Positions 1 to 54,465 of a stretch of 54,465 bases of DNA are shown piece by piece. Each line of letters begins with the position of its first letter. The stretch's first letter is position 1. Both the position numbers and the translations under genes were made by a program. The notes under the pieces were generated by a model. The model saw only the letters and a list, made by a program, of their open reading frames with translations, made no database searches and was not told the DNA's origin. Where the stretch lies: contig JAPPBT010000029.1 of assembly GCA_026702745.1 (NCBI GenBank), positions 1 to 54,465 of the forward strand. The letters are read 5' to 3'. Source of the DNA: Gemmatimonadota bacterium (GTDB lineage: Bacteria > JAAXHH01).

Positions 1-91
1 GGGTGGTTTAAGGCTCTTTTTGTACTTTCGTGCCGCAAAAAGAAAAGTTTCTAGTCAAGATCTGTTGATCCCCCCGCCCCGGGGTTCCCCG

Positions 92-107
92 CCCCCCCCC
101 CCCCCCC
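92..107. repeat. 16-nt poly-C tract
   Basis: An uninterrupted run of 16 C residues lies just beyond the stop codon of the leftward methyltransferase gene, inside a wider C/G-only patch from 70 to 108. It would be poly-G in that gene's transcript. The rest of 1-113 holds no gene that I can support. Such a tract is prone to slippage and to sequencing error, so its exact length is uncertain. Confidence 0.8.
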
Positions 108-113
108 GAACAG

Positions 114-875
114 TCACTCCCTGACCGCCGCGAACCCGATGATGGGCGGTGCGGCCATGAATTCGTCCCAGTAATCGTTGTCCCGCTCGGACGGATGCAA
201 CTGCGGGTCGACCCAGTGAAAACCGGCAAAGCCGGCTTCATCGAAAGCCCGCCGATAGGTTCCCGGTGAGAGGTAGTAGTTGTTAAATTCGAACCGCGTG
301 CCGTCGTCGTTCATGAACCGGTAGACAATGGGGTCGCCTTCGGACGGCGTCGCCCCGGCCGGCGTTCCTCTGTACTCCTTTTCAAATCCGTACCGGGCGT
401 ATGAGACCGTGCCACCGGGCACATTCAGGACGTTGTCGTTGAAACACACGAACCGCCCGCCCGGCTTCAGCGCGCCGTAGGCCGCCTGGACGAAGCGCAG
501 AAGTTCGTTCGCGTCTCGGGCGTAGTTCAGTAGGTACATGGCCACGACGAGATCGACCGGCTCGTCCAGGACCAGGGCCGCCGCGTCCTGGTTCAGGTAC
601 CGGCAACCCGTGGGCCGCGCGCGTTCCTCGGCCTCGGCCAGCCGGATCATTTCGGCCGATACGTCGACGCCGAGAACCTCCCCGGCGCCGGCAAGTTTCA
701 GCTTGCGTGTGTAGAACCCCTCGCCGCAGGCCAGGTCGAGCGCTTTCATCCCGCTAATGTCCCCAAGCATTTGGAAAAGCGTGTATTCCTCGATGTACTG
801 ACGAAAGGACAGTTGCTTGGAGTCTTTGTAGGCCTCGGCGATGGCGTCGTATTCGGATTCGGCTCGTCGCTTCAT
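114..875 (-). CDS. class I SAM-dependent methyltransferase
   Basis: This 253-residue protein has the Rossmann-type methyltransferase core. Motif I is ALDLACGEGFYTRKL (about residues 45-59), followed by an acidic strand end (VLGVDVSAEMIRLAE) that should hold the ribose of S-adenosylmethionine, and motif IV near DLVVAMYLLNYA. The C-terminal third (FNNYYLSPGTYRRAFDEAGF) is typical of small-molecule methyltransferases of the Methyltransf_11/25 type. The substrate cannot be told from sequence. The ATG at 875 is preceded by an AAAGGGG ribosome site and by a strong promoter at 904-931, so the gene is probably monocistronic. It diverges from the sulfatase-like gene at 1092. Confidence 0.88.
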   Translation of the reverse strand: MKRRAESEYDAIAEAYKDSKQLSFRQYIEEYTLFQMLGDISGMKALDLACGEGFYTRKLKLAGAGEVLGVDVSAEMIRLAEAEERARPTGCRYLNQDAAALVLDEPVDLVVAMYLLNYARDANELLRFVQAAYGALKPGGRFVCFNDNVLNVPGGTVSYARYGFEKEYRGTPAGATPSEGDPIVYRFMNDDGTRFEFNNYYLSPGTYRRAFDEAGFAGFHWVDPQLHPSERDNDYWDEFMAAPPIIGFAAVRE

Positions 876-903
876 ATGGGTTCCCCTTTGCTTTACCTCT
901 CAC

Positions 904-931
904 ATTATACCTGAACAGAACGGTGTTTCAA
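904..931 (-). promoter_or_regulatory. sigma-70-type promoter for the methyltransferase gene
   Basis: On the minus strand TTGAAA (926-931) is followed by a 16-nt spacer and a perfect TATAAT (904-909). It lies about 29 bases upstream of the ATG at 875. It is one of the best matches to the sigma-70 consensus in the window. Confidence 0.7.
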
Positions 932-1091
932 GTTCCATTGTCCCATTCGGTAGCGGTTTACACGGTCCGCAGGCCCATGGGCTTCGCCCTCAATTCCGTT
1001 GACGAAAAGGCCTCCTCCGCATAGTTTTCCCATTGTCTGCGTTTCCGGCATCTCATCGTAAAAGTATGTCTTGTTTCCCTGCGGAGACCCT

Positions 1092-2576
1092 TTGAACGTC
1101 ATCTGCGTCTGCCTGGACACTTTTCGCGCCGACATCATCGGCCCGGGCAGGAAGTACAGCCACGCGCACACGCCCAATCTCGACGCCTTTCACCGCGGCA
1201 GCATCCGGTTCAACCGGGCCTTCGGCGAGGGACAGCCCACGCTCCAGGTGCGAAGGGCGCTGTTCACCGGGATGCGCAGTTTCCCGTGGCGGTACAACTT
1301 CGACCGGCGCGGCCACTGGCATCACGCCCCGGGCTGGCACAAGATCCCGCCGGAACAGGACACGATCGCGGAAGTGCTGCTGGAACGAGGGTACCTGACG
1401 GCCCTCATCGCCGACACGTACCACATGTTCAAGCCCACCATGAACTTCTCCCGGGGGTTCGCTCACCTGGATTTCGTGCGGGGACAGGAATCGGACAACT
1501 GGAAGAGCGGCGATCCGAAACTCGTCGAGGCGCAACTTGCCCGGCACGTGAGGCAGCCCGTGGACATGTCGAAGCATGTGGGCCTGGTGAACTACCTGCT
1601 GAACCAGCGCCACAGGAAGGACAAGGAAGACTACCAGTGTGCCCGGGTGTTCAACTCGGCCAGTGCGTGGCTTGCCGACAACCATACGGCGGGGCCCTTC
1701 TTCCTGTGGGTCGACAGCTTCGATCCCCATGAGCCCTGGGACCCGCCGCCGGAGTACGCCGACCGGTATTTCGAGCACGACGGCCTCGATTTCATCGTGC
1801 CCGGTCCCGCATACGCCCGTGACGGATCGGGCGGGGCAGGTGGACCAGGCGGGGCAGGTGGACCAGGTGGGCCATCGGAAGCTGAACTCCGGCGCATCGA
1901 GGCGCTGTACCTGGGGGAGGTCACCCTGGTGGACGAGTACGTGGGCCGGTTGCTGAATGCGGTGGCGGACCGGAACCTCCTCGATGAAACCCTGATCGTG
2001 ATCCTGTCGGACCATGGGACCCAGTTGCTCGACCAGGGGAGCTTCGGCAAGGGGCCGAACGAACTGCATCCCTTCAATACCCAACTCAACCTCATGATGC
2101 GCGTACCTGGTGGTCCGACGGACGTGGACGTGGACGCCTTCGTGCAGAACCACGACCTCATGCCCACGCTGCTCGGTCGGCTCGGGGTACGGGCGGACTG
2201 GACGGACGGCGAGGACCTTTGGCCGCTGGTCGCGGGTGAGAAGGCTGCCATCCGTGATCGGATCGTGACCGGGTGGGCCTCCTTCATCACGGGTAACGCC
2301 GTGGGCCGGGCCAGTGTGCGGGACGACCGCTGGAACTTCTGCACGTCGGTGGGCTACGAGGACGAGAACGGCGATGAACTCTTCGACCTGGAGGACGATC
2401 CGGAAGAACGGCGGAATGTCGCAGGACAGCGTCCTGACGTTGTCTCGGAGCGTCGTGGTGACGTGGAAGCGGTCCTGGGTCAGCCCCTTCCCGGCCGGAT
2501 GGTGGAGATATGCGATCCAGCCCCGGCGCCCATGACGCACTGGCTGGAGCAACGGTTGCGGAGGCGACAGGATTGA
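1092..2576 (+). CDS. sulfatase-like hydrolase with Thr at the formylglycine position
   Basis: This is a 494-residue member of the alkaline phosphatase/sulfatase superfamily. Metal ligands are visible at the N terminus (LDTFRAD, Asp9 and Asp14), in DSFDPHEPWDPP, and in ILSDHGTQLLD. The activation motif Cys/Ser-x-Pro-x-Arg, in which sulfatases make formylglycine, reads Thr50-Leu-Gln-Val-Arg54 just before RALFTG. Classical sulfatase chemistry is therefore unlikely. A Thr nucleophile is used by phosphodiesterases of the same superfamily, so a phospho- or phosphonoester substrate is possible (inference). I prefer the TTG at 1092 because GGAG at 1083-1086 sits five bases before it. A TTG at 1071 would add seven residues with no ribosome site. 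Residues about 247-261 form a Gly-rich insert from an 18-bp tandem repeat. Confidence 0.85.
   Translation: MNVICVCLDTFRADIIGPGRKYSHAHTPNLDAFHRGSIRFNRAFGEGQPTLQVRRALFTGMRSFPWRYNFDRRGHWHHAPGWHKIPPEQDTIAEVLLERGYLTALIADTYHMFKPTMNFSRGFAHLDFVRGQESDNWKSGDPKLVEAQLARHVRQPVDMSKHVGLVNYLLNQRHRKDKEDYQCARVFNSASAWLADNHTAGPFFLWVDSFDPHEPWDPPPEYADRYFEHDGLDFIVPGPAYARDGSGGAGGPGGAGGPGGPSEAELRRIEALYLGEVTLVDEYVGRLLNAVADRNLLDETLIVILSDHGTQLLDQGSFGKGPNELHPFNTQLNLMMRVPGGPTDVDVDAFVQNHDLMPTLLGRLGVRADWTDGEDLWPLVAGEKAAIRDRIVTGWASFITGNAVGRASVRDDRWNFCTSVGYEDENGDELFDLEDDPEERRNVAGQRPDVVSERRGDVEAVLGQPLPGRMVEICDPAPAPMTHWLEQRLRRRQD
1831..1873 (+). repeat. 18-bp tandem repeat inside the sulfatase-like gene
   Basis: Two identical 18-bp copies (1831-1848, 1849-1866) and a partial third encode a GAGGPG repeat. 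It lies in the loop between the DPHEPWDPP segment and the helix beginning EAELRRIEALY. The reading frame is kept. Confidence 0.9.
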
Positions 2577-2646
2577 ACCATGGGTGCGTGCGTCGGGTGT
2601 GAGCGTCGCTATCGACGTCGGAACTGATTGCGCCGGCCTTATGGGG

Positions 2647-2691
2647 ATGCGACCTGTGGAGATGTAATTCCTGAGAATGCGATCCGTGGAG
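2647..2691. repeat. imperfect 15-bp direct repeat between genes
   Basis: Two copies of ATGCGAYCYGTGGAG (2647-2661 and 2677-2691) are spaced 30 bp apart in the 183-bp gap between the sulfatase-like gene and the SDR gene. No gene is evident in this gap. Confidence 0.6.
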
Positions 2692-2704
2692 GTTCAGATA
2701 CACA

Positions 2705-2718
2705 TGTACAATTGTACA
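2705..2718. promoter_or_regulatory. 14-bp perfect palindrome, likely operator
   Basis: TGTACAATTGTACA is fully palindromic and lies 41 bases before the SDR start codon, in an AT-rich pocket of an otherwise GC-rich region. Its form resembles sites bound by GntR-family dimers (TTGTACAA-like). No regulator gene is adjacent, so the binding protein is unknown. Confidence 0.45.
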
Positions 2719-2759
2719 ACTGAAATGCGCACGCCTGGGATCGTGCCTGCGGAGTGGCC

Positions 2760-3542
2760 ATGCGGTTAGCGGACAAAACCGCAATCGTGACGGGTGCGGG
2801 AGACGGAATAGGACGGGGGATCGCGCTGGCGCTCGCCCGGGAAGGCGCCGCGGTGGCGGTGTGCGACATCAACGCCCAAACCGTCGCGGAGACCAGTCGC
2901 TTGATCGCGGACGCCGGCCGGCCCGTCCTGGCGGAGGCGCTGGATATCACCGATCACGGCCTGGTCCGGTCCTTCGTGGACGACGCGGCGTCCCGGTTCG
3001 GCAGGATCGACGTCCTGGTCAACAACGCCGCCATCATGCCCGTAAGCCCCATCGAGGACCAGGACGAGGAGACCATGGCCCGCATCCTCTCCGTCAACCT
3101 CCTGGCGCCGGCCGTCTTCAGCAAGTACTGCATTCCGCATATGCGTGCCGCGGGCGGCGGATCGATCATCCACATGGCCAGCGTGACGGGCCATAACGGC
3201 CATCCGGGCGTGGCCGTCTACGGGGCGACGAAGGGCGGGCTGATCGCCCTGGCCCGGGGCCAGGCCATGGAACTGGCCGAGGACCGGATCAGGGTCAACA
3301 CGGTTTCGCCCGGCACGGTGGATTCGCCCATGCTGCACAACTTCGTGAAGGAGAACGCCGGAGACCCGGAGGCGGCGCTCAGGGCTTTCGACCGCCTGCA
3401 CCCCATCGGCCGGGTCGCTACCATCGGGGAGGTCGCCAACGTCTTCGTTTTCCTGGCGAGCGACGAATCCAGCGACATCACGGCGACGGACATCCGGTGC
3501 GACGGCGGCTACGCGGTCCAGGGACGGCAGCCGACGGAATAG
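2760..3542 (+). CDS. short-chain dehydrogenase/reductase (SDR)
   Basis: This is a 260-residue classical SDR that should use NAD(P)H. The cofactor motif TGAGDGIGRG lies at about residues 12-21, NNAA follows beta-4, and the catalytic Ser (MASVTGHNG) and YGATK (Tyr-x-x-x-Lys) are intact, as is the C-terminal cofactor-shaping segment VSPGTVDSPM. Asp at the end of beta-2 (VCDINAQ) suggests NAD preference. The ATG at 2760 is chosen because GGAG at 2751-2754 precedes it by five bases; a GTG at 2754 overlaps that site. It is followed after 44 bases by a sugar isomerase/epimerase gene, so a role in sugar or polyol oxidation is plausible but unproven. Confidence 0.9.
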   Translation: MRLADKTAIVTGAGDGIGRGIALALAREGAAVAVCDINAQTVAETSRLIADAGRPVLAEALDITDHGLVRSFVDDAASRFGRIDVLVNNAAIMPVSPIEDQDEETMARILSVNLLAPAVFSKYCIPHMRAAGGGSIIHMASVTGHNGHPGVAVYGATKGGLIALARGQAMELAEDRIRVNTVSPGTVDSPMLHNFVKENAGDPEAALRAFDRLHPIGRVATIGEVANVFVFLASDESSDITATDIRCDGGYAVQGRQPTE

Positions 3543-3586
3543 CGACAGGTAACAGCGGCAAAGAGAACCAGCGGCAAGGAGAACCT

Positions 3587-4633
3587 ATGTCAGTAGGGGT
3601 TTGCGCGTACTCGTTCAACACGGGATATGACGCCTTTGAGCTCATGGACATGGCCGTCGAACACGGCCTCGGCGGCGTGGAGTTTCCTCCCGACGACTGC
3701 CTCCCCGATCTGTCCCCGGCCTCGCTGGAGCGGGCCCGTGCCCGGGCCGAGGAGAACGGGTTGTACGTCGTGACGGATGGCGGCCAGGTCGAGGGTGAGA
3801 TGCTGCGGCGCCTGATTCCCGCGGCCGCGAGCCTCGGCGCCTCCTCGTTGCGCGTCGTCATGAGCGGCGTACTCGGCGGCGACCGCAGGCCGCTGTCGGG
3901 CCGGTGGAACGCCCACCTCGCCGGGTGCAGGGATATCCTGCGCGAGGCGCTGCCCCTGGCCGAGGAACACGGGGTGACCATCGCGGTGGAGAACCATTCG
4001 GACGCCACGTCCCACGACATGCGCTGGCTTTGCAAGGAACTGGACAGCCCGTACATCGGCATCACACTCGACGTGGGCAACGTGCTGGCGGTCTGCGAGG
4101 AGCCTTTTGGATACACGGAACGCATCCTCCCTTTCCTGAAGCATGTCCACCTCAAGGATTACACGATTCATCCCTCCGACGAGGGGTACCGCATCGCACG
4201 GTGCTCACTGGGCAGCGGCGTGGTCGACTACCCCGGCCTGCTTTCCCTGATCGACGGATACCGGGGACAGCCCGGCCGGGCTGACTCGGATGGCCGGCGC
4301 GGCCAGGCGGACCAGCCCGGCCAGCCAAGATCGGAAGGACAGCGCGGCGGAGTAACGAAAACCATCGAACTGGGCGCCATCTACGCCCGGCACGTGCGCA
4401 TGCTCATGGATGACTACTGGGCGGAATACCCCGACCGCGACATCAGGGACATGTTGCCGTTTCTGCGGCTGTACTGGTCCCACGTCCGTCCCGTCGGGGA
4501 AGACTGGCGCACGCCCAGGGAGAAGGACGAATCCACCAAGGCCCTGAAGGCATACGAGACGCGCGAGTTCGAAGAAAGCGTCGCCTACCTGAAAGAAATC
4601 GGGGCCGTACAGGCGGACTCCGGCACATCCTGA
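3587..4633 (+). CDS. sugar phosphate isomerase/epimerase, xylose-isomerase-like TIM barrel
   Basis: This 348-residue protein has the AP-endonuclease-2/xylose-isomerase-like barrel. Candidate metal ligands are the Glu of IAVENHSDATS, the Asp-x-Gly-Asn of GITLDVGNVLAV, the His of KHVHLKDY and a late Glu. The start at 3587 follows AAGGAG at 3576-3581; an open frame extends upstream to 3497 but overlaps the SDR gene. Between the loop LLSLIDGYRG and the helix IELGAIYARHVRML there is a hydrophilic insert of about 28 residues rich in Gly, Gln, Arg and Asp, encoded at 4262-4350 by decayed repeat-like DNA. The substrate is unknown. Relatives often act with Gfo/Idh and SDR enzymes on inositols or uncommon sugars. 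Confidence 0.85.
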   Translation: MSVGVCAYSFNTGYDAFELMDMAVEHGLGGVEFPPDDCLPDLSPASLERARARAEENGLYVVTDGGQVEGEMLRRLIPAAASLGASSLRVVMSGVLGGDRRPLSGRWNAHLAGCRDILREALPLAEEHGVTIAVENHSDATSHDMRWLCKELDSPYIGITLDVGNVLAVCEEPFGYTERILPFLKHVHLKDYTIHPSDEGYRIARCSLGSGVVDYPGLLSLIDGYRGQPGRADSDGRRGQADQPGQPRSEGQRGGVTKTIELGAIYARHVRMLMDDYWAEYPDRDIRDMLPFLRLYWSHVRPVGEDWRTPREKDESTKALKAYETREFEESVAYLKEIGAVQADSGTS

Positions 4634-4650
4634 ACCAGGCGGGTCGATTC

Positions 4651-5745
4651 ATGAGCTTCTCCTATCAAACCGGCGACCCAATTGAAAAGAAAGCGGCCCT
4701 GATGAAAATGACGCGTCTGGACCAATCCGACATGCACGGGTCCATCGGGTCAATACCCGACCAGATGGAGGCGGCCTGGGAGGCCATGGCGGGACGCACT
4801 TTCCCCGACGCCTTCCGGAACGTCAACCACGTCGTCGTGGCGGGCATGGGCGGATCGGCTCTGGGCGCCCACCTGATACAGGACGTCTTCCGCGACCGGC
4901 TGCGCGTGCCGGTCACCACCTTATCCGATTACGCGGCGCCTTCATGGATCGACGAGCGGACCCTCATCGTGCTATCCAGCTACTCCGGGGGCACGGAGGA
5001 AGTGATGGCCATGGCGGAACACGGCCTGTCCAGGGGGATACCGATGATCGCCCTGACTACGGGAGGCGACCTGGAAGCGTTCGCCGGGCGCCATGGACTG
5101 CCGGCCGTGGTGTTCGGCAGCGAGCTCAACACCTGCGGGCAGCCGCGTATCGGCCTGGGCTACGCGGTCACCTACCTCTTGGCGATGTTCCGTCAACTGG
5201 GGTTCGTGGCGCTTGCCGAATCCGAGGTAACGGGCGCGCTCATGCTGCTCCGGGAGACCAACCCGGTTTACGCTGCGCGCGGAGAGGAGAACCCCGCCTA
5301 TGAGCTGGCCCGGGCTACGGGGGGGAAGTCAATCCTGATCATGGCTTCCGAGCATCTCACGGGCAACGCCCACATCCTGGCCAACCAGTGGAACGAGAAC
5401 GCCAAGAACCTGGCCGTCTGGTTCGCCATACCGGAGTTGAATCACCATCTGCTCGAAGGGATGACCCACCCCGCGGAGCATCGGGACGGACTCGCCGCCG
5501 TGCTGATCCAGTCCGGCCTGTACGATCCGCGCAACCAGCGCCGCCACGAGATCACCCGTACGCTGCTCGAGAAGCAGGGGATTGCGTGTTCCGTCGTAAC
5601 GCCCAGGGGAGAGACGGCGCTCGAGCAGGCCTGCGACCTGCTCCTGCTCGGTACCTACGCGAGTTTCTACCAGGCAATTATGAACGACGTCGATCCGTCG
5701 CCCATACCCTGGGTCGATCAGTTCAAGCGACTGATGGCCACGTGA
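4651..5745 (+). CDS. bifunctional phosphoglucose/phosphomannose isomerase
   Basis: This is a 364-residue SIS-domain sugar-phosphate isomerase. VVVAGMGGSALGAHLI (about residues 60-75) and SSYSGGTEEVMAMAE (about 109-123) are the phosphate-binding loops, and ELNHHLLEGMTHP carries the family's catalytic His/Glu region. Length and order match the short PGI/PMI family (TIGR02128 type), which interconverts glucose-6-P or mannose-6-P with fructose-6-P. It starts 17 bases after the epimerase gene, so both may share a transcript. No clear Shine-Dalgarno site precedes the ATG at 4651; Met18 is a possible alternative. Confidence 0.85.
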   Translation: MSFSYQTGDPIEKKAALMKMTRLDQSDMHGSIGSIPDQMEAAWEAMAGRTFPDAFRNVNHVVVAGMGGSALGAHLIQDVFRDRLRVPVTTLSDYAAPSWIDERTLIVLSSYSGGTEEVMAMAEHGLSRGIPMIALTTGGDLEAFAGRHGLPAVVFGSELNTCGQPRIGLGYAVTYLLAMFRQLGFVALAESEVTGALMLLRETNPVYAARGEENPAYELARATGGKSILIMASEHLTGNAHILANQWNENAKNLAVWFAIPELNHHLLEGMTHPAEHRDGLAAVLIQSGLYDPRNQRRHEITRTLLEKQGIACSVVTPRGETALEQACDLLLLGTYASFYQAIMNDVDPSPIPWVDQFKRLMAT

Positions 5746-5803
5746 ACCCACCCGCCGGGATGACGGCCCAGTCCCCGGACTACACATCGAGAGACGGTAA
5801 GGT

Positions 5804-8800
5804 ATGAGTGAAATTGTCACTTACCTGCGGGGAAAGACACTGCTGATCACCGGCGCCACCGGTTTCCTCGCCAAAGCGGTCGTGGAGAAGGTCCTGCGTT
5901 GCGCCCCGGACGTCGGCCGCATCTACCTGGTCGTCCGGGCCCGCCGGAGGAAGGACGGCACCACGCTGACGGCGCGGGAACGGGTGGAGGAGGAGATCTT
6001 CCAGTCCGCCGCCTTCGCCCGCCTGCGCGAGACCCACGGCGAACGTTTCGCCGATATCATGCGCGCCAAGGTCCACGCCGTCGAGGGCGATCTTACCCTG
6101 GACCACCTCGGACTGGAACCGGACCTGTACCGCCGGCTCGCGGCGGAAGTCGACGTCGTGCTCACCTGCGCGGCTTCCGTGACCTTCGACGAGGAAATCG
6201 ACGCCGCACTTCAGCTCAACACCCTCGGCGCGCGGCGCATGATGGAATTCGCCAAGTCGTGCGGAGACGCCACGCTGGTCCACGTCTCGACGGCCTACGT
6301 CAACGGCCAGACCAAGGGTCGCATTCCCGAAGCCCCGCCCCGTCCGGACTGGTCCATGGTCCAGGAAATGGGGCGAAGCGACGCGCCTTTCGACCTGGAG
6401 CGGGAAACACGGGACATACTCGCCAGGGCGGATGAGATCCACGACGAATCCCGGTCGCCGGCTCAGCAGGACCGTTTCAGGAAGATGGCGCTACAGCAGA
6501 ATCCGAGCCCGACGCAGCGCTGGCTGGACGCCCAGATGGAGACTTTCCGCAAGCGCTGGCTCAAGGAACGGCTCATCGAGGAGGGCATGCGCCGCGGACA
6601 GCAGTGGGGGTGGCACGACAGCTATACCCTGACGAAGGCCATGGGCGAGCAGTTGATCGTCAAGCACCGGGGCGACCTGCCCACGGCCATCATCCGGCCG
6701 TCCATCGTGGAAAGCGCGCTGGTCGAACCCGAACCGGGATGGATCGAGGGGCTCAAGGTGGCCGACCCGCTCATCGACGCGGTGAGCAAGGGGCGCCTGC
6801 CGGATTTCCCCGGCCAGAAAGACATGATCGTGGACATCATCCCGGTGGACATCGTGGCCAACACGACCCTGGCGGCCATGGCGCGCACAGCCCGGGAAGG
6901 CGGGATCGGCGTGTACCACGTATCGACGGGCGACCGGAATCCCGTTCTATTCCACCAGGCCTTCGAGCACTCATACGAGTACTTTCAAAAATACCCCCGC
7001 CTGAACCGGAACAACGAACCCATACCGATCCAGCGATGGACCTACCCGACCCTCGGCCAGTTCCGGCGCCGGTACAACCTGCGCTACGTCTATCCCCTGA
7101 ACGCCGCGTTGTGGACGTTAAGCCGCTTCAACCGGATCACCCTGCTGAACAATTTGAAGCGCAGAATCACCGTGATGAAGTCGGCGATCTCGCGCATGCT
7201 GTACTACGCCGCGATCTACAGCCCCTACACCTCCCTGCAATGCACTTTCGAGACGGATCGCACAGTCGGGTTGCACGAGAGTCTGGATCCGGAAGACCGG
7301 CTGCTCTTCAACGGCGACGTCTCCAGGATCCACTGGAAGACGTATTTCCAGGAAATCCATATTCCCGGCCTGAAACGCCACGTGCTGAAGACCGATGAGC
7401 CGAAGCCCGCGGTCACGGAAGAAGAGGAAGTGGCGGAGCGTTCCGGGTTCACCCAGGCAGGAGAGGACGCCCTGCCCCATCTAGATACGCTGACGGACAT
7501 ACTGGCCAAGAGCGCGGATATGTACGGGGACAAGACCGCGCTGCAGATGCCGCGGGACGATGGCTGGACACGCTATTCCTTTAAGGACGTGTTCGCCCTG
7601 GCCGGACACATCGGCTGGCAGTGGCGGTCCAGCGGCCTGCATCCGGGCGACCGGGTCTTGCTTTTCTCTGAGAACCGGCCCGAATGGGGTATCGCCTGTT
7701 TCGCCGGGATGGTGGCCGGTGCCGTACTCGTGCCCGTGGACCGCCGGTCTACGCCCCAGGAAGTCTGGCGCATCGCCCGGTTTACCGAATCGAGGGCCAT
7801 CCTCTGCACAGAAAGCGGACACGCATTGCTAACGGCGTCGGCGGATTCCGGCGTCGCGGCGGATCCCGGCGTCGCGGCGGATCCCGGCGTCGCGGCGGAT
7901 CCCGGCGGCGAACCAGCGGATCCCGGCGGCGACGTCATGTTCTGGAACATCGAAAACTACGGACTGCCGTTCGACGCGCCGCGACAGCCCGCGTCGCCCG
8001 TCACCCTGAACGAGGAGCCGCCCCCATGGGCACCGGTAGAACCCGATTCCCCGGCCGCCATCATGTTCACCCGGGGCATGGCGGCCGAATCCCACGGCGT
8101 GGTCCTTACCCATCGGAACTTCGTTTCGAACCTGCTGTCCCTCGCCGAGATCCTGCGTGCCTACCGGACCGACCATTTCCTGTCCCTGCTGCCCATGAGC
8201 CAGGCCCTGGAGTTCACGGGCGGATTCCTCATGCCTTTCTACGCGGGGGCGACCATTACCTATACCACGTCGGTACGGCCGCGGTCCCTGGTCGGCCTGA
8301 TGGATGAAACCGGGGTCAACTGCCTGATCGCGGCGCCCCGGCTGTTCGGGCTGTTGCACGGGTCACTGCGACAGACAGCCGAGAAAAACGGCGAAAGCGT
8401 CGTTTCCCGAATTCGGCTGCTGGTCAGCGGAGGCGGCACGCTCGATTCGGATCTGTACCACGCCTACCGGGAGATCGGCCTGACGATCCACGAGGGATAT
8501 GGGCTCACGGAAGCGGCCCCGGTCGTTACCGTTAATCCCATGGACCGAAGCAAGCCCTCTTCCGTCGGCGTGGCCCTGCCGGCCGTAGACGTTGAAATCC
8601 AGGCCCCCGACACGGAAGGCAACGGCGAGATCATCGTGCGCGGGAACAACGTCATGCAGGGTTACTACAGGAACCCTACGGCGACGGAGAACCGCCTCCG
8701 CGGCGGGTGGCTTCACACGGGGGACATCGGGCGCATTGACCGTGACGGCTATCTGTATATCTCTGAGCGCCTGGGCCAGACCTCTGAATCCGCCAGGTCC

Positions 8801-9586
8801 GCTGGATCCGCCGGATCCGCCGGATCCGCCATAGCCGCGAGGTCCTCCGGGGCCGCGCCAGGAAGCCCGGAAGGAGCGGCCGGTCGGCGATCGGGACGCG
8901 CCGGTAGTGGCCGGGAACACGCCGCGACGGCCTTCTTCGATGTGGACGGCACCATCGTGGACGCGACGATCGTACACTACTACGCTTTCTACAGGACCTG
9001 GGGATATTCCTCCCTGCGACGCCTTCTCTGGACCATCGGCTTCCTGCCGAAAGTCCTCTATTACATCGTCCTGGACAAGATCAGCAGGAGCCGTTTCATC
9101 CAGTCGTTCTACCGGCAGTACCGGGGCTTCAAACGCGGGGAATGCGTATCGAGGAGTGAACCGCTTTTCGATAAAGTCATGCGTCCGCGCATGTACGCCG
9201 GGGCTGTCGATCGCATACGGGCGCACCAGCAACGGGGCGAGCGCGTGGTCCTGGTTACCGGGTCTCTGGATTTCGTCATGGAGCCGCTGGCGGAATACAC
9301 CAAGGCGGACGACCTCATCGCCCTGTCCATGAAGGAAGACGATGGCCGGCTGACCGGTGAGACGGAAGGGCCGCCCATCGGTGACGAGGCGAAGGCCAGC
9401 ATCGTCCGGGATTACGCCGAGCGCCGCGGTATCGACCTGGCCCGGTGCTATGCCTATGCCGACAGCAGTTCGGACGAGCCCATGTTGAGCGTGGTGGGGC
9501 ATGCCGTCGTCGTGAACCCCGGCGGGAAGCTGAAGAAGGCCGCGGATGCCGGCGGATGGGAAGTCGTGAACTGGACCCATGTATGA
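5804..9586 (+). CDS. fused fatty-acyl reductase, AMP-ligase-like and HAD-IB phosphatase
   Basis: This 1,260-residue protein has three modules. Residues about 1-480 are a fatty acyl-CoA/ACP reductase of the male-sterility type, with ITGATGFLAKAVVEKVL near the N terminus and catalytic YTLTK at about 273. Residues about 560-995 are an adenylate-forming domain with LTHRNFVSN, HEGYGLTEAAPVV and WLHTGDIGRIDRDGYLYISE. Its P-loop is degenerate (FTRGMAAESHGV; the usual TSGTTGxPKG with its Lys is gone), and the C-terminal lid with the catalytic Lys is missing. Residues about 1035-1260 are a HAD-IB phosphatase (FFDVDGTIVD, VTGSLDFVM, YADSSSDEPML). Two repeat-derived linkers lie near 680-710 and 995-1010. 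A role in fatty alcohol or ether-lipid synthesis is inferred. The stop overlaps the next start (ATGA). Confidence 0.88.
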   Translation: MSEIVTYLRGKTLLITGATGFLAKAVVEKVLRCAPDVGRIYLVVRARRRKDGTTLTARERVEEEIFQSAAFARLRETHGERFADIMRAKVHAVEGDLTLDHLGLEPDLYRRLAAEVDVVLTCAASVTFDEEIDAALQLNTLGARRMMEFAKSCGDATLVHVSTAYVNGQTKGRIPEAPPRPDWSMVQEMGRSDAPFDLERETRDILARADEIHDESRSPAQQDRFRKMALQQNPSPTQRWLDAQMETFRKRWLKERLIEEGMRRGQQWGWHDSYTLTKAMGEQLIVKHRGDLPTAIIRPSIVESALVEPEPGWIEGLKVADPLIDAVSKGRLPDFPGQKDMIVDIIPVDIVANTTLAAMARTAREGGIGVYHVSTGDRNPVLFHQAFEHSYEYFQKYPRLNRNNEPIPIQRWTYPTLGQFRRRYNLRYVYPLNAALWTLSRFNRITLLNNLKRRITVMKSAISRMLYYAAIYSPYTSLQCTFETDRTVGLHESLDPEDRLLFNGDVSRIHWKTYFQEIHIPGLKRHVLKTDEPKPAVTEEEEVAERSGFTQAGEDALPHLDTLTDILAKSADMYGDKTALQMPRDDGWTRYSFKDVFALAGHIGWQWRSSGLHPGDRVLLFSENRPEWGIACFAGMVAGAVLVPVDRRSTPQEVWRIARFTESRAILCTESGHALLTASADSGVAADPGVAADPGVAADPGGEPADPGGDVMFWNIENYGLPFDAPRQPASPVTLNEEPPPWAPVEPDSPAAIMFTRGMAAESHGVVLTHRNFVSNLLSLAEILRAYRTDHFLSLLPMSQALEFTGGFLMPFYAGATITYTTSVRPRSLVGLMDETGVNCLIAAPRLFGLLHGSLRQTAEKNGESVVSRIRLLVSGGGTLDSDLYHAYREIGLTIHEGYGLTEAAPVVTVNPMDRSKPSSVGVALPAVDVEIQAPDTEGNGEIIVRGNNVMQGYYRNPTATENRLRGGWLHTGDIGRIDRDGYLYISERLGQTSESARSAGSAGSAGSAIAARSSGAAPGSPEGAAGRRSGRAGSGREHAATAFFDVDGTIVDATIVHYYAFYRTWGYSSLRRLLWTIGFLPKVLYYIVLDKISRSRFIQSFYRQYRGFKRGECVSRSEPLFDKVMRPRMYAGAVDRIRAHQQRGERVVLVTGSLDFVMEPLAEYTKADDLIALSMKEDDGRLTGETEGPPIGDEAKASIVRDYAERRGIDLARCYAYADSSSDEPMLSVVGHAVVVNPGGKLKKAADAGGWEVVNWTHV
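7841..7930 (+). repeat. 18-bp tandem repeat in the AMP-ligase module
   Basis: Three copies of an 18-bp unit encoding AADPGV and two partial copies occupy 7841-7930. They fall between the strand ILCTESGHALL and the strand DVMFWNIENYG of the adenylation domain. The frame is preserved, so the expansion adds a flexible Pro/Gly/Asp loop of about 30 residues. Confidence 0.92.
8789..8834 (+). repeat. 9-bp tandem repeat at the ligase-phosphatase junction
   Basis: About five copies of a 9-bp unit (TCCGCCGGA and variants) encode an Ala/Gly/Ser linker at the point where the adenylation domain stops short and the HAD domain begins. It coincides with the expected site of the missing C-terminal lid domain. 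Confidence 0.9.
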
Positions 9587-10818
9587 AAGCCGTACAATAC
9601 ATCAAGAGTGTACCCCGTTACCTGTTCGTCCGGACCCTCGGCCATCGGCGCCCCGGCCCGGCCACCGGCGCGCTGTCGTGCATACGCATGGCGGACGTTG
9701 ATCCTCCTCCGCTTCCGACACCTGAATGGATGCGCGTCCGGCCGCTGTTGAGCGGTATCTGCGGATCGGACCTTTCCACCATCCGGGCGAAGGGCAGCCC
9801 TTATTTCTCACCCCTGATTTCCGCGCCTTTCGTCCTGGGCCACGAAGTGGTGGGCGAGGTCGAGGAGACCGGCTCGGCAGCCGGGAGCGTTTCCCGGGGA
9901 GACCGCGTGGTAATCGAACCAGGCCTCTGCTGCGCCGTCCGGGGTATCCACCCGCCTTGTCCGTCCTGCGCCGCAGGCGATTTCGGTCTGTGCGAGAGGG
10001 TCATGCACGGCGATATCTCTCCTGGGATTCAGACCGGGTACTGCAGGGACACGGGCGGTGGATGGAGTACGTCCCTGGTGGCCCACCCCTTCCAGGTCCA
10101 CCGGGTGCCCGATCGGCTTTCCGACGAGGAAGCGGTCCTGGTCGAACCCTTCAGCTGCTGCCTGCACGCCGCGCTGAAGTCTTTTCCCGGTGACGACGAG
10201 ACCATCCTGGTGATCGGTTGCGGCGCCGTCGGCCTACTCACCATCGCGGCCACACGGGCCCTGGGCGGGAAGTGCCGCATCCTCGCCGCCGCGCGGTATC
10301 CCCATCAGCAGACCCTGGCGGCCGCCCTCGGCGCCGACCGCGTCATCGGCCGGGGAGAAGACCTCTACGATACGGTCAGCGAAGTGACGGGGGCGGAGAT
10401 CCACCGGCCCGAGATCGGACGGCCCGTATTCATCGGCGGCGTGCACCGGACCTACGACTGCGTAGGCTCGTCGCGCACCATCGACGACGCGCTGCGGTTG
10501 ACCGGCTCCGGCGGCGCCGTCACCGTGGTGGGCATGCCGGGCATTCCTTCCGGGATCGACTGGACGGCGGTGTGGTACAAGGAACTTAAAGTGCAGGGGG
10601 CCTACGCTTACGGGACAGAGGAGTACCAGGGCCGATCTGTCCGCACCTTCGACCTGGCCATGGATCTGATTGCATCGGGGAAGCTCGACCTGAAATCCCT
10701 TGTGACGGATCTCTACCCCCTGAAGGAATACCGGAAGGCCATCGGCACGGCCCTGGAAGCCGGTCGGCGCGGCGCTGTCAAGGTGGCCTTCGACCTGAGA
10801 AACGAATCGGGGTCGTAA
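9583..10818 (+). CDS. zinc-dependent medium-chain alcohol dehydrogenase
   Basis: This is a 411-residue MDR-superfamily dehydrogenase. Catalytic zinc ligands are Cys60 (GICGSD) and the His-Glu of LGHEVVGEVEE. The structural zinc loop is Cys-rich (CPSCAAGDFGLCE). The Rossmann motif is VIGCGAVGLLTIAATRA. I place the start at 9583 because ATG overlaps the preceding TGA (ATGA), which implies translational coupling; an upstream extension in frame lies inside the previous gene. Coupling to the fatty-acyl reductase fusion suggests it handles the aldehyde or alcohol made there (inference). Residues 1-45 are longer than usual before the GICGSD motif. Confidence 0.87.
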   Translation: MKAVQYIKSVPRYLFVRTLGHRRPGPATGALSCIRMADVDPPPLPTPEWMRVRPLLSGICGSDLSTIRAKGSPYFSPLISAPFVLGHEVVGEVEETGSAAGSVSRGDRVVIEPGLCCAVRGIHPPCPSCAAGDFGLCERVMHGDISPGIQTGYCRDTGGGWSTSLVAHPFQVHRVPDRLSDEEAVLVEPFSCCLHAALKSFPGDDETILVIGCGAVGLLTIAATRALGGKCRILAAARYPHQQTLAAALGADRVIGRGEDLYDTVSEVTGAEIHRPEIGRPVFIGGVHRTYDCVGSSRTIDDALRLTGSGGAVTVVGMPGIPSGIDWTAVWYKELKVQGAYAYGTEEYQGRSVRTFDLAMDLIASGKLDLKSLVTDLYPLKEYRKAIGTALEAGRRGAVKVAFDLRNESGS

Positions 10819-10852
10819 GTCCGATGATGGGGGCCGTAAGTCCGATGGGGGC
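10814..10852 (+). repeat. 18/21-bp direct repeat between genes
   Basis: CGTAAGTCCGATG followed by a G-rich tail occurs at 10814-10834 and 10835-10852. The first copy contains the TAA stop of the alcohol dehydrogenase, so the duplication begins at the very end of the gene. Confidence 0.85.
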
Positions 10853-10896
10853 CGCGCCGAAGTTTCAACGGTAACCGCACGAATCGGAGCACACCC

Positions 10897-12537
10897 GTGC
10901 CCTACCTGAAGTTATTGCACGCAGAAGACCCGCAAGTCCATGTCCTGTCACGGGATGTCACTACCCTGGGCCGCTCCGGCGAGGCTGACATCGCCATAGG
11001 CGGCGACCGGGGCGTTTCGAAACTTCATGCGCGTATCGAAACGGAGGCGTCGGGCTACGTGATCGCGGACCTGGGCAGCCGGAACGGGACCTATGTCAAC
11101 GATCATCCGATCGGTAGCGAGCCGGCCCCGTTGCTGCCCGGTGACCGCATCCGGCTCGGCCGATCGGTTTTCGTCTTCGAGGAGGGAGAACCCGAAGATC
11201 GCACCGATGATCTACAGGCGCCGGCCTCCCTTTTCCGGGCGGACCGGTTGCCGTACACGATGGCGGGCGGCACACCCGCCGTACGGCCCGAGGATACCGA
11301 CGGCCGGCTGCTGAAACTCACAGAACTGAGCAAGGAGGTCATGAGGGCCCGCAGCGAGGCCGAGTTGGGAGCACTCGTGACGCGGAACATGCTGGAATGG
11401 CTCAAGGCGGACTGCTGCGCGATCGTCCATCCCAAGGAGACCGGGGATGGTTACGACCTCGAGATCCAGACGCTGGCCTCCCGGCCTGGATACGAGGACC
11501 GCTCGATTTCGATCAGTACGACGGCGGTGAAACAGGCCCTGGAAAACCGGATGGCCTCGATTACTTCGAACGCCCTGGGTGACGAGCGGTTCAGGGACCG
11601 GCAGAGCGTGATCGTCCGCCGGCTGGTGTCCATTTTATGCGTGCCCCTGTGGCATGAAGACCGGGTGTTCGGCCTGCTATACCTGGATTCAGCGGATCCT
11701 GCCGTGCAGTTTACCGTGGACCATCTCGGCCTGTCCAGCGCGGTGGCCAACCTGACCGCCATCAAGACCGACAACCTGCGCCTCTTCGACGCCGCCGTGG
11801 CCAAGAGCGCACTGGACAAGGAACTGGCCCTGGCCGGCGAGATCCAGGCCGGACTGCTGCCGGGAGAAAGATATGCCTTCCACACGCTGGCCTGCGCGGG
11901 CGCCCATGTGTCCTGCGAGGAGATCGGCGGGGACTATTACGACTTCATTCCCTATGGCGAGGACGTCCTGACGGTGACGATTGCCGACGTCACTGGACAT
12001 GGCCCGTCCAGCGCGCTACTCATGGTCGCCTGCAAGACCATGCTGACCACCCTCATCGACATCGGCGTGCCTCTGGTGGAACGCGTCGGCAGGCTGAACG
12101 AGTACATACTCCATCATTCCTCGGTGAGCCAGTTCATCACCTTCTTCCACGCCGATATCGATACCAGGGCGAACACCCTGCGGTACTGCAACGCCGGGCA
12201 CAATCCGCCCATGCTCCTTTCGCAGGATGGACCGGTTCAGAAGCTGCATTCAGTCGCGCCGCCGCTGGGGATCGCCGACGTTTCCTTTGAGGTGGAATCG
12301 GTACGGTTCGAACCCGGGACCAAGCTGGTCATGTATACCGACGGCGTCACCGAGGCGGCCAACGCCGAAGGCGAGCTCTATGAAGAACAACGGCTCGAGT
12401 CCCTGCTGACGAAGCACAGGGGCCAGGATGCGGGCGCATTGAAGGACACTGTCATGGCGGCGGTGTTCGGGTTTTCAGCGGAGTCACGACAATGTGACGA
12501 CGTCACCCTCGCCGTAGTGGAGCATTCCGGCGCGTGA
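10897..12537 (+). CDS. FHA-GAF-PP2C (RsbU/SpoIIE-type) serine phosphatase
   Basis: This 546-residue protein starts with an FHA phosphopeptide-binding domain (TLGRSGEADIAI, SKLHARIE, LGSRNGTYVN; residues about 5-95). A GAF sensor follows (about 130-305, ending near VANLTAIKTDNLRLFDA), then a short coiled linker (LDKELALAGEIQAGLLPG). The C-terminal PP2C/SpoIIE phosphatase has GGDYYDF, IADVTGHGPSSALLM, YCNAGHNPP and YTDGVTEAAN, so its metal-binding Asp residues are intact. Such proteins dephosphorylate anti-sigma-factor antagonists in partner-switching pathways; the partner is not in this window. The GTG start has GGAG seven bases upstream. Confidence 0.9.
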   Translation: MPYLKLLHAEDPQVHVLSRDVTTLGRSGEADIAIGGDRGVSKLHARIETEASGYVIADLGSRNGTYVNDHPIGSEPAPLLPGDRIRLGRSVFVFEEGEPEDRTDDLQAPASLFRADRLPYTMAGGTPAVRPEDTDGRLLKLTELSKEVMRARSEAELGALVTRNMLEWLKADCCAIVHPKETGDGYDLEIQTLASRPGYEDRSISISTTAVKQALENRMASITSNALGDERFRDRQSVIVRRLVSILCVPLWHEDRVFGLLYLDSADPAVQFTVDHLGLSSAVANLTAIKTDNLRLFDAAVAKSALDKELALAGEIQAGLLPGERYAFHTLACAGAHVSCEEIGGDYYDFIPYGEDVLTVTIADVTGHGPSSALLMVACKTMLTTLIDIGVPLVERVGRLNEYILHHSSVSQFITFFHADIDTRANTLRYCNAGHNPPMLLSQDGPVQKLHSVAPPLGIADVSFEVESVRFEPGTKLVMYTDGVTEAANAEGELYEEQRLESLLTKHRGQDAGALKDTVMAAVFGFSAESRQCDDVTLAVVEHSGA

Positions 12538-12572
12538 TACCGGCGCGTAATGCCCACGCCGCGATGGGTCCG

Positions 12573-13625
12573 TCAGATCCAGCCGTGATCGATGTTCACC
12601 GGCGTGCCGGACTGCTGGTGCGTCCACTGTCCCCCGCTGGCCAGCGGCACTTCCCGTCCGGATACGGAAGACTGCTCCGCGGCGAACAGGATCTCCATGA
12701 CGTGACGGCCCCATTCTCCGGGCGTGGGCGGTTCGATATCCTTGCGGATCGCCTCGACGAAACCTTTCCACTCGTTGTACATGGGATGAGGCGGGTCGTC
12801 GAAGGGCACGTCCTCCCACCGGTTGTCCTTGCCCACCCTGACGTACTTCTCGCCGGACTCGCTGAAGCGCAGTGAACCGTTGGCGCAGATCACCTGGCAC
12901 TCGTGGTTCGGGCCGCCATCGGCATACCCGACGGCCACCGCCACGCCCGACGTGCCGTTCTTATAGCGGATGAAGGCCGTGGCGGAATCGTCGGCGGCCT
13001 GGTAGTGCGCCCTGTTGCCGATGGTGGCGGAGACCGAGACCGCCTGCGAGGCCATGACCCAGGAGAGCCGATCCACCACGTGGACCCCGTTGGTCATCCA
13101 CATGCCGCCGCCGTGGAACCGGCTGCGGTACTGGGGCCTGCGGCCTCCGTATCCCCAGTTCTTCGACATGTAGCACACCCCCGTAATGGCCGGTCCCAGA
13201 GTGCCGGAATCCAGGATCTCCTTGGCCTTGATGCTGGTGCCGTAGAAGTGCTGCGTCAGGCCCACCATGAGCTTGACACCGTTGGCCGCCGCGGCGGCGA
13301 TCATGTCGTCGCACTGGTCCAGGCTGATGGCCATAGGTTTCTCCACCAGTACGTGCTTGCCCGCGTTGCAGGCGTCCAAGGTCAGGCTATGGTGCAACTG
13401 GTGGCCGAGGACGATGGCCACCGCTTCAACCTCGTCGTCCTCAAGCAGCTCTGTATGGGTGGCGTACCCCCTGGGTATGCCGTACTTGTCCATGTATTCT
13501 TGGCGCTTCTCCTCGAGCAGATCGGCGACCGCTACAATCTCCACGTCATCGATGTTCGATATAGCATCGCAGTGCGATCGGGCGATGCCGCCCAGTCCAA
13601 TGATGCCGACGCGCAGGTTAGTCAC
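12573..13625 (-). CDS. Gfo/Idh/MocA family oxidoreductase
   Basis: This 350-residue protein has the N-terminal NAD(P)-binding motif VGIIGLGGIARSHCDAI, the conserved HVLVEKPMAISLDQCDDMI segment with the Lys-Pro pair, and a C-terminal alpha/beta domain beginning near GPAITGVCYMSK. Family members oxidise or epimerise sugars, inositols and related compounds. It converges with the upstream phosphatase gene and lies just downstream of hicBA on the same strand, 48 bases after the hicA stop. Substrate unknown. Confidence 0.9.
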   Translation of the reverse strand: MTNLRVGIIGLGGIARSHCDAISNIDDVEIVAVADLLEEKRQEYMDKYGIPRGYATHTELLEDDEVEAVAIVLGHQLHHSLTLDACNAGKHVLVEKPMAISLDQCDDMIAAAAANGVKLMVGLTQHFYGTSIKAKEILDSGTLGPAITGVCYMSKNWGYGGRRPQYRSRFHGGGMWMTNGVHVVDRLSWVMASQAVSVSATIGNRAHYQAADDSATAFIRYKNGTSGVAVAVGYADGGPNHECQVICANGSLRFSESGEKYVRVGKDNRWEDVPFDDPPHPMYNEWKGFVEAIRKDIEPPTPGEWGRHVMEILFAAEQSSVSGREVPLASGGQWTHQQSGTPVNIDHGWI

Positions 13626-13673
13626 GGGTGAGGCTCCTTTAGTCGGTTCTGTCGTTATGACTGGCCGTCTGGA

Positions 13674-13880
13674 TCACAATTCGTTTTCCGATATCTGTGC
13701 GATCCTCATCAAATGTGCCTGCAATCCACGTTTGAGCGTTACATTCCCATGGACCGGAACCGAAATGCGCGCGACTTCTCCATCTTTGGCATAAATGTGA
13801 TGGCTGCCACTTATTCGTTTGAGATGCCATCCGTGAGATTCAAGCAACCGGCAAAGGCGCTTCCCGGTAATCGCTTTCAC
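13674..13880 (-). CDS. hicA: HicA-type toxin (mRNA interferase)
   Basis: This 68-residue protein has the dsRNA-binding-like HicA fold. The catalytic His lies in ISGSHHIYAKDG (about residues 23-34), and VPVHGNVTLKRGLQAHLMR is the family's second signature. HicA toxins cleave mRNA ribosome-independently until bound by HicB. The start overlaps the antitoxin stop by four bases (ATGA), so translation is coupled. The order antitoxin first, toxin second is one of the two known arrangements. Confidence 0.9.
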   Translation of the reverse strand: MKAITGKRLCRLLESHGWHLKRISGSHHIYAKDGEVARISVPVHGNVTLKRGLQAHLMRIAQISENEL

Positions 13881-14080
13881 ACGGCCACTTCTATGATGCG
13901 ATCGGTCTCAGAGATTTCGAAGTCACCGACTTCGACGGACAGGCATCCGTCAATCGCCTCAAGGATGTTGCTGCGCAACTCATCCAGCGAATCACCTTGC
14001 GACACGCATCCCGGGATGGCCGGGACTTCGGCCCAATATCCACCTTCTTCGGCTCGATGTACAATGACTTTGAGTTTCAT
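13877..14080 (-). CDS. hicB: HicB-type antitoxin
   Basis: This 67-residue protein has the partial RNase-H-like HicB fold: MKLKVIVHRAEEGGYWAEVP, then AIPGCVSQGDSLDEL and NILEAIDGCL. It is the short HicB form without a C-terminal DNA-binding domain that I can see. I place the start at 14080, where GAGGAGAAC immediately precedes ATG; an open extension to 14161 lacks family similarity. It should neutralise HicA. Without a DNA-binding module, autoregulation might require another protein. Confidence 0.88.
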   Translation of the reverse strand: MKLKVIVHRAEEGGYWAEVPAIPGCVSQGDSLDELRSNILEAIDGCLSVEVGDFEISETDRIIEVAV

Positions 14081-14293
14081 TGTTCTCCTCGGGTTCCGTT
14101 TGCGGAAATCAAAATGGTGGTCCAGGTCCTCGAAATCGATCACCATGAAAACCTTCACCAAAAACGTCAGACGCCGGTTTCCTGATATCAGGCACGGCGT
14201 GGCGGTCTTACTTAACTCACCCTGCGTTGCGTGCCCTCAGTCTGCAATGGTCAAACGATACGATCATAGTATTACGGTAAATCGTCGCCTGCT

Positions 14294-14304
14294 GGTTGAC
14301 AACC
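14294..14304. promoter_or_regulatory. inverted repeat GGTTGACAACC, copy 1
   Basis: An 11-bp inverted repeat (GGTTG-A-CAACC) recurs exactly 111 bp away at 14405-14415. Both lie in the 373-bp gene-free, AT-richer gap (14162-14534) between hicB and the cyclase gene. Two identical sites on either side of a third inverted repeat suggest a cooperative operator. It could serve either divergent gene. Confidence 0.4.
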
Positions 14305-14348
14305 GTTATTCGCCGTCGACTGTACCAATGACCGCAGGAGCGAACTGT

Positions 14349-14370
14349 GTGTCAAGGGCATCTTTGACAC
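14349..14370. promoter_or_regulatory. 7-bp inverted repeat with 8-nt spacer
   Basis: GTGTCAA (14349-14355) and TTGACAC (14364-14370) are perfect inverted arms. The site lies about midway between the two GGTTGACAACC copies. The arms contain TTGACA, so on either strand they could also serve as a -35 box. Confidence 0.4.
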
Positions 14371-14404
14371 TACTCCTGTCGTACTCAGCAGGAGGATTTT
14401 GACA

Positions 14405-14415
14405 GGTTGACAACC
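14405..14415. promoter_or_regulatory. inverted repeat GGTTGACAACC, copy 2
   Basis: This is the second exact copy of the element at 14294-14304. It lies 120 bases upstream of the cyclase start codon, a usual distance for an operator or an upstream activator site. Confidence 0.4.
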
Positions 14416-14534
14416 GGGAAAGAAAATACCAAACTTTTATCACCATAAACATATCACCTGGCATTCTTTGTACTTTTCATCCAATCACACCTGACTTCGT
14501 AACCACTCAGATTCGAATACCCAGGGAGCGCACC

Positions 14535-16328
14535 ATGTACCCGATCCGTAAGCACGCCCGCGTGTCCAGGCCGGTCCGGAGCCTGGCCTTTGCCGTCCTC
14601 ATCCAGTGGATCACCCTTTCAGCCGCCGCCCAGTACACGCCGGTGGGCCCCGACGACGTGGTCGATCTATCGCCGGCTATATCCGGCCGCCACTACCAGT
14701 ACTGGCCGGGCGGACAGATACACCACCAGCCTATCGTCGTGCCCTATATCGTACACGGAGACCGGCCGTGGGCGTCGGACCTGATCATCCTGGACGAGAA
14801 CACGGCCACCCAGACGGACACGCCGGCCCACATGATGCCGCCCCAGCACAGCGGTCTGCCGAACGCCCATTACTGGGGTGATCTTACGGTGGAAAAAGTC
14901 CCGGCCTGGCAATTAGTGGGCGAGGTATACAAAATCGACGGCCGGTCCATGCTGGACCAGGCTCCGCCGGGCGTGAGTCCCCTGTTCACCATAGATGTGG
15001 TCAAGGCCGCCGAGGCGGCGCACAGGCCCATGGGACCGGGCGACGCCGTCCTGTACTGGAGCGGGTACGACGACCGCCACGACCGGCCCGCGCCGGACGA
15101 CCGCCGCCTGATCGTGGAACCCGTCGCGGGGACGGCGCCTGGATGGCCCGCGCCGGACTACGACGCGGCGGAATACGTGGGCAGCCGGGGAGTCTGGCTC
15201 ATGGGCATCGACAGTCCGAGCATGGGTGGACTGGGTCCGCCCCGCTACATCGCGTCGGGTCCCGATGGCTTGTACGTAAATCCCCTCGCCCTGGAAAGCC
15301 ATCTCGGCCATTTCAAGTACGGTGCCGTACACACGGAGGGACTGATCAACCTGGACAGGACGCCCAACGGATCCCTGTACATTGCCCTGCCGGTCAAGCA
15401 CGAGAACTCACCCACGGTGGAAACGAGGGCGGTGGCCATAACCAATCCGGACCTGGCTGCGCGACTGCTTGAGGCCGTTAAGTCGAAACGGGTGGTCGAC
15501 CTCTCCGTAACGCTGTCCATGGACCGCCCCGTCTGGTGGCCGGGCCGCGGCGTGGGCCGTCACGTCTTTCCCTATTCGAGGGTGCAGCCGGTGAACTATT
15601 TCGATGGTCCATTCGGCCCCTACTGGGTCAACACCCACTTCATGGATGCTCATACAGGAACCCACGTGGATCCGCCCGCGCACTACGGCCCTCCGCCCGG
15701 ATTCGACACGGGCAGGTATGACGAAACGGTCCGCGCCGCGCTGAGGGAGTTCGAGGCCGAGCACGGTCCGCTGAAGCGCACGGAGTTGACGACGGAAAAG
15801 GTCCCGTTGCACCACTTCATGGGGCCCGCCCGGGTCGTCAACGTGCAGCACCGCGTGGGGACGACCTCGTGGGATGACTGGCCGGCCTCACCGGCCATCA
15901 CGCTGGACGATGTCAGGAGACACGAGGATCTGTACGGGGAGATCGAGGAAGGCGAGGTCGTGCTCTTCCATACGGGACATACGGACACCCACTTCCGCCG
16001 CTTCATCCGGGTCGTGGTGGAACAGAGTGTCAAATCGCCCCTGGACGGACAGTCCGAGGGATGGCCGGCGCCGGGTGCGGACGTCATCGCCTATCTGGCC
16101 GGCAAAGGCGTGAAGCACGTGGGCATCGATGCACCCGACATGGGATCGGTGGACCCGGTGGAATCCATGAAGACGCACTGGGCGGCGGTGAACCACGACA
16201 TGATCTTCACGGAGTATCTGATTGGCGTGGGGCAGCTTCCGCCGAAAGGCGCTTTCTTCATCTTCCTGTGCCCGCACCTCGAAAACAACCACGGCGGTCC
16301 GGGCCGGGCCATCGCTATACTGCCGTAA
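14535..16328 (+). CDS. secreted tandem-domain cyclase family protein
   Basis: This 597-residue protein has an N-terminal signal peptide (basic start, hydrophobic LAFAVLIQWITL, cleavage near SAAAQ) and two copies of the cyclase/kynurenine-formamidase-like fold. The second copy (about 315-597) keeps the metal and catalytic signature DAHTGTHVDPPAHYG. The first copy (about 35-300) has ENTATQTDTPAHMMP at the same place, with two metal-binding His replaced by Asn and Gln. The second half is therefore probably the active amidase or dehydratase, and the first a structural or binding half. AGGGAG lies at 14522-14527 before the ATG. Substrate unknown. Confidence 0.85.
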   Translation: MYPIRKHARVSRPVRSLAFAVLIQWITLSAAAQYTPVGPDDVVDLSPAISGRHYQYWPGGQIHHQPIVVPYIVHGDRPWASDLIILDENTATQTDTPAHMMPPQHSGLPNAHYWGDLTVEKVPAWQLVGEVYKIDGRSMLDQAPPGVSPLFTIDVVKAAEAAHRPMGPGDAVLYWSGYDDRHDRPAPDDRRLIVEPVAGTAPGWPAPDYDAAEYVGSRGVWLMGIDSPSMGGLGPPRYIASGPDGLYVNPLALESHLGHFKYGAVHTEGLINLDRTPNGSLYIALPVKHENSPTVETRAVAITNPDLAARLLEAVKSKRVVDLSVTLSMDRPVWWPGRGVGRHVFPYSRVQPVNYFDGPFGPYWVNTHFMDAHTGTHVDPPAHYGPPPGFDTGRYDETVRAALREFEAEHGPLKRTELTTEKVPLHHFMGPARVVNVQHRVGTTSWDDWPASPAITLDDVRRHEDLYGEIEEGEVVLFHTGHTDTHFRRFIRVVVEQSVKSPLDGQSEGWPAPGADVIAYLAGKGVKHVGIDAPDMGSVDPVESMKTHWAAVNHDMIFTEYLIGVGQLPPKGAFFIFLCPHLENNHGGPGRAIAILP

Positions 16329-16369
16329 GGCGGTGACAGGGTCGCCACCCACCCGCCCGGGCGGCCGTT

Positions 16370-16948
16370 TTACGAATCGTCCGCATTCCGTCCCACCCCC
16401 AGGGCATCCGCGACGCGGTTGATGTAGTTGAACCACGACGCGATCAGGGTGATCTGGAGGATGGCGACGTCGTCGAACCCCACGGACCGCAGTCCTTCGA
16501 GATCGGCCTTCCGGATCTGCGTGGCATCCTCGGTGAGCCGGATGGCGAAATCCAGCATCGCCCGGTCCTGGGCGTTCAGCGGAGCCTTATCGTAGTCGTA
16601 CTTGATCGCTTCGACCAGTTCGCTGTCCAACGTGACCCGACGCAGAAACTCTGCGTGCGAATCAATTCAGTATACACACCGGTTTCTCGACGAGACGATG
16701 GTCGAGATCATCTCGTGCTGCCGGCGGCTCAACGGAAGATCCGGCGACAGCAACACCCCGAAGGTGGCGAAGGCGTGATGCAGCGCCTCCGGGATCAGCG
16801 AATGGGACGCCACGATGCCGGAAGTGCCGTCGTCGGTGGGATGCACCGGCGTGTCGTACTCCGCGGGATAGAGCGCGCGCTGAGCCTCGAGGGCGGCGAG
16901 CAGCCGTTCGTCCCCATCCGACGCGGAGACGGTCTTAATCCATGCCAT
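16370..16948 (-). CDS. AhpD-like peroxidase, probable selenoprotein (in-frame TGA = Sec94)
   Basis: Read through a TGA at 16669-16667, this frame gives one 192-residue protein of the carboxymuconolactone-decarboxylase/AhpD superfamily (peroxidase-related type). Before the TGA lies [15 protein letters not shown], after it [11 protein letters not shown], both on one frame with no indel. Glu79, Cys91, position 94 and His98 match the spacing of Mycobacterium AhpD Glu118-Cys130-Cys133-His137, so the TGA replaces the peroxidatic Cys. A hairpin at 16640-16656 fits a bacterial SECIS. The likely role is thiol-dependent peroxide reduction. A strong CAGGAGAAAC ribosome site precedes the ATG at 16948, and the gene overlaps the permease stop by 14 bases. 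A single nonsense mutation is the alternative. Selenocysteine genes (selA, selB, selC, selD) are not in the window. Confidence 0.78.
16640..16656 (-). promoter_or_regulatory. candidate bacterial SECIS hairpin
   Basis: In the mRNA, ACGCAGA and UCUGCGU form a perfect 7-bp stem closed by the 3-nt loop GUU. The loop begins with G and lies 18-20 nt after the UGA. This fits the usual description of bacterial SECIS elements: apical loop 16-37 nt from UGA, loop of 3-14 nt, G in the first two loop positions. It encodes HAEFLR within the protein, so coding constraint is superimposed on it. Confidence 0.65.
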
Positions 16949-18290
16949 GGGTTTCTCCTGACGTTCTTTGCTGCGTTGTCTGGTTTCTGAACACGAGAAG
17001 GTATACCGGTATTCCCAGGGCCGTCACGCCGACGCCGAGCAGGGCCTGCACGGGACTGTTGCCGAAGAGCAGCACGAGCAGGACCGCGGCGAGGATCAGG
17101 AACAGCACCGGAGTGACGGGATACAAGGGAGTCCGGTAGGGAGGCGTCTCGGCCGACCTGCGGCGTACCACGAACAGGCCCGCCACGGTGAGCGCGATGA
17201 ACAGGACGGCCACGAAGATGAAGTAATCCAGAATCTGGCTGAAGGTTCCCAGCCACACCAGCAGTGAAGCCAGTCCGCCCTGGATGGCGATCGCGCGGTA
17301 GGGCGTGCCGAAGGCGGGATGGACGGCACCGGCGAAGCGGAGGAAGACCCCGTCCCTGGCCATGGCAAAATACACCCTCGGCGCCATGAGCAGCAGTCCG
17401 GTCAGGCTGCCGACGACGGACAGGATGACCACGGAGGAGAACAGGATACCGCCGCTGCGGCCAAAGAGCACCTCGCCGGCCTGCGCCGCGAAGGTCTCGT
17501 TGCTGGTGACCTGGGATACGGGTACGAGGTACATGAAGACGGCGCTGGTGGTGATGTAGGTCAACGCGACGATACCGACGGCCAGCAGCAACGCCCTGGG
17601 GAGGGTGCGCGCCGGGTCCTTGATTTCGCCGGCCACCTTGTTCAGGTCCCACCATCCGGCGAAGGCGAAGAAGGCGCCCACGATGCCGCCGGCAAGGGCG
17701 CCGAACAGGGGTCCGGAGTCCGCGGGCCGCGCCACGAAGGGCGTGAAGTTCGACCAGTCGCCGAGCCCCAGGCCGAACCCCAGGATGGAGATGACCGCGA
17801 GGACGCCGACCTTGAAAACGGTCAGCAGGACGATGATCCAGGCGCCGATGCGCACGCCGTAGATGTTGACGCCGGTCAGGACGGCCAGCACGGCGATGGC
17901 CAGCAACTTCATCGCGACCGGATCCAATGGATAGATATGGCCCGCGTAGCTCGCCATCCCGGTCGCCAGGGTCGCCGTGATGCCCGGATCCAGCACCATC
18001 AGGGACATCCAGCCGTACATAAAGGCCGTCGGCGTGCCGTAGGCCTCCCGGAGATAGATGTATCCGCCGCCCGCGTGGGGATAACGGGAGGCCAGTTCTC
18101 CGAAACACAGCGATCCGCAGAGGGCCATCCCGGCCATCGCCAGCCAGATGACGAGCAGCAGCAGGGGCGATCCCAGCGACTTGGCCATCCCGGCGGGCAC
18201 CAGGAAGATCCCCACGGCGATCATCCCGCTGATCACCATGGCCGTGGTCGGCCAGATTCCCAGTTGTCGGCGCAGGTTACCCGTGGTCAT
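16935..18290 (-). CDS. APC-superfamily amino acid permease
   Basis: This 451-residue membrane protein begins with the APC signature GIWPTTAMVISGMIAVGIFLVPAG in its first helix and continues through about 12 hydrophobic segments. GGGYIYLREAYG after helix 2 and the helix-6 region GGIVGAFFAFAGWWDLNKVAGEIKDP are typical of amino acid/polyamine exchangers. The substrate cannot be assigned. It is followed with a 14-base overlap by the AhpD-like selenoprotein gene and preceded after 39 bases by a PhyH gene, so the three are likely co-transcribed. Confidence 0.9.
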   Translation of the reverse strand: MTTGNLRRQLGIWPTTAMVISGMIAVGIFLVPAGMAKSLGSPLLLLVIWLAMAGMALCGSLCFGELASRYPHAGGGYIYLREAYGTPTAFMYGWMSLMVLDPGITATLATGMASYAGHIYPLDPVAMKLLAIAVLAVLTGVNIYGVRIGAWIIVLLTVFKVGVLAVISILGFGLGLGDWSNFTPFVARPADSGPLFGALAGGIVGAFFAFAGWWDLNKVAGEIKDPARTLPRALLLAVGIVALTYITTSAVFMYLVPVSQVTSNETFAAQAGEVLFGRSGGILFSSVVILSVVGSLTGLLLMAPRVYFAMARDGVFLRFAGAVHPAFGTPYRAIAIQGGLASLLVWLGTFSQILDYFIFVAVLFIALTVAGLFVVRRRSAETPPYRTPLYPVTPVLFLILAAVLLVLLFGNSPVQALLGVGVTALGIPVYLLVFRNQTTQQRTSGETHGMD

Positions 18291-18329
18291 GAACGCGTTT
18301 TCGTCGAGTTGGAAAACAGTACCGGCTGA

Positions 18330-19133
18330 TCACACCAGTTCGGGTTCGTTCTCGATCCGGCTCAGCCAGTAGTGGTTGTCGAACTGGTCGTCACCGGTCA
18401 GAAACCGCCAGAAGTGGATCCGGTTGACATGTTCGATGCGTTCTTCGTTCCCATGCCACGGCTGGTTCGTGCTCAGGATATGGCTGACTTCCGGATCGTC
18501 GATGTCCTCCGTATTCCAGAGCCTTAGCTGCCTGACCGTGGGGTTGAGGCGCAGCTTGAACATGTACCGCATCTCGTCGGTGCGATTCGGCTGGGCGCAG
18601 TGCCACATGCCGTGATGGAGCACGATCACCGTCCCGGCCTTGCAGATCATCGGCACCTGGCCCACGAAGTTGTGGTACCGGGCGATGTCGGATTCGCTGA
18701 TGCGGCGGTAGTGGCTGCCGGGAAGGATCAGCGTGCCCCCCATCTCCCTGGGCGTGTCGTGGGCGAAGTACATGAACTGGATGTCGAAATGCAGCCGCGT
18801 GTCGATGATCGCGTCCGCGTGCCAGTGCTGTCCGAAGTGGTGACCGGCCGCCACGGTGTGCACGGCGTGGTGATCGTACAGTGGATCGGGACCGACGAGG
18901 CTGTGGATGATGCCCTCGATCTCCGGAAGCCGGAAAACGCGGCCCACGGCCGCGTCCGGCCAGATGGCGCTCAGGGGCGATCCTGCCTCTTCCCGGGGAA
19001 TGGCCTGGTTGTCCATTTCCGCTTTCACGGCCTGATTGAGGTCGTCGGGCACCAGTTCGTCGAAACGGAGATATCCTTCCGCGACGAACCGCGCCATTTG
19101 CTTCGAATTCAACAGATGGGTGCTGTCAGCCAT
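18330..19133 (-). CDS. phytanoyl-CoA dioxygenase (PhyH) family protein
   Basis: This 267-residue protein has the Fe(II)/2-oxoglutarate dioxygenase fold. The iron ligands are His and Asp of HWHADAIID (about residues 99-107) and the distal His of HHGMWHCAQPN; an Arg for 2-oxoglutarate follows in EMRYMFKLRL. Family members hydroxylate varied small molecules, so phytanoyl-CoA need not be the substrate. The start overlaps the stop of the preceding small gene by eight bases, which implies coupling. Confidence 0.88.
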   Translation of the reverse strand: MADSTHLLNSKQMARFVAEGYLRFDELVPDDLNQAVKAEMDNQAIPREEAGSPLSAIWPDAAVGRVFRLPEIEGIIHSLVGPDPLYDHHAVHTVAAGHHFGQHWHADAIIDTRLHFDIQFMYFAHDTPREMGGTLILPGSHYRRISESDIARYHNFVGQVPMICKAGTVIVLHHGMWHCAQPNRTDEMRYMFKLRLNPTVRQLRLWNTEDIDDPEVSHILSTNQPWHGNEERIEHVNRIHFWRFLTGDDQFDNHYWLSRIENEPELV

Positions 19134-19431
19134 CGATGACCTCCATTTTTTCGAGTATGTACTCGTACTTGAGATAGGACACCTGGTATTCCGTACCCGG
19201 ATAGGCCGGGTACTGCTGGGGAAACTGGACGACCCGCCAGCCGTCCCGCATGGCGTCCACTACCGACGCGTAGGGCGGATTCGTGGCGCCGCCCGAGTCC
19301 GCGGCATCCCCCGAAGTATGGCGTTCGTCGGCGGCCGAGGTGCCGTCGAATTCGGACCAGGCCACGACGCCGGCATGCAGGTCGGGGGTCCGCAGGTAGA
19401 GCACCAGCAGTTTCTGGCGTGTTTCAGGCAT
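19126..19431 (-). CDS. conserved small protein of unknown function
   Basis: This 101-residue protein begins MPETRQKLLVLYLRTPD. Two ordered parts, residues about 6-28 (LVLYLRTPDLHAGVVAWSEFDG) and about 53-101 (YASVVDAMRDGWRVVQFPQ, then TEYQVSYLKYEYILEKME), flank a low-complexity Asp/Ala/Ser/Gly loop. I recognise no domain. The ATG shares its A with the TAA of rfaE2 (TAATG), and its stop overlaps the PhyH start, so it is wedged between two coupled genes and certainly translated with them. A much longer frame reaching 19821 lies inside rfaE2 and is not preferred. Confidence 0.7.
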   Translation of the reverse strand: MPETRQKLLVLYLRTPDLHAGVVAWSEFDGTSAADERHTSGDAADSGGATNPPYASVVDAMRDGWRVVQFPQQYPAYPGTEYQVSYLKYEYILEKMEVIDG

Positions 19432-19925
19432 TAAGTACCCTTTCCGGTGATGCGTTCTATCGTGTCGGTGGTCGACATGCCGTCCAGCACGGGCACTCTC
19501 TCCACGCGGCCGCCGTAGGCTTCCACCACGTCCCAGCCCACCACTTCCTCGTGGCCGTAGTGACCTCCTTTGACCAGGACGTCCGGCTTGAGCAGGTTGA
19601 GCAGCGGGATGGGCGTTGGCTCGCTGAAAAGGACCACATGGTCCACGCAGGCCAGGGCGCCGAGCATGTAGGCCCGTTCCGTTTCGCCGTAGATCGGCCG
19701 GCCCTTGTCCTTGATCGCCCGGACGGACGCGTCGGTGTTTATGGCCACGATAAGCAGATCGCCGAACGATCGCGCGGTCTGCAGGAGATGGACATGGCCC
19801 GGATGGAGCAGGTCGAAGCAACCGTTCGTGAATACGACGGTCGCGCCTCTCCGGCGCGCGCGCTCCACGACCGCTGCAAGTTCATCGCGTTCGAGGAGTT
19901 TACCGCGGGATTGCTGATCGTGCAT
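19431..19925 (-). CDS. rfaE2: D-glycero-beta-D-manno-heptose 1-phosphate adenylyltransferase
   Basis: This 164-residue nucleotidyltransferase corresponds to the C-terminal half of HldE. It has the cytidylyltransferase signature TNGCFDLLHPGHVHLL, then AINTDASVRAIKDKGRPI and VKGGHYGHEEVVGWD with the conserved STTDTIERI end. It makes ADP-heptose for lipopolysaccharide core, which implies a Gram-negative envelope. The kinase half is not adjacent, so it is the stand-alone form common outside Proteobacteria. Confidence 0.9.
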   Translation of the reverse strand: MHDQQSRGKLLERDELAAVVERARRRGATVVFTNGCFDLLHPGHVHLLQTARSFGDLLIVAINTDASVRAIKDKGRPIYGETERAYMLGALACVDHVVLFSEPTPIPLLNLLKPDVLVKGGHYGHEEVVGWDVVEAYGGRVERVPVLDGMSTTDTIERITGKGT

Positions 19926-20030
19926 AACCGGTCACAGCGTACGATTTGGCGATAAGAGCGAGTTGTCCTTGATGTAACATCGGGAGAGCGGGGCGTGTCA
20001 ACCGAAATAACCATGGGACAGACGGGTGGG

Positions 20031-20088
20031 CGGACGGGTTCAGGCCGCCGGACGGACGGGTTCAGGCCGCCGGACGGACGAGGTCAGG
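20031..20088. repeat. 22-bp tandem repeat at the dprA 3' end
   Basis: Two identical 22-bp copies (20031-20052, 20053-20074) and a partial third lie in the gap between dprA and rfaE2. The partial copy reaches the dprA stop codon. The unit length is not a multiple of three, in contrast to repeats inside genes. Confidence 0.92.
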
Positions 20089-21322
20089 ATCTCACGAACC
20101 TCATGCCCGGCAATTGCCGTACCGCGCCTTTCAGTTCGAGCGCCAGCAGGACACCGAGCGCCTGGGAAGACGTAAGGGAGAGGGCGGTCGCCAGGTGGTC
20201 GATGTGCTTGGGATCCGAGGTGACCTGACCGTACATGGATGCCTCAACGGGCGGCAGTTCGAAATCCGGGCCGGCCGGTTCCGGTTCCGATCGGGTCGGC
20301 TCGAAACCCAGCCGGGGCGCCAGCTCGTTGATCACGTCCTCGACCCGCTGGATCAGCTTGGCCGTACCGTCCTTGATCAGCCGGTTCACCCCCTCGCTGC
20401 CGGCCGCGTTCAGCGGTCCGGGGACGGCAAAGACCTCGCGGCCCTGGTCCAGGGCGAAGCGCGCGGTGATCAGCGCTCCGCTGCGCTTGCCGGCCTCCAC
20501 CACGATCGTCCCCAGCGTCGAACCGCTGATGATCCGGTTGCGCTGGGGGAAATGGACGGCGTCCGGACCGGTTCCGAAGGGGTGCTCCGTCAGCACGGCG
20601 CCATGTTCCCGGATGGATGCCATCAGCTTGCGGTTCTCCGCGGGGTACGGCCGGTCTAGGCCCGAGCCCAGCACCGCCACCGTACGGCCGTTGCCGCGCA
20701 GTGCGGTCCGGTGGGCGAGCGTGTCCACACCCCGCGCCAGGCCGCTCACGACCGTGAACCCGTATGCACTCAGTTCCGCGCTGAAGGCCTCGGCCATCCT
20801 GCGGCCGTAGGCGGTGGTAAACCGCGTACCCACGATGGCGATGGACTGTTCGTCCTCCACTTTCCAGCCGCCGGAAACGAAGAGCAGCGGCGGCGGATCG
20901 TAGATCTCGCGAAGCCGCTCGGGATAGTCCCGGTCGCGGAAGGTGACGATGCGCGCGTCGTGCCGATCGAGCAGGTGCAGCTGACGGTCGACGAAGGCCT
21001 GGTCCCGGTGGCCGCGCACCGCCCGGGCGATCCGCGGTCCCACCCCCTCGGTCTCGGCCAGTTCGTCCAACGTGGCGGACAGGACCGCGGCGGGCGAACC
21101 GAACCGGCTCAACAGCGCGTGGAACCGCGACGCCCCTACGCCCGGCACACGCGCAAGGGTCAGCCAGGATGCCAGGTCCGCCAAAGACCGGTCCGTCATA
21201 GATAGGTCCGTCATAGATAGGTCCGCCATAGATAGGTCCGCCATAGGCCGGTCCTCAATGGACGGCCATTCAGTGTAGTTTCGGGTTACGGAACTAACCG
21301 GTATTTCGTCGGCGTTTATCAC
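20084..21322 (-). CDS. dprA: DNA-processing protein DprA
   Basis: This protein of up to 412 residues has an N-terminal HhH/SAM-like part (RVPGVGASRFHALLSRFG), the Rossmann-type DprA core (SIAIVGTRFTTAYGRRMAE, VSGLARGVDTLAHRTAL, FPQRNRIISG, VVEAGKRSGALITA) and a C-terminal winged helix. DprA loads RecA onto incoming single strands during natural transformation. A comEA-like gene lies 7 kb upstream on the same strand. The start is uncertain: GTG at 21322, or any of four ATG codons at 21244, 21229, 21214 and 21199 created by a 15-bp tandem repeat. The extra N-terminal MADLS repeats are not part of the normal domain. Confidence 0.92.
   Translation of the reverse strand: MINADEIPVSSVTRNYTEWPSIEDRPMADLSMADLSMTDLSMTDRSLADLASWLTLARVPGVGASRFHALLSRFGSPAAVLSATLDELAETEGVGPRIARAVRGHRDQAFVDRQLHLLDRHDARIVTFRDRDYPERLREIYDPPPLLFVSGGWKVEDEQSIAIVGTRFTTAYGRRMAEAFSAELSAYGFTVVSGLARGVDTLAHRTALRGNGRTVAVLGSGLDRPYPAENRKLMASIREHGAVLTEHPFGTGPDAVHFPQRNRIISGSTLGTIVVEAGKRSGALITARFALDQGREVFAVPGPLNAAGSEGVNRLIKDGTAKLIQRVEDVINELAPRLGFEPTRSEPEPAGPDFELPPVEASMYGQVTSDPKHIDHLATALSLTSSQALGVLLALELKGAVRQLPGMRFVRS
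21191..21250 (-). repeat. 15-bp tandem repeat multiplying the dprA start codon
   Basis: Four 15-bp copies (CTATCTATGRCGGAC on the coding strand, with one variant end) follow each other without gaps. Each carries an in-frame ATG, and each inner one is preceded at seven bases by GGA from the previous unit. Translation could begin at several nested positions. Confidence 0.9.
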
Positions 21323-21344
21323 CGTCCGGCGCGATTATAAGAGA

Positions 21345-22370
21345 TTAGTCGGGCGAGTCGGATCCGATCTCGTGAAGTATCTGGCGGATTTCCCCGAGGA
21401 GTTCGGGGATGCCTTCTCCGGTGGCGGATGAGATCGCCAGCACGGGGTTGTTGCGCTGGCCCGCGTGCTTCGCGCGGACGGGATCCACGACGAGGCCGTC
21501 CAGGACGGAACGGTCTACGATCAGGTCCAGCTTGGAGAAGACGACCAGGGCGGGACGGGATAGGAGAATTGGATTGAACTGGCGGAGTTCGTTGACGAGC
21601 ACTTCGTAGTCGTGCACGGGATCGGGCTGGCTCGTGTCGAGCAGGAAGACGAGGATCCGGGTCCGCTCAATGTGGCGGAGGAACTGGTGTCCGAGTCCCT
21701 TGCCTTCGTGGGCGCCCTCGATCAGGCCGGGGATGTCCGCGAGGACGAAGCGGTCGTAGTCTCCCAACTTTACGATACCCAGGTTGGGTTCGAGGGTGGT
21801 GAAGGGATAGTCGGCGATCTTGGGCCTCATGGCGGAGAGACGCGACAGCAGGGTGGATTTGCCCGCGTTTGGATGACCGACCAGCCCCACGTCGGCAATC
21901 AGCTTCAGCTCGAGTTCGAGCTGGCGTTCCTCGCCCGGATGGCCCTCCTCCCAGCGCCGGGGCGCCCGGTTGGTGGACGTGGCGAAGGCCGAGTTTCCGC
22001 GGCCGCCATGGCCTCCCCGGGCGATGACCAGAGTCTGGTCCTCCCCGACCATGTCGGAAATCACCGAGCCGGACTCCCGGTCCTTGACGATGGTCCCGGG
22101 GGGGACGCCGATGACCAGGTCCGGGGCATTCCGGCCGTGCATGTCCTTGCCCTGACCGTGGGTGCCGTTCCGGGCCCGGTACAGGTGCTGGTACTGGAAG
22201 TCGAGCAGCGTCCGCTTGCCCGGGTCGACCTGCAGGACGACATGGCCCCCGTCGCCGCCGTGTCCGCCGTCCGGCCCGCCCCGCGGCACGTTCTTCTCGC
22301 GGCGGAAGCTGCAGCAACCGTTGCCGCCGCGTCCGGCCTTTACGTGGATTCTCGCGAAATCGACGAACAT
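21345..22370 (-). CDS. obgE: GTPase Obg/CgtA
   Basis: This 341-residue protein has the glycine-rich Obg fold (FVDFARIHVKAGRGGNGC, GGPDGGHGGDGGHV), then a G domain with GHPNAGKSTLLSRL (G1), TTLEPNLG (G2), DIPGLIEGA (G3) and FSKLDL (G4). The variable C-terminal OCT domain is absent, as in many Obg proteins of about 340 residues. Obg acts in 50S ribosome assembly. The gene sits between icd and dprA with gaps of 27 and 22 bases, so it is in the same transcript. Confidence 0.95.
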   Translation of the reverse strand: MFVDFARIHVKAGRGGNGCCSFRREKNVPRGGPDGGHGGDGGHVVLQVDPGKRTLLDFQYQHLYRARNGTHGQGKDMHGRNAPDLVIGVPPGTIVKDRESGSVISDMVGEDQTLVIARGGHGGRGNSAFATSTNRAPRRWEEGHPGEERQLELELKLIADVGLVGHPNAGKSTLLSRLSAMRPKIADYPFTTLEPNLGIVKLGDYDRFVLADIPGLIEGAHEGKGLGHQFLRHIERTRILVFLLDTSQPDPVHDYEVLVNELRQFNPILLSRPALVVFSKLDLIVDRSVLDGLVVDPVRAKHAGQRNNPVLAISSATGEGIPELLGEIRQILHEIGSDSPD

Positions 22371-22397
22371 GGGGAATTCCCGAAGATCCGCGTTACC

Positions 22398-23633
22398 CTA
22401 TGCCTGCATCCGCTCGATGATGGCGGTGCCGAATTCCGAGCACTTGACTTCCTGCGCGCCGTCCATCAGCCGGGCGAAATCGTACGTCACGATCCTGCTC
22501 CCGATGGCCTTTTCGATCCCCTGAATGATCAGGTCGGCCGCTTCGTCCCAGCCGAGATAGCGCAGCATCAGTTCGCCGGAGAGGATGACGGAACCCGGGT
22601 TGACCTTGTCCTGGTTGGCGTATTTCGGCGCCGTACCGTGGGTCGCTTCGAACACGGCGTGCCCGGTCTTGTAGTTGATGTTACCGCCCGGTGCGATGCC
22701 GATACCGCCCACCTGGGCGGCCAGCGCATCGGAAATGTAATCGCCGTTCAGGTTCATGGTGGCGATGACGTCGAACTCGTCGGGGCGGGTCAGGATCTGC
22801 TGCAGGAAGATGTCGGCGATGGCGTCCTTGACGAGGATCTTGCCGTCCGGGACGTCGCCCCCGCATTCGTCCCAGCTGACCAGCCGGTCCGGGTACTCCT
22901 CCTTCGCGAGTTCGTAGCCCCATTTCTGGAAAGCGCCTTCCGTGAACTTCTGGATGTTGCCCTTGTGCACCAGGGTGACGCTCTTGCGGTTCCGCGCGAT
23001 GGCGTACTCTACCGCCGCGCGGATCAACCGCTTGCTGCCGGTCTCGCTCACCGGCTTGATGGCGATGCCCGAATCGGACCGGATTTCCCATCCGAACTGC
23101 TCCCTGCAGAAGGCGATCAGCCGGGCGGCCTCGTCGCTGTAGGCCTCCTGTTCCTTCCCGGCGTACACGTCCTCCGTGTTCTCGCGGAAGATCACCATGT
23201 CCACCTTTTCGGGATGACGCACCGGACTGGGCACGCCGGTGAACCAGCGTACCGGCCGCAGGCATACGTACAGGTCGAGGATCTGTCGCAGCGCCACGTT
23301 CAGGCTGCGGATGCCGCCCCCCACGGGCGTGGTCAGGGGCCCCTTGATGCCCACCAGGTATTCCCGGAAACTGTCTACCGTCTCATCCGGCAGCCAGCTG
23401 TCCGTAAGGTTGAAGGCTTTTTCTCCTGCCAGCACCTCGTGCCACGCGATGCGCCGGTCTCCGCCGTACGCCTTGTCGACGGCGGCGTCGAAGACGCGCT
23501 GGGCCGTCCTCCAGATATCCGGTCCCGTGCCGTCGCCTTCGATAAAAGGGATGACCGGCTGGTCCGGGACGTTGAGCACGCCCCGGTCATCGATCGTTAT
23601 GTGCTTTCCACCAGCGGGTGGTTGTGCAGCCAT
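22398..23633 (-). CDS. icd: isocitrate dehydrogenase (NADP+ type)
   Basis: This 411-residue enzyme converts isocitrate to 2-oxoglutarate in the TCA cycle. It shows [13 protein letters not shown], the substrate loop [26 protein letters not shown], and the metal-binding segment [36 protein letters not shown] matches the coenzyme region of homodimeric bacterial NADP enzymes. It follows mdh by 47 bases, giving a two-step TCA cluster. Confidence 0.93.
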
Positions 23634-23680
23634 GTCGCTTTCTTCCTCCTCCGTCAGGATTCCCTCAATTGACGTAGATG

Positions 23681-24616
23681 TTATATGCCCAATTCGTCCA
23701 GGCTCTCCTGGTACACTGAGGCGGAAGCACGCAGCGCCGCCCGTTCGTCGTCCGCAAGTTCCAGTTCGATCACTTCCTCGATGCCCTCGCTGCCCAGCTT
23801 CACGGGCACCCCTACACAGACATCCCGCAGACCGTACTCGCCTTCCAGCATCACCGAGGCGGGCAGCACGCGGTTCTTGCCCTTCAGGACGGATTCCACC
23901 ATCTGGACGACGGAGGCCGCCGGGGCGTAGTAGGCACTTCCCGTTTTGAGGTAGTTGACGATCTCCGCGCCGCCGTCGCGGGTCCGCTGCACGATGCGGT
24001 CGATGGCATCCCGGGGCAGCAACTCGGTGATGGGTATGCCGGAGACCGTGGTGTACCTGGGAATGGGGACCATGGTGTCGCCGTGCCCGCCGAGAATGAT
24101 CGCCTGCGTGTCTTCCATGGAGACGCCGAGTTCCATGGCCACGAAGGACCGGTAACGGGCGCAGTCCAGCACGCCGGCCTGTCCGTAGACGCGCTTCCGA
24201 CCGTACCCCGACACCTTGAGGGCGACATAGGTCATGACGTCCAGCGGGTTGCTGACCATCAGGATCTGGGCATCCGGCGCGTACTTCACGATGCTTTCGG
24301 TCACCGACGTGATGATCTCCGCGTTCTTCTTCAGCAGGTCGAGCCGGTCCATGCCCGGCTTGCGGGCCAGTCCGGCGGTGACCACCACGATTGCCGCGTC
24401 TTCCAGGGCCGCGAAATCATTGGAGCCTTCTATCGCCGAATCATAGCCCAGCACGGGTCCGGCTTCCATCATGTCCAGTCCCTTGCCCTGCGGGATGCCG
24501 TCCACCACGTCGATAAGGGCGATGTCGCCCAGTTCCTTCTGCGCGGCGTACAGCGCAGCGGTCGCCCCCACGTTTCCCGCACCGACAATGCCGATCTTTA
24601 CCATTTGTTCCTCCAT
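23681..24616 (-). CDS. mdh: malate dehydrogenase
   Basis: This 311-residue enzyme of the LDH-like malate dehydrogenase group oxidises malate with [20 protein letters not shown] is the dinucleotide fold, and Asp at the end of beta-2 (LIDVVDG) points to [13 protein letters not shown] carries the mobile-loop arginines, where Arg rather than Gln distinguishes malate from lactate enzymes. GGHGDTMVP holds the catalytic His. It is followed by icd and preceded after 31 bases by the NYN gene. Confidence 0.93.
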
Positions 24617-24647
24617 GTATGAACGATGTATCGAGTTTCCTTCGACT

Positions 24648-25841
24648 TTAACGGGCCGGATCCATATCGATCAACAGTGATGCGTCGATGGGATGGTAAT
24701 GATCCGCGGTTTCCATCAGGTCCCGCGCTGTGTTGTGCGGGAAGGAGAACACCTCCACGCGCGGGCCCAGTTCCTTGAGCAGCTGAATCAGCGACACGAA
24801 ATCCCCGTCGCCGCTTGCCAGGATGACGACATCGACCTTCTCGGCAATTCTGATCATGTCGATGGCCATCTCCATGTCCCAGTCGCCTTTCGCCGAGCCG
24901 TCGCTGCGCCGGCGGAGGTCCTTCCGCTTCACCTCGTAGCTGAACTGTTCCAGCATGGTGACGAATCCGCTCTGGTCCACCTCCGGGGTCTGGATCACGT
25001 AGGCGTAGGCGCGTATCAGCCGGCGATCGTTCACGGCGGCCTGCATGAGCTTCTCGAAATCCACCCGCGCCGCAATCCCGTGCTGTTGCCGGGCGGCATA
25101 CCACATGTTCTGCACGTCGATGAAGTGGGCTACCCTTTCAGATTCCGCGCCGCCTTCTTCTCTGAACTGTTCGATCCGTCGCTGCATCTCCCTGACGCGG
25201 TCTTCCAGGATCCGATTCCGTTTTTCGAGGTCCGCGCCGTACCGGCGGGCTTCGATCAGCGCCGGGTCGGTGTCCTCCATCGGGCGGGCGTCCTCCATCG
25301 GACGGGCGTCCTCCATCGGACGGGCGTCCTCCGGTCCGCCGTTCAGGACGGGATCGTCCCGCAGGTAGGGGGACGCCGTCTCCTCCGATACGCCGGACCG
25401 GGGTTGAAAGGCCGGAATCCGGTTCAACCGTTCGATGGCCGGCGCGTAAACCGCCTCCCGTTCGTCCAGCAACATGGCAAAGGTCATCCGGCCGCACTCC
25501 CGGGTATAGGCGTCGGTCCGGTCACTCAGCAGGGAGTTGATGCCTTCGGGGGACGATCTACCGATCTGTTCGATCTCCCGTGAACTGGTTTGGACCAGGG
25601 TCCGGATGACCTGCGCGGCAGTGACTTCCCGCTCGAAGCAGTCCCCGGCGAGTTGGGCGGCGAGCGTGTACATCGGTGCTGTCGCCAGGTCCCGCACATC
25701 CTGGACCAGTCCGCAGATGTGCAGCAGCTTGACGATCAACTGACGGTCGAGGGCGAGTTCCAGGACCCGGGCAAGCCCCTTTTCGTCGATCCTGCTGAAA
25801 AGATGCCGGTAGTCTGCCAGCGCTGTTTTCGAGTTTTCCAT
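24648..25841 (-). CDS. NYN-domain (LabA/DUF88-like) protein
   Basis: This is a 397-residue protein. The C-terminal half (about 225-390) is a PIN-like NYN ribonuclease domain: [15 protein letters not shown], then [14 protein letters not shown] and [22 protein letters not shown], with acidic residues placed for metal-dependent RNA cleavage. A coiled-coil ([20 protein letters not shown]) precedes it. The N-terminal 170 residues are helical and unassigned. I chose the ATG at 25841 ([12 protein letters not shown]); an open extension to 26177 overlaps the aminotransferase gene. An 18-bp repeat adds three ARPMED copies before the coiled coil. The RNA target is unknown. Confidence 0.8.
25273..25334 (-). 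repeat. 18-bp tandem repeat inside the NYN gene
   Basis: Three 18-bp copies and a partial fourth encode ARPMED repeats between the helical N-terminal part and the coiled coil. The copies differ at one base only, which suggests recent expansion. Confidence 0.92.
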
Positions 25842-25859
25842 GGTTCCGCCGTGCGTTCG

Positions 25860-25912
25860 ACAGGTTGCCGCGGCGCTTCGCGTGCTTTCGGCAGGTCGCC
25901 GCGGAGCTTCGC
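25860..25912. repeat. 22-bp direct repeat between genes
   Basis: CAGGTYGCCGCGGMGCTTCG followed by CG occurs at 25860-25881 and 25891-25912, with two mismatches between copies. It fills most of the 77-base gap between the aminotransferase and NYN genes. Confidence 0.8.
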
Positions 25913-25918
25913 GGTCGG

Positions 25919-27130
25919 TCAACCCGCCAGGGACGACAACCCCTCTTCTACCCGGTCCATGCCCTTTTCGATCACGTCCAGGGTGGTTGCGTAGGAAAAC
26001 CTCAGGCATCCCTCCGATCCGAAGGCGGCGCCCGGCGCCGAGATCACCTGGTACGCCTCCAGCAGGTACATGGCCAGGTCCAGCGATCCTTCGATGGGGC
26101 TGCCGTCGGGCCGTCTGCGGCCCGTATATGCCGAAAGGTCGGGGAAGACGTAGAACGCGCCGCCGGGACGGGCGCACGCCACGCTTCCCATGTTCTGCAG
26201 CCTTCCCATGATGTAGTTCCGCCGGCGGTCGAACGCCCCGATCATGGGGGGCAGGAAGTCCTCGGGGCCGGTCAGCGCGGCAATGGCCGCGTGCTGGGTG
26301 ATGGTGCTCGGATGCAACACCGTCTGCCCCTGGAATTTCGAGACCAGCTCCATCACCTCGGCGGGGCCGGCGGCGTAACCCAGGCGCCAGCCGGTCATGG
26401 CGTACGCCTTGGAAAGTCCGTTGACCACCAGCGCCTGTTCCTTCATCTGCGGATGGAGGGCCGCGATGCTTACGTGGCGATGGCCGTCATAGAGGATCTT
26501 CTCGTACAGTTCGTCCGTGATGACGTATATCCCGGCCTCCATGACCACTTCGGCGATGGCGGCGAGTTCGTCCCGCGAATACACCATGCCCGTGGGATTG
26601 GAGGGGGAGTTGAGCAGGAGCGCCTTGGTCTTCGGCGTAATCGCGGATCGCACCTGGCCGGCCGACACTTTGAAAGCATCGCCCGGTCCCGTGTCCAGCA
26701 CCACCGGAACGGCGCCCGCGAGTTTGACCATCTCGGGATAACTGACCCAGTAGGGCGCCGGGACGAGGACCTCGTCACCTTCGTCACAGATCACGTAGAG
26801 CAGGTTGTACAGGGCGTGCTTGCCGCCGGAGGTCGTCGCAATCTGGTTCGGCGCGTATTCGAGCCCGTTGTCCCTGGCCAGCTTGCGGCAGATCGCTTCC
26901 TTGAGGTTCAGGATGCCGGTCGCGGGCGTGTACCGGGTGATGTTGTCACGGATCGCGGCCATGCCGGCTTCCTTGATATGGTCTGGCGTGGGGAAGTCCG
27001 GCTCGCCCACGGCGAAGTTGAAAACCTCGACGCCATCGCGCTTCATCGCGATGGCCCGCTCGTTGAGTACGGTGGTCGCCGAGGGTGCGATGCGATCCAG
27101 TTTTCGTGAGAGGGGACGGATAGAGGGCAT
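25919..27130 (-). CDS. pyridoxal-phosphate aminotransferase, aspartate type (class I)
   Basis: This 403-residue enzyme has VFNFAVGEPDFPTPDHI near the N terminus, the substrate/cofactor segments NSPSNPTGMVYS and YVITDELYEKILYDG, and the PLP Lys in VVNGLSKAYAMTGWRLGY. Sequence and length match the Ib subgroup of aspartate aminotransferases that also accept other amino acids. The arginine for the distal carboxylate lies near the C terminus (GCLRFSYA). It follows coaD by 49 bases. Confidence 0.92.
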   Translation of the reverse strand: MPSIRPLSRKLDRIAPSATTVLNERAIAMKRDGVEVFNFAVGEPDFPTPDHIKEAGMAAIRDNITRYTPATGILNLKEAICRKLARDNGLEYAPNQIATTSGGKHALYNLLYVICDEGDEVLVPAPYWVSYPEMVKLAGAVPVVLDTGPGDAFKVSAGQVRSAITPKTKALLLNSPSNPTGMVYSRDELAAIAEVVMEAGIYVITDELYEKILYDGHRHVSIAALHPQMKEQALVVNGLSKAYAMTGWRLGYAAGPAEVMELVSKFQGQTVLHPSTITQHAAIAALTGPEDFLPPMIGAFDRRRNYIMGRLQNMGSVACARPGGAFYVFPDLSAYTGRRRPDGSPIEGSLDLAMYLLEAYQVISAPGAAFGSEGCLRFSYATTLDVIEKGMDRVEEGLSSLAG

Positions 27131-27179
27131 GGGAAGGGGGCGGAGGGCGGTGTCTGGCAGTCCTTGGATATCCGGAGGT

Positions 27180-27665
27180 TTAGCTGATCGATCCGCACTT
27201 TTCTGTCAGCGCTTTCAATACGGGAGGCGGGACCTGGTGGCTTACGTCGCCACCGAAACGGAAGACCTCTTTCACGAGCGAAGAACTCACGTACACCGAT
27301 GGTTCGCCGGGAAAGAACGATACCGTGGTAACCAACGGGGCCAGGCGCCGGTTCATGAGCGCCATCTGGGATTCCGTTTCCAGGTCTCCGGCGGAACGAA
27401 CGCCGCGGACGATCGCATGGGCGCCGAGTTTTTTGGCGAGGTCGACCGTCAGCCCGTCCGTCGACATCACTTCGACTCCCGACCAGCCGTCCACGGCCTG
27501 TCGGAACAGGTCCACGCGATCCTCCACCGAAAACATAGGGTGCTTTTCCATGTTGGTCGCAACGGCCACCACCACGCGGTCGAACACGGTCAGCGCCTGT
27601 TTCAGCACATCCAGATGTCCGTTGGTTACAGGATCGAAAGTACCGGGGTAGACCGCAACTTTCAT
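27180..27665 (-). CDS. coaD: pantetheine-phosphate adenylyltransferase
   Basis: This 161-residue enzyme catalyses the penultimate step of coenzyme A synthesis. YPGTFDPVTNGHLDVL contains the nucleotidyltransferase TxGH-type motif, VRGVRSAGDLETE binds 4'-phosphopantetheine, and VYVSSSLVKEVFRFGGD matches the ISS(S/T)xVKE region. The start overlaps the rsmD stop by four bases (ATGA). The rsmD-coaD pair is very widely conserved. Confidence 0.95.
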   Translation of the reverse strand: MKVAVYPGTFDPVTNGHLDVLKQALTVFDRVVVAVATNMEKHPMFSVEDRVDLFRQAVDGWSGVEVMSTDGLTVDLAKKLGAHAIVRGVRSAGDLETESQMALMNRRLAPLVTTVSFFPGEPSVYVSSSLVKEVFRFGGDVSHQVPPPVLKALTEKCGSIS

Positions 27666-28309
27666 CGCCGGGTTCTCGATGAAGGAGGTGGAAGATCGAT
27701 GGGCAGGACTTCCGGCCGGTTCACGGTGGCCGCCGCAACGGGCTGATTTGACGAGACGGGCTGAAAGAAAGACAGCGCCGTGTCACCGATTGTTCGGCTG
27801 CGCGCCAGGTCGAGACCTTCGCAGGATTCCGGTTGGTCGTCTCCCCGATGCTCCAGGACGAGCAGGCCGCCCGGAGCCAACACATTCCGTTCGCCGGCGG
27901 TTCGGACGATTTCCCGTGCTACCGGATCGCCATAGGGCGGATCGGCGAGTATGATGTCCACCGTGCAGGCATGGTCGGCGAGGTGATCGAGACTCCGAAT
28001 AGCGTCTGTCATCCAGATCCTGCTGCTTCCGCGAAACCCACAGCGGTCGAGATTGTCTCTAATCGTCCGGACGGCACGGCGGTCACGGTCGACGAAAAGG
28101 CAGCAGCGCGCACCGCGGCTCAGCGCTTCAATGCCCAGGATTCCTGTGCCGGCGCACACGTCCAGCACCGTACCGTCGACGATTCGCGCCGACAGGATGT
28201 CGAACAACGATCCGCGTACGCGGCTGCCGGTGGGACGGATGTCGCCGGTTACGGACTTCAGCCGACGGCCCCTGGCGATTCCCGTGCCGATTCGGAGCAT
28301 GATTCCCAC
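27662..28309 (-). CDS. rsmD: 16S rRNA (guanine-966-N2)-methyltransferase RsmD
   Basis: This 215-residue enzyme has the start RIGTGIARGRRLKSV, PTGSRVRGSLFDIL, the SAM-binding motif VLDVCAGTGILGIEALSRGA and the catalytic DPPY of ILADPPYGDP. It methylates G966 of 16S rRNA. The C-terminal 40 residues are more divergent than usual. A consensus promoter lies 30 bases upstream, so this is probably the first gene of the long leftward run. Confidence 0.92.
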   Translation of the reverse strand: MGIMLRIGTGIARGRRLKSVTGDIRPTGSRVRGSLFDILSARIVDGTVLDVCAGTGILGIEALSRGARCCLFVDRDRRAVRTIRDNLDRCGFRGSSRIWMTDAIRSLDHLADHACTVDIILADPPYGDPVAREIVRTAGERNVLAPGGLLVLEHRGDDQPESCEGLDLARSRTIGDTALSFFQPVSSNQPVAAATVNRPEVLPIDLPPPSSRTRR

Positions 28310-28338
28310 CTCCGGCCATTACCGTTCGAACCACATCG

Positions 28339-28367
28339 AAAATAGATTTTCAGGGGGTGCATGTCAA
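28339..28367 (-). promoter_or_regulatory. sigma-70-type promoter for rsmD and downstream genes
   Basis: On the minus strand a perfect TTGACA (28362-28367) is followed by a 17-nt spacer and TATTTT (28339-28344). Transcription would begin about 25 bases before the rsmD start. Gaps below 80 bases suggest it could drive rsmD through dprA. Confidence 0.6.
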
Positions 28368-28490
28368 CAAAAAAGCCCGTTGAGAAAACCCGGTTTTCCG
28401 GCGGTTTTCGGGGATTTCCGGCACCCAGGCGCATGGGTCGTTCCGGCACGTAGGCTCACGGGGTCGGCCGGCACTCGGGCACATGCTTCC

Positions 28491-28565
28491 GGCCGGGCGC
28501 CGCCGGGCGCGGCCAGGCGCAACCAGGCGCAACCAGGCGCAACCAGGCGCGGCCAGGCGCAACCA
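28491..28565. repeat. 10-bp tandem repeat, seven copies and a partial eighth
   Basis: Seven consecutive 10-bp units ending in GGCGC (RRCCRGGCGC type) run from 28491 to 28560, followed by AACCA. They lie in the 261-bp gap between the comEA-like gene and rsmD. Just upstream (28415-28490) there is an older, decayed repeat of about 25 bp around the core CCGGCAC. No gene is evident in the gap. Confidence 0.92.
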
Positions 28566-28570
28566 ACCAT

Positions 28571-29092
28571 TCACTTCAGCTCCACCAGAGGTCGTATGCG
28601 TCCGAGTTTGGCGGGACCGATCCCTTTCACTTCGAGCAGCTGCTCGACCGCCTCAAAAGGACCGGACCGCGTCCGGTATTCGATGATCGCCTCCGCCAGT
28701 TTCGGACCGATCCCCGGCAGTTTCTGAAGTTCAAACGCAGGGGCGGTATTTACCGGCACAAGCAGGTTGCCGGTGGAAGAAGCGGACTTCGTAGAGATCC
28801 CGGCGTTCTGGTGCCCCGAGTCCTGCGAGGCAGCCGGGTGTCCCGAATCTGCCCCGATGGTCGAGTGTCCAGCGTCCGACCCGGTGGACGGGAGGCGCGC
28901 GTTCGAATCGTCCGCGGTAGCCGTGGCGGATTCCGTCTCGATACCTGCGTTCAGCCGTCCGTGCGCCTGAACCGGATCCAGGTCGGGCAGGAAACCCGAA
29001 TCGTACTGTTTCACCAGCAGAATTGCGGCGCCGGCCAGCATGCTGACCGCGACGAAGATGACGGCCTGTATTTCCCCTTTAGTCATAATCAC
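28571..29092 (-). CDS. ComEA-like membrane-anchored helix-hairpin-helix protein
   Basis: This 173-residue protein has a hydrophobic anchor (residues about 9-27), a long low-complexity Ser/Gly/Asp/His-rich stalk (about 45-105) and a C-terminal pair of helix-hairpin-helix motifs: LQKLPGIGPKLAEAIIEYR and LLEVKGIGPAKLGRIRP. This matches ComEA, which binds double-stranded DNA outside the inner membrane during uptake. With dprA further along it suggests natural competence. The stalk repeats GHST/GHPA/GHQN around Asp-Ser-Gly. Confidence 0.82.
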   Translation of the reverse strand: MIMTKGEIQAVIFVAVSMLAGAAILLVKQYDSGFLPDLDPVQAHGRLNAGIETESATATADDSNARLPSTGSDAGHSTIGADSGHPAASQDSGHQNAGISTKSASSTGNLLVPVNTAPAFELQKLPGIGPKLAEAIIEYRTRSGPFEAVEQLLEVKGIGPAKLGRIRPLVELK

Positions 29093-29104
29093 CCTCGGAG
29101 CAAA

Positions 29105-32100
29105 TCAGTTGAAGACGAACTCGGTCCACAGCCCGCCGCCTCGGCGAAGCCGCTTCTGCTGGGTGACCACGTTCAGTGTATTCGTCAATTCAAGTGTCAA
29201 GCCGCCGCGGACGTACCTGCTGAAGCGATAGTCCGTCGTAACCGAGAAACGGTTCTGATTCTGGCCGTTGTTTGCCTGGAAGTCGCCGCCTATCCGGGAG
29301 ATCAGCGTCCTGTTGGAGTTCCGGGTGAATTGCAGCCGGGCGTTGATGTCCCCGCTCGTTCTCCTCCCGAAGATCCGGACACCGGGCCGGAGTCGGTAGT
29401 CTACGGCAATGGTCATCGACCTGGTCTGTAGTTTCTGATCGGTCGCGTTCCGCCCGAACTGGGTCAGTCCGTCCGACGTAGTGAAATTACCTCTCAGCAC
29501 CAGTCCCGCGTTCAGGTCGAAAACGAATCCGAACAGTGGAGACAAGGTCGTCGTGGTCGTCCGGGTGATGGCGGATTCGCCGGGGTCCGCACCACCCGTC
29601 GCAGCGCCCTGCGCAACCGCCAGGTCCTGTTGCTTCAGGTCGGTACTCTTGCTGTTGCGTCGCGAGAACCCGCTGGACAATTCGATCCGACGGAACAGCC
29701 GGCCGAATTCGCCCATGCTCCTGGGATTGGGACTCCAGCGCAGGTTCATTTCCGGCCACGTGGTGTTGCGCTGCTTCCGGTTCAGGGTCGTGGATCGGTT
29801 ATGGGTCGATACCCATGTAGGCCTGATGGAAAAAGTCGCTCCACGGTAATTGATTCCCGTTCCGACGTTGAAGGACGACCGGTTCGCTTCCGATTCCTGG
29901 TTGCGCTGGATGCCGCTAACCCCGTCGCCGGTCCCCAGGGTATCGAACGGTACGGAAAAATAGTCCGACAGTCCCATGCGCTCACGCAGGGTCGGGCGGG
30001 AGACCGCATTGAAAAAGTTCTGATTGCGGCTGACCGTAAAACTGAGGGTGACCGGCGAGAGATTGTTCAAGACGGTGACAAACCGATCCGCCAGGTTACG
30101 CCTGAACCATCCGGAATCTCCCGGTTCCGATCGCCTCGAAGTGCTCCCGAAAACGTTCGATACCATCCTGGCCATGTTGACGTTGGTACGCACGCCCTGC
30201 TGGTTGTTGAACGTGATGGTCCGCGCTTCCGGAGAAGCGCCGACAAGTTGAAGCTGTGGATTCCGGTTTTCCGCGTATGAAGTGGTAAAATTGTAGGAAG
30301 GCCTGAACCAGGTGGTGATCTCGGGGCGGTAGTCGAGGCCCAGGTTCTGGCGGAAGCTGGTTTCCGGTCCGAATTCGAGGCTGGTAAAGGATACGGTGGA
30401 ATCGGACTTCATGTCGTTGGAAACGGCAAGGTTGTAGTTCATTCTCAATGACCTGAATGGTTCCATGATCGCCCGGATGTTACGATTCAGATACCGGGTG
30501 AATCGTTCGCTCCGGTCCGAGATGACCGAAGGGGTCTCGCTGGTATCTCCGGCCTCGACGGTCCGCCCCGGCCTGTTGAGATAAATCCGCCTGTCGCGGT
30601 TTATCTCCGAGAACAACTCCAGTCGAACAGGGAACGGGTTGAACGTCAGTCCTGAAATGAAATCCGGCAGCGGCATCCATCCGAGAATCGGCCACTGGAT
30701 CCTCTTGCGCGGGGTCAGGTTGTATTGCAGCCTTGCCCGGTAGGCCCCGGTGGTATCGATCCTGGAAACGGAGTGCCGGAAATAGTTGGTCGACGTGTAG
30801 TCGAACCGGATGCGTTCCAGGGTCCAGGCGACGAAGGGATTCGTGGAACCGACCCGCTTGGAGATGGAAGTCGAAAAGGACCGGTCGGTGTTCTCCGTGC
30901 GCTGTGCTTCGCGCTGTTCGCTGTTCAGCAGGACGATGTCGGAGCCGACCTGCAACCGGGGCAGCCTGAGGTCGTTTCTCCAGCGGAGTCGCACCGGAAC
31001 GGACAGCCCCCAGTTTTCCGGCAGCATGTTACCCAGGTTCAACAGGGTGGAGAAGTTCATCACGGTGGTCCTGCTCCCCGCTTCTTCACCGCCTATCCGG
31101 CGGAAGTGGCTGCCCACGCTTCTGACGGTCCCGAACAGCGAGAACACGTCAGCAAAATCGGCGTCTATTTTCAAGCGGCCGGCCAGGCCCCGGTCGCGCC
31201 TGACATCACCGGCCCTCAGTTCGTCCAGCCAGAGCTCGCCACCCTCGAGTTCGGTATCGTAAGGGTTGTAGATCCCGACTGTGATATGGCGGATCCGGGC
31301 CAGCGCGGGTGCTCCGAGTACCCTGTATTGCTTGTTCCCTTCCAACTCGGCGATGGCCACTGTACTTCCCGTGCCCGGCGGCCCCTCCTTGAAACGCACG
31401 GGACGTTCCTTCCCGTCGCTCAGTATGACCGAATAGGTGGTATCCGCCGTCGTCGCCGTCACCCGCGCGGCTTCAGTTTCGCTTTTCAGAATCGTGAGGT
31501 CGTCGAAAACGACCCTGAGATGATTCGCATCGTCCCAGCCCGGGACCACGCGGGTCCTGTATTCGTAATAGTCAAATTCACCGCTGCCGAATCGTATGAA
31601 AAACTCGGGCGACCGATCGCCTTCGAAATGATCCGAACCGTGGATGTACAATCTCAGGGAGTTATACAATGTATAGTCCTGGAAGGTAAACAGCGTTCGG
31701 TAGGCCTGGGCGCTGTGGTGAGGCTGCAGGTTGGTATAGGTAAGGCTCAGCGACTGCTCCTTGATCTGCAGGCCGGTTACCCGATCGTACTCGATGATCG
31801 CGCCGGGCGGCGTAGTGTAGTCCCCCGGGTTGTCGTAGGTGTTCTTCACGGCCACATCAAAAGTCTCCTCGTATTCCGCCAGCTTTTCGTCCGGTACAGG
31901 GAAACCGCTGGAATCGGTGATGGCCCCTTGAAAGTCTTCCTGCCACTGGTTGCCCACGATGTTGATGGAGGCGATGCGCATCTGTACCGGTTCGTTGACC
32001 ATCGTGATCCAGAGCCGGACCGTTTCGATCCGGTCGAACCTCGGCATGCCCACCGAACCGTCGTACGCCCGGTTTGACGTTACGCCCCCGCCCACCATCG

Positions 32101-35100
32101 CCTCCGTGTCCGCGTTGCCCTGCACACCCGTGTCGTCCGCCGTTGGACTCGCGCCGGTCGAACCGGCGCCGGCCGGATCGGCGCCGGACACTCCGGTGTC
32201 CAGCGGAATGCGGTACAGACGCCAGCTGTCCGGGTTCTCCCAGTTGGATCGCTCCTGGTCGCCGCCGGCTACGAACATCGTGTCTTCGTGATCCGGACTC
32301 AGATTCACGACGAACTTGAAGAAATCGTTTTGTACATCGAGGAACCCGGAGTAATCGAGGTCTTCGGTATCGGGACGCCGGTTCTGGTCCGGATCGCTGG
32401 CATTGACTTCCGGTCCATTGATTTTGCTGTAGTCGACCTGGTCGACGGGCACGTTGCCGCCCTGTGTGCCTTCGAAGGCGAAGTTGTCTCCGTGCGGGTC
32501 CGGATTCGTTACTGGGTTGAAACCGGCCTCGTCCTCGTCACGCAGGCCGTCCAGGCCGATGTCTTCTTCTGGTTCCAGGAGGTTGTTTCCGAAACCGTCG
32601 CTACGATCATCTTCCGTATCCAGCCGCCCGTCGTCGTTGACGTCCTCGCTGATCACGCCGAGGTCGATGTGCAGTTCGCCACGGTTTCCATTCACCCACA
32701 ACTCGATGAAACGGCTGCGCGTCTGGTCGACGTAGCTTCCGGACAGCGGATGCATCAACCCGCCCCAACGGTTCATCACGTCATCCGGTCCCATTGGCTG
32801 CCCCGGCGCGTTGAAAGTAGAATCCGCGTGTATACCACCCCAGCGCAGGTCGGGTTCCGTGGGATCGAATTCCATGATCAGCACGTGCTGCAGCTGGTCG
32901 CGGCCCGTGACCTCGCGCGTTGGATAGATCTGCCGGACGTCGACCTGCTCCAGGGGATTGTACCAGGTCAATCGGCCCCGCTGGCCGTGCGTATGCCGAT
33001 CGGGCGGACTGGACGGCCGCCAGCCGCTGCGGCGCACGCCCAGGTCGGTTTCCTCCTTGCTCCCTTCGAAATCGTCTATGAACCCGTCGCCCAGGATATT
33101 GGGGTTGGGTACGCTCTGGGCCAGTTCGGCCTCGATGATCAGCGAGGACGCCTCGTCCCCGAGGTCCGCGGGGGAGATGAAATCCATGAAGGAAGTCATA
33201 AAGTCCGGTTCGAACTCCAGGCGCGCATCGATCCCCCACATCATGTAGCGCCCGGTTTCGCGGCCGATCCGGGATTTCTGTTCCAGCGACTTGTCGGACC
33301 GGTACAGCAGGGTGCCCTTAATCCAGGACCGTTCGCTGAACTGATATTCGCCCTGCAGCCCGAGCAGGGTGTTCGACACGGGCTTGAAGAACGGGGCGAA
33401 CTGAAACTGGACCGTCACGTCGGCATCCGGGGTCAGGGCTTCCTCATTCGTGAAGCGGATCTGTCCGACCTCGTACAGAATGATGTAGTCCGTACCCCGC
33501 TGCAGTTGCTGGCCGTTCAACCGGACGATTTCACTTCCCTCGATGATGTTGGTCCGCCCGAGCGCATACTGGGACAACTGGTTCCGGTATTCGACCTCAA
33601 GGAAGTACTTGTGCAGCCTGCTGTGCTCCCTGATGATCTGTTCGTTCGAAAGGTTGTATATCCCGGGCGTTTCGTCGGGAAGGCCATCGTCCTGCGTATC
33701 CGGATAGGCCAACTGACCGGCGGAGTTCCGGGTCAGCATCGGCGCGAAGGGATACTGGTCGGGAAAGATCAGCTCGCCCCGCTCGAAATTGATCAGCGAG
33801 TAGTCGATATCGACACGCCGGTCGGGCTCGGAGTGGGCGTCCACTCCCCTTCGGTCGAGCCCCAGCAGCTGGACGTAAGGTGTTCCGTTCTCGTCGATCT
33901 CACTGTGTTCGCCTTCGGATTCGATGCGGTAGATCCTCAGGTCGAAGCTATTCGGATCGATATCCGTCTGGCCCAGGTAGTACACGTTACGCCACTCGTA
34001 CTGCCAGGTACCCCACTGGGAGGGATCGTCCTGCACATCGGGAGGCCTTTCCTGCTGCCGCTTGAGCAGGCGCAGCAGCGGGACGTCGCCGTCGAGGCGG
34101 CCGTACTTTCTGATTTCTCCGTCCAGGTTCACGGTCTCGTAGTACACCGCGAGCATGTCGTCTTCCTGGAGGGGCGTATTCAGCGCGATGTAGCCGAATT
34201 GTTCGTTTATGTAGAACTCGTCGGACTCCAGGAACCTGAACTTTCCTTCAATGAATTCACCTTCCTCGGAACCCTGGATGAGCACGCCCTCGGCGTCGTA
34301 CACCGGGGGCTCCGGGAAAGCGCTGGCATTGACCAGCCTGGCCTGGTTGGTGAGCGTCACCTGCCCCGACACGTAGACCTGGATCAACCGGACCGAGTCC
34401 TCCGCCGCGATGTGGGAACCGTTTACGTCCCTGCGCGAGAAGTTCCGGCGGTACCGTTCGTCAATGAAATAGTACGTCCTGCGCCTGAAGTCGAGGTCCC
34501 TGATCGACCGGTTGGAACCCTGCGAGCCCGCCTGGAACGTGGCCGACTCCCCTTCCCCTTTCTCCTGGCTGGCGATCGCGGTCAGGTGGAAGCCGCCGAG
34601 CTGCCCCGTCGTTTTGATCCCGAACAGTCCGGTGTGCTGTTGCGTGTATCCCGTGAACTCCGTGTTCTTCAGTTCGAGGGAGACGTTGCCCGCCTCGAAG
34701 CTCTTCAATATGCCGTTCCCTTCCCGTCCGTCGTCGAAGACATCCTGGTAGCGGATGGCGAGGTTGTTGTCGAGATCTGTGAACGCTTCGCTGTTCTGCC
34801 TGATGTTCACCTCGATCTTCTCGCCGATGTTCCCCGTAACGGTAAACTCCTGGTTTTGCTTCATGGAAACGTTTGGCGTGCGGGAAAACCGGTTGGTCGC
34901 CGTGCTCGCGCTGCCTTCGGTCCATTCGCTGGCCATGTCCATCTCTATGCGCTGGTTTCCGAGAATTCGGATTACGGGCGATCCGCCGCCAAGAAAAGTA
35001 GGCAGGTTCACCGGCACATCAAGGGTCAGCAGGCCTTCCTGGCTGAGACGCGTTTGGGTGTCGAAGACGTAGGACAGCACGGACGTCCGCCACATTCTTC

Positions 35101-35434
35101 TGAATTGCGCCGTGCTGCGCAGCCGGTAGTACTGGTCGAAGGACAGGACCAGCGGCACGCGCCGGCCGAGTCCGCGTTCCTCGTCGATGTAAGCCAGCAG
35201 CTGGAGATCGGGATAGACGACGGTCCGGCCGTCAAAGAGCCACGGCGCGTCGGAGAGCGTAAGGAGCGGCGGTTTGCTTTGCCCGCGGGCGATTTCGTCA
35301 ACCTCTTCGAACGTTACGAAGTACAGCCGTGCGCTTTCGAGCCGGATCGTCGGGCCTTCCACTTGCGCCTGCGCGGCGAAGGTCCACGCGGTCACCAGCA
35401 CGAGGCTGAGGAAAATCGTGAAATTGCGTTTCAT
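29105..35434 (-). CDS. sprA: SprA-type outer-membrane translocon of type IX secretion
   Basis: At 2,109 residues this has the size of SprA/SOV, the giant outer-membrane beta-barrel pore of type IX secretion in Bacteroidetes and related FCB phyla. It has a signal peptide (MKRNFTIFLSLVLVTAWTFAAQAQ is split here as basic start, hydrophobic core, AQAQ). NQEFTVTGNIGEKIEVNI and DFEGSKEETDLGVRRSGW resemble SprA signatures, and the whole length is rich in alternating beta-strand sequence. Acidic DxNxDGxxD-like calcium loops occur near residues 930-1060 (VNDDGRLDTEDD, DPDQNRRPDTED). The C terminus ends in aromatic strands. No other type IX gene is in the window. It starts without a clear Shine-Dalgarno site. 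An Ala/Gly/Ser/Pro insert near residue 1090 comes from a 15-bp repeat. Confidence 0.88.
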   Translation of the reverse strand: MKRNFTIFLSLVLVTAWTFAAQAQVEGPTIRLESARLYFVTFEEVDEIARGQSKPPLLTLSDAPWLFDGRTVVYPDLQLLAYIDEERGLGRRVPLVLSFDQYYRLRSTAQFRRMWRTSVLSYVFDTQTRLSQEGLLTLDVPVNLPTFLGGGSPVIRILGNQRIEMDMASEWTEGSASTATNRFSRTPNVSMKQNQEFTVTGNIGEKIEVNIRQNSEAFTDLDNNLAIRYQDVFDDGREGNGILKSFEAGNVSLELKNTEFTGYTQQHTGLFGIKTTGQLGGFHLTAIASQEKGEGESATFQAGSQGSNRSIRDLDFRRRTYYFIDERYRRNFSRRDVNGSHIAAEDSVRLIQVYVSGQVTLTNQARLVNASAFPEPPVYDAEGVLIQGSEEGEFIEGKFRFLESDEFYINEQFGYIALNTPLQEDDMLAVYYETVNLDGEIRKYGRLDGDVPLLRLLKRQQERPPDVQDDPSQWGTWQYEWRNVYYLGQTDIDPNSFDLRIYRIESEGEHSEIDENGTPYVQLLGLDRRGVDAHSEPDRRVDIDYSLINFERGELIFPDQYPFAPMLTRNSAGQLAYPDTQDDGLPDETPGIYNLSNEQIIREHSRLHKYFLEVEYRNQLSQYALGRTNIIEGSEIVRLNGQQLQRGTDYIILYEVGQIRFTNEEALTPDADVTVQFQFAPFFKPVSNTLLGLQGEYQFSERSWIKGTLLYRSDKSLEQKSRIGRETGRYMMWGIDARLEFEPDFMTSFMDFISPADLGDEASSLIIEAELAQSVPNPNILGDGFIDDFEGSKEETDLGVRRSGWRPSSPPDRHTHGQRGRLTWYNPLEQVDVRQIYPTREVTGRDQLQHVLIMEFDPTEPDLRWGGIHADSTFNAPGQPMGPDDVMNRWGGLMHPLSGSYVDQTRSRFIELWVNGNRGELHIDLGVISEDVNDDGRLDTEDDRSDGFGNNLLEPEEDIGLDGLRDEDEAGFNPVTNPDPHGDNFAFEGTQGGNVPVDQVDYSKINGPEVNASDPDQNRRPDTEDLDYSGFLDVQNDFFKFVVNLSPDHEDTMFVAGGDQERSNWENPDSWRLYRIPLDTGVSGADPAGAGSTGASPTADDTGVQGNADTEAMVGGGVTSNRAYDGSVGMPRFDRIETVRLWITMVNEPVQMRIASINIVGNQWQEDFQGAITDSSGFPVPDEKLAEYEETFDVAVKNTYDNPGDYTTPPGAIIEYDRVTGLQIKEQSLSLTYTNLQPHHSAQAYRTLFTFQDYTLYNSLRLYIHGSDHFEGDRSPEFFIRFGSGEFDYYEYRTRVVPGWDDANHLRVVFDDLTILKSETEAARVTATTADTTYSVILSDGKERPVRFKEGPPGTGSTVAIAELEGNKQYRVLGAPALARIRHITVGIYNPYDTELEGGELWLDELRAGDVRRDRGLAGRLKIDADFADVFSLFGTVRSVGSHFRRIGGEEAGSRTTVMNFSTLLNLGNMLPENWGLSVPVRLRWRNDLRLPRLQVGSDIVLLNSEQREAQRTENTDRSFSTSISKRVGSTNPFVAWTLERIRFDYTSTNYFRHSVSRIDTTGAYRARLQYNLTPRKRIQWPILGWMPLPDFISGLTFNPFPVRLELFSEINRDRRIYLNRPGRTVEAGDTSETPSVISDRSERFTRYLNRNIRAIMEPFRSLRMNYNLAVSNDMKSDSTVSFTSLEFGPETSFRQNLGLDYRPEITTWFRPSYNFTTSYAENRNPQLQLVGASPEARTITFNNQQGVRTNVNMARMVSNVFGSTSRRSEPGDSGWFRRNLADRFVTVLNNLSPVTLSFTVSRNQNFFNAVSRPTLRERMGLSDYFSVPFDTLGTGDGVSGIQRNQESEANRSSFNVGTGINYRGATFSIRPTWVSTHNRSTTLNRKQRNTTWPEMNLRWSPNPRSMGEFGRLFRRIELSSGFSRRNSKSTDLKQQDLAVAQGAATGGADPGESAITRTTTTTLSPLFGFVFDLNAGLVLRGNFTTSDGLTQFGRNATDQKLQTRSMTIAVDYRLRPGVRIFGRRTSGDINARLQFTRNSNRTLISRIGGDFQANNGQNQNRFSVTTDYRFSRYVRGGLTLELTNTLNVVTQQKRLRRGGGLWTEFVFN
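32151..32195 (-). repeat. 15-bp tandem repeat inside sprA
   Basis: Three degenerate 15-bp units beginning GCGCCGG (32151-32165, 32166-32180, 32181-32195) encode Gly/Ala/Ser/Asp/Pro-rich loop sequence. They sit between two predicted strands of a periplasmic or extracellular domain. Confidence 0.8.
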
Positions 35435-35514
35435 AGATTAACGAAAATATACCTGGGGAGCGACGCTCGCAATACCTGTTGGTACGTCTGAAGGACGACT
35501 GAAGGTCACCTTGC

Positions 35515-35554
35515 GTTCCATGAAGGGAAGCCGAGTTCCATGCCGGGAAGCCCG
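35515..35554. repeat. 20-bp direct repeat upstream of sprA
   Basis: GTTCCATGMMGGGAAGCC with a two-base tail is repeated at 35515-35534 and 35535-35554. It lies between the divergent sprA gene and a candidate rightward promoter. Confidence 0.82.
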
Positions 35555-35566
35555 CCGGCAAAAGAC

Positions 35567-35595
35567 TTGACACGGCCCGGAGCCGTGATTAGCGT
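35567..35595 (+). promoter_or_regulatory. candidate promoter for the 38-residue membrane protein
   Basis: A perfect TTGACA (35567-35572) is followed by a 17-nt spacer and TAGCGT (35590-35595), a weak -10. The spacer contains an inverted repeat (ACGGC-CCGGA-GCCGT), a possible repressor site or fortuitous hairpin. Confidence 0.4.
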
Positions 35596-35700
35596 AACCT
35601 TGCACACCGCATTCGCGCGAGCGCTGTTTGTACGAGCGCGTTCGTGCGGCCGGCCGCCTTCGGCCCCGATGCTGAAAATGAAACCTGGAGTTTGCTTCCC

Positions 35701-35817
35701 ATGGAACAACAAGCCACCGAGTTGACCACGGGCGGATGGGTCTTTCTCATCCTCGCTTGGACCGTGATCACAGGCCTGACCGCCGTTTGTTTTTACCGGG
35801 TAAGGAAGTTGGATTAG
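35701..35817 (+). CDS. 38-residue single-pass membrane protein
   Basis: The frame encodes a short polar N terminus (MEQQATELTTGG), one hydrophobic helix (WVFLILAWTVITGLTAVCFY) and a basic tail (RVRKLD). The positive-inside rule places the tail in the cytoplasm. GGAG at 35687-35690 precedes the ATG by ten bases. I cannot assign a family with certainty; its form recalls small accessory subunits of membrane transporters. It lies alone between sprA and the moaD block. Confidence 0.6.
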   Translation: MEQQATELTTGGWVFLILAWTVITGLTAVCFYRVRKLD

Positions 35818-35821
35818 ACCC

Positions 35822-35859
35822 GGCGGGCTTCGCGGTTTCCGGCGGGCTTCGCGGTTTCC
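35822..35859. repeat. 19-bp perfect tandem duplication
   Basis: The 19-bp sequence GGCGGGCTTCGCGGTTTCC occurs twice back to back (35822-35840, 35841-35859), starting five bases after the stop of the 38-residue gene. The rest of 35860-36086 holds no gene that I can support apart from the moaD promoter. Confidence 0.95.
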
Positions 35860-36013
35860 CCTCCGTGATTCCCGGTTTACAGGCAGCCGCCTGGCTGCCC
35901 TTCACACTACGTCAAAGATCAACACTGAACCCCCGGTGTCGATTCCTCGCCTACACTCCGTTTTACGTCTCATAGCGACAGCGAGTCTTCCCGATCCTGA
36001 ACGTGCGCCCCGC

Positions 36014-36042
36014 TTGACATTCGGGCGTTTTTGCCTTATCCT
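36014..36042 (+). promoter_or_regulatory. sigma-70-type promoter for the moaD block
   Basis: A perfect TTGACA (36014-36019), a 17-nt spacer and TATCCT (36037-36042) lie about 45 bases upstream of the moaD ATG. It would drive moaD, moaE and the NifS-like gene, which follow closely. Confidence 0.6.
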
Positions 36043-36086
36043 GTAACGGTTTTCCCGACTACGATTGACGCCTGCAAAGGACCGCA

Positions 36087-36353
36087 ATGCGGATCATCGT
36101 CAAATGTTTCGCGGGATGCAAGGACGCGGTAGGCGCGGCGTCGGTCGAGGTGAATCTCCCGGCGGGGACCACCGTGGGCGAGGCCTTTGCGGAACTTGTC
36201 GATTCCTATCCCGGCCTGGCGAGTTATGACCGGAGCGTTATGCTGGCCGTGAACCGCGAATACGCCGACCGGCAGTCCGTGCTGGCAGATGGTGACGAAC
36301 TGGCGTGCATTCCGCCCGTGAGCGGCGGCGCTGAGAGCTATCCGCGGCGCTGA
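36087..36353 (+). CDS. moaD: MoaD/ThiS-family sulfur carrier with C-terminal extension
   Basis: This 88-residue beta-grasp protein resembles the small subunit of molybdopterin synthase: MRIIVKCFAGCKDAVG, then TTVGEAFAELVDSYPGL, MLAVNREY and LADGDELACIPPVSGG. The Gly-Gly that must be C-terminal for thiocarboxylation lies at residues 80-81, but seven further residues (AESYPRR) follow before the stop. A 13-bp direct repeat (36319-36331, 36357-36369) brackets this tail, so a local duplication may have displaced the original stop. As encoded, the carrier would need C-terminal processing. AAAGGA precedes the ATG. moaE lies 47 bases downstream. Confidence 0.85.
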   Translation: MRIIVKCFAGCKDAVGAASVEVNLPAGTTVGEAFAELVDSYPGLASYDRSVMLAVNREYADRQSVLADGDELACIPPVSGGAESYPRR

Positions 36354-36400
36354 ACATGAGCGGCGGCGCCGTTGCTCCATAAAGAGGTATAGTCAAGCGC

Positions 36401-36814
36401 GTGTACAAGATTACGAGCGAATACATAAAGCCGGACGCCCTCTTTGAATGGTCCCTCAAGCCCCACCACGGTGCGGTGGTCACCTTCGCCGGAACCGTGC
36501 GGAACCACTCGGACGGCCGGCGGACCCTGCGCCTGGAATACGAGGCCTACGCCGAGATGGCCGAAGCCAAGATGCGGGAAGTGGGCGAGGAAATCCGCGA
36601 GAAATGGGGCATCGAAGACGTCGCCATGATTCATCGCGTCGGTACGCTCGAAATCGGGGAGATCAGCATCCTCATCTCCGTGGCGACCCCCCACCGTAAA
36701 AACGCATTCGAGGCCTGTTCCTACGCGATCGACCGCGTCAAGCAGATCGTGCCCGTCTGGAAGAAGGAGATCCGTGCAGACGGGGAGCGGGAATGGGTGG
36801 AACGCAATACCTGA
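36401..36814 (+). CDS. moaE: molybdopterin synthase catalytic subunit MoaE
   Basis: This 137-residue protein carries the MoaE signatures GAVVTFAGTVRNHSDGR, LEYEAYAEMAEAKM, HRVGTLEIGEISILI, TPHRKNAFEACSYAID and the active-site VWKKEI near the C terminus. It transfers sulfur from the MoaD thiocarboxylate to precursor Z. The start is GTG at 36401 with AGAGG at 36383-36387, a rather distant ribosome site. Confidence 0.92.
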   Translation: MYKITSEYIKPDALFEWSLKPHHGAVVTFAGTVRNHSDGRRTLRLEYEAYAEMAEAKMREVGEEIREKWGIEDVAMIHRVGTLEIGEISILISVATPHRKNAFEACSYAIDRVKQIVPVWKKEIRADGEREWVERNT

Positions 36815-36830
36815 AAACCGGTCCCCAGTC

Positions 36831-37982
36831 ATGATCAACCTGGACCACGGGGCGGCGCCACCGGTTGACCCCCGTGTCATCGAAGTGATGGAGCCCTGCC
36901 TCCGCGAATACGTCGGCAATCCGTCAAGCCTTCACCGGGCCGGTGTGCAGGCGCGTAACGCACTGGAACTGGCGCGCGGCCGGGTAGCGGGACTGATTGG
37001 CGCTAATCCCGGCGAGATCATATTCACAGCGAGCGGCACCGAAGCGGACAACCTGGCCGTCAAGGGGATTGCCCAGGCAAGATCAAGTCGCGGGCGGCAT
37101 ATCGTCGTTTCAAGTATTGAGCATCACGCCGTGCTGTATGCCGCGAAAGCCATGGAACGGCAGGGATACACCGTCACGGTAGTTTCTGCCGACGGGGACG
37201 GCGTCGTGCGGCCCGACCAGGTCGCGCGGGCCATGCGAGACGACACCGTTCTCGTTTCCGTCATGCGCGCCAACGATGAGACCGGCACGATCCAGCCCGT
37301 GCGCGAAATCGCCGGGATCGCCCACCGGAACGGCGCGGCTTTCCACACCGATGCCGTGGCTGCCATGGGGCGCCTGCCCGTTGACGTACACGATCTGGAT
37401 GTGGATGCCCTGTCCCTTTCCGCCAGATCCCTGAACGGCCCGCCAGGCGCCGGTGCCCTCTACGTGAAGTCCGGCACCCGGCTGCGTCCCCAGGTGGAAG
37501 GAGGCGTCCAGGAAGACGGACGCCGCGGCGGACACGAAAACATCCCTGCGATCGTGGGTTTCGGCAGGGCGGCGGAATTGGCGGTGGATGAATTGCCTGC
37601 CCGGATCGACCGTTTGAAGCGGCTGGATAAGTCGCTGTTGCGCGGTTTGCGGGACCGCCTGCCGGATGCCGTCATCAATGGACATCCCGCGCTGCGCCTG
37701 CCGGGTCATATCAACCTTTGGATACCGGAGGCCGATGGCGAGTCCGCGGTCCTGATGCTCGATGCCCGGGGCTTCGCCGTTTCCGTCGGTTCCTCTTGCG
37801 CCGCCCACGCGGCCAAGCCCTCGCACGTGCTGCTGGCCCTGGGACGGACGGCGACCGAAGCCCGGTGCTCGCTGCTGATTACCGCCGGTCCGGACACAGC
37901 GGAATCCGAGGTCGGTGAGGCACTGGACGCACTCGCCGAGGTCGTCGGAGAACTGCGCGCCATCGCCGGCGTGACGGCCTAG
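36831..37982 (+). CDS. NifS/IscS-like protein lacking the PLP lysine
   Basis: This 383-residue protein aligns over its length with class V aminotransferase-type cysteine desulfurases: INLDHGAAPPVDPRV, GNPSSLHRAGVQARNALE, FTASGTEADNLAVKG, SSIEHHAVL, ANDETGTIQPV, HTDAV and a Cys323 loop (VGSSCAAHAAKPSHVLLALG). The segment that should read Ser-x-His-Lys reads Ser-Ala-Arg199-Ser200, so both the PLP lysine and its His are gone. The Gln that contacts PLP is Ala177. Normal desulfurase chemistry is therefore not expected. It may be a sulfur-relay or regulatory protein, or use an unusual mechanism. The ATG at 36831 is chosen because the upstream extension overlaps moaE. Confidence 0.85.
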   Translation: MINLDHGAAPPVDPRVIEVMEPCLREYVGNPSSLHRAGVQARNALELARGRVAGLIGANPGEIIFTASGTEADNLAVKGIAQARSSRGRHIVVSSIEHHAVLYAAKAMERQGYTVTVVSADGDGVVRPDQVARAMRDDTVLVSVMRANDETGTIQPVREIAGIAHRNGAAFHTDAVAAMGRLPVDVHDLDVDALSLSARSLNGPPGAGALYVKSGTRLRPQVEGGVQEDGRRGGHENIPAIVGFGRAAELAVDELPARIDRLKRLDKSLLRGLRDRLPDAVINGHPALRLPGHINLWIPEADGESAVLMLDARGFAVSVGSSCAAHAAKPSHVLLALGRTATEARCSLLITAGPDTAESEVGEALDALAEVVGELRAIAGVTA

Positions 37983-37991
37983 ATCCAGGGC

Positions 37992-38054
37992 GCCACCGCG
38001 CGGACGACCGACGCCACCGCACGGACGACCGAAGCCACCGCGCGGACGACAGAC
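37992..38054. repeat. 21-bp tandem repeat, three copies
   Basis: Three 21-bp copies (GCCACCGCRCGGACGACMGA with one variable end base) occupy 37992-38012, 38013-38033 and 38034-38054. They fill most of the 101-base gap between the NifS-like and TusA-like genes. The unit is a multiple of three, which would be expected if it arose inside a former reading frame. Confidence 0.93.
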
Positions 38055-38083
38055 GCGGTCATTTCAGGGAGGCACGACGAACC

Positions 38084-38317
38084 GTGATCCAGCCGTCCAT
38101 GACCCTCGACACCTTCGGTCTGCTCTGTCCCGTGCCGATCATGAAGACCGCGTCGGCCATCCGGGAGATCGCAGTGGGGGAAGTGCTGGAAGTGCTGGCC
38201 GATGATCCCCAGATCCTTGAGGACATGCCGGCCTGGTGCGCGAGTAACGGGCACGCGTTGCTCGACACCATCGAGGATGGAGAAGAGTACAAGCTGTTCG
38301 TAAAGAAGGTAAAGTGA
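38084..38317 (+). CDS. TusA/SirA-like sulfur carrier
   Basis: This 77-residue protein has the TusA-family core DTFGLLCPVPIMKTASAI with the CPxP motif (Cys15-Pro-Val-Pro18) that carries persulfide sulfur, then VGEVLEVLADDPQILEDMPAWCASNGH and a terminal beta-strand. It may relay sulfur for tRNA thiolation or molybdenum cofactor. GGGAGG lies at 38067-38072 before the GTG start; ATG at 38099 is an alternative that would shorten it by five residues. It sits between the NifS-like protein and mrp. Confidence 0.9.
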   Translation: MIQPSMTLDTFGLLCPVPIMKTASAIREIAVGEVLEVLADDPQILEDMPAWCASNGHALLDTIEDGEEYKLFVKKVK

Positions 38318-38486
38318 TTGCCCCGGCGGACCGCCTGATGTAGATTGCGCATCGAGAATCGACCACCGGTTGGTTGACGTTCGACCATTGGATAGTTACC
38401 GTTCGACCTTCGAGTGGTTGACGGTTGGAATGTAGCGGTTGCGCGGCGCAGTGCTGCGGCACATCGCCACCGAGCAGGAGCAGAAG

Positions 38487-39572
38487 ATGGCCCATGAAGT
38501 GACCATGCGGGACGTGGTGGACCAGTTGAAACAGATCATGTACCCGGGATTCGACCGTGACATCGTCTCTTTCGGCCTGGTGAAGAACGTGCAGGCCTCC
38601 AACGGGCACGTGGCCTTCAGCCTGGCCTTTTCCACGCAGGACGAATCCACCCGGCGCCAGATCACCATGACGGCCAAAGAAGCCGTGGAGCGCATGCCCG
38701 GGGTGCAGGACGTGCAGATCACCGGACCGCCGCCCGGACAGTCGGCCACGGCCCAGGGACCAGCGGGCGGCCCGGCGGGACAGCACGGTCAGCACGGTCA
38801 GCCGGGCAAGATCGAACTGCCGGGGGTGAAGACCATTGTGGCGGTGGCCAGCGGCAAGGGCGGCGTGGGCAAGTCCACGGTCTCGGTTAACCTGTCGGTG
38901 GCTCTGGCCGACGACGGCGCGAGCGTGGGCCTGCTAGACGCCGATATTTACGGACCCAGCATCCCGACCATGATGGGCGTCAAGGACCAGCCCGGCGTGG
39001 TGGGACAGAAGATCCTGCCCATGATCGCCCACGATATCAAGATGATGTCCTTCGGATTCCTGATCCCGGAAGACCAGTCGGTCACCTGGCGGGGTCCCAT
39101 GGTCCACCAGGCCGTGCAGCAGCTTCTGAGCGACGTCCTGTGGGGAGAGCTGGACTGCCTCGTCATCGACATGCCCCCGGGCACGGGGGACGCGCACCTG
39201 ACACTGACCCAATCCGTGGCGCTGACCGGCGGCCTCGTGGTGACGACGCCGCAGGACGTGGCCCTGATCGACGCGCGGCGCGGCGTGGCCATGTTCCAGC
39301 AGGTGAACGTGCCCATACTCGGCATCGTCGAAAACATGAGTTATTTCAACTGTCCCCATTGCGGCGAGCGCACGGATATCTTCACGACGGGCGGAGGCAG
39401 ACGGGCCAGCGAGGCGCTGGGCGTGCCCTTCGTCGGCGCATTGCCCATCGATGCGGCGGTCTGTCTGGCAGGCGACCAGGGCACCCCCATCGTCCGTCGG
39501 GATCCGGACTCGCAGCAGACGGACGCCTACCGCAAGGTGGCGGATACGCTCCGGGCGACGATCGGGGTATGA
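38487..39572 (+). CDS. mrp: Mrp/ApbC iron-sulfur cluster carrier ATPase
   Basis: This 361-residue protein has an N-terminal MIP18/DUF59 domain (VTMRDVVDQLKQIMYPG), a Gly/Gln/His linker, then a P-loop ATPase: VASGKGGVGKSTVSVNLS, LLDADIYGPSIPTMMG, IDMPPGTGDAHLT, and the cluster-binding pair in NCPHCGERTDIF. It scaffolds or transfers iron-sulfur clusters. The ATG at 38487 has GGAG six bases upstream; a TTG at 38439 has none. The linker contains a 9-bp repeat. Confidence 0.93.
   Translation: MAHEVTMRDVVDQLKQIMYPGFDRDIVSFGLVKNVQASNGHVAFSLAFSTQDESTRRQITMTAKEAVERMPGVQDVQITGPPPGQSATAQGPAGGPAGQHGQHGQPGKIELPGVKTIVAVASGKGGVGKSTVSVNLSVALADDGASVGLLDADIYGPSIPTMMGVKDQPGVVGQKILPMIAHDIKMMSFGFLIPEDQSVTWRGPMVHQAVQQLLSDVLWGELDCLVIDMPPGTGDAHLTLTQSVALTGGLVVTTPQDVALIDARRGVAMFQQVNVPILGIVENMSYFNCPHCGERTDIFTTGGGRRASEALGVPFVGALPIDAAVCLAGDQGTPIVRRDPDSQQTDAYRKVADTLRATIGV
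38781..38806 (+). repeat. 9-bp tandem repeat in the Mrp linker
   Basis: CAGCACGGT occurs twice in tandem and a diverged third copy follows, encoding a QHG repeat exactly between the DUF59 and ATPase domains. The frame is kept. Confidence 0.85.
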
Positions 39573-39586
39573 GGGAGGCTCAAACC

Positions 39587-40627
39587 ATGTCCAAACCCGT
39601 GAAAGCAGTCGGATTGCTGTCCGGCGGACTGGACAGCACGATCGCGGCCGCCATGCTGATGCGGCAGGGCATCGAAATACAGGGACTCACGTTCTACACC
39701 GGCTTCTGCGTGGTGGAACACAACCGCAGGTCCAAGACTCGGAAGCGCAAGAAACCGGTGCGCAACGAGGCCCTGCAGGCCGGCGCCAAGCTCGACCTGC
39801 CCGTCGAGATGATCGACATCTCCGGTCCGGACTACCTGAAAGTCCTGACCGATCCCAAATACGGTTACGGAAAAACCGTGAATCCATGTATCGACTGCCG
39901 CATCTTCATGTTCCGGCGGGCCCGCCAGTACATGGACGAGATCGGCGCCCAGTTCATGTTCACCGGCGAGGTCCTCGGCCAGCGGCCCATGTCCCAGCGC
40001 CGCCAGCCCATGAACGTCATCGACCGTGACGCCGAACTGGACGGCCTGTTGCTGCGGCCTCTCTCCGCAAAGCGCCTCCCGCCCACCGTACCGGAACAGG
40101 AAGGCTGGGTGGACAGGGAAAAGCTTGGCGACATCCAGGGACGTTCCCGCCAGAAGCAGATGGAAATGGCCGAGGAGTACGGCATCGAGGACTATCCTTC
40201 ACCCGCGGGAGGCTGCTGCTACCTGACCGATGCGAATTTCGGCCGGCGCATCCTCGACTTCTTCGAATTCGAGGGCAAGGAAAACCTCACCATGGACGAC
40301 GTGATGCTCCTCAAGATCGGCCGACATTTCCGCGTCAAGCCCGACGTCAAGGTCGTGATGGGGCGGGAAGAAGGGGAAAACAAGTTCCTGGAGCGCTACA
40401 CACCGGGCCGGTGGAGACTGGAAACGAAGGACGTCACGGGTCCGACCACCCTGGTCGAAGGCCAACCCACCGACGACGACCTGCGTCAGATCGCAGGCAT
40501 GACCGTGCGGTACGCGGGTTCAAAGGCCGATGCCGGCACCCCGGTCACCTGCCGCTACGAAGATGCCGAACGCATCCTCGAACCGTCCCCGGTCGAGGAA
40601 TCCGTGCTGGAGACGTGGCGGATTTAG
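39587..40627 (+). CDS. PP-loop ATPase, ThiI/MnmA-like tRNA thiolation protein
   Basis: This 346-residue protein has the PP-loop SGGLDSTIAAAMLM (residues about 10-23), two conserved Cys motifs (NPCIDCRIFMFRRA and PSPAGGCCYLTD) and the segment FTGEVLGQRPMSQRR. The C-terminal part (LLKIGRHFRVKPDVKVVMGR) is a small domain seen in a family often labelled tRNA 2-thiouridine or 4-thiouridine related. It probably activates a tRNA or other substrate with ATP for sulfur insertion. GGGAGG precedes the ATG at 39587, 14 bases after mrp. The TusA-like neighbour is a plausible sulfur donor. Confidence 0.85.
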   Translation: MSKPVKAVGLLSGGLDSTIAAAMLMRQGIEIQGLTFYTGFCVVEHNRRSKTRKRKKPVRNEALQAGAKLDLPVEMIDISGPDYLKVLTDPKYGYGKTVNPCIDCRIFMFRRARQYMDEIGAQFMFTGEVLGQRPMSQRRQPMNVIDRDAELDGLLLRPLSAKRLPPTVPEQEGWVDREKLGDIQGRSRQKQMEMAEEYGIEDYPSPAGGCCYLTDANFGRRILDFFEFEGKENLTMDDVMLLKIGRHFRVKPDVKVVMGREEGENKFLERYTPGRWRLETKDVTGPTTLVEGQPTDDDLRQIAGMTVRYAGSKADAGTPVTCRYEDAERILEPSPVEESVLETWRI

Positions 40628-40704
40628 GGGCGGTTGGAGTGCGGTCCTGAGCACTCATCAGCGCGCGAATCCCCCTTACACTTTAACCCACTGTCTGATC
40701 GAAG

Positions 40705-40736
40705 CACGATAATTGGCGCATGTGCGCTAGATCGTG
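40705..40736. other. nested inverted repeat between genes
   Basis: CACGAT (40705-40710) pairs with ATCGTG (40731-40736), and inside it GCGCA pairs with TGCGC around a TG loop. There is no T-run after it, so a terminator role for the PP-loop gene is uncertain. The rest of 40628-40842 holds no gene that I can see and is AT-richer than its surroundings. Confidence 0.4.
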
Positions 40737-40842
40737 AATATGGATCTCGACCATTGTATATAACGCAACAGGCTAAGTGTTTCAATTTTTGGTGGGGGTT
40801 TTGATATTTGTGCGTGTGGTTTCATCTTGACCTTTGGGATCA

Positions 40843-40863
40843 TGTAGCTACATTGAGGCTACA
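40843..40863. promoter_or_regulatory. palindromic operator-like site upstream of dinJ-like gene
   Basis: The perfect palindrome TGTAGCTACA (40843-40852) is followed five bases later by a further half-site GCTACA (40858-40863) directly before the AAGGAG ribosome site. RelB/DinJ antitoxins repress their own promoters through such palindromes. A TTGACC at 40827-40832 could be the -35 box. Confidence 0.5.
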
Positions 40864-40878
40864 AGGAGATCGTTTACT

Positions 40879-41136
40879 ATGAATTCTGATACAGTTGTTC
40901 GAGCACGAATAGACAAAGACACCAAAGCTCGAGCTATGACAGCGCTTCAGGCTATGGGCTTGTCTATGTCCGACGCGATTCGATTGCTTTTGGTACGCGT
41001 AGCGAACGAGAAACGGTTGCCTTTTCCAATACAGGTACCACGTCCTGCAACCACCAAGGCAATGAAAGAACTGGAAGAGGGTAAGGGTCAGAGATTCGAA
41101 AATGCCGAAGGTTTGTACCAAGACCTCGATATCTGA
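40879..41136 (+). CDS. RelB/DinJ-family antitoxin
   Basis: This 85-residue protein has the ribbon-helix-helix DinJ start: TVVRARIDKDTKARAMTALQAMGLSMSDAIRLLL, then the toxin-binding C-terminal part with the conserved LPFPIQVP. AAGGAG at 40863-40868 precedes the ATG by ten bases. No RelE/YafQ toxin follows; only a 36-codon frame beginning MLIPVR is found. The local base composition is lower in GC than the flanks, consistent with an acquired module. Confidence 0.85.
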   Translation: MNSDTVVRARIDKDTKARAMTALQAMGLSMSDAIRLLLVRVANEKRLPFPIQVPRPATTKAMKELEEGKGQRFENAEGLYQDLDI

Positions 41137-41137
41137 A

Positions 41138-41248
41138 ATGCTGATCCCGGTACGTTGTATTTGCACCTGGTCAGGACAGGTTCCCACGCTGATCTTTTTG
41201 AGTAATAATCTCTCAGGTTCTGCACAGCCCGGTAACAAACCACTTTGA
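41138..41248 (+). pseudogene. possible remnant of the partner toxin
   Basis: One base after the antitoxin stop an ATG opens a 36-codon frame beginning MLIPVR. That resembles the first residues of YafQ-type toxins (MLxPVxT), but nothing after it resembles the family. It runs into the start of the esterase. It may be a decayed toxin or chance. Confidence 0.2.
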
Positions 41249-41913
41249 CTGATCTCCCCGTAATAGAACGCGTATCCAACAATCTGGCCGAGGTCAACGC
41301 ATCCATCATCTGGCTCCATGGACTGGGTGCGGATGGAAACGATTTTGCGCCGATTGTTCCGCAACTGGACCTGCCGTCGGCTTACGCGGTCCGTTTCTTG
41401 TTCCCTTCAGCGCCATCCATCCCGGTGACGATCAATCAGGGGATGGTGATGCCCGCGTGGTACGACATCATGGAACTGGGCGAAAACCGGCGTCTCGACG
41501 AAGACGGGTTGCGCGCTTCCGCCGGTAGGGTGCATGCGTTGTTGCATCAGGAGATCGATCGGGGCGTACCGAGCGAACGGATCCTGCTGGCGGGCTTCTC
41601 CCAGGGCGGCGCGGTCTGCCTCGAAGCCGGGCTGTCGTTTCAGGACCGGATCGGCGGCATCATTGCCCTGTCCACCTACTTTCCCACGGCCGCCAGCGTC
41701 GTCGTGCGTACGGCTCAGTCCGGGCTTCCCGTACTGGTCTGCCACGGATCAGTGGATCCGATGCTGAATGAATCCCTGGGACGCGCCGCCGCCGAATCCC
41801 TCAGGCGACTGGGCATGGAACCCGAATACCACGCGTATCCCATGGCCCACCAGGTGTGTACGCAGGAAATCGTCCAGATCGGTCAATGGATCCGTGCCGT
41901 ACTGGGGAACTAA
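41245..41913 (+). CDS. carboxylesterase/phospholipase family hydrolase
   Basis: This 222-residue alpha/beta hydrolase shows SIIWLHGLGADGNDFAPIVP (oxyanion region), the nucleophile elbow LAGFSQGGAV, then the acid in CHGSVDPML and the catalytic His in YPMAHQVC. This is the pattern of the EstB/lysophospholipase-thioesterase group. It starts with TTG at 41245 without a recognisable ribosome site, so the true start is the least certain part. Confidence 0.9.
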   Translation: MTDLPVIERVSNNLAEVNASIIWLHGLGADGNDFAPIVPQLDLPSAYAVRFLFPSAPSIPVTINQGMVMPAWYDIMELGENRRLDEDGLRASAGRVHALLHQEIDRGVPSERILLAGFSQGGAVCLEAGLSFQDRIGGIIALSTYFPTAASVVVRTAQSGLPVLVCHGSVDPMLNESLGRAAAESLRRLGMEPEYHAYPMAHQVCTQEIVQIGQWIRAVLGN

Positions 41914-41927
41914 GGGAAGTGTTTTGG

Positions 41928-41949
41928 AGAGGCGTACCGGAAAGCCTCT
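41928..41949. terminator. weak hairpin between convergent genes
   Basis: AGAGGC and GCCTCT form a 6-bp stem with a 10-nt loop, followed by GAGTTTAATT. It lies between the convergent esterase and amidohydrolase genes and could end either transcript. The stem is short. Confidence 0.3.
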
Positions 41950-41977
41950 GAGTTTAATTCGCCGGTTCAAGCCCCCA

Positions 41978-42733
41978 TCAAGCCTTCAGCAGTCCCGCCG
42001 CGTTATCTTTCACAATCCCCACGACCGCATCATCTTGAAGATCGGTGAGTACCCGCGCCACGGATGCCGCCGGCATGAATACCGGGGCGTGGGAGCCAAA
42101 AAGCAGCTTGCTCCCGATTCCCGCGTCTACGAGCATCTTCACGCTGTCCACCCCATCCACCTGGGAAGTATCCGCGTAAAGACCGGCCAGATCACGGACT
42201 TGCGCCGCGAAGCCCTTCAAAGTAGCCGCGCTCGCTCCGCCCATAACCAGTTTCAAATCGGGATGGCGCTTCGCCGCTTCCACCACGTCTCTTGTCGGTA
42301 CGTCGGGAACCTGCGCCATCGAGTGATGTCGCCGCGGGTCGTCAATGCGGATCTGGACCATCACTACCAGGCTCGTTCGGCCCGCCTCTTCGAACAGCAC
42401 ATCCGCCCCGGCCAGGTCATACCCTCCATAACCCGGCAGCAGCTTGATCATGCGGACGGCACGATGTTCCAACGCCGTCTCCAACGCTGCAGGCCAGGTA
42501 GGCAGCGTCGGATCGATGACCGGTACGGGGCTGATGTCGTCGTACTCATCTGCGGCTTCATAGATCACCGAATTGCATAGATGCGGGTTGGCGCTCCACG
42601 CGGCTGCGAGGGGAGCTATGAAAACCCGCTCCACGCCGTATGCGCGTAATGAAGACCGTACCGAAGCGACGTCGTACGGCACGTTTACCAGGGCAGGCCA
42701 TGGACCGGTCCAGGCGTTGATGTCAACGATCAT
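41978..42733 (-). CDS. amidohydrolase-fold protein with altered metal site
   Basis: This 251-residue protein belongs to the amidohydrolase-2 (TIM-barrel) family by its overall pattern (MIKLLPGYGGYDLAG, KLVMGGASAATLKG, GLYADTSQV, KLLFGSHAPVFMP). The N-terminal metal motif His-x-His is replaced (MIVDINAWTG), and the late GSD Asp is His in GSHAP. A normal metallohydrolase centre is therefore unlikely. Its start overlaps the stop of the related gene at 42730 by four bases, so the two proteins are made together and may pair. Confidence 0.82.
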   Translation of the reverse strand: MIVDINAWTGPWPALVNVPYDVASVRSSLRAYGVERVFIAPLAAAWSANPHLCNSVIYEAADEYDDISPVPVIDPTLPTWPAALETALEHRAVRMIKLLPGYGGYDLAGADVLFEEAGRTSLVVMVQIRIDDPRRHHSMAQVPDVPTRDVVEAAKRHPDLKLVMGGASAATLKGFAAQVRDLAGLYADTSQVDGVDSVKMLVDAGIGSKLLFGSHAPVFMPAASVARVLTDLQDDAVVGIVKDNAAGLLKA

Positions 42734-43566
42734 GACGGATCTCCGGAATCTTCGCGCAACTTCAATATCCGCAACGCGTTATCCCACAGGATCGCGCATT
42801 TGTCGTCGTCCGATATGTCCGCCCCCAGGACCTTGTTCATCGTGACGCCGAAGTGCCGGATGGGCGCGTCTGAGCCGTAGACGACCCGATGAGCGCCAAG
42901 CCTGCGGACGGCCGCTTCGACCATGCCGCTTTCCGGATCGCCGCCCGAGGTATCAACCACGATGTTCGGCACGTCGGCGATCGCCTCGATGCCCCGGTGA
43001 CCCACGCCGTTGAGATGGGCCATGATGATCCTCGCCCGGGGATGGCGGCGGGCAAGGTCGGCCACGTCGAAGGGCGTGGACTCGCCGGGCAGGTTGCCGG
43101 TGGTCTTCAACCAGGCGTGTTGCAGCACCGGGACGTCTAATGACACGGCGGCTTCCATAATCGGGTCGAGCCCGGGGTCCGTTGCCCGGCGGGCGACCCA
43201 GAGCTTGACCCCGTTCATGGCCTGACTCCCGACGCACCGTTCGATCTCGGCGACAGCCTCGTCCGAAAAGGCGGGCGTTACGTAGCAGAACGGCAGGATC
43301 GCGTCGGGTTGCGCGTCCCGCATTCGCAACACGTAGTCGTTGGCCTGCCGGCACTGGTCGGGCGTGGGTTCATAGGGCGTGGTTTCATGCAGCGAAAACA
43401 CGCACATCCTGGTCACGCCGGAACGGCGGGCGGTCGCGATCAGCCTTTCCGCGTCCTCGACAGGCGAGGAAACCCCATAGGTGCCGAAGCAGTTCAGGGG
43501 ATGTACGTGGATATCCAGCACCGGACCACCGGGCAGGAGTTTCTGACGCAGGGAGGCGAGGGCCAT
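42730..43566 (-). CDS. amidohydrolase family protein
   Basis: This 278-residue protein has the intact N-terminal metal motif VLDIHVHPLNCFG, a mid-barrel His in VLQHAWLKTTG and IIMAHLNGVGHRG, and the terminal Asp in VVYGSDAPIRHFG. It belongs to the amidohydrolase-2 group with decarboxylases and lactonases. It is translationally coupled (ATGA) to the metal-site-deficient paralogue at 41978, an active plus inactive arrangement. Substrate unknown. Confidence 0.87.
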   Translation of the reverse strand: MALASLRQKLLPGGPVLDIHVHPLNCFGTYGVSSPVEDAERLIATARRSGVTRMCVFSLHETTPYEPTPDQCRQANDYVLRMRDAQPDAILPFCYVTPAFSDEAVAEIERCVGSQAMNGVKLWVARRATDPGLDPIMEAAVSLDVPVLQHAWLKTTGNLPGESTPFDVADLARRHPRARIIMAHLNGVGHRGIEAIADVPNIVVDTSGGDPESGMVEAAVRRLGAHRVVYGSDAPIRHFGVTMNKVLGADISDDDKCAILWDNALRILKLREDSGDPS

Positions 43567-43661
43567 GGCAATTAGGCAACGAGGTGTATTGCGTGACGGG
43601 GCACGGTGCCCGGAACAGAGCCGGGCACGGACGGGTCGTTACTACAGGCAGAGAGAAGCCG

Positions 43662-44510
43662 TTACAGCCGGTAGAAGGAGACAGCGTTGTCGTGAAACAG
43701 CTTGCGCCTTTCGGCATCCGAGAATCCGCTGGTCGCCCAGGACAGGGTCTCGACCCAGCGCGGGTACTCCGTGGCCTGGAAGGCGACGGGCCAGTCCCCG
43801 CCGTACATGACCCGGTCGATGCCGAAACACGCGATCACGTGGTCGATGTAGGGCTTCAGGTCCTCGGGCTTCCACCGCGCCATGTCCGCCTCGGTGACTA
43901 GGCCCGATACTTTGCAGTAGACATTGGGCATTTCGGCCAGGGTCCTCAGCTCTTCCTTCCAAGGGTCGAAGACCTGGTTTTTAATGTCGGGCTTGCCGAT
44001 ATGGTCCAGGATGAAGGAGACTTCGGGGCACTGCCGGACGAATTTTATCACATTCGCCAGCTGTGGGTGGAAGATGCAGATATCGAAGGACAGCCCGTGG
44101 GACGGCAGAAGGCGGACCCCTTCGATGAACCCGGGCTGCAGGCAAAAGCCGGCGTCCTCGGACTGCAGCAGGCGCCGGATGCCCTTGACCAGGGGTAAAC
44201 GGGCCAGCGCCTCGAGGTCGGCCTCGGCCGCGGCGCCCCTTTCGAGCAGCGCGTTGGCCACGATCCCGCGGATCCGACCGTCCTGCCGGGCAAGACCGGA
44301 TACCCATTCCGCTTCCTGAACGTGCAGGCCGGCGTCGCATTCGCATTGCACGAAGACCATCTGCTCCACCTGAACATCCCCACAGGCCTGCCGGTATTCA
44401 TCCAACAGGTACTGCTGATTCAGCAGTGGGATATCGTCCAGCCAGCTGTACCTCAGGTGATTCGGGTCCCAGAGATGTACGTGGGTGTCGACAATGGGAA
44501 AGTCCACCAT
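43662..44510 (-). CDS. amidohydrolase, lactonase-like (L-fuconolactonase group)
   Basis: This 282-residue protein opens IVDTHVHLWDPNHLRYSWL, typical of the L-fuconolactonase and 2-pyrone-4,6-dicarboxylate lactonase group of amidohydrolases. FILDHIGKPDIKNQ and VMYGGDWPVAFQATEY give the remaining active-site residues, and GIRRLLQ is a family signature. It may open a sugar lactone. It is transcribed leftward, away from the Nramp-like gene. Confidence 0.88.
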   Translation of the reverse strand: MVDFPIVDTHVHLWDPNHLRYSWLDDIPLLNQQYLLDEYRQACGDVQVEQMVFVQCECDAGLHVQEAEWVSGLARQDGRIRGIVANALLERGAAAEADLEALARLPLVKGIRRLLQSEDAGFCLQPGFIEGVRLLPSHGLSFDICIFHPQLANVIKFVRQCPEVSFILDHIGKPDIKNQVFDPWKEELRTLAEMPNVYCKVSGLVTEADMARWKPEDLKPYIDHVIACFGIDRVMYGGDWPVAFQATEYPRWVETLSWATSGFSDAERRKLFHDNAVSFYRL

Positions 44511-44641
44511 GACAATGTCCTCGGCTTTGTCTACGGTAACGGCGACTCAAGAAGAATCAGGGCGATATGAAGACTGGATGATCAAGAGACCATACTACCC
44601 GGGAGCGTGTTTCCCGTCAACGGTAATCCCTGCTTTTATGC

Positions 44642-44670
44642 TTGAACTGTACCCCATCCGCATGTACAAT
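44642..44670 (+). promoter_or_regulatory. sigma-70-type promoter for the Nramp-like gene
   Basis: TTGAAC (44642-44647), a 17-nt spacer and TACAAT (44665-44670; five of six consensus bases) lie about 120 bases upstream of the proposed start. The leader 44677-44789 shows no riboswitch that I recognise. Confidence 0.55.
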
Positions 44671-44789
44671 GCTGGATCGTTTCAAAATCGTTCCCAATGC
44701 CTATCAGGTAAGTCCGAGTTGGCCGACATTGAGTCGCCCCGACCGACTGCGTGTATACCTGGACGCAGCCCACTATCGGATCCCACTTC

Positions 44790-46244
44790 ATGTCCGCCGA
44801 AACCGCCACCGAAAACACCCGTCCACTCGGTCGCCTGTCGCCCCTGAAGCTGGCCGCCGTGCCCACCTTTGCCGGCATGCTGAAGTACGTCGGTCCCGGC
44901 ATCGTCTGGGCCGGACTGGCCCAGGGCAGCGGCGAGCTCATCTGGTGGCCCTACCTGACCGCCAAGTACGGCGCGGCCTTCATCGGCCTGCTCATCCCGG
45001 CCGCCCTGATGCAGTACTGGGTCAACGTGGAGATCGCCCGGTATACGATCATGACGGGCGAGACGGCCTTGACCGGCTTCAGCCGCATCGGGAAGTGGTA
45101 CGTGTCGGCCATCTGGGTCGGGGTGTTCCTCGAGAACATCTGGTTCGGCGCCTACGCGTCGGCGGGCGGCGGCGCCCTGGCGGAGCTAACGGGGTTCCCC
45201 TACGGATGGACGGTCCGCGGCCAGTCGCTCTTCTGGGCCTACCTGACCATCGGGATCTACCTGGTCGCCCTGTTCATGGGCCGGGTGGTCTACCTGATCG
45301 TGGAACGGCTCACCATAGCCGTGGTCGTCATCACGATGGTGGGGATCGCCTTTGCCGTCTTCCAGCGGCCGGTTCTGGACGTGGCGGGCGAGTTCTTCGG
45401 CGTCCTGCTGACGCCTGGCTACCACAGGCCCGCGAACTGGGACCCGGCGGACCTGTCCACGGTGCTCACCGCCATCGTCTTCGCCGGCGCCGGCGGGTTC
45501 GGTCAGCTCTTCCTCTCCTACTGGATGCGGGACAAGGGCGTGGGCATGTCGGCCTATATCGGGCGTGTAACCAGCCCCCTGCGCACCGCGCCGGAGGCCA
45601 TCTCGGCCACGGGGTACGCCTTCGAGGACAACGAGGCCAACCGGACGAATTACGGGAAGTTCATGCGGTACCTGAAGCTCGAATCCGGCCTAGGCGTGGC
45701 GCTGAACCTGGTTACAACCATCATCATGTGCTGGCTGGCGTGGGCCCTGCTCAAGCCGCAGGGCATCGTTCCCGAGGGTTGGGAAATCGCCGTGGTGCAG
45801 TCGGCCTTCTTCGAGGTCAGCTGGGGCGCCATCGGCAAGGTCGTATTCCTGATCGTCGCCGCGGCGTTTCTGTGCGATGCCTGGCTGCAGTCCACCGACG
45901 GGTTCGCCCGCATGCAGGCCGATTTTATCTACGCCAACGTGAAGCGGGCGCGGCGGTACCATTTCCGGACGCTGTACTACGGATTCGTCGTGGTGTTCAC
46001 CGTGCTTACGACCATCACGCTGCCCCTCGCGCAGCCGGGGGATCTGCTCATCATACGGGGCGTCATCGCCTTCATGGCCATGGGACTCTTCTGTCCAGGA
46101 CTGATCTACCTGAACTACGTCCTCGTTCCCCGGGCCTTCCCCGCGTGGGTCAAACCCCATCCCCTCACGCGCGTAATCATGGTCGCCATCACCGCGACCT
46201 ACATCTCCATCGGGCTCTGGTACATCTTCGTGCGGTTGGCCTGA
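44790..46244 (+). CDS. Nramp-like membrane transporter lacking the DPGN motif
   Basis: This 484-residue protein has about 11 hydrophobic helices and overall Nramp/SLC11 resemblance. The first-helix metal motif Asp-Pro-Gly-Asn is replaced: the segment reads YVGPGIVWAGLAQGSGE, and the Met-Pro-His motif of helix 6 is not seen either. It probably carries something other than Mn(II) or Fe(II), or works by another mechanism. I take the ATG at 44790 (MSAETATENTR); a GTG at 44751 would add 13 residues. Confidence 0.82.
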   Translation: MSAETATENTRPLGRLSPLKLAAVPTFAGMLKYVGPGIVWAGLAQGSGELIWWPYLTAKYGAAFIGLLIPAALMQYWVNVEIARYTIMTGETALTGFSRIGKWYVSAIWVGVFLENIWFGAYASAGGGALAELTGFPYGWTVRGQSLFWAYLTIGIYLVALFMGRVVYLIVERLTIAVVVITMVGIAFAVFQRPVLDVAGEFFGVLLTPGYHRPANWDPADLSTVLTAIVFAGAGGFGQLFLSYWMRDKGVGMSAYIGRVTSPLRTAPEAISATGYAFEDNEANRTNYGKFMRYLKLESGLGVALNLVTTIIMCWLAWALLKPQGIVPEGWEIAVVQSAFFEVSWGAIGKVVFLIVAAAFLCDAWLQSTDGFARMQADFIYANVKRARRYHFRTLYYGFVVVFTVLTTITLPLAQPGDLLIIRGVIAFMAMGLFCPGLIYLNYVLVPRAFPAWVKPHPLTRVIMVAITATYISIGLWYIFVRLA

Positions 46245-46250
46245 TTATCG

Positions 46251-46925
46251 TTACCCAGACCCTGACCAGATGGACGACCAGTGGGCCGGTATATGATCGT
46301 TGCTTACGTCCACGTCATACCAGTTCAGCATCATGTTGTGCCACTCCGGTTTTGCCACCGCCAAGCCATACACTGAGGTATCCGGGTTGCGTTCCCTGAT
46401 CGCGGTGGCGGCCAGGGACAGCGTCTTCCCGGTCGCGATGAAGTCATCCACGATGATGACCGTCTCGGCATCCACAACGGCCGATTGGTAGGCCGCATCT
46501 TCCAGCAGCAGTTTACGAAACTCGGGATCCAGTCCCCCTCTCCCTGTAGACAGATGGGGTTCTTTCGACAGCAGGCCCGGCTGGTACCCGCAGTCACCCG
46601 CGCAACGATCCGCAAGCAAAGCGATCACGCCATCGGGATCCGCGACTTTCTCCGTGGAGCGAAGCGCCGGCGCAAAGACCGTCCGTCCAGGGTCCAGTCC
46701 AAGACCGCATAACAGGATAGGGGCCACGTGCGCCATGAGCCTTGCCGCGCCTTCAGTCGTAGCGTCGTCGGGATCGAATTTGAACCTTGTAAACCGGGCG
46801 GTCCATGGGTCCTCGGGGCGGTCTTCGAGGCGGTATCCCACTGTGAAAGCGGCCGCCAGGCCGTCGTCGAAAGTCAGCGTGTCATATCGAAGGAGATGGT
46901 GAAAAACAACGGGAAGGACGGACAT
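46251..46925 (-). CDS. phosphoribosyltransferase-domain protein
   Basis: This 224-residue protein has the PRPP-binding signature VIIVDDFIATGKTLSLAATAI (about residues 155-175) and a Ser/Thr-rich phosphate region. The N-terminal 100 residues are unusual for the fold. It may be a purine salvage or ComF-like enzyme, but the base specificity cannot be read. It converges with the Nramp-like gene, with only six bases between the stops, and follows the HAD gene by 21 bases. Confidence 0.8.
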   Translation of the reverse strand: MSVLPVVFHHLLRYDTLTFDDGLAAAFTVGYRLEDRPEDPWTARFTRFKFDPDDATTEGAARLMAHVAPILLCGLGLDPGRTVFAPALRSTEKVADPDGVIALLADRCAGDCGYQPGLLSKEPHLSTGRGGLDPEFRKLLLEDAAYQSAVVDAETVIIVDDFIATGKTLSLAATAIRERNPDTSVYGLAVAKPEWHNMMLNWYDVDVSNDHIPAHWSSIWSGSG

Positions 46926-46946
46926 TGCAACGCTCTGGAGGGTAGA

Positions 46947-47654
46947 TCAGTCTTTCTGCTTGGAAGTGGATTCCAGGATCCGGAGGATGTTTTCCGCTGG
47001 TTCGAATCCATTGATCTCGGCGGCGAGAGAATGATCGGGGCAGGTACGGCGGTAGCGGTTCAGCCAGATCGCCTTCATCCCGCTTCCGGTGGCGCCCAGG
47101 ATATCATTTTCCCACGAATCCCCGATCATCGTGACCGTCCGCACGCCAAGTTGACTCAAAGCGTATTGGAATATCTGCGGATCCGGTTTGGCTGCGCCCA
47201 CCTCCTCGGATATGGCCAGGGCGTCGAGCGGCAGGAGGTCGAAGTATTCCAGCTTGTCCCGCTGGTGCCGCGAACTGCCATTGGTGACGACGCCGATCTT
47301 CATCCGACCCCGCAGGGAATCGAGCAGCGCCTCGACGCCCGGAACCAGGCGCGTGTTGTCCTGTAACGCGCGCAGGTAGGCCTCCGCCGCCTCGGCTGCC
47401 GCGTCCGTTTCCAATCCATAATGGCGGCAGATCCCGCGCATGTGCTCGCGACCGGCTTCCTCTTCCGACAGACTGCCATCAAGCATGCGCCGGTAGTTGG
47501 CCCTCAATTCCCCGTCGTGGACGAGTTCCAGTTCCTCCAGCGGAACCGCCTTTAACTGCGGCACGATCTCCTGCACCGTGCGCAGCCCGTGACGGCGTGC
47601 GTACTGGAGATCCACCAGGGTGTCATCCAGATCGAAGAGGACGGCCGCACTCAT
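46947..47654 (-). CDS. HAD-superfamily phosphatase (YjjG-like)
   Basis: This 235-residue protein has all HAD motifs: LFDLDDTLVDLQYARR (motif I), GVVTNGSSRHQRDKL (II), the Lys of AAKPDPQIFQYAL (III) and MIGDSWENDILGATGSG (IV). A helical cap follows motif I. It resembles 5'-nucleotidase or phosphoglycolate-phosphatase-like enzymes. With the phosphoribosyltransferase downstream, a nucleotide substrate is plausible. Confidence 0.9.
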   Translation of the reverse strand: MSAAVLFDLDDTLVDLQYARRHGLRTVQEIVPQLKAVPLEELELVHDGELRANYRRMLDGSLSEEEAGREHMRGICRHYGLETDAAAEAAEAYLRALQDNTRLVPGVEALLDSLRGRMKIGVVTNGSSRHQRDKLEYFDLLPLDALAISEEVGAAKPDPQIFQYALSQLGVRTVTMIGDSWENDILGATGSGMKAIWLNRYRRTCPDHSLAAEINGFEPAENILRILESTSKQKD

Positions 47655-47771
47655 GTCAGGCTTTCATGGCAACCGGTTAGGCGCCGGGGCGACGCCCCAC
47701 GGAAGACCCGCCGGGGCAAGGTCCTTCGGGAGAAGACCCATCGGTATACACCATCGGAGATTCTCAACCCC

Positions 47772-49157
47772 CTACACCACTGCCGGCGCCATGCGCGCCG
47801 TTCTTTCCTCGGCGATACGTACTCCGGCCTCGATGATTTCCAGGGATTCGTCGATCTGGGCTTCGGTGATGGTGATCGGCGGCATGAACCGCAGTACCTG
47901 GGAACCCGACAGCTCCATGAAGCGCAGGCTGAGCGGATCTTTGTCAAGCATCCTGGGCACGATGGGCAGCCAGAGACCGTTTTCGTAGCAGTACTCCGTC
48001 ACCAGGGCGGCGCCTTCGAAATTGGGCTCCCGGCTCTGCTTGTCCGTCACCAGTTCGAGCCCCAGGCACAGGCCCAGCCCCCGGGCCTCGCCCACGATCT
48101 CGTAGGTTTCCTCCATCACCTTGAGCCGGTCCATGAAGTAGTTGCCCACGACCCGGGCGTTTTCCACCAGGTTCTCACGATCGACGATCTCGATATTGGC
48201 CAGTCCGGTCTCGCAGAGCAGCGGGTCTCCGGCGTGGGATGAGAAGGGCATGAATCCCTTCGCCACCGCGGCGTCCGCGATCTCCTCGCTGGTCATCACC
48301 GCACAGAGGGGCACGGCGCCTCCAAGCCCCTTGGAGCAGGTCACGATGTCGGGCACGAAATCGAAGTGCTCGAAGGCGAACCACTTGCCCGTACGTCCGA
48401 AGCACGTCAGGGCTTCATCCGCCACGGTCAGGATGTCCCGTTCCTTGCAGATTTCCACGATCCGCTGGATCCACTCTTTCGAAGGCACGATCTGTCCCGC
48501 CGCGCTCATGAGCGGTTCGAAGAAGAAGGCCGCGGGCCGACCGGAGGTGGACGAGTCGATCACGTTCTCCGCCGCGTCCGCGCATCCCAGGTTGCAACAG
48601 GCATCGTCCCGGCAGAACTGGCAGCGGTATTCGTAGGGCGTAGGGATGAACGAAGCGCCCGTGGGCATGGGACCGTATCCTTCCCGAAGCATGCCGCCCC
48701 GGCCGGTGATGGACGCGCTGCCGTAGGATTGGCCGTGGTAGCCGCGCATCAGGGCGATCACCTCGAAGCGGTCCGTGTACTTCCGCACGAGGCGCAGGGC
48801 CATTTCATTGGATTCAGATCCCGTGCAGGCGAAGAAGGACTTCTGCAGCGGGTCCGGCGCGATCTCGGCCATCTTCTTGGCCAGCAGCACCTCCGACGGC
48901 GCGATGAAGGTCGTACCCACCTGGATGATCTTATGGGCCTGGTCGCAGAGGGCCTTCACGTAATCCGGGTGGGAATGGCCCAGCGTTACGCATAATTGCC
49001 CCGATTGAAAATCGATGAAACGCCGGCCTTCCACGTCCCACATGTAGAGCCCGTCACCGCGTTCGGGAACCAGCGGCGCGGTGCGCATCGGATGACGCAG
49101 AAGGTACTGGTTGCCGAGTTCGAGCCAGCCCTTGTTCGTGGTGGGTAGCGACGCCAT
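47772..49157 (-). CDS. class III PLP aminotransferase with Cys-rich insert
   Basis: This 461-residue enzyme has GLYMWDVEGRRFIDFQSG, CTGSESNEMALRLVRKYT, MRGYHGQSYGS, VADEALTCFGRTGKW and the PLP Lys in DIVTCSKGLGGAVP, as in the ornithine/4-aminobutyrate/2,2-dialkylglycine group. Residues about 177-191 form a cysteine cluster (CQFCRDDACCNLGC), which might bind a metal. AGGAG precedes the ATG. Substrate unknown. The 283-base gap to the cupin gene (49158-49440) holds a promoter and GCCGTGC-rich short repeats near 49270-49315. Confidence 0.88.
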   Translation of the reverse strand: MASLPTTNKGWLELGNQYLLRHPMRTAPLVPERGDGLYMWDVEGRRFIDFQSGQLCVTLGHSHPDYVKALCDQAHKIIQVGTTFIAPSEVLLAKKMAEIAPDPLQKSFFACTGSESNEMALRLVRKYTDRFEVIALMRGYHGQSYGSASITGRGGMLREGYGPMPTGASFIPTPYEYRCQFCRDDACCNLGCADAAENVIDSSTSGRPAAFFFEPLMSAAGQIVPSKEWIQRIVEICKERDILTVADEALTCFGRTGKWFAFEHFDFVPDIVTCSKGLGGAVPLCAVMTSEEIADAAVAKGFMPFSSHAGDPLLCETGLANIEIVDRENLVENARVVGNYFMDRLKVMEETYEIVGEARGLGLCLGLELVTDKQSREPNFEGAALVTEYCYENGLWLPIVPRMLDKDPLSLRFMELSGSQVLRFMPPITITEAQIDESLEIIEAGVRIAEERTARMAPAVV

Positions 49158-49337
49158 GATCCGTCTCCTGAAGTTGCTTAAGCTTTGATGGTGACCAGCG
49201 TGGTTTTAAGGGGGAAAGAGGTAAGGCCATGCTAAACCGGCACCACCGGCCTGTCAATACAATTCGCCGGTGCCACACGCCCGTGCCGAACGGCCGTGCG
49301 GGTCGGCCGTGCCGCTGCGAGGAGCCTGAGATAGTTT

Positions 49338-49366
49338 TTGCCTTGTTGCCGGCCCGGTTCTATCTT
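49338..49366 (+). promoter_or_regulatory. sigma-70-type promoter for the cupin gene
   Basis: TTGCCT (49338-49343), a 17-nt spacer and TATCTT (49361-49366) lie 75 bases upstream of the cupin start. It would serve the coupled cupin and Gfo/Idh genes. Confidence 0.45.
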
Positions 49367-49440
49367 CAATCCGAGCAACATAGCGTGTTTGCATGCGATG
49401 TAATTGCAGGGGTACGTTGATACATGGGCAGGGTCGAATC

Positions 49441-49779
49441 ATGGTCATAAAGCCGGATCACTCGAAACACTACAAATGGGGTAACGACTGCGATGGATGG
49501 CACCTGCTGAACACGGCATCTTTGAGCGTAATCAAAGAAAGGGTGCCCAAAGGCGGCGTGGAGGAGATGCACTTTCACCGAAAAGCGCAACAGCTGTTCT
49601 ATGTACTACAGGGTGTTGCCACTATTCAACTGGGGGAGGAGACCTACAGGGTACCTCGAGGAGAGGCCATGCATGTTCCCCCGAAAACGCCGCATCGACT
49701 GGAAAACACCGGCGAGGAAGAACTCATTTTCCTCGTCATTTCCCAACCACATAGCCATACGGACAAGATCACACTATGA
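49441..49779 (+). CDS. small cupin-domain protein
   Basis: This 112-residue single-domain cupin has the metal-binding motif 1 (GGVEEMHFHRKAQQLFYVLQG split as GVEEMHFHRKAQQLFYVL) and motif 2 (VPPKTPHRLENTGE). The His, His, Glu-equivalent and late His ligands are present or conservatively replaced. Such cupins act as isomerases, dioxygenases or sugar-binding subunits. The stop overlaps the Gfo/Idh start (ATGA), so the two probably act on one compound. Confidence 0.88.
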   Translation: MVIKPDHSKHYKWGNDCDGWHLLNTASLSVIKERVPKGGVEEMHFHRKAQQLFYVLQGVATIQLGEETYRVPRGEAMHVPPKTPHRLENTGEEELIFLVISQPHSHTDKITL

Positions 49780-50870
49780 AAACCTATCGAGTAGGAATCA
49801 TAGGGCTGGGCCGCATGGGCAGTACGATCGACGACGAGGGACATACGCCCCTGCCTTATTCTATCGCGTCGGCCTGCAGGGCGAGCGAACGGCTGGAGAT
49901 CGCCGCGGGCTGCGACCTGCGCGCCGAGCGCAGGGAGGACTTCGCCAGGCGCTGGGGCGTCAGCGCGCTGTTCGAGGATTTCCGGGACATGGTCCGGGAG
50001 GAGGGCCCCGACATCGTTGCCGTGTGTACCACCGCATCGGGTCTGCAGAAACCGGCCCGGGAAGCGCCCGATTCGTCTTTCCGCGGAGATTCCCATGCCG
50101 AGCTGGCCGTCGCGCTGGCGGAAATGGGCGTGCCCATGCTCTACGTGGAGAAGGCCATGGCCAGTTCCATGGCGGCGGCCGACGATATCCTCGACGCCGT
50201 GTTGAAGAACGGAACGGTGTTTAATACGGGCGTGCTGCGCAGGTTCGACAACCGGTACGGCGTGGTGCGCGACGCGGTCCTGCGGGGCGACGTGGGCGAA
50301 CCCAGGACGGCCGTCCACTACGCGCGGTCATCCCTGATGCACGGGCATATCCATTCCATCGACACGCTCTCCTGGCTGATCGGCGATCCCGTCATCAGGT
50401 CCGTGCGCGGCGAGATCGATCCCCGGGACTACGTCATAGAAGGCGATCACATCCCCTACGATCCGATCGCGACGTACGAACTCGAATTCGAGAACGGTGT
50501 CCGCGCATGGTCGATCCCCGCGGCGGGATGGGAGTACGAGATCATCGGGACCGAGGGAACCATCCGTTCGCTGAACAACGGGGCCGGCGCCTCCTTGCGG
50601 CGGGCGCCGCTCGATGGACGGGATGACCGCAAAGGCCGAAGCGCCTGGGAGGAGGTGCCGTTCGAATTCGTCACACCGAAGAGCACCGTCGTTTCCTGCC
50701 TCGAGGATCTCGTCCGCGCGCACGAGACGGGTGATCAAAGCCTCGGCCACGTCGAGATCGCCCACCACATCACGGAAGCCTGCATCACCGTCGCCGAAAG
50801 CCACCGGCGCGGGGGCGCCTGGGTGGATCTTCCGCTGGCCAACCGGGATCTTTACATCTGGCACGTCTGA
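49776..50870 (+). CDS. Gfo/Idh/MocA family oxidoreductase
   Basis: This 364-residue protein has VGIIGLGRMGSTIDDEGH (cofactor fold), then PMLYVEKAMASSMAAAD, where the usual Glu-Lys-Pro has Ala instead of Pro, and a C-terminal substrate domain. It is a paralogue of the gene at 12573, but the two are clearly different. Between the fold and the EKA segment it carries an insert (about residues 84-100) rich in Pro/Ser/Asp. It is translationally coupled to the cupin. Confidence 0.88.
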   Translation: MKTYRVGIIGLGRMGSTIDDEGHTPLPYSIASACRASERLEIAAGCDLRAERREDFARRWGVSALFEDFRDMVREEGPDIVAVCTTASGLQKPAREAPDSSFRGDSHAELAVALAEMGVPMLYVEKAMASSMAAADDILDAVLKNGTVFNTGVLRRFDNRYGVVRDAVLRGDVGEPRTAVHYARSSLMHGHIHSIDTLSWLIGDPVIRSVRGEIDPRDYVIEGDHIPYDPIATYELEFENGVRAWSIPAAGWEYEIIGTEGTIRSLNNGAGASLRRAPLDGRDDRKGRSAWEEVPFEFVTPKSTVVSCLEDLVRAHETGDQSLGHVEIAHHITEACITVAESHRRGGAWVDLPLANRDLYIWHV

Positions 50871-50928
50871 ATGCCTGATCGGCAGTAGTAGCCTATGCGC
50901 TCGGCCAGTGTGATCTGATGATCTTTGA

Positions 50929-51219
50929 TTACTCCTTTGGGGGTAGTTCGTCGTTTGGCGCGGAAGCGTTGAATCTCAAGTATTCCCTGACCTCATCGAC
51001 CTTTGTCTCCACCCGGTCCAACGACGCCCGCAAATCCTTGATTTCCGCTTTGATTTCAGTCCTAAAGCTACTCATTTCGTTTCTCAAGCTACCCACTTCA
51101 CTCCTTAACTCATCCCTTATGTCATTTAATGAAACGTGTAAATACGTTAATACTGAGATAAGGGTGATTACCGATGTAAAGACCGCGCCGTGGCGCTCCC
51201 ACCAACCTGACTCGGACAT
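50929..51219 (-). CDS. small membrane protein with coiled coil (1 of 4)
   Basis: This 96-residue protein has an N-terminal membrane helix (VFTSVITLISVLTYLHV) followed by a long heptad-patterned coil (residues about 30-80: LRSEVGSLRNEMSSFRTEI and KDLRASLDRVETKVDEVREYL). GGAGGG lies six bases before the ATG at 51219. It resembles small coiled-coil membrane proteins of the XhlA/Bdr type, but I cannot assign it to a family. It is the last of four small membrane genes transcribed leftward. Confidence 0.7.
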   Translation of the reverse strand: MSESGWWERHGAVFTSVITLISVLTYLHVSLNDIRDELRSEVGSLRNEMSSFRTEIKAEIKDLRASLDRVETKVDEVREYLRFNASAPNDELPPKE

Positions 51220-51276
51220 TCCATTCCCTCCCAATATAGTTCGCTGTGTGCCCGCGATGACCGTGGTTCCTGGTAC

Positions 51277-51492
51277 TTATTGACGGCTTTTGGAATCGTT
51301 GGCGGTTACAAGGTCCGCGATCGTAGTCCGGATCACTCGGATGTCTTCTTTGATGTCTTCAAGCGTCGTAATGATACCACTTTCAATTCCCTCTCTCTTC
51401 CCCATCCAAAGGCACAGTTTTCCTACAGTGCCGATAACAGCGATCAATAGTACGGCAGCAACCGCAGGCAGCCACGAAGGTAACGATTCCAT
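51277..51492 (-). CDS. small membrane protein with coiled coil (2 of 4)
   Basis: This 71-residue protein has a membrane helix (LPAVAAVLLIAVIGTVGKLCLW), a short basic turn, then an amphipathic Ile/Leu-rich coil (GIITTLEDIKEDIRVIRTTI). AAAGGAATAG precedes the ATG. Topology and layout match its neighbours although the sequences differ. Function unknown. Confidence 0.65.
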   Translation of the reverse strand: MESLPSWLPAVAAVLLIAVIGTVGKLCLWMGKREGIESGIITTLEDIKEDIRVIRTTIADLVTANDSKSRQ

Positions 51493-51541
51493 TTTCTATT
51501 CCTTTTTGGGTCGTACTTTTGATGTATACCTGAGTATAGGC

Positions 51542-51694
51542 TCATGAGATAAACAACTTGATGAGGATCGCAACGGTCATGACCAACTGGCCGATCACTA
51601 CCGTCTCGATACGGGACAGGCGCTTGTCTATCTGTTCGATGATGCGTTCCAGGCGTCCGATCCGGACTTCGTGGTTTGTGCTTTCAGTAGACAT
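51542..51694 (-). CDS. 50-residue coiled-coil membrane protein (3 of 4)
   Basis: Here the order is reversed: an N-terminal coil (RIGRLERIIEQIDKRLSRIE) leads into a C-terminal membrane helix (VVIGQLVMTVAILIKLFIS). A strong AAGGAGG site precedes the ATG at 51694. Its shape is close to XhlA-type hemolysin/holin accessory proteins; the function is not known. Confidence 0.6.
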   Translation of the reverse strand: MSTESTNHEVRIGRLERIIEQIDKRLSRIETVVIGQLVMTVAILIKLFIS

Positions 51695-51733
51695 GATTTC
51701 AGCCTACCTCCTTGCGTCTTGCCTGCCCTTTAC

Positions 51734-51832
51734 CTAGAAAAGCTGCCATATCTTGATCAGGAAGATGACTGTCAGGATGTAATTCGCGGCGTACACGATT
51801 AAGCAAACGGTTTGCCAGGATCTCGATGTCAT
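51734..51832 (-). CDS. 32-residue membrane peptide (4 of 4)
   Basis: The 32-codon frame encodes MTSRSWQTVCLIVYAANYIL and a further hydrophobic stretch ending KIWQLF: almost one membrane helix with few charges. It has one of the best ribosome sites in the window (GGGGAGG, six bases before ATG). Size and absence of charged residues recall toxic or regulatory membrane peptides, but this is only a resemblance. Confidence 0.5.
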   Translation of the reverse strand: MTSRSWQTVCLIVYAANYILTVIFLIKIWQLF

Positions 51833-51949
51833 TGTTTCCTCCCCGAAAATGGTCCTTTATACGTATTAGCCAAGAAACTCTCGCTAATTCTCGAAGGAAA
51901 AAAACTTTTATGATGGCAAGATGGGTTTTGAGCATCAACCAGGCGCGAC

Positions 51950-52651
51950 TCAAGACAGCGTTGAGGGTCCTGAATCCGGTCGTTCGCTCCGGGGATGGCT
52001 GGATTCGACCTGCACCAGCCGGTCTTCCTGCAACACGTACCCGCTTAGCTGTCCGCCATAGATACATCCCGAATCCAGGCCGATCACGTAGGGCGAGCCG
52101 TCGCCCCGGCGCTTGATCACGAGGCCGCCGGGTGCGTCGTGGCCGAATATGACCAGTTTGCCGGATGGATCGTACGCGTCGTGCCAACGGGGTCCCACGA
52201 TGCCGTCCACGGGCGGCCAGGTCCGGATGACGAGGAACTCCTCCGTGGTCGTGCCGTGAAAGCCTTTTTCGGGATTGATGCCCGCGTGGACCAGCAGGAA
52301 TGCGTGTTCGTCGATCCAGAGTGGAAGGGATTCCAGCCAGGGGATCAGGGTGTCGGCGCAAGGGGCGAGGGCTTCCAGGGTCTGAAGGGTATTGGGACTC
52401 CGCGTGGGAACCGCGGCGCCGGACAGGTGCCGGCGAAGACGGTCCGCAAGACGGTAGTCGTGGTTGCCGAGGACCATCCTTGCGCCCGTATCCTTGATCA
52501 GCTTCCATACGTCGACGGGGTCGGGTCCCCTGCTGAAGGCGTCGCCGGTCAGGTACAGGAGGTCCGTATCCCGCTGGAATGCCAGTTTGGAAAGCAGTTG
52601 TTCGAACTCACGGGCGCAGCCGTGAATGTCGCCGATGAACAGGGTTCGCAA
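51950..52651 (-). CDS. metallophosphoesterase, Ser/Thr protein phosphatase-like
   Basis: This 233-residue protein has the calcineurin-like motifs GDIHGCAREFEQLL, GDAFSRGPDPVDVW (normally GDxxDRG, with the second Asp as Ser here), MVLGNHDYRLADRL, FLLVHAGINPEKGF and VIFGHDAPGG. It is close to PrpA and ApaH-type phosphatases. Asp-to-Ser in the second motif is unusual but the metal-bridging Asp is retained. It is upstream of the four small membrane genes on the same strand, 117 bases from the first. Confidence 0.87.
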   Translation of the reverse strand: MRTLFIGDIHGCAREFEQLLSKLAFQRDTDLLYLTGDAFSRGPDPVDVWKLIKDTGARMVLGNHDYRLADRLRRHLSGAAVPTRSPNTLQTLEALAPCADTLIPWLESLPLWIDEHAFLLVHAGINPEKGFHGTTTEEFLVIRTWPPVDGIVGPRWHDAYDPSGKLVIFGHDAPGGLVIKRRGDGSPYVIGLDSGCIYGGQLSGYVLQEDRLVQVESSHPRSERPDSGPSTLS

Positions 52652-52875
52652 TGGTATTCAGAGCTCCGGGATGAACGATAGACTGGTACGGACTGATGGC
52701 ATCGACAGCCTTTTTGACACCTGTGGTAAAACATGGAAGACTGTAGATCTCGTCACCCTGAATAGTAACCGGACGGCTCTGGGAGGGTCAAGGGAATGAA
52801 CCGCACGGTAACGATTGTACACCGTCCGCGTTTCTTCAGGGGATCGGACCATTGAGTTCCTTCCTTGAATACAGA

Positions 52876-52902
52876 AAAGCCCCGTACCTGCAACGGGGCT
52901 TT
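52876..52902. terminator. intrinsic terminator, probably bidirectional
   Basis: AAAGCCCCGT and ACGGGGCTTT form a 10-bp stem with the 7-nt loop ACCTGCA. T-rich sequence follows on both strands (CCTTTT rightward, CTGT after the T-run leftward). It lies after the leftward collagen-like gene and before the phosphatase gene. Confidence 0.75.
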
Positions 52903-53057
52903 CCTTTTAAAAGTGCCGATCGCCCTTTTCAGTGGCCGATGGCTCCTACTCGGGTCGACCGGGAAGACGTAACGAGATGACCGACAATAATGCAGGGCGG
53001 AATGCAGTTGATATGCCCTGTCGGGATAATTCCGGGGGCCATTCCGAAACGTGGTCT

Positions 53058-53085
53058 GATGGGGTGCCCGGGAAGGCACCCCATC
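53058..53085. other. 11-bp perfect hairpin downstream of the surface protein gene
   Basis: GATGGGGTGCC (53058-53068) and GGCACCCCATC (53075-53085) pair perfectly around a CGGGAA loop. No T-run follows on either strand, so it may stabilise the 3' end of the leftward mRNA ahead of the terminator at 52876. The remaining 52652-53161 shows no gene. Confidence 0.55.
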
Positions 53086-53161
53086 TCGCCGCAGGACTCT
53101 GTCAGCGCCCTGTCTACGGGACCCGGATTATCCCGGATTCCAAACTGGGCGGCTTCCGTCC

Positions 53162-54465
53162 CTATCCGCCAGAGCCGGCCTTCTCCGTAAACGTCACCTG
53201 GGCGCGCTTTGACGCCGAGAAGGTTTCGCTAAACGTCACGAAAGACATTCCGACTGCTTTTGCGTTGCCTTGAGATGAATTGGTTGCGGAGTCAGTGGCG
53301 TTACCTGCAGAAATCGTCAACGATATTGTACCACCAGTTCCCGTCGTCACCGTAGCGGGACCAACAATTGCCAGTACATCGGTATTGGAGCTTGCAACGC
53401 CGACCTGAATCGCCGCAGCGTCACCAACATTCCGCCACACCAATTGACCCAAGGTCGGACTACCGGCGGTGGCATCAAGCACTCTGTGTTGCACAGCGAC
53501 TGTAATGACGATATCGGACGCCGTGTTATCGGTGGTATCGGCCGTAGCTGTAATGACCGTATCGTCAGCGGTGCCATCGTCATTTGCGTCGTTATCTAAA
53601 TAACGCATAAATGGCGCATTGGCGGTACTGACGATAAGGCGTCTTTCAGGCTCTTCGACAGTGAACACGTTGATCGTGATCTCGTTGCTCTTTACGTCGC
53701 CGATACTCGCCGTGATCTTGGCCGTTCCGGCTGCATGCGTCTTGATCGTGGGCATTGCATTGTTCTTGGCGTCCACGGTCGCAACGCTTGTATTGGAACT
53801 CGACCAGTCAAACGTCACGCCTGAAACCTCGTTACCGCTGTTGGTGGTCTTGTCATCGCCGCTAGCTGCATCATAGGCCGTTGCCGCGATCTCAACAGGG
53901 GTACCCTTGTTAACGGTTTCGGCGAAGGTCTCGTCGGTCGTCATGATCACGATACCCTTGACCACGTTATGAACATGGAGGGGAATCTCGATCTTGATGC
54001 CACGGTCAGCGGCCTTCACGATAAACTTCGTGCTTCCCCTTCTGACACCAGTAACCGTCCAGGTGCCCGGCGAGACTTCATCCACCATACCAAGAACGGG
54101 ATCATCTAACTCGGCCGAAAACATTACGGGAACAACACTTCCGTCCTGTGCAGCCGCAACGGCGCTGAAAGTCAACGTGCCATCAACCAACACTGCGGCA
54201 TCCCTGATTTCCTCGCCGTTTCCTTCCGTTCCGGAGAAACTCTGATTGGCAAAGAACTTACGAGCATCTTTCTTCGCTTCAGTACCTTCGAAAACGACGA
54301 CATGGTGAACGGCAGCCAGAATGTTTCCAGGAAGATCACCCGGAACTCCGGATTCACCCGGAGGGCCCATCGGACCCGTGTCACCGGTGTCACCCTTTTC
54401 ACCAGGAGGGCCTTGCTCGCCCGGTGCACCATCAGCGCCAGGTTCACCCGGATCGCCCTTGTCGC
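53162..54465 (-). CDS. collagen-like and Ig-like (BIG2) surface protein, 5' end missing
   Basis: The frame is open at the window edge, so the start is beyond 54465. The visible N-terminal part is a run of Gly-x-y triplets ([16 protein letters not shown] and on to [12 protein letters not shown]), a collagen-like stretch. It is followed by [10 protein letters not shown]-type globular sequence, then Ig-like BIG2 domains ([20 protein letters not shown] to [10 protein letters not shown]), then a Thr-rich beta domain. It is presumably an exported surface or adhesive protein. The stretch before the C terminus contains repeated Asp/Thr ([19 protein letters not shown]). Confidence 0.8.

Follow-up and report, generated by a model that had tools for sequence, protein, structure and literature searches.

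A probable AhpD-like selenoprotein gene from a Latescibacterota lineage and the wide retention of its selenocysteine codon

AhpD-like selenoproteins are a known kind of protein. As the original prediction stated, they have been reported from marine metagenomes: the available portions of the two surveys describe 27 AhpD-like sequences (COG2128, CxxU) from the Sargasso Sea in 2005 (PMC1088965) and, from GOS in 2008, 299 sequences of AhpD-like 1 (COG2128, CxxU) and 70 of AhpD-like 2, with a table that sets 902 Cys homologues against the 299 Sec sequences (PMC2398784). A 2026 review, in the part available, lists an "AhpD-like protein, TIGR01926, CxxU" (PMC13188914). As far as the accessible text goes, another study counts 2 AhpD-like (COG2128) selenoproteins among the genomes it covers and, for Acidobacteria, 4 selenoproteins (PMC1794560), while the accessible text of a paper that touches on selenoproteins and Acidobacteria (PMC12013277) does not mention AhpD. 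NCBI also models two groups of (seleno)proteins, NF041238 (AhpD_rel_CFYUT) and NF053654 (YciW-related), that are weakly similar to the protein discussed here.

We studied a gene in a 54,465-nucleotide stretch of DNA (hereafter, the window) from contig JAPPBT010000029.1 of the assembly GCA_026702745.1. The gene has its protein family and its CxxU motif in common with the marine selenoproteins. In contrast to the 2008 marine set, which includes many Cys homologues, it comes from a Latescibacterota lineage and belongs to a subfamily that has Sec almost universally among the homologues that we examined. So what is new is not the kind of selenoprotein but a member from Latescibacterota and an unusually strict and wide retention of Sec. 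In the accessible portions of the open-access literature on Latescibacter and selenocysteine, no selenoprotein is reported from Latescibacterota, and we did not find the pattern within the subfamily (the retention of Sec and its TxxC converts) or the pairing with a permease described in the open-access literature, as far as its accessible portions go.

We estimate a probability of about 96% that the gene encodes a single 192-residue AhpD-like (peroxidase-related) enzyme of the CMD fold, in which UGA 94 would be read as Sec by tRNA-Sec and SelB under the direction of the hairpin downstream. At the level of sequence, this reading is supported by the recoding signals, by a complete Sec machinery, by strict evolutionary retention, and by the fold family. 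The features that we discuss are collected in Table 1.

Table 1. Features of the probable selenoprotein locus in the window
Feature	Position	Strand	Details
APC-family amino-acid permease, 451 aa	16935..18290	-	PF13520, 201.6 bits
Ribosome-binding site AGGAG	16955..16959	-	6 nt 5' of ATG; read from sequence
AhpD-like selenoprotein gene (probable)	16370..16948	-	192 codons plus stop, one in-frame TGA
Probable Sec codon TGA (codon 94)	16667..16669	-	CxxU with Cys91
SECIS hairpin core (candidate)	16640..16656	-	7-bp stem, GUU triloop, 17 nt from UGA to loop
Hairpin with extended lower stem	16633..16664	-	seen when the window sequence and L058-L060 are folded; not in all homologues

The gene and its fold family

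The gene runs along the minus strand (16948 down to 16370), a point on which the original prediction was silent. It is one continuous frame with a single TGA, as had been claimed: with the TGA read as U (U94), there are 192 residues followed by a terminal stop, and no further stop or frameshift was found in the 192 codons. The claimed spacing of Glu, Cys, position 94, and His is also there, as E79-x11-C91-V-Y-[TGA]-I-D-S-H98. Automatic annotation was expected to break the gene into fragments, and a mechanical list of open reading frames does give separate frames of 93 and 86 amino acids. We also scanned the window for other genes that might be read through a TGA, with at least 45 open codons required on both sides. 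There was no C-x2-U in the 25 places that were viewed, out of 130, several of which were ordinary gene ends; this is a weak scan, as our own gene lies outside the 25.

Six NCBIfam models match the protein at E <= 0.001, of which only TIGR01926 (peroxidase-related enzyme; 118.8 bits, cut-off 81.8) and the domain model TIGR00778 reach their cut-offs. Neither of these is named as a selenoprotein model. The models for AhpD proper (TIGR00777, 20.2 bits vs. a cut-off of 191.95), for the AhpD-related (seleno)protein (NF041238, 53.8 bits vs. 175), and for the YciW-related (seleno)protein (NF053654, 29.6 bits vs. 310) all fail. The gene had been described as an AhpD-like selenoprotein; the selenoprotein reading is supported, but the family is TIGR01926 and not AhpD proper.

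The predicted structure (pLDDT 92.1) has a CMD fold like that of its solved relatives. The best PDB matches from Foldseek are 6k40, 2pfx, 2prr, 3c1l, and 2oyo, which are AhpD-like, peroxidase-related, or antioxidant entries. They share both fold and family with the window's protein (TM 0.71-0.81 over the query length; sequence E from 2.2e-25 to 8.4e-19), and 2pfx and 2oyo, the two whose alignments were examined, have a Cys at the place of the Sec. AhpD of Mycobacterium tuberculosis is a weak fold match (1knc and 1gu9, E of 0.04 and above). According to the available part of PMC3141380, its active residues are Glu118, Cys130, His132, Cys133, and His137. The spacing of Glu118, Cys130, Cys133, and His137 is the same as that of Glu79, Cys91, Sec94, and His98, so that position 94 aligns with Cys133, while Tyr93 stands where M. 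tuberculosis AhpD has His132. The same source shows that PA0269 of Pseudomonas aeruginosa likewise has a Tyr at this place. The five-residue relay of AhpD (Glu, Cys, His, Cys, His) is thus incomplete, with four of the five positions kept and Sec in place of one Cys. Taken together, the comparisons support the assignment of the window's protein as a putative CxxU AhpD-like selenoprotein of the TIGR01926 family.

Retention of the TGA and its rare replacement by Cys

All 16 genomes of the phylum contain homologues, at 34 places (E <= 1e-5) that include the window gene's subfamily as well as more distant paralogues, and each of the 34 has one TGA. Within the genus, all 12 orthologues have the TGA at the identical place. 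The nearest named relatives (L058-L061, 92-96% identical) are from metagenome-assembled genomes that are called Candidatus Latescibacterota, and it is on these relatives that our assignment of the genome to this phylum is based. Another near relative, L062, is titled Gemmatimonadetes, and its match coordinates are those of the match in G004, a genome of the window's genus. (The joined sets of loci hold duplicates: by their coordinates, L039 is L062 and L040 is L063.)

The original prediction proposed to align homologues and to see what they have at position 94. We searched GTDB with two peptide patterns that exclude this position, which gave 566 confirmed relatives; among the best 80 of these, position 94 is TGA in 77, Cys in 3, and nothing else. 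The genomes of these 80 are titled Acidobacteria, Gemmatimonadetes, Planctomycetota, KSB1, Melainabacteria/Obscuribacterales, Chthonomonadaceae/Chthonomonas, Poribacteria, Latescibacterota, and others. Among the best 80 of the 566 GTDB relatives, then, the retention of Sec near the window gene appears to be nearly universal across several phyla.

Farther away the picture is mixed: Cys was found in 5 and TGA in 9 of the 14 more distant loci that we examined. Matches to our alignment A1 (E <= 1e-30) occur in 45 genomes of a wider sample of 384, at 66 places. The 37 places above 200 bits all have the TGA (33 of them are from the phylum itself), and the 29 places below 200 bits split into 15 with TGA and 14 without. 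These counts imply that Cys forms, common as they are in the family at large, are rare among close relatives of the window gene. All eight of the homologues with a sense codon that were examined have Cys (nine more stop-free places in the wider sample lie outside the eight). So the in-frame UGA aligns with a Cys of homologues, as is expected of a bacterial selenoprotein.

Could the TGA instead be a damaged Cys codon, due to recent pseudogenization or a sequencing error, which would leave only a 93-residue fragment? TGA is one base away from TGC and TGT, and the two separate frames in the mechanical list are what such a gene would give. But a recent accident does not account for a TGA in all 34 places across the 16 genomes of the phylum or in 77 of the best 80 of 566 relatives, from several phyla, and the frame has no other stop or frameshift. 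Furthermore, the part that lies 3' of the TGA is undamaged, as had been predicted: dN/dS is 0.08 for codons 2-93 and 0.20 for codons 95-190 (means of 66 pairs), and the value of 0.20 after the TGA implies that the downstream half is selected as protein. We consider damage or error to be extremely improbable and return to the reading that codon 94 encodes Sec.

The genome has two more CMD-family genes. An AhpD-like gene on contig 87 (L002:1375-1938, which is also L045) has a single in-frame TGA (NECEYUIRHH), followed by a hairpin of its own. A third CMD-family gene, on contig 58, has no TGA, and the window's protein did not retrieve it.

Among the best 80 of 566, Cys occurs in L106 (Acidobacteria), L120 (Chthonomonadaceae), and L128 (titled Schlesneria). 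Each of these three copies also has a Thr in place of Cys91 (TxxC), and they are without the SECIS hairpin at the usual place. We masked positions 91 and 94 and built a careful tree of 99 rows, with no root inferred. In this tree the three Cys copies form one group (support 100/87), with one Sec row as its sister (99/82), and they sit within a group of 79 rows (98/92) that otherwise are all Sec. The minimum number of state changes on the tree is two, the second being for a distant CxxC group. A quick tree with positions 91 and 94 unmasked gave the same result. From the grouping, it appears that the Thr91/Cys94 form arose once and not three times.

We also asked which of these genomes encode SelB. 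For 40 genomes of the 80, SelB is above its cut-off in 34 of the 37 TGA genomes (the exceptions are those of L066, L067, and L134) and in none of the three Cys genomes. If kinship is ignored, the chance that all three Cys genomes would fall among the 6 SelB-negatives of the 40 is 20/9880, or about 0.002; because the Cys form seems to have a single origin, the association may reflect just one event.

The hairpin and the selenocysteine machinery

A SECIS-like hairpin had been predicted to begin 11 nt past the TGA, and it does: nucleotides 11-17 pair with 21-27, and 18-20 (GUU) form the loop. For the 39 nt that follow the TGA, the folding energy is -17.8 kcal/mol, a stability that 1.55% of 2000 synonymous shuffles reach. 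The review mentioned above, in the part available, gives constraints for bacterial SECIS elements: a loop of 3-9 nt, a stem of 4-16 bp, a G in the first two positions of the loop, a distance of 16-37 nt from the UGA, and an MFE <= -7.5 (PMC13188914). Checked by hand, the window's hairpin lies within all of these bounds (3-nt GUU loop, 7 bp, 17 nt, and -17.8 kcal/mol).

The sequence of the hairpin is frozen at synonymous sites. When the 12 orthologues from the genus are compared, codons 97-106, which cover the hairpin, make up the longest invariant run, and the next longest is 4 codons. For codons +4 to +9 (CAC GCA GAG TTT CTG CGT), with 87 distinct Sec sequences of the subfamily, a single codon accounts for 94, 90, 98, 99, 92, and 92% of the rows that share the residue. 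In the rest of these genes, the most frequent codon for those residues is used at 37-65%, and GCA and CGT are at 8% and 7%. Of 79 distinct Sec sequences, 75 have a stem of 6 bp or more whose triloop starts 17-19 nt past the UGA, where synonymous shuffles would give 9.75. All 11 distinct paralogue sequences also have such a stem at the fixed place (0.18 expected), and none of the 3 Cys sequences does. The stem is missing from the fixed place in 4 of the 79 Sec sequences (L118, L121, L126, and L135). These four are from Melainabacteria-type and planctomycete genomes, where the SECIS may take another form; L135 is the copy from Limnoglobus roseus, a cultured carrier.

Among the paralogues, L046 and L053 keep the register of the stem and have one pair as G-C instead of C-G, which is changed on both sides; the remaining paralogues have a different stem that is shifted by one nucleotide. 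Within the subfamily there is little variation at most of the pairs, and the support there comes from synonymous freezing and not from covariation. We also tried the folding energy of the whole 39 nt as a test for the SECIS and rejected it: it is weak over the family, and controls also give some low values. Relative to synonymous shuffles, the mean z is -1.08 for the subfamily (16 of 79 at p <= 0.05) and -0.54 for the paralogues (1 of 11 at p <= 0.05), while the upstream control stretches have a mean z of -0.26 (12 of 85 at this level) and the downstream ones a mean z of -0.12 (6 of 81). So the case for a SECIS rests on the fixed position of the stem and on the frozen codons. As judged by codon choice, the conservation of the hairpin is greater than the protein needs.

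A search for selA, selB, selC, and selD had been proposed as a check, and all four are present in the gene's own genome (G000), an assembly of 3.88 Mb in 102 contigs that is 96% complete. On contig 66 are selA (452.6 bits) and selB (349.7 bits as a protein scan, with a cut-off of 242.25), and directly after selB is a tRNA-Sec (RF01852, 70.6 bits) whose anticodon is tca according to ARAGORN. selD is on contig 46 (263.1 bits). By eye, the frame that encodes it (L025:1396-3843) starts with an oxidoreductase-like domain, which suggests a fusion of an oxidoreductase with SelD; the available part of PMC2398784 speaks of Ndh-SelD fusions. Among 14 control genomes, SelB, SelA, and SelD are above their cut-offs in two each. 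The tRNA model is less discriminating: RF01852 has a second match in our genome at 47.5 bits, barely above the cut-off of 47, and it passes in 5 of the 14 control genomes, so the bare cut-off lacks specificity.

Within the phylum, SelB is above the cut-off in 14 of 16 genomes, with G009 (87% complete) and G015 (85% complete) as the exceptions, and SelA is above the cut-off in 15 of 16, with G012 failing at 19.5 bits. All 16 carry the TGA gene, including G009, G015, and G012.

An open frame under an altered code would not by itself prove Sec, and a changed genetic code or ordinary readthrough might insert Trp or Cys at the TGA. However, other genes in the window (for example those at 12573..13625, 18330..19133, and 20084..21322) terminate normally at TGA, and the genome has SelA, SelB, SelD, and a tRNA-Sec with anticodon tca. 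Where homologues have a sense codon it is always Cys (in the eight examined), and the three Cys homologues of the subfamily are without the hairpin at its place. We think that such decoding is very unlikely. Instead, decoding as Sec is our preferred reading, and the sequence evidence that this Latescibacterota lineage decodes Sec is strong.

The upstream permease and the possible chemistry of the enzyme

The last 14 nt of the permease gene are also the first 14 nt of the selenoprotein gene, with both on the minus strand, and we infer that the two are probably co-transcribed. Of 85 subfamily loci, 28 have a relative of the permease directly upstream in the same orientation, and none of 14 paralogue loci has one; among the 85, at least two genes are counted twice, and some upstream flanks do not reach far enough to show whether a permease is there. 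In the 28 loci, the alignment of the permease relative ends 269-394 nt before the TGA. In L065, L110, and L112 it ends farther upstream. The 28 are titled Latescibacterota, Acidobacteria and its classes, Gemmatimonadetes, or Planctomycetes, or are from untitled genomes of the phylum, and one of them is the Cys copy L106. In some of the related loci, the ends of the permease and selenoprotein genes overlap as well. The recurrence of the pair suggests that the permease and the selenoprotein may be functionally linked. On its other side, at 14535-16328 of the window, the selenoprotein gene has a convergent neighbor from the Putative cyclase family (PF04199, in two stretches), and a relative of this gene is nearby in four related loci (L058, L060, L062, and L063).

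What might the enzyme do? From the family and the active-site residues, peroxidase activity seems the natural guess. Sec94 would attack a hydroperoxide or another oxidized substrate, and Cys91 would then pair with it as a selenenylsulfide. Glu79 and His98 could act as a proton relay, and a thiol or dithiol donor of the cell would reset the enzyme.

Alternatively, the protein may be a selenoprotein but not a hydroperoxidase: its Sec-Cys pair could serve in general thiol-disulfide chemistry or in reductive dehalogenation, as in other CMD-fold proteins perhaps. The family name says only "peroxidase-related," position 93 is a Tyr, and an amino-acid permease that recurs upstream does not point to peroxide. 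Also, Foldseek finds the debrominase Bmp8 (6ohi), although this is a weaker match (TM 0.73, 16% identity). On the other hand, the nearest relatives in both sequence and fold are peroxidase-related proteins, and four of the five positions of the AhpD relay are retained, with Sec replacing one Cys. We lean away from this alternative while taking it seriously, and a peroxidase that uses Sec94 is still the reading we prefer.

Three features were less expected: the near-total retention of Sec across phyla, the change of Cys to Thr at position 91 in the Cys copies, and the recurrent permease upstream. A tentative idea, which we think is rather unlikely, is that the subfamily is committed to Sec across several phyla and depends on selenium chemistry, so that a Cys does not just step in for the Sec; where a lineage gave up Sec decoding, the enzyme may have been remodelled to work with a single Cys. 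It may often form a two-gene unit with the permease, as a selenium-dependent system tied to the import of a redox-active amino acid or peptide.

Because a mechanical reading splits the gene at the TGA, it is easy to overlook a conserved enzyme in the environmental genomes that have it. The subfamily is also a clean test case for why some enzymes retain selenocysteine: near this gene Sec is nearly universal in several phyla, the sequence of the SECIS is frozen, and the few copies converted to Cys have a second change in the active site.
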